Below are positions 1 to 50,725 of a stretch of 50,725 nt of DNA, piece after piece (positions within the stretch are counted from its first letter, which is position 1; every line of letters begins with the position of its first letter). The stretch lies in assembly GCA_000724175.1 (NCBI GenBank), contig JPGV01000028.1, positions 1-50,725 of the forward strand, given 5' to 3'. The notes beneath the pieces were generated by a model. The model did no database searches, was not told the origin of the DNA, and saw only the letters and a program-made list of their open reading frames with translations. Source of the stretch: [Candidatus Thermochlorobacteriaceae] bacterium GBChlB (GTDB lineage Bacteria > Bacteroidota > Chlorobiia > Chlorobiales > Thermochlorobacteraceae). A program made the position numbers and the translations under genes.

Positions 1-2
1 TT

Positions 3-89
3 CCCGATGAGGAAGGGTTTTTATTTTTCAACAACTCGCTTGACAACTTGGCCTCTGTGAGTTGGGCTGGCGGAGCAGGGCGGGCGTAA
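3..89 (+). CDS. C-terminal end of an upstream gene (partial)
   Basis: An open frame enters from the left edge and reads 28 residues before a TAA at 87-89, beginning PDEEGFLFFNNSLDN. The composition (acidic start, aromatic and Asn/Ser residues, Gly/Ala-rich end) looks like a protein tail rather than noise, and it leaves about 107 bases before the next start at 197. There is too little to name a family. An open frame this short also occurs by chance, so this is only a suggestion. Confidence 0.35.
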   Translation, partial: PDEEGFLFFNNSLDNLASVSWAGGAGRA

Positions 90-196
90 GCCTCACTGAG
101 GCAATTAAAAAATTGCTAAATCGTTTCGACCAAAGGCTCGAAAGACCTATCTTTGGACATCTCCAAAAATCTGTTGCCCTAAGTAACTGCGACACG

Positions 197-1753
197 ATGA
201 TGCGAAGAAATTTGTTGCTGCTGCTGATGCTATTTGTCGCCGACGCTCTCGCGCAGCCCGGCACAGTTCGACTAACCCCTGTGCGCGACTTGCGACTGCA
301 AGCACAACCGCTTGAGATTCCCGCCCGATTTCGTGGACTGATTCAACCCCAAACGGTCAATTTGCCCGCAGGCTTTCGCGCGAAAGTCTTTTACATCGGT
401 CGATTAAATAAGCCACGTTTTTTGGCGTGGAGTCCCGACAGCGTGTTGCATGTTGCTAATTACAACAGTGGCGAGATTCTGGCGCTGCCCGACCGCGACC
501 GCGACGGTGTTGCGGATACAGCGATGGTTGCCGCGTCGGGATTTACCATTCCGCACGATGTAAAATTTTACAAAGGCGATATGTATGTCGCCGAAGAGCG
601 GCGCGTCTGGCGATTGCGCGACCTCAACCGCGATGGCATCTATGAACAACGCAGTGTGTTTATCGATAACATTGCCGAAGGCGCAACACAGCCCGGTGGC
701 GGACATCGCACGCGCACACTGGCGTTTGACGAAACACGACGCAAAGTCTATCTCTCCATAGGCTCGCTCTGCAATGTCTGCCGCGAAGAGTTCCGCGCCG
801 TCGTCGAGGAATACAATGATGACGGAACGGGCAAGCGGATTTTCGCCAGTGGAATCCGCAACGCCGTGGGTTTGACGATTCACCCGCGCACAGGGCGGCT
901 GTGGGCAACAAACAACGGCAGCGACCAGCAAGGCAACGACATACCGCCTGAATGGATTGACCTTGTGCGCGACGGCGGATTCTACGGCTATCCTTTCGCG
1001 CATTCCAACCAAGTGTATTTCGATTTTAGTCGAGGCGGAGATTATCAAGCGCTTTTGCCCATCACTGCCGCCGACAGCGCAAAGGTGCGACGAATGGTTC
1101 AGCCTGCTGCGCTCGTGCAAGCACACTCCGCGCCAATGGCGATGACATTTACAAACAACTCTTTTCCGAATGAGTTTCGACGCGGCGCGTTTGTCGCCTT
1201 TCGTGGCTCGTGGAATAGAACGCCTGCAACGGGCTACAAAGTCGTCTACCTTGATTTCGATAACGATATGGACACGACAGCAAACGTCGTTGCGGATTTT
1301 CTGACAGGATTTATGACCGATTCGTCGCGCGCGCAGCCCGCGCGTTGGGCGCGTCCCGTCGGCTTAGAAGTCGATTGGCGCGGAAATCTGTATGTGGGCA
1401 GCGACGAAAGCACGAATGCGATTTTCATTATCTCCCCGTCAAGCACCGCAAATACAGGCAAAGACAGGCGCTCTGAGTTGGATTTTCGGTTAGACCAAAA
1501 TTATCCCAATCCGTTTAATCCAGTAACGACGATTACATACAGTTTGCCTGCAACAAGTTTTGTAACACTGCGCGTCTTTGACATGTTCGGACGCGAAGTC
1601 GTCAAGCTCGTCGATGAAAAACAAATCGCGGGAACTTATCAAACGATCTTTAACGGCGTGGCAATGGCGAGTGGCGTTTATTTTTATCGCCTAACGGCAC
1701 GTTCTGCTCGCGGCGAATTTTCGGACACGCGCAAAATGATGTTGCTCAAATAA
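197..1753 (+). CDS. Secreted sorbosone/glucose dehydrogenase-like beta-propeller protein with T9SS sorting domain
   Basis: The 518-residue product has a signal peptide (MMRRNLLLLLMLFVADALAQ), a six-bladed propeller typical of L-sorbosone/PQQ-dependent glucose dehydrogenase-like proteins (about residues 40-415), and a C-terminal type IX secretion signal (about 431-518, with LDQNYPNPFNP and the terminal RKMMLLK). Family hallmarks are HRTRTLAFD near residue 170 and SLCNVC near 190. Calcium-like acidic loops DRDRDGVAD and DLNRDG are present. The start is set at 197 because the frame upstream (from 62) has no signal peptide and runs through the preceding intergenic DNA. The protein is expected to cross the outer membrane through T9SS and be released or anchored at the surface. 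Real PQQ binding and substrate are unknown; many members of the family are inactive or uncharacterised. Confidence 0.85.
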   Translation: MMRRNLLLLLMLFVADALAQPGTVRLTPVRDLRLQAQPLEIPARFRGLIQPQTVNLPAGFRAKVFYIGRLNKPRFLAWSPDSVLHVANYNSGEILALPDRDRDGVADTAMVAASGFTIPHDVKFYKGDMYVAEERRVWRLRDLNRDGIYEQRSVFIDNIAEGATQPGGGHRTRTLAFDETRRKVYLSIGSLCNVCREEFRAVVEEYNDDGTGKRIFASGIRNAVGLTIHPRTGRLWATNNGSDQQGNDIPPEWIDLVRDGGFYGYPFAHSNQVYFDFSRGGDYQALLPITAADSAKVRRMVQPAALVQAHSAPMAMTFTNNSFPNEFRRGAFVAFRGSWNRTPATGYKVVYLDFDNDMDTTANVVADFLTGFMTDSSRAQPARWARPVGLEVDWRGNLYVGSDESTNAIFIISPSSTANTGKDRRSELDFRLDQNYPNPFNPVTTITYSLPATSFVTLRVFDMFGREVVKLVDEKQIAGTYQTIFNGVAMASGVYFYRLTARSARGEFSDTRKMMLLK

Positions 1754-1787
1754 TGTCTCCAAACTGCTGAACCAAAAGTCGTCCGCA

Positions 1788-3929
1788 ATGAAAAACCGAG
1801 TTCTCCTTGTCGCATTGTGGGCGGCATCGCTGGCGACGGCGCAAACGCCCGATTCGCTTTCCACGCCCGATTCCGCCGCTGTGCTGCGACGGCAAACGCT
1901 CGACCGACTGCTCGACCTTTCAAGCGAATCGAGCGGCGGCAGCGAGGTCTTGGAGCAGTTCAACTTGTTTCGCCAACAAAAAGTCGACCTGAATCGCGCG
2001 GGCGTGCAAGCCTTGCTTGGCATACCGTTTCTGTCTGCACCCGAAGCCAAGCGTATCATTGAGTATCGAGAGCGCGTCGGCGGCTTTCGCAACGTTGCCG
2101 AGCTACGCAACCTGCTCGACGAAGAGACCTACGAGTTGGTCGCCGAATTTGTTCGGGTCTCTTCGCGACCGAACTATCAGCCCGACGCGCCGCCCGCCTT
2201 TATTGACGACTTTCGGCGCGGTGTGCTTTGGCAGCAAACACGATTTGATTTCATCAATCGTACGTCGCTTGAGTCGCCCCTTCGCTTTGGCTTGCAAGAA
2301 GGCAGCCGACGCATTGTCAATCGGGACGCGCAGGGCAGACCAGTTGATACAACCATCACAAGAGCCTATCTGGGCAGCGCACCGAAAGTCTATAACCGAT
2401 TGCAGGCATTTGTCTCCGACAACTTTCTCGTCTCCGCGCTGATTGAAAAAGACGTCGGCGAACAGTCGCTCGCTGACTTCACATCGGCGACATTGGCAGT
2501 CAAAGACATCTATAATTTGAAATCGCTCATCGTCGGCGATTTTAACCTCTCGATTGGACAAGGTGTTGCGATGAACACCGGGCGCGCGTTTTTTAAGAGT
2601 GCTGAAGCCGTCGTCAGCGTCAAGCAAAGCGCGAAAATTGTGCGTCCCTATACCTCGACCGTCGAACAAAGTTTTTTGCGCGGCGCAGCAGCAGAGGTTC
2701 AATTTGGCGACCTGACGCTTATCGGGTTCTACTCGCAAAATGCGTTTAGTGCAAGTTTGAACGACACGGCGTTCAGCAGCCTCAATACGGACGGGCTGTT
2801 TCGGACAGAATCGGAAATCGCGCGCAAGCAAAATGTCGGCGAGACACTCTTCGGCGGGCATGCGGCGTATTCGTTTCTTGTCGGTTCGGCGACGCTCAAT
2901 CTCGGTGGCACGTTTTACAGAACGCAGTATCGCGAACCGTTTGTGCCGAGCAATCAGCTCGAGAATTTTTATCGATTCAGAGGCAGTGCGGTATCTGTCA
3001 GCTCGGTCAATGTAGATGCGGTGTGGGGCAACGTCGCCGCGTTTGGCGAAGCAGCGTATTCACTGGAGCAGAAGAGCCTCTCGGCGATTGTGGGCGTTCA
3101 AACAGAGCTCATGCGCGGGATTAAAGGCGTGATATTGTTTCGTCAGTTTGCGAAAGATTACTTTGCGCCGCGCGCCAACGCCTTCGCTGAAAGTTCATCG
3201 GGCGCAACAGGACGCAACGAGACGGGACTTTACTTAGGCATCGACGCAAAACTCTCAACGGAAATCAAAGTGCGTGCGTATTACGATTACTATCTATTTC
3301 CGTTTATCTCTTCAACGCGTGTCTTGCCGAGCGCAGGCGACGATATGGTGCTGCAAGTCTCTTACAAGCCGCGCCGCGACATCTTGCTCGAATTGTTTGC
3401 ACAGCGCAAAGCGGGCGAAGAAGCCTTGACGCAGGTCGATGACTTCGGTCGAGAATACCGCATCGCCACGCCGCAGCTATCTGAACGGCTAAGAACGGAT
3501 TTCACCTATCAAGTCTCGCCGCAACTGCGCCTGCGAACCCGTGCGGAGGTCAAACATTTTACAAAACGCTTGGTGGCAGAAACGCGCCGCGATTTGGGGT
3601 GGCTCATTGCCCAAGATGTGAATCTCGATATTCTCGACAATAAATTATCAATCGATATGCGCGTCGCCGTCTTTCAAACAGATTCTTTCGACGCTGCGGT
3701 GTATGCCTACGAGAACGACCTTCCGCTGACGGCGACGATTTACGCACACAACGGCAGAGGTCGTCGGCTCTTCATCAACGCGCGATACAAAGTTCTGCCG
3801 CAACTTGAACTGGCGTTTCGCTTTGCCAATGTGTTCCGCGACGATGTGACAGAGGTTGGCACGGGCAACGACCGATTTTTAACCAATGCGCCGAGTGTGT
3901 TCAGCGTCGGCGTCAGAGCCAGATTTTGA
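1788..3929 (+). CDS. ComEA-type helix-hairpin-helix protein with outer-membrane beta-barrel
   Basis: The 713-residue product starts with a signal peptide (cleavage near ATAQ, residue 19). Residues 66-118 form a ComEA-like double helix-hairpin-helix: KVDLNRAGVQALLGIPFLSA followed by EAKRIIEYRERVGGF. The rest (about 200-713) alternates short amphipathic strands with polar turns and ends in an aromatic residue (RARF), as in outer-membrane beta-barrels. ComEA HhH domains bind DNA in natural transformation, but periplasmic HhH domains fused to a barrel are known only as hypothetical proteins in Bacteroidota/Chlorobiota genomes, so DNA binding or uptake is inference. It follows the preceding gene by 34 bases on the same strand and may share its transcript. 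Confidence 0.75.
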   Translation: MKNRVLLVALWAASLATAQTPDSLSTPDSAAVLRRQTLDRLLDLSSESSGGSEVLEQFNLFRQQKVDLNRAGVQALLGIPFLSAPEAKRIIEYRERVGGFRNVAELRNLLDEETYELVAEFVRVSSRPNYQPDAPPAFIDDFRRGVLWQQTRFDFINRTSLESPLRFGLQEGSRRIVNRDAQGRPVDTTITRAYLGSAPKVYNRLQAFVSDNFLVSALIEKDVGEQSLADFTSATLAVKDIYNLKSLIVGDFNLSIGQGVAMNTGRAFFKSAEAVVSVKQSAKIVRPYTSTVEQSFLRGAAAEVQFGDLTLIGFYSQNAFSASLNDTAFSSLNTDGLFRTESEIARKQNVGETLFGGHAAYSFLVGSATLNLGGTFYRTQYREPFVPSNQLENFYRFRGSAVSVSSVNVDAVWGNVAAFGEAAYSLEQKSLSAIVGVQTELMRGIKGVILFRQFAKDYFAPRANAFAESSSGATGRNETGLYLGIDAKLSTEIKVRAYYDYYLFPFISSTRVLPSAGDDMVLQVSYKPRRDILLELFAQRKAGEEALTQVDDFGREYRIATPQLSERLRTDFTYQVSPQLRLRTRAEVKHFTKRLVAETRRDLGWLIAQDVNLDILDNKLSIDMRVAVFQTDSFDAAVYAYENDLPLTATIYAHNGRGRRLFINARYKVLPQLELAFRFANVFRDDVTEVGTGNDRFLTNAPSVFSVGVRARF

Positions 3930-3958
3930 TGCGAGCAAAGCGGGAGACGAGCATCGAG

Positions 3959-4894
3959 TCAACTTGAACGCATATCGAGCGTTTGCCGAAGCGCAGAAAG
4001 CACGTCGCGCAACGATTGCGTTGTGCCGTTAGAATTAAAAATCGTATCATCTTCCAAGCGTTGGAACATCGTTGCAGGGTTTTCACGATTGACTTTATAG
4101 TGAATCACGGCAGACTCCACCGTCAGCCGCAGCGACTCGCGAGGGAATGGCTTGACAAGATACCGATAGACCTGTCCATCGTTAATAAGTTTGATGGCGG
4201 TTTTTGCATCTCTCGTGCTGGTCATTAAAATCGTAACGACTTCGGGATGCCGGTTTCGCACGGCAATCAGAAAATCTGCGCCGTCACTGTCGTTCAACAT
4301 TGAGTCGGACAAGACGACGGAAATCGGATACTTGCGCAGCAACTCAAGCGCATCGGACGCCGTCGTGCTGATATGACAAGTATATTTTGAGGCAAAAAAA
4401 TCTTGAAAGGATTTTAAGTGCGAGTCGTTGCTATCGACGAACAGGATTTCATATTCTGTTTTCGCCTCGACAGAGGAAGCAGCCGCAGCAGTCGCAGGTT
4501 TCTGAGACACATAGACCATACGCTGTCCCGCCACCGCACAAGCAAAGCGAATCGTCTCGCGCAATTTGTCCGCCTGCCACGGCTTATTGATATAGCGAAA
4601 GACTTCGCCGACATTGACGGAATTAATCACCGCATCTAAATCGGAATAGCCCGTCATAAGAATGCGTATCGCATGCGGCGCAATTTCTTTGGCCTGACGT
4701 AAAAACTCCACGCCCGTCATTTTGGGCATGCGTTGGTCGCTGACGATGACCGAAATCGGATGTTGTGCCAATAGCTTTAACCCGTCTTCACCGCTGGTCG
4801 CCGTCAAGACGGTATAGTCTTCGAAGAGCAATGACAGCGATTGCAAAATCATCGGCTCGTCATCGACAAAGAGCAACTGCGGGTTGTAATCCAT
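3959..4894 (-). CDS. Response regulator with two receiver domains
   Basis: The 311-residue protein has two CheY-like receivers and no output domain. Receiver 1 (about 5-122) has the acidic pair D11/D12, phosphoacceptor D53 in SDQRMPKMTG, T81 and K104 in NKPW, which is the pattern of RpfG-type receivers. Receiver 2 (about 148-265) keeps D154, D157, D197, T225 and K248 (VKPF), so it may also be phosphorylated, although its acid pocket is less standard (FVDSND). A 20-residue Ala-rich linker joins them. The gene lies 29 bases downstream of a histidine kinase gene and is very probably co-transcribed with it. Without a DNA-binding or enzymatic domain it likely acts by protein-protein contacts or as part of a phosphorelay. 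The gene is convergent with the HhH/barrel gene. Confidence 0.88.
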   Translation of the reverse strand: MDYNPQLLFVDDEPMILQSLSLLFEDYTVLTATSGEDGLKLLAQHPISVIVSDQRMPKMTGVEFLRQAKEIAPHAIRILMTGYSDLDAVINSVNVGEVFRYINKPWQADKLRETIRFACAVAGQRMVYVSQKPATAAAASSVEAKTEYEILFVDSNDSHLKSFQDFFASKYTCHISTTASDALELLRKYPISVVLSDSMLNDSDGADFLIAVRNRHPEVVTILMTSTRDAKTAIKLINDGQVYRYLVKPFPRESLRLTVESAVIHYKVNRENPATMFQRLEDDTIFNSNGTTQSLRDVLSALRQTLDMRSS

Positions 4895-4923
4895 AGAACA
4901 TCAGTCTGAAAATTTTATTCCAC

Positions 4924-6540
4924 TTATTCCGCAAACGGCGAATCAGACGCAAACGGCGACGCATAACTCGGCTGAGATTGCGCCAGCGTGCTGTCTGCGT
5001 TTATTGGCAGCGTGATGATGAACTCTGTGCCTTTACCGACCTGGCTTTGAACATCAATAGTGCCTTTATGTTTTTCAATAATCTTGAAGGCGATGGAGAG
5101 CCCTAAGCCTGTGCCTTGCCCAACATCTTTTGTCGTAAAGAAGGGGTCGAAAATACGTTTCAGGTTTTCAGGCGGGATGCCTTTACCATTATCGGCGATA
5201 ATGATAATCACCTTGCCGTGTTGAACAGCAGTGCGAATCACAATTTTGCCTGTATGCTCATTGACCGCTTGCACCGCATTCGTGATAAGGTTCAAAAAGA
5301 CTTGGTTCATCTGCGCGGGTGAAACCATAATGCTTGGCAGAACCCCATATTCCTTGACGACTTGAATCCCGCCTTTGAACAAGTGTCCTGCAATTTTGAG
5401 CGTGGAGTCGAGCGATTCGTTGATATTGGTGAGTTTCATTGTTGCTTCGTCGAGCCGCGAGAAATTGCGCAAGTTCAAGACCAAATCCTGAATACGGTCA
5501 ACCCCCTCAATCGAGCTGCGAAAGAGCGATGAACTTTGCTCATACAGTCGGTTCTTCACCTTTGCAGATGTTTGGTCAATCTGCGACAAAATCATCGCCA
5601 CATCGTTTGGACTGCCATACATAATTTGGCTGCGCAGTTTTTCATATTGCCCAATGAGGTCTTTTATCTCGTTGTGCTTGGCTTCCAAAAGTTCGAGGTT
5701 ATTGCGCACGAAGCCAAGCGGCGTGTTCATTTCGTGTGCCAAGCCCGCGACCATTTGACCGAGCGACGACATTTTTTCTGCTTGCATCAGTTGCACTTCC
5801 GATTGTCGAGCCTCGTCTTTGAGTTTGATAAGCTGACTGATGTCGCTGACGAAGGTAACCTTACGCGGTCTGCCGTCGGCACCAGTGATGCGCGCGGCGT
5901 CTGCCAAGATGTAAATCGGCTTGCCGGTTTTGTGCCGCACTTCCCATTCGCCGCGAATGTCTTTGTAGCCGGCTAAATACTTCGCGTGCAAATCAATCCA
6001 GAAATCGCGCTTATCGGGCTGCACGATAATTGTAAAACTTTGTCCAATAAGTTCGCTGGGATGATAGCCGTAAATTTCAGCGTAAGCGTTATTGACGTAT
6101 TCGATTTTACAATCTTCGTTGGTGATAACGATGCCCAGCGGTGTCGAGTCGATGATGGTGCGCAGGCGTTGTTCGCTTTGGCGAAGCGCGTCGTCGGTTT
6201 GTCCGCTGTTGGCAAGCGCGACAGGCTGCGAGAATGACGGCGGTGCGGGCGTGTTCATCGGCGTGCTGCCTTGACGCTGCGCGAGTTTTTTAAGCCACTC
6301 GTCGTAGCCCATCGGCGGCGGGGCATCGTTTACACTTTTCGGCGGCAAGGCTGGCTGTCCCGCGCCCTGCTCTAAGGCTTCCGCTGCCGTGGAAAATTCC
6401 GACATCACAAATTGAGCAATCATGTTCGGTGGTAATTGTCCCATCGATTGCGCTCGCATTAAAATGTCGAGCATCTCCATTTGCTCAACGGCGCGCAATG
6501 CCTTTTTGAGCGACTTTTTGATTTTTTTATAGTCAACCAT
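4924..6540 (-). CDS. Cytoplasmic PAS-domain sensor histidine kinase
   Basis: The 538-residue kinase has no membrane segment. The N-terminus (1-100) is helical and then proline-rich. A PAS domain spans about 124-238, with a short coiled linker to about 260. The HisKA-type H-box has H269 in GLAHEMNTPLG, and the HATPase domain shows N421 (N-box), DNGKG at 450-454 (G1) and GTGLGL at 476-481 (G2). This is the arrangement of soluble HWE/NtrB-like kinases that sense an internal or diffusible cue through PAS. It is the first gene of a two-gene operon with the double-receiver protein downstream, its likely phosphotransfer partner. The ligand is unknown; no haem- or flavin-binding residue is evident by eye. 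Confidence 0.92.
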   Translation of the reverse strand: MVDYKKIKKSLKKALRAVEQMEMLDILMRAQSMGQLPPNMIAQFVMSEFSTAAEALEQGAGQPALPPKSVNDAPPPMGYDEWLKKLAQRQGSTPMNTPAPPSFSQPVALANSGQTDDALRQSEQRLRTIIDSTPLGIVITNEDCKIEYVNNAYAEIYGYHPSELIGQSFTIIVQPDKRDFWIDLHAKYLAGYKDIRGEWEVRHKTGKPIYILADAARITGADGRPRKVTFVSDISQLIKLKDEARQSEVQLMQAEKMSSLGQMVAGLAHEMNTPLGFVRNNLELLEAKHNEIKDLIGQYEKLRSQIMYGSPNDVAMILSQIDQTSAKVKNRLYEQSSSLFRSSIEGVDRIQDLVLNLRNFSRLDEATMKLTNINESLDSTLKIAGHLFKGGIQVVKEYGVLPSIMVSPAQMNQVFLNLITNAVQAVNEHTGKIVIRTAVQHGKVIIIIADNGKGIPPENLKRIFDPFFTTKDVGQGTGLGLSIAFKIIEKHKGTIDVQSQVGKGTEFIITLPINADSTLAQSQPSYASPFASDSPFAE

Positions 6541-6767
6541 AGCAGTAAAAGTTGTAACGGTTGGAAAATCAGCTGCCCTCCCACAAACGGGTCTGCGTGA
6601 ATATAGTGTAATTTTTTGCGCAATGGACGCTAAAATCGCACCTTTACGAGAAAATGCGGCTCGATTTCAGTTGATGCCTTGCCATTATAATACATGCGCA
6701 AAGGCTATGCCAATGCTTCTCGGCGTCGAAAAACCTCCACGTTGACGCGCAAAATTGTTCGCTGCGT

Positions 6768-7733
6768 TTACTTTTTTCCAAAGTTTGGATAATCAAGTCC
6801 AAACCGCGCTTTGTAGTAGGCTTTGCAGGCGAAAAATGTTACGGCGGCAAGCGCCAATGAGAGTGGCAAAAAACATGCTGCCGTGAGCGCCAAACACAGC
6901 ATGGAGTATTTGACCGGCAAAAAGATGTCGTCGGCTCGCCCGCGTTTCCATGTTTGCCAAAACAGCGGCAGCGAAACAAGCGCCGACAATCCAATCGTCG
7001 CAATCACATAAATGTTCAGCGTTGCAATGGCGACTGCCAGCGCCAGCGCGTCAAGCACCAGTGCGGTTAGAAGTGTAACCGAAACGCCGTAGTGAACCGC
7101 AAGGGTGCGCTTACCAAATTGGCGGTCGCCTTCCATATCGGGCAGTGTAACCAAGACGAACACCGCTGCCCATGCCAATCCAAACGGCAGCGAAAAAAAG
7201 AGCAGTTGAAAAAATGACGTCTCCGATGGCGGCACGGCATAAACGCCCGCTAAAAATGTCGTAACACCGCCCGACGCATTCATGGCTGCCGAAATAATCG
7301 GTCGGTTCATCAATCCCAAAAAACTATATGTAAGTCCCAACAGAGTCGAGAACAGCACGACATAAAAAAATTCGTTTGAAACCGTCCATGCCAAGGCGAG
7401 CGAAATGATAACCAACATAACGCCCTCAATCCACGCAGCGCGAAGCGAAACAACGCCGCTCTCGAGAATGAAGAGTTTTTTATTGACGGCGTCGTTCTCG
7501 CGGTCGATGATTTGATTGAATAGATAAATGTGTCCCGCGCAGAGCATAGACGATAAAATCGCTGTGGCTGGAAATGGGTGGGGCGAGAAAAACTCGACAC
7601 GAGCGCCGAGCGCAATGCCCGCAAACATCGTTGCCCAAAGCGGAAAGAATTGCGTGGGTCGAAGCAGAAACACGAAATCGAGCACATAAACAACGCGCTG
7701 CAGCAGCGAAGGGTGTGCGGTCGGCAAGTTCAT
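6768..7733 (-). CDS. UbiA-family prenyltransferase (membrane)
   Basis: The 321-residue integral membrane protein has 8-9 hydrophobic helices and both Asp-rich motifs of the UbiA superfamily: N73-x3-D77-x3-D81 (NQIIDREND) and D199-x3-D203 (DMEGD). These bind the prenyl diphosphate through magnesium and transfer it to an acceptor such as a quinone ring precursor, haem, chlorophyllide or a lipid glycerol. The acceptor cannot be told from the sequence. The start at 7733 was chosen because its ATG overlaps the upstream gene's TGA as ATGA, which implies translational coupling; the longer reading from 7784 adds 17 residues unlike the family. It is the last gene of a peroxiredoxin/helical-repeat/UbiA operon. 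Confidence 0.88.
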   Translation of the reverse strand: MNLPTAHPSLLQRVVYVLDFVFLLRPTQFFPLWATMFAGIALGARVEFFSPHPFPATAILSSMLCAGHIYLFNQIIDRENDAVNKKLFILESGVVSLRAAWIEGVMLVIISLALAWTVSNEFFYVVLFSTLLGLTYSFLGLMNRPIISAAMNASGGVTTFLAGVYAVPPSETSFFQLLFFSLPFGLAWAAVFVLVTLPDMEGDRQFGKRTLAVHYGVSVTLLTALVLDALALAVAIATLNIYVIATIGLSALVSLPLFWQTWKRGRADDIFLPVKYSMLCLALTAACFLPLSLALAAVTFFACKAYYKARFGLDYPNFGKK

Positions 7734-8467
7734 CGGATACGCGGAAGGTAGTCGTCGAGTCGCTGTTTGGCAAGGCGTTTGCAATGTGCATCGAAATAGG
7801 GATGCTGTTCAGGCTGGCGCAGGCAAGCATTGAGCGACTCAATGGCGTCTTTGGCGTTTCGCAGCAGAATGTATGCCTCGCCCAATTTCAAGTAGGTAAA
7901 TGCTGGATAGAGGCGAGCAAATTTGGCTTGCAGCAACCACAAAAGCGAAACATCGAGCGCCGGCTCGGTGGGTATCGGCGCATAAAAGAGCGGCGCAAAT
8001 GTGCGCTGCACGGGACTGATTTTCGCCAACTCGACGCCCAAGGCACCCAATACCAAATGCGTAAAATCGTTCAACGAATCCTGTTTATGAATTTCCATCA
8101 ATTCTCTTCGGCAGGAATCAATCGTTACAATTGCGGTTTTGTTGTCCAAGAGCCGAGTGCGTTCCAACAAGATGGCACAGCGTGCGGTTCGCGCGGTCGT
8201 CGTGCGGTTGAGCCGGAGCGCTGCTTCTGCCGATGCCAGTGCTTGGTCGAGTGCCGCACGGCGGGCATCTGTCTCCTCAGTTGAAAATCGAAACGAGTTG
8301 AAAAACTGTAATTCCGCCAGCGCGACATAAAGAGAAAATTTCAATGAGTCAGGCGCGTGGCGCAGTTCCGAGTGCAGTGCCTTTAAGCGCGTCTCGAGGG
8401 ACTGTGATTCAAGCGAGTCTGCTGATGCTGACCAAAAAACAACCGGTAAGACCAATGCAAGCATCAT
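7730..8467 (-). CDS. Secreted helical-repeat (TPR-like) protein
   Basis: The 245-residue protein begins with a short hydrophobic signal (MMLALVLPVVFWSASA) and continues as amphipathic helices rich in Ala, Leu, Arg and Glu. Segments such as FTYLKLGEAYILLRNAKDAIESLNACLR match the length and spacing of a tetratricopeptide repeat, with a second weaker repeat around residues 60-95. It probably acts as a periplasmic or lipid-associated scaffold. The start overlaps the peroxiredoxin stop (ATGA) and the stop overlaps the UbiA start (ATGA), so all three are translationally coupled. No catalytic motif was found and no specific family was recognised. Confidence 0.75.
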   Translation of the reverse strand: MMLALVLPVVFWSASADSLESQSLETRLKALHSELRHAPDSLKFSLYVALAELQFFNSFRFSTEETDARRAALDQALASAEAALRLNRTTTARTARCAILLERTRLLDNKTAIVTIDSCRRELMEIHKQDSLNDFTHLVLGALGVELAKISPVQRTFAPLFYAPIPTEPALDVSLLWLLQAKFARLYPAFTYLKLGEAYILLRNAKDAIESLNACLRQPEQHPYFDAHCKRLAKQRLDDYLPRIR

Positions 8468-8916
8468 TGAACGGCGGCGTCCGCTTTTGAAAAAAGTTCG
8501 TCGGGCGTGCGGAAAAAAACAGGCAGCGTTTCAGCGAAGGAGACCACCACTTTGCCATGTTCGTCAATCATCACGTAGGCACGATTCGGCAGCCCCAAGA
8601 AGCCCAGCGTGTCGTAGAGCTTATGCACGGTTTTGTCGGCGTCGGAAAGAAGCGGAAACGGGAAGGCATATTTGCCTGCAAATTGCTCGTGCGATTTCAC
8701 ACCATCCGTGCTGATGCCAAGCAGCTCGATGCCGCGCTCTTTGAAGGCGTCGTAGTTGTCGCGGTAATTGCAGAGCTGGGTGGTGCAGACGGGCGTGTTG
8801 TCGCCCGGATAAAAAATCAAAACGACTTTTTTGCCTCGAAATTCCGAGAGCGAACGCATCTGTCCCGATTCATCGGGCAGAGAAAATTCGGGCGCTTGTG
8901 TGCCGACGGCGATCAT
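8464..8916 (-). CDS. Peroxiredoxin of the BCP/AhpC-TSA type
   Basis: The 150-residue thioredoxin-fold peroxidase has the peroxidatic cysteine C44 in TPVCTTQLC and a second cysteine C49 five residues later, the CxxxxC arrangement of atypical two-cysteine BCP/PrxQ enzymes. It reduces hydrogen peroxide and organic hydroperoxides with electrons from thioredoxin. The frame is open to 9006, but the family starts at MIAVGTQAPEFSLPD, so 8916 is used. The 30 extra codons upstream run into a dispersed repeat and lack family similarity. It is the first gene of a three-gene operon whose last gene is a UbiA prenyltransferase, which could mean protection or remodelling of membrane isoprenoids, but this is only suggested by position. 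Confidence 0.92.
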   Translation of the reverse strand: MIAVGTQAPEFSLPDESGQMRSLSEFRGKKVVLIFYPGDNTPVCTTQLCNYRDNYDAFKERGIELLGISTDGVKSHEQFAGKYAFPFPLLSDADKTVHKLYDTLGFLGLPNRAYVMIDEHGKVVVSFAETLPVFFRTPDELFSKADAAVQ

Positions 8917-9013
8917 ATTGTTTGAAACAGGATAAGGTGATGAATACCAATTAATTTGAAGAATGGTTTGTATGCTGAACGGCGCGTAGCAAAGTGAAGA
9001 ATCCACGCATACG

Positions 9014-9042
9014 ATGGAGTTCTCGCTTCGCTCGGAATGACA
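9014..9042 (+). repeat. Short copy of dispersed GGATTCC/GGAATGAC repeat
   Basis: The segment reads ATGGAGTTCTCGCTTCGCTC followed by GGAATGACA. It has the same plan as fragments at 38801-38830, 38841-38869, 43521-43548, 50343-50370, 50581-50611 and 50703-50725: a GGATTCC-like box, a small GCTTCGC-type palindrome and a GGAATGAC box. It lies directly upstream of the peroxiredoxin operon. Confidence 0.7.
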
Positions 9043-9224
9043 CCGTTGTAAAATTTACTCCTCTTCTAATTACTTTGGTGTAACAACGCTTCAAAGATAG
9101 CATTGTGTTGGAAAATGTCGCGCTGCAAAATTTTATGTCGAGAAAAGTGCGTTTGCCCTCGCTGAATTTTCAGATAGCGTTGCGCCGGGTTTGAGTGCTA
9201 TTTCACCCACATCGTCTTAGATTG

Positions 9225-9257
9225 AAATAAAAAAGCCCCGCGTTTCGGCGAGGCTTT
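9225..9257 (-). terminator. Intrinsic terminator after the metallopeptidase-barrel gene
   Basis: On the minus strand a ten-base-pair stem (AAAGCCTCGC with GCGGGGCTTT, one T-G pair) closes a six-base loop and is followed by TTTTTATTT. It begins 18 bases after the TAA of the upstream minus-strand gene. Confidence 0.9.
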
Positions 9258-9275
9258 CTCGAGAAGAGATTTAGT

Positions 9276-12200
9276 TTAGAAATCGCCTCCGAGCGAGACA
9301 TAGTAGCGCGGTTGCGAAACGCCTTGATTGTAATACGCCCAAGCCATATCGAAGCGCACGACAAAGCCCAGAAACACCGAGCGCACTCCCCAACCAAATC
9401 CCGCAAGCACGTCGCTGTATGCGGGCGTTGTGCCGTCGGGAGTGTCACTAAATCGGAGGCGCACACGGCTGTCGTCCGACCATGCCAAGCCAGCGTCGGC
9501 AAAGATGGTTCCCATCAAGTAGTAAAGCGGAATGGGAATCGGACCAAGCGGCAGGGCTTGTAGGAACGGGAATCGGAGTTCGACATTGGCGAGCGCGAAG
9601 CGCGTGCCGTTCTGCGCGTTGAAGTTGTGTCCGCGAAGCGGAATCGCGGGCGTCGTGAAAATAAAATCCTGCACGGTGGTAATCGGCACGGCGTTGTTCT
9701 CGAATTGTCGGTTAATCCAGTTTTCCGTGCCGCCAATGAAGTAACGCTGCGGCGTCGAGCCGAAACTCGCCGCGCCTGATACGCGCACCACAAACGAGTA
9801 GTATCGCCAGAAATCGAAGTAAGTGCGGAAGTCGCCCAAAGCAGAAGCGAAGTTGACACGGTTGCCCGCCGTTCCCGACACGCTTATGGCATAGCGCGAG
9901 CCTGAAATCGGTGCATACAAGAACGGACGCGAATCGTCGTGCGTGAATGTGATTGACGGATAAAGAAAACTCACCGACTCGTTGCCGAAATTGCCGTCGA
10001 GATTCTCCTTCGAGAGCGTCAGGTATCCCAAACTCAAATCAATCCGCTTGAACCGGTCAATGGGATATTGCGCGCTAAGCGTTGCACCGAACATTCTGAA
10101 CCGAAAGAAATCGACGAAATTTGGATTCGTCGGATTCTGCAGTCCCAAGAACCGCGCTTGATGAAACGCGCTGAACGCATAGTCCATTCGATTAGCCAGG
10201 TAAGCATAGGTGATGCCGTAATCGCTGTTCTGCAAATCGAATTGCAAGTTGGTGTAAAGGCTAAGTTGGTGGTTGCCGAGCAAATCGCTGAATGCAAAGA
10301 TGCCAGAGCCGCGCGCCCCCCAGATGGCGTCGTAGCCTGCGCCGCCGTAGACAATATCTGGCGAAAAATTCAATCGATATTTTTTCACCTTGTAGTCTCC
10401 GTCATCATCAAGGTTGTTGCGAGGTTTTGCTGCGCCAAGCGCAAGTCGCTCGCTGTCGCGTTTCATGCTTTCGGCGGTCGAGTTCAAGACAGAGCGGTCG
10501 AAGACGAAATTTTTGACATTCACATTCGGCGCAATCGAGACGGCTTGCGTATCTGTTGCTGCCGCGTCGGTCATGGGCTTTGCCGTGTCGGCTTGCATAG
10601 AGGCGACGGGAATCGAGCCGAACACAAATTGTTTCGGATTCTTTTTCATGCCAGCCGTCTTTTGCGTATCGAGCGGGGCGGTCGGAGCAACAGTTGCAGA
10701 ATCGCCAAGGCGCGGCACCATCGGCAGATTGCCAACCAACGCCAACGCTTTCGGCTCGCTCATCAGGATCGACGCTTGCTTTTGGCGCATACGAAGCCCG
10801 GTGTTCTCGGCAAATTTCGCGGTTTGGGTTTGCACCATTTTTTTGCCCCAGTTCGTCGCTTCCAGCAACCCGTTTGGTTCAACGCCCTTAGGCTGACGCT
10901 CAAACGGCATACGCATCATAAAAATATCAAAGCCAGCGTAGTCCAATCCGACACCGACCATTTTCGAGCCGTCGCGCGAGAGCGAGATTTGTCGAATACC
11001 TGTGAGAAAATTCGTGATGGGACGCACGCGCGGCTGAGGCAGCGGCGCGACGCCTATGAACGGCTCAGCACTGGCCGTCAACACAAGCGGGCTGGTGCCT
11101 TCAATGCCGTCGAGAATCATCTCATAGACATTGTAAATCCCGTTGCGGTCGGAGACAAAAAGCATTTTCTTGCCGTCAGGACCGACTGCGGGCGAAGATT
11201 CATCAATGCCTTCGGTTGCGGTGAGTCGCCGCATTGAATTATCGGCAAGCGTGAGTTCATACAAATCTGTCTGCGAGTAGTCGTGCAGGCGCATCTTGAA
11301 GACTTCCTGCGTCGAGACTTTTGTCGTGCCGTAGCCGTCGGCTTTGGTGAGCTTGCGCGGCGCCGTCGAGAGGTTCTGCTGACGGTCAGATGCAAAGTAA
11401 ATTTTCTTGCCATCGGGCGACCAAGCAGGGTCGCTGTCGCTGAACACATCGTTGGTCAAATTGAACAGCTCTTGTGTCTCGAAAGAGTAAATGTAAATGT
11501 CGCTCTTGTAATCTTGATTGCCGATGAAGGCGAGGCGCTTGCCGTCGGGCGACCAGTCGACCGAAAAGATACCGTCGAGTTCAAATGTGAGTTTCTCGGT
11601 CGCGCCCGATTCAGCGTCGATAAGCATAATGGCGTCTTGTTCGCCTGCTTTGGTAGCGATAGCGATTTTTTTGCCATCGGGCGACCAAGTAAGTCCGGGC
11701 GTCAGGATTTTGAGCTCCTCGAAGTCCGCACCGCGCTGACCGGCGACAACGCGCCGAACATCTTGCAGATTGATGGTCGAGCCGATGTAAATATCAAACA
11801 AGCCGCTCTTATCGCTGATGAAAGCGAACTTGTCGCCTTGCGGCGAGATGGCAGGCGACGTGTTGTAATTGCTGCCGTCTTTGCGGTGGTCAGTGAGTTT
11901 TTTCATCACCGCGTTGATGTCTTCGCGCTTAGCGATTTCGGGCCAATAATTGACCTTCAAGTCGCGCATCCATTTTTCTGAAAGCTCTTCGACCGACATA
12001 CCAATCGAGCCTCGGAACGCCGCATCAATGCTGCGCGTGGCGCGAAGGCGCAGCATAATCTCGCTGATTTTTTCACGCCCGTATTTTTCCGAAATAAACC
12101 GCCAGACCGATTGCCCGCCGCGATAGGCAAAGTAGCCGTTCAAATACGGAATCGGCGCAAGGTAATTGTTGATAATCGCGTCGCTGATGAACATATCGGA

Positions 12201-12767
12201 GTTCGTATCCCACTCAAGCGATTGATACTCCGCGATGCCTTCGTTGAACCAGAGCGGAATTTGAAGGCGGATGTTGTTGGCGATAGCGGATTGCACAGAC
12301 CCGCCATAAATCATATCGTTGACGACCGCGTGAATGAGTTCGTGGTGAATCACGTGTCGGAAGCGTTTGTAGTCGCCGTCGTAAGGAATCACGATGCGGT
12401 TCTTGTAGAGTTCCGTCACGCCGCCAACGCCCTCCTCGAGATATTCTGAAATGACGTTGTTCTGCTGAAAATCGTTGTGCGATTTATAGACAATCAGCGA
12501 GATGCGATTGTTGATTTCGTATTTGAAATCCCGTTTCACGGTTGCGTAAGACGCTTCGGCAGCGTCGGCGGTAAATTTGCCGAGATACTCGCCGCCTTCG
12601 GTGAAATACACGTCAAAGTGTTCCGACTGAATGTAACTCCAGTCGAAGTTTCGATACTGCACTTTGTTTCTACCGAAGGCAAAATACTGCGCCGAAGCAT
12701 CGAGCGATGCAACGAGCATTCCTGCCGCAGCAGCGACAAGTGAAAACACGGTTCGAAGTTTATTCAT
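9276..12767 (-). CDS. Peptidase-MA-like metallopeptidase, PD40 beta-propeller and outer-membrane barrel in one protein
   Basis: The 1163-residue protein has a signal peptide (cleavage near ASAQ, residue 27). Residues 45-285 form a gluzincin-like domain with HELIH at 142-146 and NEGIAEY at 175-181, the zinc ligands and catalytic Glu of peptidase-MA-like enzymes. Residues about 300-620 carry at least five TolB/PD40 blades, seen as repeated WSPDGKKIA-type strings. A low-complexity Ala/Thr/Pro linker (about 650-780) leads to a Bac_surface_Ag/Omp85-like barrel (about 790-1163) ending in an aromatic residue. An AAGGAG Shine-Dalgarno sequence lies unusually close, two bases before the ATG. The protein is likely an outer-membrane-anchored periplasmic or surface peptidase; the substrate is unknown. 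It is transcribed alone and ends in a strong terminator. Confidence 0.87.
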   Translation of the reverse strand: MNKLRTVFSLVAAAAGMLVASLDASAQYFAFGRNKVQYRNFDWSYIQSEHFDVYFTEGGEYLGKFTADAAEASYATVKRDFKYEINNRISLIVYKSHNDFQQNNVISEYLEEGVGGVTELYKNRIVIPYDGDYKRFRHVIHHELIHAVVNDMIYGGSVQSAIANNIRLQIPLWFNEGIAEYQSLEWDTNSDMFISDAIINNYLAPIPYLNGYFAYRGGQSVWRFISEKYGREKISEIMLRLRATRSIDAAFRGSIGMSVEELSEKWMRDLKVNYWPEIAKREDINAVMKKLTDHRKDGSNYNTSPAISPQGDKFAFISDKSGLFDIYIGSTINLQDVRRVVAGQRGADFEELKILTPGLTWSPDGKKIAIATKAGEQDAIMLIDAESGATEKLTFELDGIFSVDWSPDGKRLAFIGNQDYKSDIYIYSFETQELFNLTNDVFSDSDPAWSPDGKKIYFASDRQQNLSTAPRKLTKADGYGTTKVSTQEVFKMRLHDYSQTDLYELTLADNSMRRLTATEGIDESSPAVGPDGKKMLFVSDRNGIYNVYEMILDGIEGTSPLVLTASAEPFIGVAPLPQPRVRPITNFLTGIRQISLSRDGSKMVGVGLDYAGFDIFMMRMPFERQPKGVEPNGLLEATNWGKKMVQTQTAKFAENTGLRMRQKQASILMSEPKALALVGNLPMVPRLGDSATVAPTAPLDTQKTAGMKKNPKQFVFGSIPVASMQADTAKPMTDAAATDTQAVSIAPNVNVKNFVFDRSVLNSTAESMKRDSERLALGAAKPRNNLDDDGDYKVKKYRLNFSPDIVYGGAGYDAIWGARGSGIFAFSDLLGNHQLSLYTNLQFDLQNSDYGITYAYLANRMDYAFSAFHQARFLGLQNPTNPNFVDFFRFRMFGATLSAQYPIDRFKRIDLSLGYLTLSKENLDGNFGNESVSFLYPSITFTHDDSRPFLYAPISGSRYAISVSGTAGNRVNFASALGDFRTYFDFWRYYSFVVRVSGAASFGSTPQRYFIGGTENWINRQFENNAVPITTVQDFIFTTPAIPLRGHNFNAQNGTRFALANVELRFPFLQALPLGPIPIPLYYLMGTIFADAGLAWSDDSRVRLRFSDTPDGTTPAYSDVLAGFGWGVRSVFLGFVVRFDMAWAYYNQGVSQPRYYVSLGGDF

Positions 12768-12783
12768 AACTCCTTATCTCCCT

Positions 12784-12798
12784 TTCGAGTAACTCGAA
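12784..12798. promoter_or_regulatory. Dyad symmetry just before the metallopeptidase-barrel start
   Basis: TTCGAGT-A-ACTCGAA is a perfect 7+1+7 inverted repeat whose edge is 16 bases upstream of the ATG of the 1163-residue protein, next to its Shine-Dalgarno sequence. It could be an operator. A loop of one base makes an RNA hairpin less likely unless the inner pairs open. Its role is inferred only from position. Confidence 0.3.
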
Positions 12799-12940
12799 GT
12801 GTAGGTTCAACAGTCTCAACAAACGGTCTGCTAATTGACCATACTCGAACTTAAAAAACTATTGTAACATTTCAAGTGATGGCGTGCATTTGGAGACAAA
12901 GTGAGGGACGACGTCGCGGGCGCAGGGCGGTCAGTGCGGT

Positions 12941-13432
12941 TTAGAGTTCGCGCAGAATTTTTGCGGGAACGCCAGCGACGATGGTCTTCGGCGGCACATC
13001 TTTGGTAACCACTGCGCCCGCGCCGACAATTGCGCCTTCGCCAATTGTTACGCCTGCCAGAATCGTGGCGTTTGACCCAATCGATGCACCTTGCCTCACG
13101 CGCGTCGGCACGACTTTCCAGTCTGCTTCGGTTTGCATGGAGCCATCTGCGTTCGCCGCTCTGGGATAGGCGTCGTTGATGAACATCACACCATGTCCGA
13201 TAAACACATAATCTTCAATCACGACGCCTTCACAAATGAACGTATGGCTTGAAATTTTACAGTTCTTTCCAATGAACGCATTTTTTTGAATCTCGACGAA
13301 TGTGCCAACCTTCGAGCCGTCGTCAATATGGCAGCCGTAGGCATTGACAAATGCGAAGATTTTAACATCGTTGCCGAGTTTAACGTTGGTGAGGCGAATA
13401 AAATTTTCGCGCATATAATCAGCAGTCATCAT
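12941..13432 (-). CDS. Left-handed beta-helix acyltransferase (WbpD/WlbB-like)
   Basis: The 163-residue protein consists of hexapeptide repeats of the [LIV]-G-x4 type, such as [29 protein letters not shown] and [13 protein letters not shown], ending in the common [12 protein letters not shown]. The internal stretch [16 protein letters not shown] matches sugar N-acetyltransferases of the WbpD/WlbB group, which acetylate a 3-amino sugar nucleotide and work with a Gfo/Idh dehydrogenase like the one encoded just upstream. No aminotransferase gene is nearby, so the exact substrate is open. The frame is open to a GTG at 13501; 13432 is chosen because family similarity begins soon after it. It ends the glycan operon. 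Confidence 0.82.
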
Positions 13433-13516
13433 TGTATTATTTCGGCGACAGCCGAACCCCATTGAGTTGACAAGCAACTTTTGAAAAATAAGGATATACA
13501 CTCACCTAAAACGACC

Positions 13517-14533
13517 TTACGCGTGAACTGGTGAGAGCGAAATAATTCTCCCCTGTTGCTTAATTGATTTTTCGGAGGCTTCCAAGATGCGCACGACATT
13601 TAAGCCAGATATGCCGTCGGTAATCGGTGTTTTGCCGTTGAGAACACAGTCGACAAAGTGCTGCGCCTCGAGCGTTAAGGCTTCGGTTTGGTCGAGCTTC
13701 GGCGCCGACATATCGCCCGTGCGATACTGAACGAGCGTTTCGTAAATGCCTTCTTGCGTCTTGACCTCAATGCCTTTGTCATAGACTTTCACCTTTTCGC
13801 TCATCTCCATATCGTCGTAGACAATCATCGATTTTGTGCCGCCGATGAGCGTCTTGCGGATTTTGACCGGCGCAAGCCAATTGACATGAAAATGCGCGAT
13901 GATGTCGTTGTCGAAATTCACTGTCAGATATGCGATGTTTTCTAAGCCATTGCCGACATGGCAACTGCCGACTGCCGAAACAGACACCGGGCGTTTATCA
14001 ATCAAGTAGTCCATGATTGACAAATCGTGCGGCGCTAAGTCCCAAACAACATTCACATCGTGCTGAAACAGTCCCAAGTTCACGCGCACTGAATCGAAGT
14101 AATACAAGTCGCCAAGCGTTCCGGCTGTAATCAGTTCTTTCATTTTTCGAACTGCACCTGTGTAAATGAACGTATGGTCGACCATAAGTTTCAAGCCGCG
14201 CTTCTCGGCGCACTCGATGAGGTCTTCTGCTTCTTCAACCGTGCCGGTCATAGGTTTCTCGATGAAGCAATGTTTTCCAGCGTCAAGGGCTTTTTTAGCA
14301 AGCGGATAATGCGATGAAACGGGCGTGGCGATGGCAACCATTTCCACATCGTCGCGTCTCAAAATATCGTCGTAAGAATCGGTCGTCTCGATTTCGGGAA
14401 AGCGGCGTTTGATTTTATCGAGCCGCGTTCTGTCTTTATCGCATCCGATAACAGTGTCGATATGCTCAACGCTGAGAAAATTTCGAATCAGGTTTGGCCC
14501 CCAGTAACCCAGACCAACAATGGCGATTTTCAT
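13517..14533 (-). CDS. Gfo/Idh/MocA-family sugar (nucleotide) dehydrogenase
   Basis: The 338-residue protein has an N-terminal Rossmann domain with the dinucleotide loop GLGYWG at 8-12, the family EKP motif at 92-94 (CFIEKPMTG) with the usual catalytic lysine, and a C-terminal alpha/beta domain containing WDLAPHDLSIMDYL. Such enzymes oxidise or reduce sugars or sugar nucleotides with NAD. Paired with the hexapeptide acyltransferase it resembles the WlbA/WlbB step in making acetamido-amino-uronic acids for surface glycans, but the closeness to WlbA itself cannot be judged by eye. The gene sits between the sugar transferase and the acyltransferase on one strand. Confidence 0.88.
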   Translation of the reverse strand: MKIAIVGLGYWGPNLIRNFLSVEHIDTVIGCDKDRTRLDKIKRRFPEIETTDSYDDILRRDDVEMVAIATPVSSHYPLAKKALDAGKHCFIEKPMTGTVEEAEDLIECAEKRGLKLMVDHTFIYTGAVRKMKELITAGTLGDLYYFDSVRVNLGLFQHDVNVVWDLAPHDLSIMDYLIDKRPVSVSAVGSCHVGNGLENIAYLTVNFDNDIIAHFHVNWLAPVKIRKTLIGGTKSMIVYDDMEMSEKVKVYDKGIEVKTQEGIYETLVQYRTGDMSAPKLDQTEALTLEAQHFVDCVLNGKTPITDGISGLNVVRILEASEKSIKQQGRIISLSPVHA

Positions 14534-14590
14534 AGTTGATAGATGTTGAAGCGTTATGCGAGCGTTAGGCGTTGCGCAGTATCGTGAAAA

Positions 14591-16081
14591 TCAATAGCCA
14601 CCTTTTGCTAACAGCATCACGGGCAGTGTTTTAAAAATCAATTTCAAATCCATAAGCGGCGACATGTTCTCGATGTAATACAAATCGAGTATCACCATAT
14701 CGTTGAAGCCAACCGCACTTCTGCCCGAAACCTGCCAAAGTCCCGTGCAGCCGGGCGTTACCGACAAGCGACGCTTGTGCCAATTTTCATATTCTTCCCA
14801 TTCATAGGGCATACACGGGCGCGGTCCGACAAGGCTCATATCGCCTTTCAAGACATTAAAAAGCTGCGGCAACTCGTCCAAGCTGGTCTTTCGCAAAAAG
14901 CGTCCAATCGGCGTAATGCGCGGGTCGTTGACGATTTTTTTGACCTGTTGGATTTTGCCGTCCTCACCGATGACCGTTTTCGAAATCTCTTTATTGGCGT
15001 TGGCCTTAGAGTCTGCGATGAGTTTCTTAGTAAACTCGCGGTGAATGGCGTCGTTGTTATTGACGTGCATGGAGCGGAACTTGTAAAACTCAAACGGCTT
15101 GCCGTCCTTACCGATGCGCGTTTGTTTGAAGAAAATCGGACCCTTGGAGCTTAGCTTGATGAGCAGCGCGATAACGGCAAGCAGCGGCGACAAGACCAAA
15201 ATGCCAACGGCAGAAAGAACAATGTCCAATCCACGTTTGAAAAGCAGATACAGCGTATGGTCATTGTTTTTCATCATCGAGACGACCGGCACACCGATGT
15301 ATCGCTCAATGAATACTTTATTCGGCACAATGTCGTAGAGCTCCGACGAGACTTTCGTTACTGCCCGCGTCTGGCGCGCGACGTCCAAAATCTCAATCAA
15401 TCGACTGTAAGAGATGTTGTCAATGACAATTAAAACTTCATCGACGGTGTGTTCATCAACAAGGGCAGGAATATCGTTGGTGTTTCCCAAGATATGCGTC
15501 GATTCAAAGACGCGCTCGCCTTTCGGCAGGGCGTCATCTACGAAGCCAACAACGGTGAAGCCATGCGTCGGTTCAAGCATCAGGTTTGCTGCCATCAGGC
15601 GTCCGCTCTTGCCTGCGCCGACAATAAGAACCTTACGGGAAAAAATCCGCTTCTCCGATAAGAACATATAGAGTGGTCGAAATACCGCTAAACGAAACAG
15701 CGTAACCGACGCCAAGCTAATGAGTGCAAAGTATCCAACAATCAATCGGCTGTCGACCAACGAGATGTTCTTGACAAAAAAGGAAAAAATAATCAGACCG
15801 ATAATCCCGTAGCCAATGGACTTAAATATTGCAACGGCCTGCTCAACGATAACGAGAAAGACATTGATTTTGTAAAGGTTGAAATGGTGCAATATGCCAA
15901 TCCAGGCAATGCTGTAAATCGATACGGCGGTAAATTGCATGTAAAAATCAGGCATATCGATGATGTTTTCCCATAAAAGTTCTGTGTATCTGATTTTTAC
16001 CGCAACTAAAAAAGAAGTGATGAGCAAGATGTAATCGCAGAGTGCCAGCAGGTATTTATATCGTGGTATTTTTCTAATCAT
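14591..16081 (-). CDS. Polyprenyl-phosphate sugar phosphotransferase (WcaJ/WbaP-like)
   Basis: The 496-residue protein has four or five N-terminal membrane helices (1-130), a Rossmann-like CoA-binding fold (about 145-260, VLIVGAGKSGRLMA), one further hydrophobic helix (about 275-300) and the bacterial sugar transferase catalytic domain to the C-terminus. Hallmarks are FYKFRSMHVN, the SLDELPQLFNVLKGDMSLVG core and PGCTGLWQVSGRS. These enzymes move a hexose-1-phosphate from a UDP-sugar to undecaprenyl phosphate, the first step of a surface polysaccharide repeat unit. An insert of about 40 residues (KLIADSKANANKEISKTVIG...) between the FRSM and DELPQ motifs is longer than in short family members. 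The gene lies 11 bases from the DUF354 gene and is in the same operon. Confidence 0.93.
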   Translation of the reverse strand: MIRKIPRYKYLLALCDYILLITSFLVAVKIRYTELLWENIIDMPDFYMQFTAVSIYSIAWIGILHHFNLYKINVFLVIVEQAVAIFKSIGYGIIGLIIFSFFVKNISLVDSRLIVGYFALISLASVTLFRLAVFRPLYMFLSEKRIFSRKVLIVGAGKSGRLMAANLMLEPTHGFTVVGFVDDALPKGERVFESTHILGNTNDIPALVDEHTVDEVLIVIDNISYSRLIEILDVARQTRAVTKVSSELYDIVPNKVFIERYIGVPVVSMMKNNDHTLYLLFKRGLDIVLSAVGILVLSPLLAVIALLIKLSSKGPIFFKQTRIGKDGKPFEFYKFRSMHVNNNDAIHREFTKKLIADSKANANKEISKTVIGEDGKIQQVKKIVNDPRITPIGRFLRKTSLDELPQLFNVLKGDMSLVGPRPCMPYEWEEYENWHKRRLSVTPGCTGLWQVSGRSAVGFNDMVILDLYYIENMSPLMDLKLIFKTLPVMLLAKGGY

Positions 16082-16092
16082 GGTTTTTGGTA

Positions 16093-17205
16093 TTAAGTCT
16101 TCATCAACTCAATCTGTGTTAAAACACTTTGCTCGACGCGGTCAGAGACTTTGTATCCGGGTGCATTGGGCGTCCGCTTTCGAAGCTGAATACGGTCAAT
16201 ATCCGAGACAGCGCGAATAAATTGAATCATGCCGCGTTTTTCCATATCGGCGTCCAGCGCCCCTTGAACGCCCGCGAAAATGCTGTAGACAGGAACGCCC
16301 AAGAGCGCAGCCTCACGGTTCATTGTGCCGCCGCCCGAAATCAACACATCGGAATGATATGCCAAGTCCAATCCATTGACGGCGCGCTTCGGAATAAGAA
16401 GTTGTTTTGTGCTTAAACGTCGGGCGTGGATAAATTGCTCAAGGTGGTTTTTTTGTTCCGTTGTGCGCGGCAGGACAATGGTGAAGACGCTCTCATTGCC
16501 GAGTAGCCGTTCAAGCAGCGTTTCAAGCAAGCGGTCGCTCGCCTCGCTGTGATAGTTTGCTGTGCTGGCTGGCGGACGAAGCGTTACAATAATTTTGTCC
16601 GCGTTAATCAAGACGCCATTCTCCTGTGAGACTTTTTTCAAAAAATCTGCGTCCGATTCGTAATAGTTTAGATACAGTTCTTCCTTGTAGCCGGGATATT
16701 TAACCCGCTTTTCAGGTTTCAGACCGATGCGGTCGAGCGTTGCGTCGGGAATACGGTCGGGTATCATGACGCGGTCGGAAAACGTGTTAAAAATAAACGT
16801 CTCGGTATGTTCGTAATCATACATGGTAATAAGCGGAATGCCGAGTGCCTTGGCGGCAAGCACCATTGAACGCGAGCCGTGGCTGAGCGCGACGCCGACC
16901 CGCCCGACGGTTTTCTCGGCACGCTTAACATAGTGCGCCAACTGATACGCCCGCCGTCCGAGCCCGACTATCTTTTTTACTTTACTTTTCCCATCGTGTT
17001 CTCCAATGACCTGATATAATCCGTCCAACCCGGCGTTCTGTAACAACTCGGTCGTCTGAGAATGCTGGCGCGCCGTGAGAAGGACGGGACGATTTTCGGC
17101 CTGATACCGCTTGATAAGCGGCACAAAAAGCGGAACATGCGGAGAGTTATCCACATCTATCCAAAGGGCATTAGAACGAGCTACAAAGTCTCCCGTTATT
17201 GTCAT
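16093..17205 (-). CDS. DUF354 family protein (predicted glycosyltransferase-like)
   Basis: The 370-residue protein matches DUF354: it opens with ALWIDVDNSPHVPLFVPLI, has SHGSRSMVLAAKALGIPLI in the first Rossmann-like half, and SGGGTMNREAALLGVPVYSIFAG in the second, the sugar-nucleotide-binding pattern of the GT-B/UDP-GlcNAc 2-epimerase fold. No enzyme activity has been settled for the family. Its place between a secreted NTF2-like protein and the initiating sugar transferase argues for glycan synthesis. The frame extends to a GTG at 17292 that overlaps the upstream stop as GTGA, which would add 29 residues; ATG 17205 is chosen because the family's N-terminus lies just after it, but coupling to the GTG cannot be excluded. 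Confidence 0.82.
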   Translation of the reverse strand: MTITGDFVARSNALWIDVDNSPHVPLFVPLIKRYQAENRPVLLTARQHSQTTELLQNAGLDGLYQVIGEHDGKSKVKKIVGLGRRAYQLAHYVKRAEKTVGRVGVALSHGSRSMVLAAKALGIPLITMYDYEHTETFIFNTFSDRVMIPDRIPDATLDRIGLKPEKRVKYPGYKEELYLNYYESDADFLKKVSQENGVLINADKIIVTLRPPASTANYHSEASDRLLETLLERLLGNESVFTIVLPRTTEQKNHLEQFIHARRLSTKQLLIPKRAVNGLDLAYHSDVLISGGGTMNREAALLGVPVYSIFAGVQGALDADMEKRGMIQFIRAVSDIDRIQLRKRTPNAPGYKVSDRVEQSVLTQIELMKT

Positions 17206-17288
17206 ATTGCTGTGTGTTGTTAGCAATACATTTAGGGGATAAGTTACGAAAAAATACCGAAGAGATTGTATCCCGACTGTGAGGCGCG

Positions 17289-17861
17289 TCACGGTCTGCT
17301 TTTCAAGTAGTCGTCGGGCAAGGGATTTTCAGGGCGTTCCGTTTCCCAAAACACGGTAACGATAAACCATCGGGAGCCGTCGCACATGAGTTGGATGCTA
17401 TTGATGCCGCGCGCAAGCGGTTTGTCGTCTTTTAGGTCGCGTTTGGCTTCATAGGTGCTGAACACATGCACAAGATTGCCGTAACGCTCGGCACGGCGCG
17501 CGAGCTCCTTCTCAAAAAAGCCGCTCTCTTCCAAGCGTTTGCCAGAGCTGGCAATGTAGTCTTCCACCGTAAGCACTCTAAGCACAAAGTCGCCAGACAG
17601 CCGCTTGACAATAGGAATGAGTCGTCCGCCCTCGGCAAAGAGCGAGCGCATTCGGTCCCAATCGCGTTTTTTATTCGCCGGGCCTGAAATCACGTCGTAA
17701 AGTGCAGCAATAATAGCATCGACCGATTTGACATCGTCGGGATTCGGTGTCGGCGCAACGCTCGTCGGCGCAGGCGTTTGTGCATACACAAGCGGCGTGT
17801 GAATCGCAAAAAAACTCGTCAGAAGCGCAAGACACATCGAGATGACGAAACGATTTTTCAT
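17289..17861 (-). CDS. Secreted NTF2/SnoaL-like small protein
   Basis: The 190-residue protein has a signal peptide (MKNRFVISMCLALLTSFF..., cleavage near VYAQ), a Pro/Thr-rich linker, and an NTF2-like cone fold: an N-terminal helix (VDAIIAALYDVISG), a DWDRMRSLFA loop, and C-terminal strands (HVFSTYEAKRDL, SIQLMCDGSRWFIVTVFWETE). Proteins like this occur widely as periplasmic proteins of unknown role. The longer frame to 17924 adds 21 residues before the signal peptide and is rejected. The ATG at 17861 is 81 bases from the divergent MeaB gene, so the two promoters face away from each other. It is likely the first gene of the glycan operon, though it need not act in it. Confidence 0.78.
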   Translation of the reverse strand: MKNRFVISMCLALLTSFFAIHTPLVYAQTPAPTSVAPTPNPDDVKSVDAIIAALYDVISGPANKKRDWDRMRSLFAEGGRLIPIVKRLSGDFVLRVLTVEDYIASSGKRLEESGFFEKELARRAERYGNLVHVFSTYEAKRDLKDDKPLARGINSIQLMCDGSRWFIVTVFWETERPENPLPDDYLKSRP

Positions 17862-17942
17862 GATGCTGAAAATTTGGTGGTTAAAACTTTTGCAAGTTAC
17901 GCATTGTGGAGTATTATTGACCAATCATCACGTTCATCATCT

Positions 17943-18902
17943 ATGACGTTGTCTATTCCAGAATCCGACCTTGCCGAGAAAATTATTCGTGGCGATCGAC
18001 GCACCCTTGCACGGTTTATTTCCCGCGTTGAATGTGGCGACCACGACGCCGAAACTATCTTATCGAGACTTTATCCGCACGTCGGCAGAGCCTATCGCGT
18101 TGGCATTACCGGACCGCCGGGCGCGGGCAAAAGCACGCTCACCAATAAACTTACAATGCGGTTTCGACGGGCTGGAAAAAAAGTCGCAGTTATCGCGGTC
18201 GACCCAACAAGTCCCTTCACAGGCGGCGCGCTCTTAGGCGACCGCATACGAATGAACGAAATCGCGCTTGACGAAGGCATTTTCATTCGAAGCATGGCGA
18301 CGCGCGGCAGCCTTGGTGGGCTGGCGCAGAAAGCCGTCGAAGTCGCTGATGTATTAGACGCGGCGGGGTTCGACATCATCATCTTCGAGACCGTCGGCGT
18401 TGGACAATCCGAACTCGACATCGTCAAAGCCGCCGACACCACCATCGTTGCGCTCGTGCCTGAATCGGGCGACAGCATTCAAGCGATGAAAGCAGGCCTG
18501 ATGGAAATCGCCGATATTTTCGTGATGAACAAAGCCGATAGAACCGACAGCGATAAAGCCGTTCAAGCCCTTGAAAGCAGTTTGCAACTGCGCGACCACA
18601 CTGCCGAGAGTTGGCTGCCGTGCATCGTCAAGACCGTCAGCATTGAAGGCAAGGGAATTGACCAACTGCGCGAACAGATTGAGGGGCATCGCGCTTATTT
18701 GGAGACGAATGGCGGCTTGCAGAAAAAGCGTCGGCAACGCGAGACAGAGTTCATCAAAAAAATCATCGCTGAAAAATGGCAACGCGCGTTCTGGACCGAA
18801 GCGCGCGAGCATGAATTAAACCGCTTGGCTGCTCTGCCACATTCACCGTATCACGTAGCGGAACAGCTTTTAAATTTTGCCGACCCCGCGCATAGATTGT
18901 AA
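17943..18902 (+). CDS. meaB: Methylmalonyl-CoA mutase-associated GTPase MeaB/ArgK
   Basis: The 319-residue G3E-type GTPase has Walker A GPPGAGKST at 57-65, switch and Walker B region FETVGVGQSE, guanine-specificity motif MNKADRTD, and C-terminal helices for dimerisation. MeaB loads and protects the adenosylcobalamin cofactor of methylmalonyl-CoA mutase. No mutase gene is in the window. The long frame from 17778 overlaps the divergent NTF2-like gene on the opposite strand and adds 55 residues with no similarity, so the ATG at 17943 is used. It stands first in a plus-strand run with an unknown protein and a PAP2-like protein, but those follow after their own gaps. Confidence 0.93.
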   Translation: MTLSIPESDLAEKIIRGDRRTLARFISRVECGDHDAETILSRLYPHVGRAYRVGITGPPGAGKSTLTNKLTMRFRRAGKKVAVIAVDPTSPFTGGALLGDRIRMNEIALDEGIFIRSMATRGSLGGLAQKAVEVADVLDAAGFDIIIFETVGVGQSELDIVKAADTTIVALVPESGDSIQAMKAGLMEIADIFVMNKADRTDSDKAVQALESSLQLRDHTAESWLPCIVKTVSIEGKGIDQLREQIEGHRAYLETNGGLQKKRRQRETEFIKKIIAEKWQRAFWTEAREHELNRLAALPHSPYHVAEQLLNFADPAHRL

Positions 18903-18990
18903 GCCATAAACTTTGTGCGTAAATTTCGGCGTGGAGGTTCAACACTCCTTGAAGCTGCAGGTGCTTCACGGAAGAAACGAAGGAATGCAA

Positions 18991-18996
18991 AGGAGG
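18991..18996 (+). promoter_or_regulatory. Strong Shine-Dalgarno site fixing the start at 19003
   Basis: AGGAGG lies six bases before ATG 19003. It is the best ribosome-binding site in the window; several neighbouring genes, including the ribosomal protein genes, have none that is recognisable. Confidence 0.8.
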
Positions 18997-19002
18997 CTCT
19001 CT

Positions 19003-19698
19003 ATGAATGTCGGAGGATTTTTTAGAACGGTGGCGACTGTGCTGGGGGTTGCCAAAACCGTTGCAAAGCGCATTGCGGCGCACACCGAAATCGTTGTTCC
19101 CGAAAAAGCCATCAATGTGTGTCTGGAACTCGGCACCAAGCGTAATAGCCCGATTCAAAAGCCACACGTCGTGATTCACGACAAGTTTTTTGAATTGAAG
19201 TTTTTTATGGTTCAGCCGCCAAAGCAATTGCTCTTTTGCGTGCTGCCGCTTCGCGTGGCACACTTGGTCGTCGATTCGGAGCAGCATGTTGCCGTTGTGG
19301 AACGCGCTGGGGATATTCAGATCGTATCAGGCTCAATGTGGCAAGCGGTTTGGCACAAAACCTATCAAGTCTATCTCAACTCGCGCTACGGCGAAACAAG
19401 AGTACTCAATGCGATTGCAAGCAGCGTTGATTTCGTGCGCTTTATGCCCGCCTTCAAATTATGCGGCGATAAACTGCGTCCTGCCGCGCTTCGCATTGAC
19501 CTTGAAAAAATTTTGAAGCAGCATCATGTCGCCGCGCGGCTGATGGAGTTCGGCATCACCGACATCATCGGCATTTCGTCGCTACGCGAAGAAGAAGGGC
19601 AGTTTGTGTTGAAAGTTAAACTTGGCGGCGCCCCAGTCGCGCCTCATTACGGCGATGACTATTTCGGCAAAACTTTTCCAAAATCTTCACAATCATAA
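19003..19698 (+). CDS. Unrecognised protein (231 residues)
   Basis: I do not recognise this family. The ATG at 19003 follows AGGAGG by six bases, which decides it over the frame start at 18913. The product has no signal peptide; residues 1-30 form an amphipathic helix (GGFFRTVATVLGVAKTVAKR). The middle shows alternating hydrophobic strands (FELKFFMVQPPKQLLFCVLP, AHLVVDSEQHVAVVE), suggesting a beta-rich core. The C-terminal third includes a basic, amphipathic helix (RIDLEKILKQHHVAARLMEF) and a short strand-turn-strand. The tail GGAPVAPHYGDDYFGK is Gly/Pro-rich. It could be a lipid-binding or tubular protein, but there is no motif to prove it. It lies between meaB and a PAP2-like gene. Confidence 0.72.
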   Translation: MNVGGFFRTVATVLGVAKTVAKRIAAHTEIVVPEKAINVCLELGTKRNSPIQKPHVVIHDKFFELKFFMVQPPKQLLFCVLPLRVAHLVVDSEQHVAVVERAGDIQIVSGSMWQAVWHKTYQVYLNSRYGETRVLNAIASSVDFVRFMPAFKLCGDKLRPAALRIDLEKILKQHHVAARLMEFGITDIIGISSLREEEGQFVLKVKLGGAPVAPHYGDDYFGKTFPKSSQS

Positions 19699-19729
19699 CT
19701 GCCTGCGAGACGCTAATTCGGACATATCC

Positions 19730-20320
19730 ATGCACACGCTTGCCCGATTCATCTCGAACACGTTGCATCCGATTGTCCTGCCCGTTGTAACATATTGGGC
19801 AGTGCTCTTCTTGGGCTTCGAGAATTTGGAAGGTCGATACCTCTATCTCTTCATTGCGTTTTTGATTTGCACTGTTGCGCCGTCCGCCGTCGTTATTGCG
19901 CTGATGAAAAGCGGCAAGGTGAGCGATTACGACATCTCCGACCGCAAGAACCGAACGATTCCGCTGATCATTGGTATTGCAGTTTATGTGTTGGGATTTT
20001 TCGTCTTGAAGGCGCTTGGCGCGCCGCTGATTGCCTCGTCGTTTATGATTTGCTACGCAGTCAATACGCTCGTGATTATGTTTATCACATTTGTCTGGAA
20101 AATCAGCGTCCATGTTACATCGCTCTGCGGTCCAATTGCCGCGCTGTATGTTACATTCGGAACGCCGATGCTCCTATTGCTCTTACTGGTGCCGCCCTTG
20201 ATGTGGTCGCGGATTGTCCTGAAAGCGCATACACCAATGCAAACAATTGCAGGCGCAGCGTTAGGGTTTTTCTTCACGCTGATTGAACTTCGGCTGTTGC
20301 TCGGTCAGCCAATGTTTTGA
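19730..20320 (+). CDS. PAP2-like integral membrane protein
   Basis: The 196-residue protein has about five or six membrane helices and degenerate versions of the three PAP2 phosphatase motifs: a basic stretch ISDRKNRTIP, a SVH in place of PSGH (KISVHVTS), and SRIVLKAHTPMQ, where the usual SRxxxxxHxxxD ends in Q rather than D. The catalytic histidines appear to be present, so it may still hydrolyse lipid phosphates such as undecaprenyl pyrophosphate; the D-to-Q change occurs in this small subgroup. The frame from 19622 overlaps the preceding gene and is rejected in favour of ATG 19730. Its last 16 bases overlap the convergent hemD gene. Confidence 0.78.
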   Translation: MHTLARFISNTLHPIVLPVVTYWAVLFLGFENLEGRYLYLFIAFLICTVAPSAVVIALMKSGKVSDYDISDRKNRTIPLIIGIAVYVLGFFVLKALGAPLIASSFMICYAVNTLVIMFITFVWKISVHVTSLCGPIAALYVTFGTPMLLLLLLVPPLMWSRIVLKAHTPMQTIAGAALGFFFTLIELRLLLGQPMF

Positions 20321-21042
20321 AGGCGCATCGCAATTGCTTCCGCAAAGTGTTCCTCCGTCGAAACACTCGGCACAACATCGACGCGCACTCCTAAGCCACG
20401 CAGCGCGTCGGCAGTCGTCTCGCCAATAGCTGCAACGATGATGCTTGTCGGCATGTTCTCAAAAAGGCCAAATTCGTAGAAATGCCGCGCCGCCGATGGG
20501 CTCATGAACGCAACTGCGCTAATGCCATCTTGTTCAAATAGACCGAAGAGCCTTGTCAAATCTGCGTCTTTTGGCTTGACGGTGTCGTAGACGACGAGTG
20601 TGTCGCAGCGTCCGCCAAGGGCGCGGATAGCATCGGGAAGTGTTGGGCGCGAAAGGTTTCCGCACACAAATAAAAACGTTTGGTGTTCAACCGCAAGCGA
20701 GCTGAAAAGCGCAGCGAGATTTTCCGCAGAAAATTTTTCAGGCACAACAGCGGCGTCAAGTCCAAATGAATGCAGCGCGAGCCGCGTCTTTTCGCCGACG
20801 ACAAAAATGTTTGGGAAAATTGTTTGCGTCGAGCCAAGGTCGAGACGCTCGAAAAAAAGACGCACGGCATTTTGGCTGGTGAAAATAAACCCGTTGTAGC
20901 GCGAGACGTGAGGGGGTTGCCAATCTGTGCGAGGCACAATCTCAATCATCGGAGCATACTCGACGCGCAACCCGAATTTTTCCAAGGCGAGGGCGAGCGA
21001 CTCCGACTGTGCCTTTGAGCGCGTGATGAGAACGGTTTTCAT
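20305..21042 (-). CDS. hemD: Uroporphyrinogen-III synthase HemD
   Basis: The 245-residue protein has the two-lobed HemD fold: MKTVLITRSKAQSESLA at the N-terminus, the IFTSQNAVRLFFERL strand-helix at about 53, and the second-lobe FMSPSAARHFYEF and AAIGETTADALRGLGV at about 195-225. It closes the linear tetrapyrrole made by HemC with inversion of ring D. It follows hemC by three bases and is the last gene of the six-gene operon. Its 3' end overlaps the convergent PAP2-like gene by 16 bases, and no terminator is visible between them. Confidence 0.94.
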   Translation of the reverse strand: MKTVLITRSKAQSESLALALEKFGLRVEYAPMIEIVPRTDWQPPHVSRYNGFIFTSQNAVRLFFERLDLGSTQTIFPNIFVVGEKTRLALHSFGLDAAVVPEKFSAENLAALFSSLAVEHQTFLFVCGNLSRPTLPDAIRALGGRCDTLVVYDTVKPKDADLTRLFGLFEQDGISAVAFMSPSAARHFYEFGLFENMPTSIIVAAIGETTADALRGLGVRVDVVPSVSTEEHFAEAIAMRLQNIG

Positions 21043-21045
21043 CGC

Positions 21046-21990
21046 CTAAACGCTTGCTCGAATCTCTTGTAGAATGTCTTTGCCGCCCGCATGCAGAAGC
21101 TCTTCAGCCAGCGTTTTGCCTGACTCTTCTGCATCGTCTATCGACACAATGGCGTGACGCGAGAGCGACTTGCGAACTGACCGTGCGCCGTCGAGAGAGC
21201 CAATAAACGCGCTAAGAGAAAGCGTTTGGTTTTCAAGCGAAGCAAACGCGCCGATTGGAATTTGACAACCGCCTTCCAGCCGACGCAGCAGCGCGCGCTC
21301 GGCTTTTGTGCAAAGTGCGGTTGAAAAATCATTAAGCGTCCCGATAAGCGCGTTGGTCTCGCCGTCATTGACTCTTGTTTCAATTCCCAACGCGCCTTGT
21401 CCTACGGCAGGCAGCATTTTGTCATGCGTGATAATTTCCGAAATCTGCGCATCGAATCCCAAGCGATGCACGCCTGCAAATGCAAGTATCATTGCATCTA
21501 ACGTGCCGTCGTCATTGAATTTTTTAAATCGCGTGTTGAGGTTGCCGCGCATTTCAACAATCTGCAAGTCGGGACGATGTGCCAAGAGTTGAGCGCGTCG
21601 GCGCAGGCTGCCTGTTGCAATGCGGGCGTTGGAGCGAAGCGTGTCGAGCGTTTCGCCGTTTTTTGAAATCAGCACGTCGCGCGTGTCTTCGCGCGGGGTA
21701 ATTGCGGAAATGACAAGTCCGTCGGGCGTTTGCGTCGGCAAGTCTTTTAGACTGTGAACGGCAAGGTCAATCTCGCCGCGCAAGAGCGCGTGTTCAATCT
21801 CGCGCGTGAAGAGTCCTTTGTCGCCGATTTTCGAGAGCGGTGAATCTAAAATTTTATCGCCAGTGGTTTTGATGTGCCGAAGCGAAATGTCGAGCTGGGG
21901 AAATCGATGTAAGAGTTCTGCTTTGACGAACTCCGCCTGCCAGAGCGCGAGTGGGCTTGACCGAGTGCCGATAATAAGCGCGTGTTTCAA
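21046..21990 (-). CDS. hemC: Hydroxymethylbilane synthase HemC (TTG start)
   Basis: The 314-residue enzyme polymerises four porphobilinogen units. It has the N-terminal [15 protein letters not shown], the active-site Asp in the [10 protein letters not shown] segment, arginines that bind the growing pyrrole chain ([17 protein letters not shown]) and the dipyrromethane cofactor cysteine C242 in [11 protein letters not shown]. An apparent frame to 22221 is rejected because the extra 77 residues overlap fur in another frame and are unlike HemC. No ATG fits the family N-terminus; TTG at 21988-21990, ten bases after the fur stop, gives exactly [10 protein letters not shown]. Use of TTG may keep its level below that of its neighbours. 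Confidence 0.93.
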
Positions 21991-22000
21991 GGCAAAAACG

Positions 22001-22435
22001 TTAGGAGACTTTAAGGGCGCACCGCTCGCAGCACCCGCGAAAAACAACCTGATGCTGAATGTTTGTAAAGCCAGTGGATTTGGCGATGTCGCTGGCGATG
22101 GCATCGAGATTGCATAAATTGATTTCAACGATTTTGCCGCACGAGTCGCAAATGATGTGGTGGTGGTGATGGTTCGCGACGCGCTTATACTCGAAGCGCG
22201 AAAATTCGTCGCCCAACTCAACGCGGTTTAGCACGCCTGCATCTGCAAGTTTATTGAGCGTGCGATAAACGGTGGCAAGGTCGATGTCGAGCGTGGAGAC
22301 TTTTTCGTGAATTTCAGATGCGGTGAGCGGCTGAGGTGATTTGTCCAAAACTTCCAAGATTTTGACGCGTGGTTGCGTTGCCTTAAACTCATTCTGGCGC
22401 AGCAGTGTGGCGTATTTTTGCAAAGCGGACACCAT
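22001..22435 (-). CDS. Fur/PerR-family metal-dependent repressor
   Basis: The 144-residue regulator has the Fur winged helix (about 20-85, with [10 protein letters not shown] and the recognition helix [17 protein letters not shown]), the histidine cluster HHHHH at 89-93 and two CxxC pairs (C96/C99 and C136/C139) that bind structural zinc. Regulatory site residues (His cluster, Asp/Glu in the hinge) leave open whether it is Fur, PerR or Zur. Its ATG begins directly after the pyrC TAA, and hemC starts ten bases downstream, so it is co-expressed with haem synthesis genes. PerR and Fur commonly control haem genes in other bacteria. No Fur box was found by eye in front of the operon. Confidence 0.93.
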
Positions 22436-23785
22436 TTATCCTCGGCTCGTTTGAAAGTGTGTAATGGCTTGCGCTAAAATTACCTTGCCTTTGCTGACAA
22501 TTCCAACTGCCTTGCCGCGCAAGCGAAAGTTCTTGAACGGCGAATTTTTCGATTTCGATGTCAATTTCGATGTATCGACCGTCCATTCATAGGTGGGGTC
22601 AATCAGGGTTAAGTTCGCTGGCTGTCCAGCCTTAAAACTGACGTTTGGAAGTCTCATCAAACGGCGCGGCGTAGAGGAGAGCATTTCAACAGCGCGATAC
22701 GGCGAGAGGAGACCTTTATGCACGAGTTCCGTGAACGTCAGCCCAACAGAGGTTTCTAAGCCGACAATACCGAAAGCCGCTTGCGAGATGCCGCAGTCTT
22801 TTTCGTGGCAGGCGTGCGGTGCATGGTCGGTGGCAATGCAGTCAATTGTGCCGTCAGCAATCGCGTTCAGGACGGCGTCGCGGTCATGCTCGCTGCGCAG
22901 TGGTGGGTTCATTCGAAAATTTCCGTCGTAACCTGACTCAAAGACCGCTTTATCGGTGAGCGCAAAATGATGCGGCGCGACTTCGCACGAGATCGGCAAG
23001 CCATCGCGCTTAGCAAGGCGCACCAAATCGAGTGCCTTTGCCGTGCTGATATGCGCGACGTGATAGCGCGGCAGCACAGGCATCGCGTGCGATTTCGTGT
23101 CGCGCAAGTATCGAAGCAATTCCAAATCGCGCGACAGCACTATCGATTCGGAAATTGACGGAACGCCGCGCAACCCCAAGAGCGACGAAAAGACACTTTC
23201 GTTCATCACGCCGCCGTGCGAAAGATGCACGTCCTCACAATGTTGAATGACAAGTAAATCAAATTGACTGGCATACTCCAGCGCCAGCCGCATCACGCGC
23301 GAGTTCATGACGGGACTGCCGTCGTCGGAGAGTGCCTTAACGCCCGATTCAAAAAGTTCGCCGTAAGGCGCAATGCGCTCGCCGAGACGTCCGACCGTCA
23401 GTGCGCCGATAACTTCAACCTCAACTGGAAATTTTTTCGAGCGATGAGCGATGAATGTGGCAACGGAGGCGTTGTCGGTCGGCGGGTCGGTGTTCGGCAT
23501 CAGTGCAACGCCCGTAAATCCGCCCTCGATGGCTGACGCTGCGCCCGTTTCCAGCGTCTCCTTATATTCAAAGCCCGGCTCACGAAAATGGCAGTGCATA
23601 TCGAACAAGCCTGACGCAACAATGCCATGTGAAAACTCAACGACCGTATCGAGTGCCGAGACAGGAAGCGATGCCTCAAACTCAACGGCTTCGATAATGC
23701 CAGTGTCTGAAATCTTCATAGAGCCGACGCGGTCGAGCGATTCGGCGGGATTGATGAGGCGGGCGTTTTGAATGACGACACTCAT
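22436..23785 (-). CDS. pyrC: Dihydroorotase PyrC (class I)
   Basis: The 449-residue amidohydrolase cyclises carbamoyl aspartate in pyrimidine synthesis. It shows the metal-binding DMHCHFREPG at 62-71, the MPNTDPPTDN substrate loop, the histidines of VIQHCEDVHL and YHVAHIST, the MNPPLR motif and the catalytic Asp in ATDHAPH. It is close in length to long-type (class I) dihydroorotases. The gene is 17 bases after the antiporter gene and abuts fur with no gap (TAA followed by ATG), so it is within the same operon as fur, hemC and hemD. Confidence 0.95.
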   Translation of the reverse strand: MSVVIQNARLINPAESLDRVGSMKISDTGIIEAVEFEASLPVSALDTVVEFSHGIVASGLFDMHCHFREPGFEYKETLETGAASAIEGGFTGVALMPNTDPPTDNASVATFIAHRSKKFPVEVEVIGALTVGRLGERIAPYGELFESGVKALSDDGSPVMNSRVMRLALEYASQFDLLVIQHCEDVHLSHGGVMNESVFSSLLGLRGVPSISESIVLSRDLELLRYLRDTKSHAMPVLPRYHVAHISTAKALDLVRLAKRDGLPISCEVAPHHFALTDKAVFESGYDGNFRMNPPLRSEHDRDAVLNAIADGTIDCIATDHAPHACHEKDCGISQAAFGIVGLETSVGLTFTELVHKGLLSPYRAVEMLSSTPRRLMRLPNVSFKAGQPANLTLIDPTYEWTVDTSKLTSKSKNSPFKNFRLRGKAVGIVSKGKVILAQAITHFQTSRG

Positions 23786-23802
23786 AAAAGCGACCCGAAA
23801 AA

Positions 23803-25521
23803 TTATGGTAAAATTTCTTCGCGCGTTTTAAACTCCAAATACCGACGCGTTTCAACGCCCGGCTTCTTCCAAGACGAGGCTTGCTCGACGACCTCGAGCA
23901 ACTGCGGTGCGAGTTTAACGCGCGGCACGATAACATAATCCGCGCCTGCTTCATACAGTTGAACGGTGTGTTGAATATCCTCCGAGACGACAAGCGTCTT
24001 TGCGTGTGGCGCGTGCTGCCGAACTGCCTTCAAGATGTTCAAATTGCTGGTGCCTTTCAAGAGCGAATCTGGCACGGTTGAGATAACAACTTCCGCATGG
24101 TGTATGCCTAAATGATGCAGCGTCTCAATGTGCGCGATGTCGCCGTATTGCGCATCGAAGCCTTTGGCTTTGAGCTTACGAATGACCTCTGGATTAAAGT
24201 CAATAATACGAATGCGCTCTTTGAGTGCGCCGCCCGCTTGCTCAATTTCGTGAATCAGCGAACTGGCCAGTTTGAAAAATCCCAGAATAAAAATCGTCTT
24301 TTCAAACTCTTCCGTCGAGTCTTCTTCCAAGTGCACCTCTTTGAAGCCGATAGCGGGCAAGAGCTTGTTCAGCCAAGAAAATACCGTGTGGCTTGATTGA
24401 ATCAAATATGTCGATAGCACAGCGGTAATAACGAGCGTAAAAACGATAAATGCGACCGTTTGGCTGCCGATGTGACCATAGGATAATCCCAACGACGCAA
24501 TGACCAATGAAAATTCGGAAATTTGCGCGAGGTTAATCGTCGTAATCATGCTGATGCGGTTGCCCAATTTCAGGCCGTAAAGAATAGGAAAAATGGAGAA
24601 GAGCCGCGTTACACCCAAGACGAGCGAGAGCAAGAGCGCCGCCATGAGAATCTCCGCCGTTGGCATCGGCACTTTCATTCCCAAGGCAACCAAAAAGAGC
24701 GTGATAAAAAAATCGCGTATGTTGATGACCTTCGCTACGACGTCCAAGTTGTAAGGAAATGTGGAAATGCTGATGCCTGCGATGAGCGCGCCCATTTCTT
24801 TGGAAAGTCCTGCGAAGGTGGCAAGCCCGCACACTAAAAAACACCATGCCAGCGACGCGACGAGCATAAATTCGGGCAGCTTTGCAATGGCGTCGAAAAT
24901 TTTGGGCAGCGCGAACTTGCTCAACAAGAGACACAAAGCAACCAAGCCCACCCCTTTGGCAAACGAGCCTAAAAGGCCAGCGACTTCTGGGCTCAAAAAG
25001 TTGGGCTGAATGGCGAGAAATACAATCGCCCAAATATCCTGAAAGACCAAAATGCCAAGCGTGATGCGTCCGGCAAGCGTGTCTAATTCATGTTTCTCGT
25101 AGAGCGCTTTAACGACAATCATCGTCGAACTAAGCGAAATGCCGAAGCTCAAATACATCATCTCGAACTTTCCGTCGCTGCTCGAGAACCCCAACGCCGT
25201 CAGCAACAGCCAACCGACGACAAAGCTAATCGGAACTTGAAACAGTCCCGTCAGCACAACTGCTTTGCCCGCGCGCAAGAGCTTCTTTAAGTCGATTTCA
25301 AGCCCGATGATGAAGAGCAGCAAGATGAGTCCAATTTCAGAGATGGATTCAATTTCCTCTTCGCTTTGAATCCAACCGAATCCGATTTGCGGTCCGATGA
25401 GAATGCCCGCAGCAATGTAGGCAATGATGAACGGCAGGCGAATCGCTTTAGCAATGAAGGACAGGGCGGTGGCAACTACGACGCCGACGGCAATTCCCGA
25501 AAGGAGATCTGTATGGTGCAT
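23803..25521 (-). CDS. KefB-like cation/proton antiporter with TrkA-N domain
   Basis: The 572-residue protein has a CPA2 transporter domain with about 12-13 helices (residues 1-390; ILIGPQIGFGW and ILLLFIIGLEIDLKKL typical of KefB/KefC/GerN) followed by a cytoplasmic TrkA-N Rossmann domain (about 405-530). The Rossmann loop is degenerate: TIFILGFFKLASSLI lacks the GxGxxG glycines, whereas the later IDFNPEVIRKLKAKGF strand keeps the ribose-binding Asp. It probably exchanges potassium or sodium for protons at the inner membrane; nucleotide control may be altered. It lies six bases after an SRPBCC gene. Confidence 0.9.
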   Translation of the reverse strand: MHHTDLLSGIAVGVVVATALSFIAKAIRLPFIIAYIAAGILIGPQIGFGWIQSEEEIESISEIGLILLLFIIGLEIDLKKLLRAGKAVVLTGLFQVPISFVVGWLLLTALGFSSSDGKFEMMYLSFGISLSSTMIVVKALYEKHELDTLAGRITLGILVFQDIWAIVFLAIQPNFLSPEVAGLLGSFAKGVGLVALCLLLSKFALPKIFDAIAKLPEFMLVASLAWCFLVCGLATFAGLSKEMGALIAGISISTFPYNLDVVAKVINIRDFFITLFLVALGMKVPMPTAEILMAALLLSLVLGVTRLFSIFPILYGLKLGNRISMITTINLAQISEFSLVIASLGLSYGHIGSQTVAFIVFTLVITAVLSTYLIQSSHTVFSWLNKLLPAIGFKEVHLEEDSTEEFEKTIFILGFFKLASSLIHEIEQAGGALKERIRIIDFNPEVIRKLKAKGFDAQYGDIAHIETLHHLGIHHAEVVISTVPDSLLKGTSNLNILKAVRQHAPHAKTLVVSEDIQHTVQLYEAGADYVIVPRVKLAPQLLEVVEQASSWKKPGVETRRYLEFKTREEILP

Positions 25522-25527
25522 TGGCGT

Positions 25528-25989
25528 TTAAGTTGTAGAGCCGTTCTCCAGCACTTCCTTCGTGCGACGCTGTCGATACTCGAACATCTTGGAAATTTCT
25601 TTGCCAATAAATGCTTTGGCGAAGAAATCGGTAACAGTGTGGAGCGGCAATTCATACTCGACCGTATCGGTCATCCGCGTTTGGTTTTCGCCGAGTTTCG
25701 TAAAGGTGCGAATTTGTGTCCATTTAGAAAAAGGGCTATGCAAGGCTTTATCGACGATGCGCACGGGCGGGTCGTACTCCGTAATCTCGATGTCCCACTT
25801 AGATTTGAAGAAACCAAACTGCGTAACAGAGAGCGTAACGCGCTGTCCTTTGCCCGGCTTATCCATGCGAAGGACATCGACTTTGGTCTCTGGCGGTGTG
25901 ATTTTTAGAAGGTTTGACGTGTCGTCATGAAAGTGAAATACTTTTTCAATAGGCGCGTTGATGTCGATGGAACGTTCGTATTTGAGCAT
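25528..25989 (-). CDS. SRPBCC (START-like) protein
   Basis: The 153-residue protein fits the SRPBCC helix-grip fold: RSIDINAPIEKVFHFHDDTS at the start, a seven-strand sheet (VTLSVTQFGFFKSKWDIEI, RMTDTVEYELPL) and a long C-terminal helix (EISKMFEYRQRRTKEVLEN). Such proteins hold hydrophobic ligands and are often annotated CoxG-like or cyclase/dehydrase. No ligand can be inferred. It is first of the six-gene operon (SRPBCC, antiporter, pyrC, fur, hemC, hemD), whose gaps are 6, 17, 0, 10 and 3 bases. It diverges from alr with 99 bases between the starts. Confidence 0.88.
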   Translation of the reverse strand: MLKYERSIDINAPIEKVFHFHDDTSNLLKITPPETKVDVLRMDKPGKGQRVTLSVTQFGFFKSKWDIEITEYDPPVRIVDKALHSPFSKWTQIRTFTKLGENQTRMTDTVEYELPLHTVTDFFAKAFIGKEISKMFEYRQRRTKEVLENGSTT

Positions 25990-26088
25990 AGCTGAAGTAA
26001 ATTGATGTAACAGACAAACAGTGCAACTTACATAAACCGTTCAAATCGTTTTGGGCAAGTCGTTATCTTTACAAAAAGTTCAATCATC

Positions 26089-27297
26089 GTGAAACACACA
26101 CCCAGCGAAACGATTGCAGACACCGCTGTGCTGAGTGCGACAGCAAGATTGTCAAAAAACAGCTCCGCCGAACCAGAGTTCCCCGCCGTCAATCTTTCTG
26201 AAGCGTTGATTTCACTGCGACATGTGCGGCACAACGTCCGCGCCGTTAAGCGCCTTATCGGCTCGCCGCCTCGCATAATGGCGATTGTCAAAGCCAATGC
26301 GTATGGACATACGGTTGATGCCGTCGCGCCTGCGCTGCTGGCGGAAGGCGTAACCGATTTCGGCGTGGCCAACATCAACGAGGCGATTGAGCTGCGAAAG
26401 CGCGTCGGCAACAATGCCGCGATTTTGGCATTTGCGTCGCCGCTGGCAGAGCAACTTGAATTTTACATCAGGCATAACATAGAACTCTCGATTGGAAGTT
26501 ATGATATTTTAAGTGCTGCCAAGTCAATTGCCGCGAAGCTCGGCAAGTCCATTACGGCGCACTTAAAAATTGATACTGGCATGGGGCGCTTGGGCGTTCA
26601 GCCTGCCGATGCTCTTGCACTTGCCGAGCGCATTGCCGCATCGCCATACCTTCGTTTGAAAGCCATTTACACGCACTTCGCATCGAGCGGGTCGGACAAA
26701 GCGTTCACCAAAAAGCAACTCAAAACTTACCTCGCGCTCGTTTCCGAAATCGAGCACGCGACGGGAGCAAATGTGATGCGCCATGCGGCGAATAGCGGCG
26801 CGATTCTCACGGACAAGACGACGCATCTCGATATGGTTCGTCCGGGCATGTTGCTCTACGGCTACGCGCCCGATGAGTCGTTTCGTTCAACGCCCGACTT
26901 AAAGCCCGTGATGCAGTTGCAGTCTCGCGTGATGTTTACAAAGTGGATTGAAAAAGGCACAAGTGTTAGTTACGGACGCCGTTGGACGGCGACGCGCCGC
27001 TCGCGCATTGCAACCGTGTCTATCGGATACGCTGACGGTTACCATCGCGTGGCGTCCAATATCACGTCGGTGATGATTCGCGGAAACTTGTTTCGACAAA
27101 TCGGCTCGGTAACGATGGACGCGATGATGGTCAATCTCGGCAACGATGAATCCGTGCAGGTCGGCGATGCGGTCGTGCTGTTCGGCTGGGAAAAGTCTCT
27201 GTCGGTGAATCGCTTGGCGAAACAAATTGGGACGATTGGCTATGAACTCTTGTGTGCCGTCTCGCCGCGCGTCAAGCGTGTGGTCATTGATGAATGA
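26089..27297 (+). CDS. alr: Alanine racemase
   Basis: The 402-residue PLP enzyme makes D-alanine for the cell wall. K68 in IMAIVKANAYGH forms the Schiff base and the second base Tyr lies in SVSYGRRW. Further family marks are HLKIDTGMGRLG, IYTHFASS, HAANSGAIL, MVRPGMLLYG and ATVSIGYADGY. The start is a GTG at 26089, and similarity to the family begins near residue 34 (AVNLSEALISLRHVRHNV). The first 30 residues are probably a lineage-specific extension, or translation starts later (an in-frame GTG is at 26128). It is convergent with wzz, three bases separating the stops. Confidence 0.93.
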   Translation: MKHTPSETIADTAVLSATARLSKNSSAEPEFPAVNLSEALISLRHVRHNVRAVKRLIGSPPRIMAIVKANAYGHTVDAVAPALLAEGVTDFGVANINEAIELRKRVGNNAAILAFASPLAEQLEFYIRHNIELSIGSYDILSAAKSIAAKLGKSITAHLKIDTGMGRLGVQPADALALAERIAASPYLRLKAIYTHFASSGSDKAFTKKQLKTYLALVSEIEHATGANVMRHAANSGAILTDKTTHLDMVRPGMLLYGYAPDESFRSTPDLKPVMQLQSRVMFTKWIEKGTSVSYGRRWTATRRSRIATVSIGYADGYHRVASNITSVMIRGNLFRQIGSVTMDAMMVNLGNDESVQVGDAVVLFGWEKSLSVNRLAKQIGTIGYELLCAVSPRVKRVVIDE

Positions 27298-27300
27298 AAA

Positions 27301-28590
27301 TTAAGCGGGCGTTTTTGGCGGTTTGCGCGCAAAAGAAAATGTTTGGTTTAGGAGCGTCCATAGCCGTTGGTAGCTCTCGTCTTGCCGAGAGCGGCGGAGG
27401 AAGCGCATGAAAAACACCAGCGATACGGCAGCGAGGAAACTGATGGGAACTGACAACAACATCGTGGTCAGGCGTTTCGGACTGGTGCGTTGAATCGGCA
27501 GTCGCGCGTCGTCAAGCACAACGACCGTCGGCGTATCGCGGTAGCCTTGCACGCGCTCCTTGAAGTAAAGTTGTTTGAGCAGCGCATACACTTCTTCATG
27601 GATTCTGACCTCGCGGTAATAATTGGCATACTCTCGCGCGAGCGCAGGCATTTGCTCAAATCCCATCGCGAACTTATCCGATTTCCCCAACGCCACCTCG
27701 TTGTATTTGCTGCGCACTTCATTCAGGCGGTTTCTCGATTCGATAACCGTCATATCGTTGGGCTGACGGTCGCGCAAAAGTAAATCCAAATTGATTTCTT
27801 CGGCAATCATACTCGCCTTTAATTTTGACGCGGCTTCAAGTTGCAGCTTCATCTGCTCAGATATTGCAACGGCTTTATGCGACGTTTGAAACCGCTCCAA
27901 ATTAGAATAGGCACTGTCTAAATCGCGTTTTGCCTGTTGCATTTGCTCCGAGAAATACCGAGCGTTGTAAAGCGACTTTAAATTGGCGAGCCGTCGATTG
28001 GTTCGGTCGAGCATGTCTGCATAGCCGTTGGCGAGCCTGACGACGCGATGTTTGACGCTGTCCTCATCGGCTTGTGAGAACGAAAACGCGGGTGTTGAAA
28101 GTCTGACCTCAATCGTGATGAAGCCTTGTTTCGACGAGGTGATTCGCGTGGCGTCGGAAAGCGCTATGGCAATTTTCTCTTGTTGTTCGCGCTGATTTTT
28201 GTGAGCGTCGTCTGCGTCTAACAAAAACTCGGCTAAGCCAAGCGCGACGCTTAGGCTGTCTGCCACTGTTCGGCTTTTAAGAATCTCGACCAGCACGTCG
28301 GTCGTCGTCGAGCCGCCGATAAGCCCCGATAAGCCCGAACTGCCCGCCACGGCTTGCAGGAGCAGGTTTTGTTTGCTTGGGTCTTCGGGCGGCATGAGAA
28401 CGACCTTCGCGCTGTAAGTTTTCGGCAGCAGGAATACGACCAGCGCGACGACCAGTGTTGCCGCAAGAACAATTTGCCCAATGAAGCCTCTGTTCTCCAA
28501 CAGAATTTCCAAGTAATGCCGAAGCAGCGTCGGCGGCTGAAGCGTTGCGCCGTTGGTTGCCGCAGAATTATGAAGCGCATCGTGTTGCAT
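27301..28590 (-). CDS. Wzz/chain-length determinant-like polysaccharide co-polymerase
   Basis: The 429-residue protein has two membrane helices (about 38-58 and 375-397) around a large periplasmic domain, the typical Wzz arrangement. The N-terminal Wzz domain contains YSAKVVLMPPEDPS and the loops LLLQAVAG; a coiled-coil region (about 205-300) and the region after VVVLDDARLPIQRTSPKR, with a conserved proline-rich motif before the second helix, complete the match. It has no cytoplasmic tyrosine kinase domain. It overlaps the wza-like gene by one base as TAATG, so the two are translationally coupled. The protein would set chain length of, or help export, a surface polysaccharide. Confidence 0.9.
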   Translation of the reverse strand: MQHDALHNSAATNGATLQPPTLLRHYLEILLENRGFIGQIVLAATLVVALVVFLLPKTYSAKVVLMPPEDPSKQNLLLQAVAGSSGLSGLIGGSTTTDVLVEILKSRTVADSLSVALGLAEFLLDADDAHKNQREQQEKIAIALSDATRITSSKQGFITIEVRLSTPAFSFSQADEDSVKHRVVRLANGYADMLDRTNRRLANLKSLYNARYFSEQMQQAKRDLDSAYSNLERFQTSHKAVAISEQMKLQLEAASKLKASMIAEEINLDLLLRDRQPNDMTVIESRNRLNEVRSKYNEVALGKSDKFAMGFEQMPALAREYANYYREVRIHEEVYALLKQLYFKERVQGYRDTPTVVVLDDARLPIQRTSPKRLTTMLLSVPISFLAAVSLVFFMRFLRRSRQDESYQRLWTLLNQTFSFARKPPKTPA

Positions 28591-30206
28591 TACAGGCGAG
28601 AAATGGATAAGATGACAAATATCGTTGTGGCAATCGCGCCGATAACGGTAACGCCGTCTCTAAAAAAGGTGAAGGCGGTTTCAATCCATGGGCGCTGTGG
28701 CAGTTCTGGCACAAGAATCGTATCGCCCGGCTCTAACTGCGTAACTTTAGATGCTTCAATCACATCGCCGGTGTTAGGCTTAATGACCGAGATTTTACCT
28801 TCGTCAGCGCGCCGTCCGAAACCGCCTGCCCGCGCAATGTAATCACGCACGGTCAAGTTTTTTTCATACTCTACATTGCCCGGCTCAATCACGCGCCCGA
28901 TGACATTGACATAGTTTTTGAATTTTGGCACGTCTATCGCGTCGCCCGGCTCCAAAAAAATGTTCTCCGACTCTTTGCCAAATAGAAATAGGTCTTTGAA
29001 GTTCGCACTCATTTTTCCTTTGCGCTCTCTGGAGCGGGCTTTGGCGTATTGTGCGTCGTCGTCTTGCGGGTTCTCGCTCGCGTAAAGCCTTGGGTCGAAG
29101 TCTTGGGTCGTAAGCGGTCGAGTCACCGATGCTTCTTCCAGCGAGGCTTTGTCGGTGAACCCGCCTGCAAGTGCAATAACATCGCGCAAACGGGTTTGTT
29201 TAGGTGTAATTCGATAAACGCCCGGATAGCGCACTTCGCCGGTGAGCGTTACGGTTTCTTTAGGAAAAATTTTCGGAACGCGGCGAATGACAATGAAGTC
29301 ACCGCGCTGCACTGGGATATTTTTTTCGGGCGGAAAATTTTTGATGTTTAGGTAAATGCTTCGGCTTGAGAGCTTGTCGTCGTTGAAACGAATAATCTCG
29401 ATGGAGTCCAAATAAGCAGTTTCGCGCACGCCGCCAGCAAGTGTAATTAGCGCATAAAGTGAATCGTTTGGAAGGACTTCATAGACATCGGGATAAATTA
29501 CTTCGCCTGTAATGGTTACGCTGTCGGTTCGCTTCAAGAAAAAAAGCGCGTCGCCGTCTGTTAAGTAGGGATTCCCGCCCTGTTCCGCCAAACGAAAATA
29601 TCGAAAGACGTCGGCGACGACGGTGGTATCTGGTTGTCGGCGTTTTACTTGCACGCGCCGATATGAGGCGCTTTTGAGCAGGGTTTGGCTTTTCATCACC
29701 GCGTCCGAAACGCGCTCCGCCGCCGAGACGCGCACCTTCGTCGGCGCGGAAACTTCTCCGAGCAATTCCACATCAAAGGAGCGCAAACTCAGCAAAGAGA
29801 CACTAACATCTGCGCTGCGATAAACCTTTGCCAGCGTTTTGACCAACCGCTCTCGCAGTTCTTTGAGCGTTGCGCCAAGCGCCAAGACCTCGCCGATGCG
29901 CGGAATGATGACCTTCCCCTCGGGCGTGACGGTGAGCTGATACGATGTATAAAGTTGTGAAAAAATGGTAAGGAGCAGTCCGTCGCCCGGTCCCAATTTG
30001 TAGTCCGGCGGCGCCAGCACTTGCGAGAGCGGTGCCTGCGGCGTTGACGGCTGAAGCTGAAAGCGAGTCGCCGTTGCCGAAGCCGTGTCGAGGCTTTGCA
30101 TCAACGACTGCGGCAGAGCAAAGGGCAGAGACGGCTGTGCAAGCACGGGCGACCGCCAAAGGAGCAAGAGAGTGATAAAGACAAGGCGTGTCGCGTGTCG
30201 CGTCAT
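28590..30206 (-). CDS. Wza-like polysaccharide export outer-membrane protein
   Basis: The 538-residue protein has a signal peptide (cleavage near VLAQ), a Poly_export domain (about 75-150, YKLGPGDGLLLTIF and VTPEGKVIIPRIGEV) and at least four SLBB domains (GEVSAPTKVRVSA, GEVIYPDVYEVLP, GEVRYPGVYRITP, GRVIEPGNVEYEK). A hydrophobic helix lies at the extreme C-terminus (DGVTVIGAIATTIFVILSI). Wza-type proteins form the outer-membrane pore for capsule or exopolysaccharide. A lipobox cysteine is not evident. The gene is first in a two-gene operon with the wzz-like gene, apart from the glycan synthesis operon at 12941-17205. Confidence 0.92.
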   Translation of the reverse strand: MTRHATRLVFITLLLLWRSPVLAQPSLPFALPQSLMQSLDTASATATRFQLQPSTPQAPLSQVLAPPDYKLGPGDGLLLTIFSQLYTSYQLTVTPEGKVIIPRIGEVLALGATLKELRERLVKTLAKVYRSADVSVSLLSLRSFDVELLGEVSAPTKVRVSAAERVSDAVMKSQTLLKSASYRRVQVKRRQPDTTVVADVFRYFRLAEQGGNPYLTDGDALFFLKRTDSVTITGEVIYPDVYEVLPNDSLYALITLAGGVRETAYLDSIEIIRFNDDKLSSRSIYLNIKNFPPEKNIPVQRGDFIVIRRVPKIFPKETVTLTGEVRYPGVYRITPKQTRLRDVIALAGGFTDKASLEEASVTRPLTTQDFDPRLYASENPQDDDAQYAKARSRERKGKMSANFKDLFLFGKESENIFLEPGDAIDVPKFKNYVNVIGRVIEPGNVEYEKNLTVRDYIARAGGFGRRADEGKISVIKPNTGDVIEASKVTQLEPGDTILVPELPQRPWIETAFTFFRDGVTVIGAIATTIFVILSISRL

Positions 30207-30292
30207 TATTTGGGCGTTGAATTTTCAGGCCGTAAACTTAACAAAAGCCGTGTATCTTTGCGCACCCTGATTTTAGAACTCAAATTTTAGTA

Positions 30293-30481
30293 ATGCAAGT
30301 GATGCAAATTGTCTCTCTTGGGCTGCTGGCATTGGGCATCATTGGCGTTGTGGTGGGCGGAGTGAAGTTTCGTCAGCAAACCGAGTGGGAACATTGGGCC
30401 GCGAAAATGACAGCGCTCTTCATCATTGGCGGCGGCGCGCTGCTGGTCGCTATTGGCGCAGCAATGTTCTTTTTCGTCTAA
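30293..30481 (+). CDS. Small two-helix membrane protein
   Basis: The 62-residue product is two hydrophobic helices (about 5-24 and 40-61) joined by a short polar loop with KFRQQTEWEHWAAK. It has glycine-rich helix surfaces, as in small integral membrane proteins, and no homologue was recognised. A TATCTTTG box fits the Bacteroidota -7 element at 30253-30260 but there is no matching -33 box. An alternative ATG three codons downstream (30302) fits equally well. It is divergent from wza and convergent with pyrH. Being hydrophobic and free of stops, it looks real, but length alone is not proof. Confidence 0.6.
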   Translation: MQVMQIVSLGLLALGIIGVVVGGVKFRQQTEWEHWAAKMTALFIIGGGALLVAIGAAMFFFV

Positions 30482-30489
30482 CGGGCGCG

Positions 30490-31206
30490 CTATGCCTCGA
30501 CCAAACTTCCCACGCGCTCGCCGAGCGCAAGGCGCTTCAAATTTCCCGGAACGTTCATATTCATTACCACAATCGGCAAGGTGTTTTCTTGGCAGAGCGT
30601 GATTGCCGTCAAATCCATCACGCGCAGATTTTTCCGTAGAACATCGAGGTAACTGATTTCGGGAAAAAACGTGGCGGTAGGATTTTTTTCTGGGTCGGCG
30701 TCGTAGATGCCGTCGACGCGCGTGCCTTTGATAATCACGTCCGCCTCGATTTCAATCGCGCGCAATGCCGCCGCCGTGTCAGTGGTGAAATACGGGTTGC
30801 CCGTGCCTGCGCCGAAAATGACGACACGCTTTTTTTCCAAATGTCGAATCGCTCGGCGGCGAATAAATGGCTCAGCGATTTGCTCCATTTTAATCGCCGT
30901 CTGTAACCGTGTATAAACATTGATTTGTTCGAGCGCATCTTGCAAGGCGAGCGAGTTGATGACAGTGGCGAGCATGCCCATTTGGTCGGCTTGGGCTCTA
31001 TCCATGTTCTCGGCTGCTTTCGAGACGCCGCGAAAGATATTGCCGCCGCCAATCACCACGCCGACTTGGACGCCAAGCTCATGTGTCTCCTTAATTTCAG
31101 CGGCGTATTTTTTTAGGACTGCGCCGTCAATGCCGTAGCCCTGTTCGCCCATGAGCGACTCGCCGCTGAGTTTCAATAAGAGTCGTTTGTATTTCAATTC
31201 TGGCAT
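30490..31206 (-). CDS. pyrH: UMP kinase PyrH
   Basis: The 238-residue amino-acid-kinase-fold enzyme phosphorylates UMP to UDP. It has [11 protein letters not shown] at 9-19, [11 protein letters not shown] for ATP and phosphate binding, [19 protein letters not shown], and the [20 protein letters not shown] segment that binds UMP and gives the bacterial hexamer. It is last in the order rplM, rpsI, rpsB, tsf, pyrH, a conserved block in many bacteria. A terminator lies between tsf and pyrH, so it may depend on readthrough or a promoter within 31207-31251. Confidence 0.95.
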
Positions 31207-31251
31207 ACGTCCAACTGACTTTCGTATTTCAGATAAGTTCTACTCACCGAT

Positions 31252-31277
31252 AAAAAAAAAGTCCCGCGAAGCGAGAC
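31252..31277 (-). terminator. Intrinsic terminator after tsf
   Basis: On the minus strand GTCTCGC and GCGGGAC pair around a TTC loop (one T-G pair) and are followed by nine T residues. It starts ten bases after the tsf stop and lies in front of pyrH. Confidence 0.85.
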
Positions 31278-31286
31278 CTTTTCACC

Positions 31287-32090
31287 TTAGCGTTCTCCCA
31301 ACTGGAAGCGCACAAACGAACGCACGGTCAGCGTGGATTTCACGCGCGTCGATGCCTCGTGCAAGACGTCTGTTACGGTTTTAGCGTTATCTCTGATAAA
31401 TGGCTGCTCGAGCAGCACGACATCTTGATAGAATTTTTCTAATCGGTCTGCTTCTTGCTCAACAAGGTGCGGCGGAACTTGGCTGCGCTCCAAGGCAATT
31501 GGAGAAGACGCGGCGACTTGCATCGCGAGGTCTTTTCCAATGGGGTCGCTGCTTGCGCCGTTGATGCCAGAGAGTGAAACAATTGAGCCTAATTTTGCGC
31601 CCGGATGAATGTATGCAACAGCAATGCCGTCCGCATTCTCGACCAGCGCAACGCGGCTGATTTCAATTTTCTCGCCGACTCTGCCGACCATCATTTCAAC
31701 GGCTTTTGGCACGGGAAGATGGTCAAAGTCGGCGTCCATTGAGAGGGTCAGCACGTCGGCGGGCGATGCAGCGCGATGTTTGAGGGCAAGTTGCGCGACC
31801 GCATTAGCAAACTTTACGAATCCTTCGCTGCGGGCGACGAAGTCTGTCTCGCAGTTAATCTCGAGGAGCGTGGCGATTTTTTTGTCATCGCTTTGTGCGG
31901 CAACGATGGCACCCTCGCGCGCTTCTTTATCGGCGCGCTTGGCGGCAGTGGCTGCGCCACGCTCGCGCAGGACTTCTTCGGCGCGCTGCATATCACCGCC
32001 TGCTTCTTCAAGGGCTTTTTTGCAATCGCTCATTCCGGCGCCGGTTTTGTCGCGCAGTTCCTTGACTAATTTTGCTGAGATGTCTGCCAT
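31287..32090 (-). CDS. tsf: Translation elongation factor Ts
   Basis: The 267-residue protein has the N-terminal UBA-like domain with VKELRDKTGAGMSDCKKAL, the EF-Tu contact motif INCETDFVARSEGF, and the core and subdomain C-like region. EF-Ts exchanges GDP for GTP on EF-Tu. It follows rpsB with 111 bases between, across a perfect terminator, so the usual rpsB-tsf co-transcription is attenuated or tsf has its own promoter in the gap. No Shine-Dalgarno sequence is evident. Confidence 0.95.
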   Translation of the reverse strand: MADISAKLVKELRDKTGAGMSDCKKALEEAGGDMQRAEEVLRERGAATAAKRADKEAREGAIVAAQSDDKKIATLLEINCETDFVARSEGFVKFANAVAQLALKHRAASPADVLTLSMDADFDHLPVPKAVEMMVGRVGEKIEISRVALVENADGIAVAYIHPGAKLGSIVSLSGINGASSDPIGKDLAMQVAASSPIALERSQVPPHLVEQEADRLEKFYQDVVLLEQPFIRDNAKTVTDVLHEASTRVKSTLTVRSFVRFQLGER

Positions 32091-32162
32091 GGTTTTTGAG
32101 ATAGGGTTGGCCGCGTTATGCCGACAACCAAACGATTAAGTTTCGGGTAAAAACACATCGGA

Positions 32163-32192
32163 TAAAAAAGAACCGTGAGGCTATCACGGTTC
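32163..32192 (-). terminator. Intrinsic terminator after rpsB
   Basis: On the minus strand a perfect nine-base-pair stem (GAACCGTGA with TCACGGTTC) with a five-base loop is followed by TTTTTTATC. It starts ten bases after the rpsB stop and 72 bases before the tsf start. Confidence 0.92.
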
Positions 32193-32201
32193 GAATTCGG
32201 T

Positions 32202-32927
32202 TTAGTTCTTGTCTTCGGTGAGCGCTTCTTGGTCTTCTTCTTTTTGAGCCGTCGTTGCGTTGAGAATTGCGTCGGCGACCGCCGATGTAATCAGTTCAAT
32301 CGAGCGAATCGAGTCGTCGTTTGCCGGAATAACATGTGTAATCGACTCCGGGTCGCAGTTGGTATCGACCATAGCGAAAATCGGAATGCCGAGCAGATTG
32401 GCTTCTTTGATAGCGATATGCTCTTTTTTGACATCGACCACATAGAGCGCGGCGGGCAAGCGCGTCATTTCCGAAACGCCGCCGAGAATTTTCACGAGTT
32501 TTTCTTTTTCGCGGGCAAGCATCAGACGCTCTTTCTTTGTAATGATATCGAATGTGCCATCCGTTTCCATGCGCTCAATGGCGTTCAAGCGCCGCACACT
32601 TTGGCGAATCGTCGAGAAATTCGTCAGCATGCCGCCCAGCCAGCGTTCCGCCACATATGGCATTCCCGCCCGTTCCGCTTGTTCGGCAATAATGACCTTG
32701 GCTTGCTTCTTGGTGCCGACGAAAAGAATTTCTTTGCCCGTTCCTGCAATGGCTTCAACCGCATTGAGCGCGTCGTCCGCCATCGTAACGGTTTTCTTTA
32801 AATCGAGAATATGAATCCCGTTCTTCTCCATGAAGATGTAGGGTTTCATTTTCGGATTCCAGCGGCGCGTCAGGTGTCCGAAGTGTGCGCCTGCTTTGAG
32901 CAGGTCTTCGATTTGAAGTCTTGGCAT
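32202..32927 (-). CDS. rpsB: 30S ribosomal protein S2
   Basis: The 241-residue protein is a full-length S2: [20 protein letters not shown] at the start, [19 protein letters not shown], and [14 protein letters not shown], with the [15 protein letters not shown] loop and [10 protein letters not shown] near the end. The acidic tail ([14 protein letters not shown]) is usual for the family. S2 is a late-assembling protein of the small subunit. Translation starts 29 bases after a structured leader (32957-33034), described as a separate feature. The gene has no obvious Shine-Dalgarno sequence. Confidence 0.97.
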
Positions 32928-32956
32928 GAGTATCGTCTGTTGTTTGGTTTATCCGC

Positions 32957-33034
32957 TACCTTGTTTGTCTGCGCGGAATTCCTGTTCAGAACACCGCCGC
33001 GCAACTGAGCCGCCATAAGGCACTCGGCAAGGTA
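32957..33034 (-). ncRNA. Structured rpsB leader: candidate three-way-junction regulatory RNA
   Basis: The 132-base rpsI-rpsB gap contains three complementary helices on the minus strand. P1 pairs TACCTTG (33028-33034) with CAAGGTA (32957-32963). P2 pairs GAGTGCC (33019-33025) with GGCGGCTC (33007-33014) around a four-base loop, with one bulged G. P3 pairs TGCGCGG (32997-33003) with CCGCGCA (32970-32976) and contains the inner palindrome TGTTCTGAACA. P1 and P3 are perfect seven-base-pair helices, and the whole is a closed three-way junction ending 29 bases before the rpsB ATG. Autoregulatory leaders before rpsB are known in gamma-proteobacteria; this one is seen only from pairing, and its function is inferred. 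Confidence 0.55.
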
Positions 33035-33059
33035 TGTGTGTTTAAGAAATCGTTGTCGA

Positions 33060-33449
33060 TTAGCGCTTCGAGAATTGGAAACGGCGGCGCGCTTTACGGC
33101 GTCCGTATTTCTTGCGCTCCACCATGCGCGGGTCGCGCGTAAGCAAATCTTCCTTGCGAAGCGCGGAACGACTGTTCTCGTCGAACTCTAAAAGGGCGCG
33201 CGCAATCGCAAGCCGAACCGCGCCAGATTGCCCGGTGGTGCCGCCGCCTTTGACCGTAACATGAATATCGAACTTGCCGATGTTTTCCGTGGCGGCAAGC
33301 GGTTTAAGCACATCGTTGCGATGAATGTCGCTTGGAAAATAAGCCTCAATTGGGCGGTTGTTAATAAAAACTTTACCGCTGCCGGGTTTCATAAACGCAC
33401 GGGCGACGGAGGTTTTGCGTCGACCAGTTGCTGCAATTTGCTCTGCCAT
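33060..33449 (-). CDS. rpsI: 30S ribosomal protein S9
   Basis: The 129-residue protein is full length. It starts ATGRRKTSVARAFMKPGSGK and ends in the conserved basic tail DPRMVERKKYGRRKARRRFQFSKR, with the final Lys-Arg that reaches the P-site tRNA. It follows rplM by 13 bases. It shares the rplM promoter and continues into the rpsB leader. Confidence 0.97.
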   Translation of the reverse strand: MAEQIAATGRRKTSVARAFMKPGSGKVFINNRPIEAYFPSDIHRNDVLKPLAATENIGKFDIHVTVKGGGTTGQSGAVRLAIARALLEFDENSRSALRKEDLLTRDPRMVERKKYGRRKARRRFQFSKR

Positions 33450-33462
33450 TGAACGCTAAGGA

Positions 33463-33915
33463 TTAATTTAGTTGGAGCGGCTCGGGATTTTGCGCGGCGT
33501 GCGGATGCGCAGCGCCAGCATACACTTTCAACTTGCGAAATAGGTCGCGCCCTAAACTGTTGTGCGGAAGCATGCCGCGCACGGCTTCCTCGACGATTTT
33601 TTCGGGCTTCGTCGCTAAAATGGTTTTGTATTTTTCAAAGCGTGCGCCGCCCGGATACTGCGTGTTGTGGTAGTATTCTTTTTGGCTGGCTTTATTGCCC
33701 GTAACGCGGATTTTATCGGCATTGATGACGACGACGAAATCGCCCGTATCAATGTGCGGTGTGAACTGCGGCTTATGTTTGCCACGAAGCACATGCGCAA
33801 TGCGAGACGCAAAGCGGCCGAGCGTTTGACCCTCCGCGTCGGCGATATACCACTTGCGCTCGACCTCTTTCGGCTTAGCCGAATAGGTCTTGAAACTTTG
33901 AGTGTCGATTTTCAT
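33463..33915 (-). CDS. rplM: 50S ribosomal protein L13
   Basis: The 150-residue protein is complete: [27 protein letters not shown], the [21 protein letters not shown] core and the [21 protein letters not shown] motif. L13 is an early assembly protein of the large subunit. It is first of the rplM-rpsI-rpsB-tsf-pyrH block and has a matching Bacteroidota-type promoter about 60 bases upstream. No Shine-Dalgarno sequence is visible before the ATG. Confidence 0.97.
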
Positions 33916-33976
33916 TGTTGCTAAATCAGAACGTTCAAAACTCGAATTTAACTCGTAATTTTTCGAATAGAGCCTG

Positions 33977-34007
33977 CAAAAATAGGGCTTTTCGTGAAAA
34001 ATCCAAA
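33977..34007 (-). promoter_or_regulatory. rplM promoter of the Bacteroidota sigma type
   Basis: On the minus strand TTTG (34004-34007) is followed, after exactly 19 bases, by TATTTTTG (33977-33984). This is the TTTG-N19-TAnnTTTG consensus of the primary sigma factor in Bacteroidota. The predicted transcript begins about 54 bases before the rplM start. Confidence 0.6.
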
Positions 34008-34071
34008 TGGCGCAAAGAGATTTTTCTGCCTGCGCGCGCTGTCAAATTGTTGAACCGTTCTCTCGCGCCGC

Positions 34072-35142
34072 CTATTTCACCAATGTTTTTTCGGCGCGGG
34101 CAACTTCGGCGAGCATATTTGGAATCAACTCGCGGTCGTGTTCCAATTCGCGCAAGCCTTGTTCGAATTCTTCCGCAATGCGCACATCTTCCTCACTGCC
34201 GATGAAGAGCGGAATGCGTTGGTGCAATTTCTCCGGCACAATGTCCATAATGCGCGTGTATCCGTCGGTGGCTCTGCCGCCCGCTTGTTCACAAATAAAC
34301 GCAAGCGGATTGGCTTCGTAGAGCAGGCGGAGCTTGCCCTCGGGCGCTTTTTTGGTGCGCGGATAAATGAAAACGCCGCCGTAAAGAAGGTTGCGGTGAA
34401 AATCTGCGACAAGCGAGCCAATGTATCGCGCCGAATACGGTCGACCGCTCGCTTTGTCCTCTTGCTGCAAATACTTGATATACTTTTTAATGCCATCGAA
34501 AAAGTAGCGGTAGTAGCCTTCGTTCATCGAGTAGATTTTCCCGCGCTTCGGCGTTTGGATGTTCTCGTGCGAGAGCAAAAATTCGCCGATGGTCGGGTCG
34601 TATGTAAAACCGTGAACGCCCTGTCCTGTCGTATAGACCAGCATGACCGACGAGCCGAAAATCACATAGCCTGCTGCAACTTGCTCCGAGCCTTTTTGCA
34701 AACAGTCTTGCACCGTCCCAGCGCCCGACGTGGATTTGCGCCTGTAGATAGAAAAAATCGAGCCGACGGTCGCATTGGCGTCAATGTTCGACGAGCCATC
34801 GAGCGGGTCGAAGAGTAACACATATTTGCCCGACGAATCTGGCGGCGTGATGATGTCCTCGTTTTCTTCCGATGCCATGACGGCAAAACGCCCGTGATGC
34901 CCGATAGCTTTGATGAATTTCTCATTGGCGGATTGGTCGAGTTTCTTTTGCTCCTCGCCTTGCGTATTGATGATGCCCGCCGAGCCAAGCACATCGACAA
35001 GTCCAGCTCTGATGACTTCGGCGCGAACCAGCTTCGCCGCAAATGTTACATCCGCAAGCAGTTGGGAAAATTCACCAGTCGCGCTTGGAAATCGACGCTG
35101 CTGTTCCAAGATGTGTCGCTCAATGGTAATCAGTTCGCTCAT
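34072..35142 (-). CDS. fbp: Fructose-1,6-bisphosphatase, class I
   Basis: The 356-residue enzyme releases the 1-phosphate of fructose 1,6-bisphosphate in gluconeogenesis or a reductive pentose pathway. Motifs are the metal site [18 protein letters not shown] (D residues for three magnesium ions), the [20 protein letters not shown] substrate loop and the [10 protein letters not shown] segment. SEENEDI carries a further metal-binding Glu. It begins with AGGAGA six bases before the ATG. It is on the same strand as rplM but 156 bases away, and rplM has its own promoter, so it is likely a separate unit. Confidence 0.95.
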
Positions 35143-35322
35143 AATCGTTCTCCTGCGAAAAAAAAGAGTGTGATAGAGTTTGACAGTGCAACAGGTAAGT
35201 TACATTTTTCGAACGCAACGCCAAATTGAACAAGTCGAGCGTGTGCGATAGAACAAAATACGCCGACGGTGATTATTTTGCGCCCACATTACGGTTTTGC
35301 AATTCGCGCGCGTCAATTACTT

Positions 35323-35739
35323 ATGTCGGAGATTTGCATCGTTACGCTTGACAAACTCGTTGAAATCGACGGACGGCAAGTGCAGCCACCTTACAAATAC
35401 GGCTACGCTTATACTATTGCCATTCACAACATTTCGCCTTACACCGTTCAGATTCGCTCGCGCAAGTGGATTATCCGGGACGGCGATATGAAAGACCGCA
35501 TCGTCGAGGGCGAGGGCGTCGTCGGGCAGTTGCCCATCATTGAATCAGGCGAGAAATTTGTCTATCAAAGTTTTCACATCATGCAATCGCGCTACGGCTC
35601 GGCGACGGGCGCATACTACGGCGTCTATACCTACGAAAGCGACCCCGTCGGCTACTACACGCCCGAGAACGTCTTTATGATTGACGGCGACGCCTTTGAA
35701 GTCGAGATACCCGAATTTCAGCTCATCCACCGCGACTGA
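35323..35739 (+). CDS. apaG: ApaG-domain protein
   Basis: The 138-residue protein is a single ApaG (DUF525) immunoglobulin-like domain: YGYAYTIAIHNISPYTVQIR, RKWIIRDGDMKDRIVEGEGV and VGQLPIIESGEKFVYQSF. ApaG is annotated in some bacteria with magnesium/cobalt efflux, but its function is not settled. The first ATG of the frame is at 35269, outside the domain; 35323 is chosen to begin near the conserved start. The gene is followed by 180 bases before a large T9SS cargo gene. Confidence 0.88.
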   Translation: MSEICIVTLDKLVEIDGRQVQPPYKYGYAYTIAIHNISPYTVQIRSRKWIIRDGDMKDRIVEGEGVVGQLPIIESGEKFVYQSFHIMQSRYGSATGAYYGVYTYESDPVGYYTPENVFMIDGDAFEVEIPEFQLIHRD

Positions 35740-35919
35740 TGCCCCACAGCGTGCCAACCAAGCCTGTGATGTAGTTCACAAGCTGTTCGCGTAACTTTGT
35801 GCATTTTCGTATATTCAGTTGCGCACTTTACACTTTACGCAAATGCTTAAAGTCTCCCGTCTCACCTTTGCCGTGGAGATGACATCAAGCCTTGAACCTA
35901 AAACTGAAAATGTGAAAAT

Positions 35920-38631
35920 ATGAAAATACGACAAACACGACCACTGCTGGCTATTCTTTTCGTACTTTTTATCCCTCAAGCAATTTTATCGCAAACTACC
36001 CGCACTTGGACAGGGTCTTTCGACGGAACAACTTGGTCTAATTCAGGTAATTGGGATACAGACGTGCCGCTCAACGGCGACGATGTTGTATTCAACAACG
36101 TTACTGCAACGATTACCAGCGTTACGACGGCGACCGTCCGCGATTTCATTAAAACTGGGACGGGAACGGTTACGGTTCAATCAGGCATCTCGGTTACGCG
36201 AAACATCTCGGTCGGTCCCGGCGGTGGCTTGACCTTTAGCACGGGAACGGTTACGCTTAACGGCACAGGACCGCAAAGCGTCGGCGGCGCAGGCACAACA
36301 ACCTTCAATAATCTTACGGTCAATAACGCAGGCACAACAAGTACCAGTGGACCCCTTTTCTTTTCTATCCCGCAAGCGCCGACCAGCTTTTCTTTCAATA
36401 ATGCAACCGAAATCGTTGGCAACATCACTGTAAATGGAACGATGGCTATTGAGCTTGGCGTAGTGTCATTTGGCCCTACAAACAGCAGCACGTTTAATCA
36501 CACGATTGGAACGCTCTCTGTTGGCAGTCCAAGTAGCACAATTACTCAGACTATTGCTGGCGGCCCGTTTGGAACATATACGGTTACGACCAATACATCG
36601 TTTGCGATTAACAACGCAACGAATACAAACGCGACGGTTACGGTTACGGGCGACCTTATCGTGAATGCGACTTACGCTGATGCAATCAACGGCTCGGTTG
36701 CTGTTGGCTTGGCGGCGCCTTTCTGCAATGGTGGCACGGCAACGCTCACGGTGCAAGGCAATTTCAACGCAACATCAAGAATGGCGTTTGTCGCGAACGG
36801 ATTTCTTTCAGGCGTTTCCGGCTCCGGTTCAGCAAGTGCAATAACGCTCAATGTTGGCACGGCAGGCGCGGCAGGCGATGTTATCATGACCTCGTCGACG
36901 ACATCCAGTAATTTTCAAGGCAACGGTCCTGGCACCACGACGCCGACGATTAACTTGCTTGGCGGCACCACGACATCGCCTGCGCAATACAATGTGCCTT
37001 ACAGCGTGTTTAGCGGCGGCACACCAGCAGCAAACGCGAGTTCATTTATGAATGTCAATGGCGTGTATCGCGTTGTCAATACCTCGAGCATGACGCTTGC
37101 GGCGGTTCCCTCTCGCCCATTAACTATCAATGGCACGCTTATCGTCGAAGACGGCGGCGAAATTGCGGGCGCGACCGTCGGCGCCGGAAGCACGTCGCCA
37201 CAGTTGATTATGGGGACGAACGGACGCTTAGTGGTGCGCGATGCGGCAGGGCTTGGCGACGGTTCATCGGCCACTGCGTTTGCGTTTTGCATCAACCGGC
37301 GCACCGCGCCAAACAATTGGATTTTAACGTCCATTAATACGGCAGGCACGGTTGAATACAACGGCACGGCAGCGCAGACCATTACGGCGCGCGACGGTGC
37401 AAACGCTTACAACAGATTGGAAATCAACAATGCAAACGGCGGAACGCTCAATGGCGCAACCAACGTGAACGACCAACTTATTCTTACCAACGGCAACATC
37501 AACACGACAACGACGAACTTGCTTACGCTCGGCGCGGCGGCAACGGTCAGCGGCGGTAGCAATTCAAGCTATGTCTCGGGTCCCGTCGCCAACACATTCA
37601 CCACGTTGCCCTTGACAAAAACCTATCCGCTCGGTTCAGACGGACTGTATCGCCGTGTTGATATTGATGGGTCGGCAAGCGCCGGCACGCCAACGCTGCG
37701 CGGCGACTTAATTACAGGCAGCGCAACTGCCATTGCATCGACTGCGCCGGGCGAGGGCGTCTCGTTTGTTCGGTATTATTCATTTACGCCGTCCGACAAT
37801 ACCATCACAACGACATCGGTTCAAAACTTCCGCGTCAATACGGACGACGGCGTCGGCTCGTTTGTGTCCAACGCAACGCTGCGGCTTGCCACAACCATTG
37901 GCACGGGCGGAACATGGACGCAGAATTTACTCTCTCCGGCGAACCCGAACACGACCTCGCTGCCGATTTTAATTAACTCTGCCGCGTTCTCGCTCTCGCC
38001 CACAACGGCAAATCTGCTGTATGTGTCGCTCGGAACGATCAACCCTGTTGACAACCCGCTGCCGGTTGAACTTACATCGTTCACAGGCAGAACCGTGTTC
38101 AACGGCATTGAACTCAATTGGCGCACAGCATCAGAGTTGAACAACGCTGGCTACGTGATTTTCAGAAACGGGACAGAGATAGCCAACTTCCGCGAGTATC
38201 CGTCGCTCAGAGGCAAAGGCACATCGCCGACTGGTGCGCAGTATCAGTTTGTCGATAGCCGCGTTCAGTCGGGCGTCGAGTATCGCTACACGCTTCGCAG
38301 CATTGACTTTGACGGCACAGTCCATGACTATGCAACGACTGTAACGCTTCGCGCCAATCCGATGGTTACGGAGTTTCGGCTCGACCAAAATTTCCCAAAT
38401 CCGTTCAACCCGTCCACCGTGATTTCGTATCAATTGCCGGCGAGCAGCGAGGTCAGCTTGGTCGTGTATGATATGCTGGGTCGGGAAGTGCAAACGCTGG
38501 TCAATACACGGCAAGCAGCGGGAAGCTATCAAGTGCAATTCAACGCGGCAAGCCTGACAAGCGGCGTGTATTTCTATCGTTTGCAAGCAGGCACATTCCT
38601 TGAGACGAAAAAAATGCTGCTGGTCAAATAG
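35920..38631 (+). CDS. Large secreted repetitive protein with T9SS sorting domain
   Basis: The 903-residue protein has a signal peptide (MKIRQTRPLLAILFVLFIPQAILSQ), then RTWTGSFDGTTWSNSGNWD, the pattern that opens many Bacteroidota beta-helix surface proteins. Residues 60-700 are Thr/Asn/Gly/Ser-rich strands (such as GTVTLNGTGPQSVGGAG), fitting a parallel beta-helix. The module SGPVANTF...KTYPLGSDGLYR lies near 550-580, the pre-terminal module LPVELTSFTGR...GIELNWRTASELNNAG at about 710-800, and the type IX signal (FRLDQNFPNPFNPSTV to KKMLLVK) at 818-903. It is exported and anchored at the cell surface by T9SS. Its substrate or adhesive target is unknown. It shares modules with the genes at 43654-45719 and 46014-50267. 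Confidence 0.85.
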   Translation: MKIRQTRPLLAILFVLFIPQAILSQTTRTWTGSFDGTTWSNSGNWDTDVPLNGDDVVFNNVTATITSVTTATVRDFIKTGTGTVTVQSGISVTRNISVGPGGGLTFSTGTVTLNGTGPQSVGGAGTTTFNNLTVNNAGTTSTSGPLFFSIPQAPTSFSFNNATEIVGNITVNGTMAIELGVVSFGPTNSSTFNHTIGTLSVGSPSSTITQTIAGGPFGTYTVTTNTSFAINNATNTNATVTVTGDLIVNATYADAINGSVAVGLAAPFCNGGTATLTVQGNFNATSRMAFVANGFLSGVSGSGSASAITLNVGTAGAAGDVIMTSSTTSSNFQGNGPGTTTPTINLLGGTTTSPAQYNVPYSVFSGGTPAANASSFMNVNGVYRVVNTSSMTLAAVPSRPLTINGTLIVEDGGEIAGATVGAGSTSPQLIMGTNGRLVVRDAAGLGDGSSATAFAFCINRRTAPNNWILTSINTAGTVEYNGTAAQTITARDGANAYNRLEINNANGGTLNGATNVNDQLILTNGNINTTTTNLLTLGAAATVSGGSNSSYVSGPVANTFTTLPLTKTYPLGSDGLYRRVDIDGSASAGTPTLRGDLITGSATAIASTAPGEGVSFVRYYSFTPSDNTITTTSVQNFRVNTDDGVGSFVSNATLRLATTIGTGGTWTQNLLSPANPNTTSLPILINSAAFSLSPTTANLLYVSLGTINPVDNPLPVELTSFTGRTVFNGIELNWRTASELNNAGYVIFRNGTEIANFREYPSLRGKGTSPTGAQYQFVDSRVQSGVEYRYTLRSIDFDGTVHDYATTVTLRANPMVTEFRLDQNFPNPFNPSTVISYQLPASSEVSLVVYDMLGREVQTLVNTRQAAGSYQVQFNAASLTSGVYFYRLQAGTFLETKKMLLVK

Positions 38632-38657
38632 TTAAGCGTTGAGTATAAAAAAGTTAG

Positions 38658-38690
38658 GGGCGAGTGTGGCACTCGCCCTTTTGTGTTTTT
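38658..38690 (+). terminator. Intrinsic terminator after the 903-residue T9SS gene
   Basis: GGGCGAGTG and CACTCGCCC form a perfect nine-base-pair stem around TGG, followed by TTTTGTGTTTTT. It starts 26 bases after the stop codon. Confidence 0.93.
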
Positions 38691-38869
38691 GACCTCACCC
38701 TGTTTTGGCTTTCGCCAAAACGTCCTTCTCCTTTCGCAAGGAGAGGGACGTCGCCGAGCAGCGCAGTGAAGCATCCAGGCGGGACACGCCGTTTCAAAGA
38801 TGGATTCCTCGCTCTGGCTCGGAATGACAGGCAGGTGTATATGGATTCCTTGCTGGCACTCGGAATGAC
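38691..38869 (+). repeat. Composite dispersed repeat, copy A
   Basis: The segment starts CCTCACCCTGTTTTGG, has a short hairpin TTTTGGC-TTTC-GCCAAAA, a CTCCTTTCGCAAGGAG palindrome, then GAAGCATCCAGGCGGGACAC, then GGATTCCTCGCTCTGGCTCGG and AATGACAG (to 38830). A second partial GGATTCC...GGAATGAC module follows (38841-38869). The order is repeated, inverted, at 50343-50506. It carries no transposase and no terminal duplication was noticed. Confidence 0.8.
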
Positions 38870-38914
38870 GACGACTCGCTGTGGTGAAATTAAACACAAG
38901 TGGGATACACGACC

Positions 38915-38940
38915 GGCGGATTTGTCCGCCTTTTTTATTT
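38915..38940 (+). terminator. Orphan terminator between the repeat and the acyl-CoA dehydrogenase gene
   Basis: GGCGGA and TCCGCC pair around TTTG and run into TTTTTTATTT. The nearest plus-strand gene already has its own terminator 257 bases upstream, so this one would end a transcript that starts inside the repeat region or readthrough. Confidence 0.7.
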
Positions 38941-39001
38941 TGAGCGCGCCTATCTATTTTGACGCACGAAGTCTTACTCATCTAAATTTTTTTTTACGAC
39001 A

Positions 39002-40156
39002 ATGAAATTCAATTTGACCGAAGAGCAATTGATGATTCAACAATCTGCACGAGAATTTGCGGAGAATGAAATTAAAGATGCCATTGAGCGCGACGAGAAG
39101 TCCGAGTTCCCGTATGAGATTGTCATGAAATTGGGCGAATTAGGACTCTTAGGCATGATGGTGCCGCCTGAATACGACGGCGCTGGTATGGATACGATTA
39201 GTTATGTGTTGGCAATGGAGGAAATCTCGAAAGCCGATGCGTCGGTCGGTGTGATTATGTCGGTCAATAACTCGCTCATCTGCTGGGGCGTCAATGAATA
39301 CGGCACGCCAGAGCAAAAAGAAAAATACCTACGCCCGCTTGCCAAAGGACAAAAAGACGGCAAACTTTACATCGGCGCGTTTTGCCTCTCCGAGCCGAAT
39401 GCTGGTTCGGACGCAACGGCACAGACCACCACGGCGCAAAAAGACGGCGACCACTACATTCTCAACGGCACAAAAAATTGGATTACCAACGGCACGACAA
39501 GCGAAGTCTATCTCGTTTTCGCCATGACGAACAAAGAGAAAAAAGCGCACGGCATTTCTTGCTTCATTGTTGAGCGCGGCACGCCCGGCTTCGAAATTTT
39601 GAAGAAAGAAAAAAAACTTGGCATTCGCTCAACCGACACCTGCTCGCTGGGCTTTTCTGATTGCCGCATTCCAAAGGAAAATCTGCTGGGCGCGGAAGGC
39701 GAAGGGTTTAAGATTGCGATGAAAACGCTCGACGGCGGACGCATCGGCATTGCGGCGCAGGCACTCGGCATTGCGGCGGCGTCGTTGGAGCGCTCGTTGC
39801 GCTACGCCAAAGAACGGCACTCCTTCGGAAAAATGATTATCGAGCATCAGGCAATTCAGATGAAGCTCGCCGATATGGCGACGGAATTAGACGCGGCGCG
39901 ACTGCTCACGCTGCAAGCGGCATGGCTCAAAGACCAGCACCAACGGCACTCCGCGCAATCGGCAATGGCGAAACTCTACGCCTCGCGAATTGCCGTCAAA
40001 GCCGCGTTGGAGGCAATTCAAATTCACGGCGGCTACGGCTACGTGCAGGAATATGAAGTCGAGCGGTATTTGCGCGACGCAAAAATTACAGAGATTTACG
40101 AAGGCACGTCGGAAGTGCAGCACATCGTCATTGCCCGCGATTTACTTCGCGCTTAA
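39002..40156 (+). CDS. Acyl-CoA dehydrogenase (short-chain/butyryl type)
   Basis: The 384-residue FAD enzyme has MKFNLTEEQLMIQQSAREFA at the N-terminus, the substrate and FAD segment CLSEPNAGSDA, RSTDTCSLGFSDCRIPKENL, and the C-terminal QIHGGYGYVQEYEVERYLRD with the catalytic Glu E367 in IYEGTSE. The position of that Glu is that of short- and medium-chain enzymes. It oxidises acyl-CoA at carbons 2-3 and passes electrons to electron-transfer flavoprotein. The gene follows an orphan terminator and precedes a photolyase gene by 44 bases on the same strand, so a shared transcript is possible. Confidence 0.94.
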   Translation: MKFNLTEEQLMIQQSAREFAENEIKDAIERDEKSEFPYEIVMKLGELGLLGMMVPPEYDGAGMDTISYVLAMEEISKADASVGVIMSVNNSLICWGVNEYGTPEQKEKYLRPLAKGQKDGKLYIGAFCLSEPNAGSDATAQTTTAQKDGDHYILNGTKNWITNGTTSEVYLVFAMTNKEKKAHGISCFIVERGTPGFEILKKEKKLGIRSTDTCSLGFSDCRIPKENLLGAEGEGFKIAMKTLDGGRIGIAAQALGIAAASLERSLRYAKERHSFGKMIIEHQAIQMKLADMATELDAARLLTLQAAWLKDQHQRHSAQSAMAKLYASRIAVKAALEAIQIHGGYGYVQEYEVERYLRDAKITEIYEGTSEVQHIVIARDLLRA

Positions 40157-40200
40157 ACGCTGGCGGCGTGCATCTCGCTCTGACCAACTCATGACCGAAA

Positions 40201-41751
40201 ATGAAAAAAGCTGCATGGATTTTGGGCGACCAGCTCTCGCTCAATAACTCCGCGCTGCGCGTGCTCGACAAGGCGACCGACATTGTCGTGATGACCGAAT
40301 CGCTCGAGCATGCCCGCGAACTGAGCCACCACAAGCATAAACTGATGCTCTGCTTTTCAGCGATGCGGCATTTCAAACAGGAGTTGGAACAACAGGGCTA
40401 CTCGGTGTGTTACAGCCAGCTTGACGAGAATAAAAATTTTCTCGATAGCCTAAACTCAATCGTTAGGAAACACGGCGTCTCGGAGCTCATTGTCATGCAG
40501 CCGAATGAGTCGGCAACGGTAAAGTTCGTCGAAACGCTTTCGGAAAATTTGGGCATTGGCGTTGCGCAGTCGAAAAACACGATGTTCTTGACCGACCGCG
40601 ACGAGTTCGTCAAAAAACATCGCGGCAAAAGCCATCTCGTGATGGAAAATTATTACCGCCAGATGCGCAAGACGCACAATGTCTTGATGACAAAAGACGG
40701 CAAGCCTGTCGGCGGCGAGTGGAATCTCGATAAGGAAAATCGCCGCACGGCAAAAGCGTTTAAGCAATCAAAATTAACGCCGCCGAAACGCCCCGCGCCC
40801 ACAAGAGACCGCATTGATAGCGACGTGGCAGAAATGGTCGAGAAATTCTTCCCAAACCACATTGGCTCGACGAAAACCTTTTGGCTGCCGACAACGCGCA
40901 AAGACGCCGACCTGTGTTTCGACGACTTCATCGCAACGCGCCTCAAAGACTTCGGCGACTACGAAGATGTAATGATTGCCGACGAGCTGGTGTTGTTTCA
41001 CTCCGCAATATCGCCGCTCCTGAACATTGGCTTGCTCGATGTGATGACGCTGGCGCGAAAAGCCGAACACGCCTACTACAACGGCGACGCGCCGCTCAAT
41101 TCCGTCGAGGGATTTATCCGTCAAATCATCGGCTGGCGCGAATTTATCTACGGCTGCTACTGGACAAAATCGGCGGACACAGACTATCATCAAGAAAACT
41201 TTTTTGGCAATACGCGCAAACTGCCCGACTTTTTTTGGACGGGCAAGACCAATATGCGGTGCGTGTCGAGCGCAATTTCAAAAGTCATTGAACACGGCTA
41301 CACGCATCACATCGAGCGGCTGATGGTGATTGGAAACTTCGCGCTGCTGGCGGGCATCTTGCCAAACGAAATCAACCGATGGTTTTGGGAGTTCTACGCC
41401 GACGCCTACGATTGGGTGGTAACGCCCAACGTCATGGGTATGTCGCAGTTCGCCGATGGCGGCTTCGTCGCCACCAAACCCTACGCCGCAAGCGCAAACT
41501 ACATCGACAAAATGAGCGACTACTGCCACGGCTGCGCGTATGATAAAACGCTTAAAACCGGCGAAACCGCCTGCCCGTTCAACTACCTCTACTGGGACTT
41601 CTTTCTGCGCAACAGCGACAAGCTCCGCAAGAACAACCGCATCGGCATGGCGTATGTAACGCTCGATAAAAAAACGACAGCGGAACAGGACGCCATTCGG
41701 CAATCGGCGCACTCCTTTTTGGCGAACTTAAACCCAAACGATTACTATTAG
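40201..41751 (+). CDS. Iron-sulfur cryptochrome/photolyase (FeS-BCP, PhrB-like)
   Basis: The 516-residue flavoprotein starts with MKKAAWILGDQLSLNN and has the FAD-binding helical core (about 220-480), with WREFIYGCYW and ADAYDWVVTPNVMGMSQFADGG. Four cysteines match the [4Fe-4S] ligands of prokaryotic (6-4) photolyases: C354, C442, C445 and C458 (YCHGC then 12 residues then C). These enzymes repair UV (6-4) photoproducts in DNA with blue light. The last gene of the plus-strand run, it overlaps the convergent amidase stop by three bases and has no visible terminator of its own. Confidence 0.93.
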   Translation: MKKAAWILGDQLSLNNSALRVLDKATDIVVMTESLEHARELSHHKHKLMLCFSAMRHFKQELEQQGYSVCYSQLDENKNFLDSLNSIVRKHGVSELIVMQPNESATVKFVETLSENLGIGVAQSKNTMFLTDRDEFVKKHRGKSHLVMENYYRQMRKTHNVLMTKDGKPVGGEWNLDKENRRTAKAFKQSKLTPPKRPAPTRDRIDSDVAEMVEKFFPNHIGSTKTFWLPTTRKDADLCFDDFIATRLKDFGDYEDVMIADELVLFHSAISPLLNIGLLDVMTLARKAEHAYYNGDAPLNSVEGFIRQIIGWREFIYGCYWTKSADTDYHQENFFGNTRKLPDFFWTGKTNMRCVSSAISKVIEHGYTHHIERLMVIGNFALLAGILPNEINRWFWEFYADAYDWVVTPNVMGMSQFADGGFVATKPYAASANYIDKMSDYCHGCAYDKTLKTGETACPFNYLYWDFFLRNSDKLRKNNRIGMAYVTLDKKTTAEQDAIRQSAHSFLANLNPNDYY

Positions 41752-43412
41752 GGCAACTTCGGATGTCGCTTGTGAAAGTCTGTGGCGTCTTGATAGTGTT
41801 TGGCGACAGCGAGCGTGGCGGCTTCGCCGTAAAGTTTGCCGATAAAACTGATGCTGACAGGCGAGCCATTTTGCGCAAATCCATTCGGCACCACCACGCA
41901 CGGATGCCCTGTTAGGTTCGTCAGCGTCAGTTGGTTGCCTACAAACGACGGCGCGATAAAAACATCAATGTTCGCCATTACAGTGTTCATCTCCTCGATG
42001 AGCCGTGTCCGCACCCGATTGGCTTGCAGATACTCGACGGCAGGAATGAACCGCGATTGTCGAAAGGTGTTGGGCCATGCGCCGCGATGTTGCCGAACCA
42101 TCAGGCTGTCGCGTCCGCTGCGTGTTAACTCGTCAAAGGCGGCGGCGGCTTCGGCAACGAGAATAATGCGCATTGCTTGAATCGGCAAGGTCGGCAGCTC
42201 AATCGGGACAAGTTCCGCGCCGAGTGCCCGCAACTTCACAAGCGCAAGCGAATCAAACGATGCCGTCGGACTTGGCTGTTCAAACGCGCTCTTCAAATAG
42301 CCCACCTTGAACGTTTTAAGCGGCGCAGTCCCGTCGTAGGCGAACGGCGCATCGACAACCGTTTTATCGAGTCCGTCCGAGCCGCGAATCGCATCGAAGA
42401 CAATCGCGCAATCCTCGACCGTTCGGCATATCGGACCGATTTTATCCATTGACCAAGAGAGCGCCATGGCGCCGTGCCGACTGACTCTGCCGAAGGTCGG
42501 GCGCAAGCCCGTAACGCCACAGCGCGTCGACGGCGAAACAATCGAGCCAAGCGTTTCTGTGCCAATGGCAAACGGCACAAGTCCCGCCGAAACTGCCGCC
42601 GCCGACCCTGCCGATGAGCCGCTTGAGCCTTGCTCTAAGTTCCACGGATTGCGCGTCATGCCGCCAAACCAGACATCGCCTTGCGCCAGTTCGCCAAGCG
42701 TGAATTTGGCAACAAGCACTGCGCCTGCCGCGTCAAGTTTTTTATAGACCGTTGCGTCCTCGTCAATCGTTTGGTCTTTGTATGGCACGCTGCCCCATGT
42801 GGTCTTTGTGCCTTTAACGGCAAAAAGGTCTTTCAAGCCGTAGGGAATGCCGTGCAAAACGCCACGATACGTTCCAGCGGCAAGCTCTCTATCGGCGCGC
42901 ACCGCTTGTTCCAACGCACGTGCTTCGGTCAGCGAGACAACGCACAAGAGTTTTGCATCGTATTTTTTCAGCCGCTCCAAAAAAAAGCGTGTCAGTTCCA
43001 ACGATGAAACTTTCTTTGTGCGAATAAGCACGGCAAGCTCGCGCACAGAGTAGAACGCCAAGTCGTCCCGATTTTTCGGCAAGTCAACCCTCGGCTGTTG
43101 CGAAAGTGCCATCGGCGGCGCTGCCTTGTCAAACCTGAAATTCACGGGCATGGGGTTGAAATAAAGCGCAGGCGCGACGCTGTTCGGAAGTGGGACTTTT
43201 CGAAGGCTGTCGTAATTCGCCCGAAGCTCATCGAGCGATTGCAGCATCGAGTCACGCTTGGCGTCGGTGAAGGTTAGCCCAATGAGCTGCTCGGCGTGGG
43301 CAATCGTGTCGCGCGTGATGCCAGCAGGGCGCTCTTGCACAAATGCGCCAAAGAAAAATGCAAACAGGCAAAAAAGGGCAGTGAGGACGGTTCTCGAGAA
43401 CGGTGTCGTCAT
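41748..43412 (-). CDS. Exported amidase-signature enzyme
   Basis: The 554-residue protein has a membrane/signal segment (FSRTVLTALFCLFAFFFGAF) and an amidase signature domain (about 125-540). The Ser-cisSer-Lys triad is K194 in GIPYGLKDLF, S266 in GSSGSSAGS and S290 in GTETLGSIVSPS. These enzymes hydrolyse amides, and some act on Asn/Gln in cell-wall or tRNA-linked substrates; the target here is not known. Start 43412 (MTTPFSRTVL) puts the signal peptide at the N-terminus; the longer frame to 43454 adds 14 residues. The lipoprotein option is unlikely, as no lipobox cysteine is seen. Confidence 0.88.
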   Translation of the reverse strand: MTTPFSRTVLTALFCLFAFFFGAFVQERPAGITRDTIAHAEQLIGLTFTDAKRDSMLQSLDELRANYDSLRKVPLPNSVAPALYFNPMPVNFRFDKAAPPMALSQQPRVDLPKNRDDLAFYSVRELAVLIRTKKVSSLELTRFFLERLKKYDAKLLCVVSLTEARALEQAVRADRELAAGTYRGVLHGIPYGLKDLFAVKGTKTTWGSVPYKDQTIDEDATVYKKLDAAGAVLVAKFTLGELAQGDVWFGGMTRNPWNLEQGSSGSSAGSAAAVSAGLVPFAIGTETLGSIVSPSTRCGVTGLRPTFGRVSRHGAMALSWSMDKIGPICRTVEDCAIVFDAIRGSDGLDKTVVDAPFAYDGTAPLKTFKVGYLKSAFEQPSPTASFDSLALVKLRALGAELVPIELPTLPIQAMRIILVAEAAAAFDELTRSGRDSLMVRQHRGAWPNTFRQSRFIPAVEYLQANRVRTRLIEEMNTVMANIDVFIAPSFVGNQLTLTNLTGHPCVVVPNGFAQNGSPVSISFIGKLYGEAATLAVAKHYQDATDFHKRHPKLP

Positions 43413-43520
43413 GGTATGTTTGTTGATAGTTACAGTTGAGCGAAACATACTCAAACGCCGGGAGATTTTATCGCCGCCGCTAATAACACAGGTAAAAAAA
43501 ATAGAAGCGTCTCAGCCATT

Positions 43521-43548
43521 CATTCCGAGCGCCAGCGACGCAATCCAG
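43521..43548 (-). repeat. Short copy of dispersed GGATTCC/GGAATGAC repeat
   Basis: The plus strand reads CATTCCGAGCGCCAGCGACG followed by CAATCCAG, the inverse of the GGATTCC...GGAATGAC module, with the GGATTCC box changed to GGATTG. Confidence 0.6.
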
Positions 43549-43591
43549 TATGTGGATACTTCACTTCGTTCAGCACGACCAGCGCTGTTCC

Positions 43592-43630
43592 CAAAAACAA
43601 AAAAGGCGTCCCGACCAACCGAGACGCCTT
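43592..43630 (-). terminator. Intrinsic terminator after the frameshifted T9SS gene
   Basis: On the minus strand AAGGCGTCTCG and CGGGACGCCTT form a stem (one T-G pair) around GTTGGT, followed by TTTTGTTTTTG. The stem is nearly the same as the one after 50267. Confidence 0.9.
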
Positions 43631-43653
43631 CACTATCCACTATCAATTATGCA

Positions 43654-45719
43654 CTATTTGACCAGCAGCATTTTCATGGTGCGCGTAAAGCTACCGGATT
43701 GCAACCGGTAGATATACATGCCGCTTGAAGTCAGACGGCTGGCGTCGAAAGTCACTTGGTAATTGCCCGGCTGTTGAACTTGATTGACCAGCGTGGCGAC
43801 CTCACGACCCAAGAGGTCATAGACCTTTAGCGTCACCAGACCCGCATCGCGAATGGAGTAGCGAATGTTGGTCGTTGGGTTGAACGGATTGGGAAGTTCT
43901 GCGAAAGGTCGTAATTAAAGACGCGCTGGCTGATAGGCTCGCGCACTTCCACGCTCACCGTTTGCGGGTAGTCGTGAATCGTGCCGTCGAGGTCAAACGA
44001 GCGCAGGCGGTAGGTGTAGCGCTGACCAACTTCCACGCCGGCATCTAAAAAGGCATAATTCGTTGCGCCCACTGCGGTGCCTTTGCCGCGCAGCGTGGGC
44101 GAAAAGCGATACGACGCGATTTCCTCGCCGTTACGGAACACGGCAAACCCAGCGTTGTTCAATTCCGATTGCGTTGTCCAGCGCAAATTCACGCCGGCTG
44201 CCGTCGCACTGCCCGTAAAGCTCGAAAGCTCCACCGGCAACGGATTATCCACCGGGTCGCTCGCAATTGAAAATTCCGAAAACCCAGAAAGACCTGTGTA
44301 GGCAATCGCCACCGTGCCGCTTAAAAACGTCGACGTGTTGAATGTGCCTTGAATCGTCCATGGACCGCCGCCCGTTGGTCGCTTTACAATTCGCAACTGT
44401 GCAGCGTTCAAGACGCCCGGCACATTGTCCGCCGTGAGCGCAAAGTTGTAAGTGCCGCCGGCAAGACCGCCGCCCGCGTCGAGCGTCCAGAAAAACGGCG
44501 CGGACACCGCGACTGGCAAAACGCCGCTAAAATCCTGCGATGGCGCATTGCCTTCGGTCGAAAAGCCCGTCAGCGTTCCTGCGTTAGTCGGTGCAGTGGT
44601 GTAGTTAACGGCGGCGTAGCGTCGGCTGGTTGACGTGCCAAGCGGGAACACCTTTGCGCCCGTTACCGTCGCCACATTGTGAATAAAGCTGCCGCCGAAG
44701 ACCCGACCCACATCGCTGGTCGAAGGCAACCCAACGCCGGGCAGAACCGTGCCGGTCGCGCCCATTGTTATCGAGCCACCATTGAGGTTAACCACATGGT
44801 CGTTCAGTTGAAGCGTGCCATTGACCGTAATGTTGGCGCCGGCGGGAAACGCACCGCCACTCGTAAAGGTAACATCGCTGTATGTCGTGGCATCAACGAC
44901 GCCCGACGGCGGACCCGAGTAGGACGAAGGACCCAATGGATCGCTGGAGACAACAATGTCGTCAATGCCGACCCATTCGTCAGAACCGGGGGCGTTGGTG
45001 GTAAGAATGCGGATTTGAACCTGCGCCTGATCATTGGCGGAAGCAGGCAACGTAACACTTACTGGAGTAACAAGTGTTGCTTCATTCGGTCCCGTGGTTG
45101 CATCTGCGATGTATCCTCCGGGCAGGTTGGTGAAGTCCCCGCTCGTCCCGACTCGGAAATGCACCGCAATTTGTTGATTCGTATTATCGCTAGAGCCGTC
45201 AATGTCTCTGGCATTGAAACTAAGTTGGATGTTCTGCCGACCGGTCGCATTGAGATAGATGATAATGCCCGGCGCATCGGCAGTGCCAGAGCCTTGCAGG
45301 GCAATGGTCGGGTTGGTAATTTCAAACTCACCGACGCCCCCTGCGGTAGCGGTATTCGGGTTAGATAGGTTTGCGATAACATCAATATTAGGCCCGATAA
45401 AGCCATCTGGATTGGAGGCTCCTTCACTAACCAGCGTCTGAGGGTCAATATTAGTGGGATTCCCGGTGGTGTAATCCCCGAGAAAGCCAATAATCGAAGG
45501 AACATTGTTCCAATCATCGTTCGCAGTTATCAAACTGGTGTTTGTCCAATTCTGTGAGAAATTCCCTCCTGCAAGATTGTGATAGGTGCTGTTCATCACA
45601 CGAAACGGTGCCCCAGATTTACCCTGCGACCTACCCACCTTGCGCGGTAACGACCCTTGCGCGTAAAGCGTCGCGCCCAAAAGAAGCAGCATAACAATCG
45701 AAATAACTGTTTTTTTCAT
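43654..45719 (-). pseudogene. Frameshifted T9SS cargo gene
   Basis: The gene reads as two frames. 43833-45719 gives 628 residues with a signal peptide (MKKTVISIVMLLLLGATLYAQG), Thr/Gly/Asn-rich beta-helix-like repeats, a KVFPLGTSTSRRYAAV module and the pre-terminal LPVELSSFTGS...NLRWTTQSELNNAG module, but it ends in a wrong tail after YDLSQNFP. The proper continuation [11 protein letters not shown]...LVK is in the other frame (to 43654). The break is at 43891-43893, where a CCC run (GGG on the plus strand) is one base short. With the lost base restored the product is about 688 residues with a complete type IX signal. Without it the protein would lack sorting. A sequencing or assembly error in a homopolymer is also possible. 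Confidence 0.85.
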
Positions 45720-46013
45720 AACCGTAACAGTGTTTGTGTTTGCAAAATTATGTTAAAATTGTAGCTGAGTTTAGGGTTGCTGCAATATGTAAAAATCTGC
45801 TTTCACTGCCAAATTATAGCTTACCAAATTAACTTTAAGTTAATAGCCCCTTTACCTTTTTGTGAAGCTCTTGCAAGAGAGTAGGGAGATGTGTTATATT
45901 GCGGCACAAGCACAATATTAGGCTGAAACCGAATCACTTAGGCACTACACATAAATCCATTACGCACCATTACGTGAATTTTTAGACAGTTAACGAAAAA
46001 CCATCACTTGTTC
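45720..46013. other. Divergent region between two T9SS cargo genes
   Basis: This AT-rich gap of 294 bases should hold the promoters of both T9SS genes. A TTGCAA (45871-45876) and TATATT (45895-45900) pair, 18 bases apart, could serve the plus-strand gene. A TAATTTTG box lies about 20 bases upstream of the minus-strand start without a clear -33 box. No gene or RNA was recognised. Confidence 0.45.
45871..45900 (+). promoter_or_regulatory. Possible sigma-70-like promoter of the 1417-residue T9SS gene
   Basis: TTGCAA and TATATT are separated by 18 bases. Transcription would begin near 45907 and leave a leader of about 107 bases. It does not match the TTTG-N19-TAnnTTTG consensus seen at rplM, so it is only a suggestion. 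Confidence 0.3.
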
Positions 46014-49000
46014 ATGACCAAGAGACATAATGCTGCTTTTTTAACGCAATTGCCCTTGCGTCGCTGCCTATTCGTTTTTTTCCTTATTTTTCAAGTCGCC
46101 CTCGCCGCCGATGCCGTTGCACAAACAACATGGTACTCCAGAACAGATGTAACCTCCTCCAACTTTAATGTAACAACTGCATGGACGGATAGCCCGTCAG
46201 GCACAGGGGGTAGTGACCCTGCTGCGAGTGTCTTTACAAGCGGCACCGATAACTTCGTGGTGCTTGCATCGAGAACGCGGACAATTAATGCGACCACGAC
46301 CATTAACTCGCTTACGGTCAATGCTGGTGGTACGTTAAACTCGACTGGCGCGGGCGTGCTCAATCTTAACGGAAACCTTACGGCCAATGAGGCAATTTCG
46401 TTGAATGTATCGTCAAGCGTAAATTTTGTCGGGTCAAGTTCGGCAACCATCGGCGGAAGCAATAATATCAACTTTGGCAATCTTACCATCAATAAAACTT
46501 CTGGCACGGTTAGTTCAGGGACAAACAGCATAGCGGTTCGTAGTGTGTTCTCCATTCAATCAAATTTCACGGCAGGCACAGGAATAATCACCCTAAATGA
46601 TGCTGATTTAAATATCTCTGGCGGCACTGCAAATTTCAGCGCAGGCTCTATCTCCGTTATCGGTACCATTGGAAACTTTATAGAGACAAACCAAGATATT
46701 ACATTAACCAATTTTACCCTCTCTAAGGGCACCGATCCCAGCGCTGTAACGTTCACTCTTCAAAGCGACAACGCAACCGCAAGGGTATTTACTATCACGG
46801 GAACGTTCACAAGAACAGCAGGGGCGTTGGCGGTTGGAGCACCCTCACAGCCAGCAGAACTGCGTTACTCTGGCGATGCGTCAACGCTATCGTATTCAGG
46901 CTCGCCCGGAGATGATGTTGCCATAGGACCAGAATTCGTAACTGCGCCGGGATTCGGTCCAAGAAACCTGACTATTAATGTAACCACTACAGTTGTAAGT
47001 TCCTCATCATACACGATTGAACGAAACCTGACGCTGACAAGCGGCACGATAGACTTAGGCGCAAACACACTAACGGTTAACGGCAACATTACAGGCAGCA
47101 CCATTTCGCCCGGCGCTGCTGTAATTGCAGACGCAACGACGCTGAACTTGGGCGGCGGCTCGACTACCACGCGAGAGCAAACCATTGCCGCAGGCAGCAT
47201 TGTGCTCAATAAATTGGTAATTGATAAGCAGTTCGGTGCAAGCCCTGCCGACACGGAAGACCCGCGCAACACGGTCAATGCCGACGGCGCATTTTCCTTT
47301 ACGGCAAACGGCGTGCTTACAATTACGTCCGGCACATTACGCTTTTTGACCGACGGACGTTTGGCAGGCGCAAACTTAGGAACGCTCACGATTAACATCG
47401 GCAGCGCGTCGCGCAGAGGGGTGCTGCGCACGGGCGGCACGGACATTACAACGAGCGTTGTAGGCGTGGTCAATGCGTCATTTGGCACAAATGGCGTCAA
47501 CAGCAAAGTGATTTACGATGGTAGCACTGGCACGGGCAATATGAGAACAGGCTCTTTCGGTCTAATCGAGGTAAACCGAAATACAACAGTGCTAAGCGGC
47601 ACAACGAGTGTGCAATCCGAGTTAATTTTCCGAAGTGGGGTTATCGGCGGCACGAGCGGCTCGAATGTGCTGCGCTTGCTCAACGGCTCAACGGTGAGCT
47701 ATGTTGGCTCGGCAACAGCGCAAACCAGTTTCGTTTCCGGCCCTGTTCAGCGGCAATTTACGGCAGCGGGCGCAGGTGATTTTCCGGTCGGCAAAAGTTC
47801 TGGTGGAAATCGCGTTACGTTCAACTTTACGTCGCTCTCGCCATCGACCGATTTGACCGTAGAGCAGTTCAATGCGAATCCCGGCGGCTCTTCGTTCCCG
47901 ACGGGCATCGGTGCAGTCAGTCCAACGCGCTACTGGACCGCCGCATTTACAGGTTCACCGTCGGTGGCTTACAGCATTCAGGTGGACATTGCAGGGAGCG
48001 GTATTCCGTCGCCACTCAACCGAGTGCTATTTGCTACATCAGGCTCGCCCGGTTCGCCAACCTACGGCGCATCAGGATTTCCTGGCGGTGCAAACGAGCC
48101 TGACAACGGTAGCCGAACGGTGAATAGTGGCTCGCCGTTTACCCTGACCGCATACGGTGCAACGCCGAACTTCTTTACGCTCGGCGAAAGCAACGCCGAC
48201 CAAATTATTGCAGTTCAAACTGGCGATTGGAATACAAACAGCACTTGGAACTTAGGCAGACCGCCGCTGGCAACCGAGAATGTGCGTTTCCAAGGCGCGG
48301 GCATCACGGTAACTGTGAGCGGTGCTGGCCCGCAGCCGGTTGCAAATTCAATTACAACTAATGTCGCGGGCAATCTGATATTGAACCGTTCTGGAACGCC
48401 GATTGAAGTTGGCGGCGTCGGTCAGTGGATTGCATCGAGAACGTCTTTTACGCAAGGCTTTGTGGAGTATCAGCAAGGAAATGTCTACGGCGATTCCTAC
48501 AACGATTTGAGAGTTAACAACACAGCGGCGGTCGGCACACAAAATTCATCGGACGGTGTAGCGACCATTACCGTTGCGGGCGATTTTACGAAGCAAGGCA
48601 CGGGCGCGTTTACGTCGGCGGCGACAAACACCATCAGCGTTGCAGGGAGCTATACAAACACTGCTGGAAACGCCACCTACACGGGCGCACTTTCGGTCGC
48701 GGGAAATGCAACGGTTACGGCAGGCGACATTGGCGGTTCGGCAACGGTTTCGGGCAGCACACTGACAATGAACGGGGGCAGTTTTAATGTTGCTAGTGGC
48801 ACGCTGACATTGAACAACACGAGTGGGATTACTATCAATGGAACGCTCACTTCGCCGGAATTTGCAAACTTGAACCTTATTATCGGCACTGGGTCGGTTA
48901 CGCTTGGCGGCTCAGTTACCACGTTGGATGTCAATGGAAACCTGCTCTTGGACGATGCAGGCACGGGCGGTGGCGATGTAACCAACGGTACAATTTTAAT

Positions 49001-50267
49001 GAGCGGCACAGCCGCGCAAACCATCAGCGGCGTCCCGGGCGATATCGGCAAAATTAACAACCTGACGATAAACAATGCGGCGGGCGTTACACTCAACCGT
49101 GCGCTTACCGTAAGCGGAACACTGACCATGACGAATGGCTTGCTCAACACAACGGTAACCAATTTGCTGACAACTGCCTCAACAAGCGGCGGTAGCGCAA
49201 GCAGCTATGTCAATGGTCCGCTCGCCATCGGCGGCACGGGCTCAAGCAGCCCGAAAGTCTACCCGATTGGCAAAGGCACGACGTTCCGTCCAGTAGAATT
49301 AACAACCTCGTCGCCAACCACGGTGCAACGCATGGAGTTGTTCAATTTAGACCCGAGAGGTGTTCCGAGCGCACCGTTGCTTGCGCTCTCTATTTTTAGA
49401 TATTGGCAAGGCACCAACATTCAAACCAGTGACCAAATTCGATTGAGCTATGATGCGCCGAACGACGGCATCATCACCCCAAACACGAACCTACGTGTGG
49501 CCAGCAGCACCACAGGCGTCGGCGGCTCAAATGCCTTCTCCGACAGAGGAAGCAATGCGGTCGGCACACCATTGCTGGGCGCAACGTCAGTGCAGTCAGC
49601 AGCATTGCCAGCGTCGCCGCAGCAGTTCTTCACATTCGGCTCTCTAAATCTTGCCGATGCGCCACTTCCAGTGGAGTTGGTGAGTTTCATTGGCACTGGG
49701 TCGCGTAAGGGCATTGAACTCTCGTGGCGCACGGGTTCAGAGCGCGAGTCGTTTGGCTTCGTGGTGAATCGACGACGGGCAGGCGGCAATTGGGAAGTCT
49801 TAGATAGCTACGAGCGTAACCCGTCGCTGCGCGCACGTAACAGCCTAAGCGGTGCCGAGTATTTCTTCATCGACCGCTCGCCTATGAACGCCGGCGATGT
49901 ACTTGAATACCGTCTTGACGAAGTCGGCTTTGACGGCACGGTCGAGCGCTTAAAAGAAATCCGCGTCGAAGCCGCGTTCTCAACGATTGTAACGGACTAC
50001 GCACTTGACCAGAACTATCCAAATCCGTTCAATCCGGCGACGACAATTCCGTATCAGTTAAAAGACCGCGCCAAAGTAACGCTGGACATCTACAACGCGC
50101 TCGGTCAGAAAATCGCCACGCTCGTTAACGCTGAACAGGAAAGCGGCAGATATGCGCCGACCTTCAATGCGACAGCACTCGCAAGCGGAATGTATTTCTA
50201 CCGCCTGCAAGCTGTTGGCGCCCGCGAGAGCTTCACGCAAACGCGCAAAATGATGCTCGTCAAGTGA
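46014..50267 (+). CDS. Giant secreted beta-helix-like protein with T9SS sorting domain
   Basis: The 1417-residue protein has a signal peptide (to about AVAQ), then TTWYSRTDVTSSNFNVTTAW, and long Thr/Ser/Asn/Gly-rich stretches that predict a parallel beta-helix. The module SGPVQRQFT...DFPVGKSSGGNRV occurs near residue 575, and SSYVNGPLAIGG...KVYPIGKGTTFRPVEL near 1065, so the passenger looks duplicated. The pre-terminal module LPVELVSFIGTGSRKGIELS is at about 1215 and the type IX signal (ALDQNYPNPFNPATTI to RKMMLVK) forms the last 85 residues. The ATG at 46014 is used; the frame opens two codons earlier at a TTG. The protein is expected to sit on, or leave, the cell surface; its role is unknown. 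Confidence 0.87.
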   Translation: MTKRHNAAFLTQLPLRRCLFVFFLIFQVALAADAVAQTTWYSRTDVTSSNFNVTTAWTDSPSGTGGSDPAASVFTSGTDNFVVLASRTRTINATTTINSLTVNAGGTLNSTGAGVLNLNGNLTANEAISLNVSSSVNFVGSSSATIGGSNNINFGNLTINKTSGTVSSGTNSIAVRSVFSIQSNFTAGTGIITLNDADLNISGGTANFSAGSISVIGTIGNFIETNQDITLTNFTLSKGTDPSAVTFTLQSDNATARVFTITGTFTRTAGALAVGAPSQPAELRYSGDASTLSYSGSPGDDVAIGPEFVTAPGFGPRNLTINVTTTVVSSSSYTIERNLTLTSGTIDLGANTLTVNGNITGSTISPGAAVIADATTLNLGGGSTTTREQTIAAGSIVLNKLVIDKQFGASPADTEDPRNTVNADGAFSFTANGVLTITSGTLRFLTDGRLAGANLGTLTINIGSASRRGVLRTGGTDITTSVVGVVNASFGTNGVNSKVIYDGSTGTGNMRTGSFGLIEVNRNTTVLSGTTSVQSELIFRSGVIGGTSGSNVLRLLNGSTVSYVGSATAQTSFVSGPVQRQFTAAGAGDFPVGKSSGGNRVTFNFTSLSPSTDLTVEQFNANPGGSSFPTGIGAVSPTRYWTAAFTGSPSVAYSIQVDIAGSGIPSPLNRVLFATSGSPGSPTYGASGFPGGANEPDNGSRTVNSGSPFTLTAYGATPNFFTLGESNADQIIAVQTGDWNTNSTWNLGRPPLATENVRFQGAGITVTVSGAGPQPVANSITTNVAGNLILNRSGTPIEVGGVGQWIASRTSFTQGFVEYQQGNVYGDSYNDLRVNNTAAVGTQNSSDGVATITVAGDFTKQGTGAFTSAATNTISVAGSYTNTAGNATYTGALSVAGNATVTAGDIGGSATVSGSTLTMNGGSFNVASGTLTLNNTSGITINGTLTSPEFANLNLIIGTGSVTLGGSVTTLDVNGNLLLDDAGTGGGDVTNGTILMSGTAAQTISGVPGDIGKINNLTINNAAGVTLNRALTVSGTLTMTNGLLNTTVTNLLTTASTSGGSASSYVNGPLAIGGTGSSSPKVYPIGKGTTFRPVELTTSSPTTVQRMELFNLDPRGVPSAPLLALSIFRYWQGTNIQTSDQIRLSYDAPNDGIITPNTNLRVASSTTGVGGSNAFSDRGSNAVGTPLLGATSVQSAALPASPQQFFTFGSLNLADAPLPVELVSFIGTGSRKGIELSWRTGSERESFGFVVNRRRAGGNWEVLDSYERNPSLRARNSLSGAEYFFIDRSPMNAGDVLEYRLDEVGFDGTVERLKEIRVEAAFSTIVTDYALDQNYPNPFNPATTIPYQLKDRAKVTLDIYNALGQKIATLVNAEQESGRYAPTFNATALASGMYFYRLQAVGARESFTQTRKMMLVK

Positions 50268-50291
50268 TACATGAGAAGTATAAGTTTTAGT

Positions 50292-50325
50292 AAAGGCGTC
50301 CCGGTAGTCGGGACGCCTTTTTTGT
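50292..50325 (+). terminator. Intrinsic terminator after the giant T9SS gene
   Basis: AAAGGCGTCCCG and CGGGACGCCTTT pair around a five-base loop (GTAGT), followed by TTTTG. The stem is almost identical to that after the frameshifted T9SS gene on the other strand. Confidence 0.93.
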
Positions 50326-50342
50326 TTTAGCCGCAATGGGTT

Positions 50343-50506
50343 ATTCCGAGCGTAGCGAGGAATCCATCTTTGAAACGGCGTGTCCCGTCTGGATGCTTCA
50401 CACGACAAGCGTGGGAGGAACAGTCCTCACCCTGTCGCGCGGCGACATCCCTCTCCTTGCAAAAAAGGAGAGGGACGTTTCGGCAACGCCGAAACAGGGT
50501 GAGGTC
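50343..50506 (-). repeat. Composite dispersed repeat, copy B (inverted)
   Basis: The reverse complement follows copy A (38691-38830) module for module: CTCACCCTGTTTCGG hairpin, CCTCTCC-AAGGAGAGG palindrome, GAAGCATCCAGACGGGACAC, GTTTCAAAGATGGATTCCTC and GCTACGCTCGGAAT. It has about 40 extra bases between the palindrome and the GAAGCATCC box. It stands just behind the terminator of a T9SS gene, as does copy A. Confidence 0.8.
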
Positions 50507-50580
50507 AGCGGTAAGGCTTTGCGGTCAATGTTGCTTAAATCACGCATTTCTTGATGTAGTAAGTCTATTCTTCATTCGCA

Positions 50581-50611
50581 GTGGATTCCTTCGCTATCGC
50601 TCGCAATGACA
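50581..50611 (+). repeat. Short copy of the GGATTCC/GCAATGAC repeat
   Basis: The segment reads GTGGATTCCTTCGCTATCGC followed by TCGCAATGACA. It is the GGATTCC module with one changed base in the GGAATGAC box. Confidence 0.65.
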
Positions 50612-50615
50612 GTTT

Positions 50616-50646
50616 TAATGAGTAATGAGTAGTGAGTAATGAGTAG
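50616..50646 (+). repeat. TAATGAG heptamer tandem array
   Basis: Four units of a TAATGAG-type heptamer, one of them changed to TAGTGAG, run from 50616 to 50646. Together with the array at 50660-50698 it forms an imperfect inverted pair. Confidence 0.7.
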
Positions 50647-50659
50647 CGAAGTCCGTTTT

Positions 50660-50698
50660 CATTCTTCATTCTTCATTCTTCATTCCTCATTCTTCATT
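50660..50698 (-). repeat. AATGAAG heptamer tandem array
   Basis: On the plus strand CATTCTT is repeated five times (one unit CATTCCT) and ends in CATT. Read on the minus strand it is an AATGAAG array, close to the AATGAGT units just upstream. Confidence 0.75.
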
Positions 50699-50702
50699 AA
50701 CG

Positions 50703-50725
50703 ATGGATTCCTTCGCTTCGCTCGC
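50703..50725 (+). repeat. Truncated copy of the GGATTCC repeat at the window edge
   Basis: ATGGATTCCTTCGCTTCGCT and CGC run off the right end. The module is complete up to the palindrome. Confidence 0.65.

Follow-up and report, generated by a model that had tools for sequence, protein, structure and literature searches.

A putative S2 leader upstream of rpsB in green sulfur bacteria and other Bacteroidota

The window analyzed in this study is a DNA stretch of 50,725 nt. It comes from a Chlorobiales genome of 3.05 Mb and carries a folded RNA leader directly upstream of rpsB. Comparative sequence analysis confirms that this leader is genuine and that it is conserved among green sulfur bacteria as well as in much of the wider phylum. 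It does not form a new class but is related to, though diverged from, the known rpsB/S2 leader (Rfam t44). What appears new is its occurrence in Chlorobiota, Ignavibacteria and many other Bacteroidota, where Rfam does not see it, together with a hairpin (P2) specific to Chlorobia. The element is very probably the Chlorobiales form of the known leader and would serve translational autorepression of rpsB-tsf by uS2, a function transferred from the Escherichia coli homologue.

Location and structure of the leader

The element lies on the minus strand in the 132-nt gap between rpsI and rpsB (33059-32928; rpsI stop at 33060, rpsB start at 32927), and it was found in the same gap in relatives. The two genes and the parts of the element are listed below in the order of transcription.

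33060..33449, minus strand: rpsI (S9), the gene upstream of the leader, on the same strand as rpsB
32940..33038, minus strand: full extent of the leader in the match to covariance model R1, with 38.0 bits and E 2e-7 in 100 kb
33035..33038, minus strand: conserved 5' flank CACA, immediately 5' of P1, the same in E. coli t44
33028..33034, minus strand: P1 5' strand UACCUUG; two-sided changes at all 9 P1 model pairs (alignment A4)
33019..33025, minus strand: 5' strand GAGUGCC of the P2 hairpin, the Chlorobia-specific arm, with loop UUAU
33007..33014, minus strand: P2 hairpin 3' strand GGCGGCUC; 7 pairs, one bulged base
32997..33003, minus strand: P3 lower stem 5' strand UGCGCGG, pairing with 32976-32970
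32992..32996, minus strand: conserved asymmetric loop CGGUG (consensus RRGUG), containing the pseudoknot 5' strand GGU 32995-32993
32988..32991, minus strand: P3 upper stem 5' strand UUCU; 8 model pairs in the upper stem, 96% of cells paired
32979..32982, minus strand: P3 upper stem 3' strand GGAA, pairing with 32991-32988
32970..32976, minus strand: P3 lower stem 3' strand CCGCGCA, pairing with 33003-32997
32957..32963, minus strand: P1 3' strand CAAGGUA, pairing with 33034-33028
32953..32956, minus strand: conserved GCGG (consensus GAGG), immediately 3' of P1; GAGG in E. coli
32946..32948, minus strand: pseudoknot 3' strand ACC, pairing with GGU 32995-32993
32202..32927, minus strand: rpsB, encoding ribosomal protein S2 and presumed to be the gene under regulation, followed by tsf and pyrH

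A first-pass annotation of this DNA had drawn a three-way junction from P1, a hairpin and an inner helix. All three helices were found where it placed them, with 29 nt between the 3' end of P1 (32957) and the rpsB AUG, and the leader proved to be conserved in relatives. The drawing was incomplete, as it missed the upper P3 stem, the conserved loop, the CACA and GCGG/GAGG flanks and the pseudoknot. P1 is flanked as in E. coli, by CACA on the 5' side and by GCGGAUAAAC, one base off GAGG, on the 3' side. The G and U of the loop consensus RRGUG are invariant in the alignment of other lineages (A5) and nearly so elsewhere. The columns of the first CACA base and of the penultimate GAGG base (33038 and 32954 in the window) covary across Bacteroidota in A5, C occurring with G and A with A (E 0.04 in the phylogeny-aware null described below), and possibly represent a non-canonical extension of P1.

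The rpsB AUG and the preceding 18 nt stay outside the fold, and the 3' strand of the pseudoknot is located at about -19 to -21. Neither an intrinsic terminator nor a sigma-70 promoter pattern was found on the minus strand of the 132-nt gap, so transcription attenuation is unsupported and translational control is favoured over transcriptional control. Masking of a Shine-Dalgarno (SD) sequence by the fold was considered and rejected, since no clear SD is present in the window from the element to the rpsB AUG.

Conservation and covariation

Sequences upstream of rpsB were taken from 60 relatives. They extended far enough at 59 Chlorobiales rpsB loci, and every one of the 59 has the element. Its consensus order is CRCA, P1 (UAYCNUG...), the hairpin, an arm RRGUGU...GGAUNCC, the complementary strand P1', UAGAGG, a short linker and AACU. 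The letters of P1 vary widely (UACCUUG, UAUCGCA, UACAUCG, UACCCUG), and the opposite strand changes to match. In an alignment of 26 Chlorobiaceae leaders (A2), 95.0% of cells are paired and 18 pairs show two-sided changes, compared with 31-45% paired cells in slid controls. The wider set (A4) gives 95.1% paired cells and two-sided changes at 30 of 32 pairs, with slid controls at 29-45%; P2 has 97% of its cells paired and two-sided changes at all 5 of its model pairs.

A phylogeny-aware null was constructed from a FastTree tree and Fitch reconstruction, with the substitutions on each branch redealt among columns by column rate. Pairs were scored by G-statistics with average-product correction, in our own implementation in the spirit of R-scape, which is not R-scape itself. 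For Chlorobia (67 sequences), five of the 29 nested pairs reached E <= 0.05, distributed over P1, P2 and P3, and none elsewhere among 4,950 tested, although nested pairs are favoured here because the alignment was model-fitted to the structure. The covariation that the first-pass annotation had asked for in P1 and P3 is thus present across relatives. Six of 22 pairs were significant in the other Bacteroidota, the pseudoknot pair among them (E 0.022); two of the three significant pairs located elsewhere are P3 pairs omitted from the structure.

Folding energy was rejected as proof of the element for being too weak. Single-sequence folding recovers P1 and the P2 hairpin, with z -2.21 for the 78 nt (5 of 200 shuffles as good) and z -0.92 for the 132-nt gap (35 of 200).

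Pseudoknot

The window pseudoknot joins GGU 32995-32993 in the loop to ACC 32948-32946 in the single strand 3' of P1 by 3 bp. Its general form xGU:ACx' covaries phylum-wide as A:U, G:C and U:A, and by our own mapping the loop corresponds to J2-3 of Meyer 2009, the pseudoknotting strand of the rpsB motif. The x:x' pair, defined by positions not fitted to the pseudoknot, is Watson-Crick in 30 of the 34 non-Chlorobia sequences and G-U in three more, against a mean of 14.7 and a maximum of 25 in 5,000 shuffles. Several families have longer versions of 4-6 pairs, with UUGGGU:ACCCAA (L201), CCUGU:ACAGG (L197), GGGGU:ACCCC (L219, and L221 by eye), GGAGU:ACUCC (L204) and CAGU:ACUG (L192). Within Chlorobia alone the pseudoknot is too invariant for a covariation test; the GGU:ACC of the window, compared with AGU:ACU in most Chlorobia, is a two-sided change.

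In family f10 and in Melioribacter (L195-L199, L181 and L184), the 3' strand of the pseudoknot, ACAGGAG, overlaps an SD-like AGGAG just before rpsB. The pseudoknot would therefore directly cover the ribosome binding site there.

Covariance model searches

The training set of model R1 consisted of 26 Chlorobiaceae and included neither the window nor other members of its family. Searched against the whole window genome, it gave a single match, which is the window copy (E 6.7e-6). Matches were obtained in 85 of the 98 genomes of the class, and the best match stands before rpsB wherever it was compared with rpsB coordinates. Four of the 13 genomes missed by R1 (G002, G003, G005 and G009; loci L005, L007, L009 and L010) carry the element in local search. 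The other nine comprise G008, whose contig ends inside rpsB, and eight genomes outside the locus comparison; none was shown to lack the element.

Model R2 was built from 34 leaders of other Bacteroidota. It matches the window at 32937-33038 (23.4 bits, E 3e-4), and at E <= 0.1 it matches 148 of 247 genomes in a sample of the phylum. Both models also match the E. coli leader: R1 with 12.4 bits (E 0.006) and with the two flanks exactly in register, and R2 with 27.8 bits (E 1.4e-5). The R2 match is not fully independent because 12 of the 34 sequences in that model had been selected with t44, whereas the R1 match is independent.

As the first-pass annotation had proposed, the window was compared with Rfam; Rfam 15 has no match anywhere in it. 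The Rfam t44 model (RF00127) matched neither the window nor its relatives at E <= 1, and the element does not reach the t44 gathering threshold of 44 bits. Sub-threshold t44 matches occur in other Bacteroidota, the best with 39.1 bits (L094), and all 12 examined stand before rpsB.

Relationship to known leaders

The rpsB motif is described as a P1 helix capped by a junction, with J2-3 forming a pseudoknot with the 3' extension after P1 (Meyer 2009, PMC2704228). The first-pass annotation mentioned rpsB leaders in gamma-proteobacteria. The known motif is not confined to that group; the same paper reports it from Alpha- and Gammaproteobacteria and a few other Proteobacteria, and also from Cyanobacteria and some Firmicutes. 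The window element shares with RF00127 t44 the position directly upstream of rpsB and the order CACA, P1, GUG loop, hairpin, P1' and GAGGNNUAAC. The E. coli leader runs CACA, CACGUAUC ... GGGGUGCCC..GGGGU ... GAUACGUG, GAGGCAUAACCCC, with flanks CACA and GAGG..UAAC. Further likenesses to it are a GU(G) loop beside the terminal hairpin, AACU after GAGG in Chlorobi, a start codon outside the structure, and a pseudoknot from the loop to the 3' extension, which in E. coli is GGGGU:ACCCC by our own reading of the sequence and in the window GGU:ACC.

The differences from t44 are the Chlorobia P2 hairpin between P1 and P3, which makes a three-way junction at that place, a pseudoknot core of only 3 bp in the window, and a score below the Rfam threshold; the lineage does not figure in the list given by Meyer 2009. 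The optional P2 of the rpsB motif is located at the cap beside the pseudoknot loop, and is absent or very short in gamma-proteobacteria, cyanobacteria and Firmicutes (PMC2704228). Since the Chlorobia P2 stands between P1 and P3 and not at the cap, it appears to represent an addition relative to the rpsB motif, not a loss. For the known motif, PMC2704228 records no sequence mimicry of 16S rRNA (helices 26 and 35-37).

Two other ribosomal protein leaders are known close to this lineage, as far as described in Eckert and Weinberg 2020 (PMC7247131). A leader of Bacteroidia with L13 as its ligand belongs to the same operon (rplM and rpsI, plus rpsB) and the same GTDB phylum. It is set apart from the window element by its listed ligand and its position; the window element stands after rplM and rpsI and before rpsB, not upstream of rplM. 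The S6:S18 leader, reported as Chlorobi-restricted, is likewise a ribosomal protein leader in Chlorobi, but precedes rpsF and has another operon and another ligand. The open-access papers examined describe no S2 leader of Chlorobi or Bacteroidetes, and from these papers and Rfam 15 we infer that the Chlorobi/Bacteroidota form is unpublished. Of the first-pass suggestion of a new S2-binding element, the novelty holds for the lineage and for the extra P2 arm. A separate class is not supported, as the flanks, the loop, the 3' extension and the covarying pseudoknot are those of the rpsB motif; the proposed link to S2, as the likely function, gains support from the homology with the E. coli leader.

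Proposed function and alternative explanations

In E. coli, uS2 represses its own translation through the rpsB leader, for which it requires its partner bS1; the S2 operator includes neither the SD nor the AUG, and how uS2 represses without covering the start site is called unclear (PMC10931766). By analogy, the leader probably lets S2 limit its own production in Chlorobiales. Free uS2 in excess over 16S rRNA, perhaps with bS1 as in E. coli, would bind the leader fold and keep the pseudoknot closed at the border of the 30S footprint. The closed pseudoknot would lower rpsB translation with the start codon itself unmasked, and tsf translation would be lowered too via coupling to rpsB. That an S2 leader with a covarying pseudoknot is common to E. 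coli, Chlorobiota, Ignavibacteria and many other Bacteroidota points to an ancient element of S2 control, one missed by the Rfam model. The deep alignment fixes the constant parts, namely the flanks, the GU loop and the pseudoknot, and therefore which parts to test for S2 binding.

The element may be a conserved homologue of the rpsB motif with a different regulator, that is bS1 alone, EF-Ts, S9 or L13, or its fold may set the processing or stability of the rpsI-rpsB mRNA. Gene context alone cannot separate S2 from S9 or L13 as the ligand because nearly all Bacteroidota loci examined have rpsI upstream of rpsB, and the assignment of S2 therefore rests on the E. coli homologue. (Two loci, L171 and L177, were considered as lacking an upstream rpsI, and rejected; rpsI is present there with a different C-terminus.) The dependence of E. 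coli uS2 repression on bS1 (PMC10931766) also lends this possibility some weight. However, the homologous leader of E. coli stands between map and rpsB, with no rpsI upstream, and is a target of S2, leaving rpsB as the only downstream gene in common; we regard another regulator, or a role in mRNA processing or stability, as unlikely.

An independent Chlorobiota S2 leader that merely resembles t44 by convergence would account for the lack of a match to the Rfam model and for the absence of P2 from the other aligned lineages, and many ribosomal protein leaders are described as having arisen repeatedly (PMC7247131). This is very improbable given the common flanks on both sides of P1, the xGUG loop and the register of the pseudoknot, and given that intermediates from other Bacteroidota are linked to t44, R1 and E. 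coli by matches in both directions. Random folding of a GC-rich gap, for which the unremarkable folding energy of the gap would speak, is refuted by the covariation and can practically be dismissed; the occurrence at one genomic site and the detection by a model trained without the window also speak against it. Autorepression by uS2 remains the preferred reading.

The P2 arm and distribution in other lineages

The P2 hairpin of Chlorobia is inserted on the 5' side between P1 and P3 and therefore creates the three-way junction. In the other lineages (A5), the space between P1 and P3 is taken by an internal loop, with GAY facing GAUGA, and there is no P2-like hairpin. P2 is weak or missing in G009 (L009). 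The P2 arm and the remodelled junction might form a new module for recognition or switching, through which uS2 of Chlorobi, or uS2 with bS1, would read another surface than the E. coli protein does; such a functionally distinct S2 regulator on an old pseudoknot core seems rather doubtful to us. In two Chlorobiaceae leaders (L015:1347-1489 and L026:1335-1484), about 40 nt are inserted in the junction segment that links P3 to the 3' strand of P1.

Sampling independent of t44 used the regions upstream of rpsB from Ignavibacteria and from 27 other families, each represented by one to five genomes. The element was found in most of the non-Bacteroidia families sampled and not in the Bacteroidia-like ones. 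A different shared element stands directly upstream of rpsB in Bacteroidia-like loci (L200, L205, L206, L214, L216 and L226-L234), which lack the leader described here. It consists of AGUUUAGCAUCYAAA, a hairpin with a variable stem sequence but preserved pairing, UUGCUAAU, and finally GAACGUAAACU, no more than about 20 nt from the AUG. It has no match in Rfam and is a candidate for a separate rpsB leader of Bacteroidia. A sub-threshold t44 match was also observed in Thermotoga maritima, one of the control genomes, and the leader may therefore reach Thermotogota.
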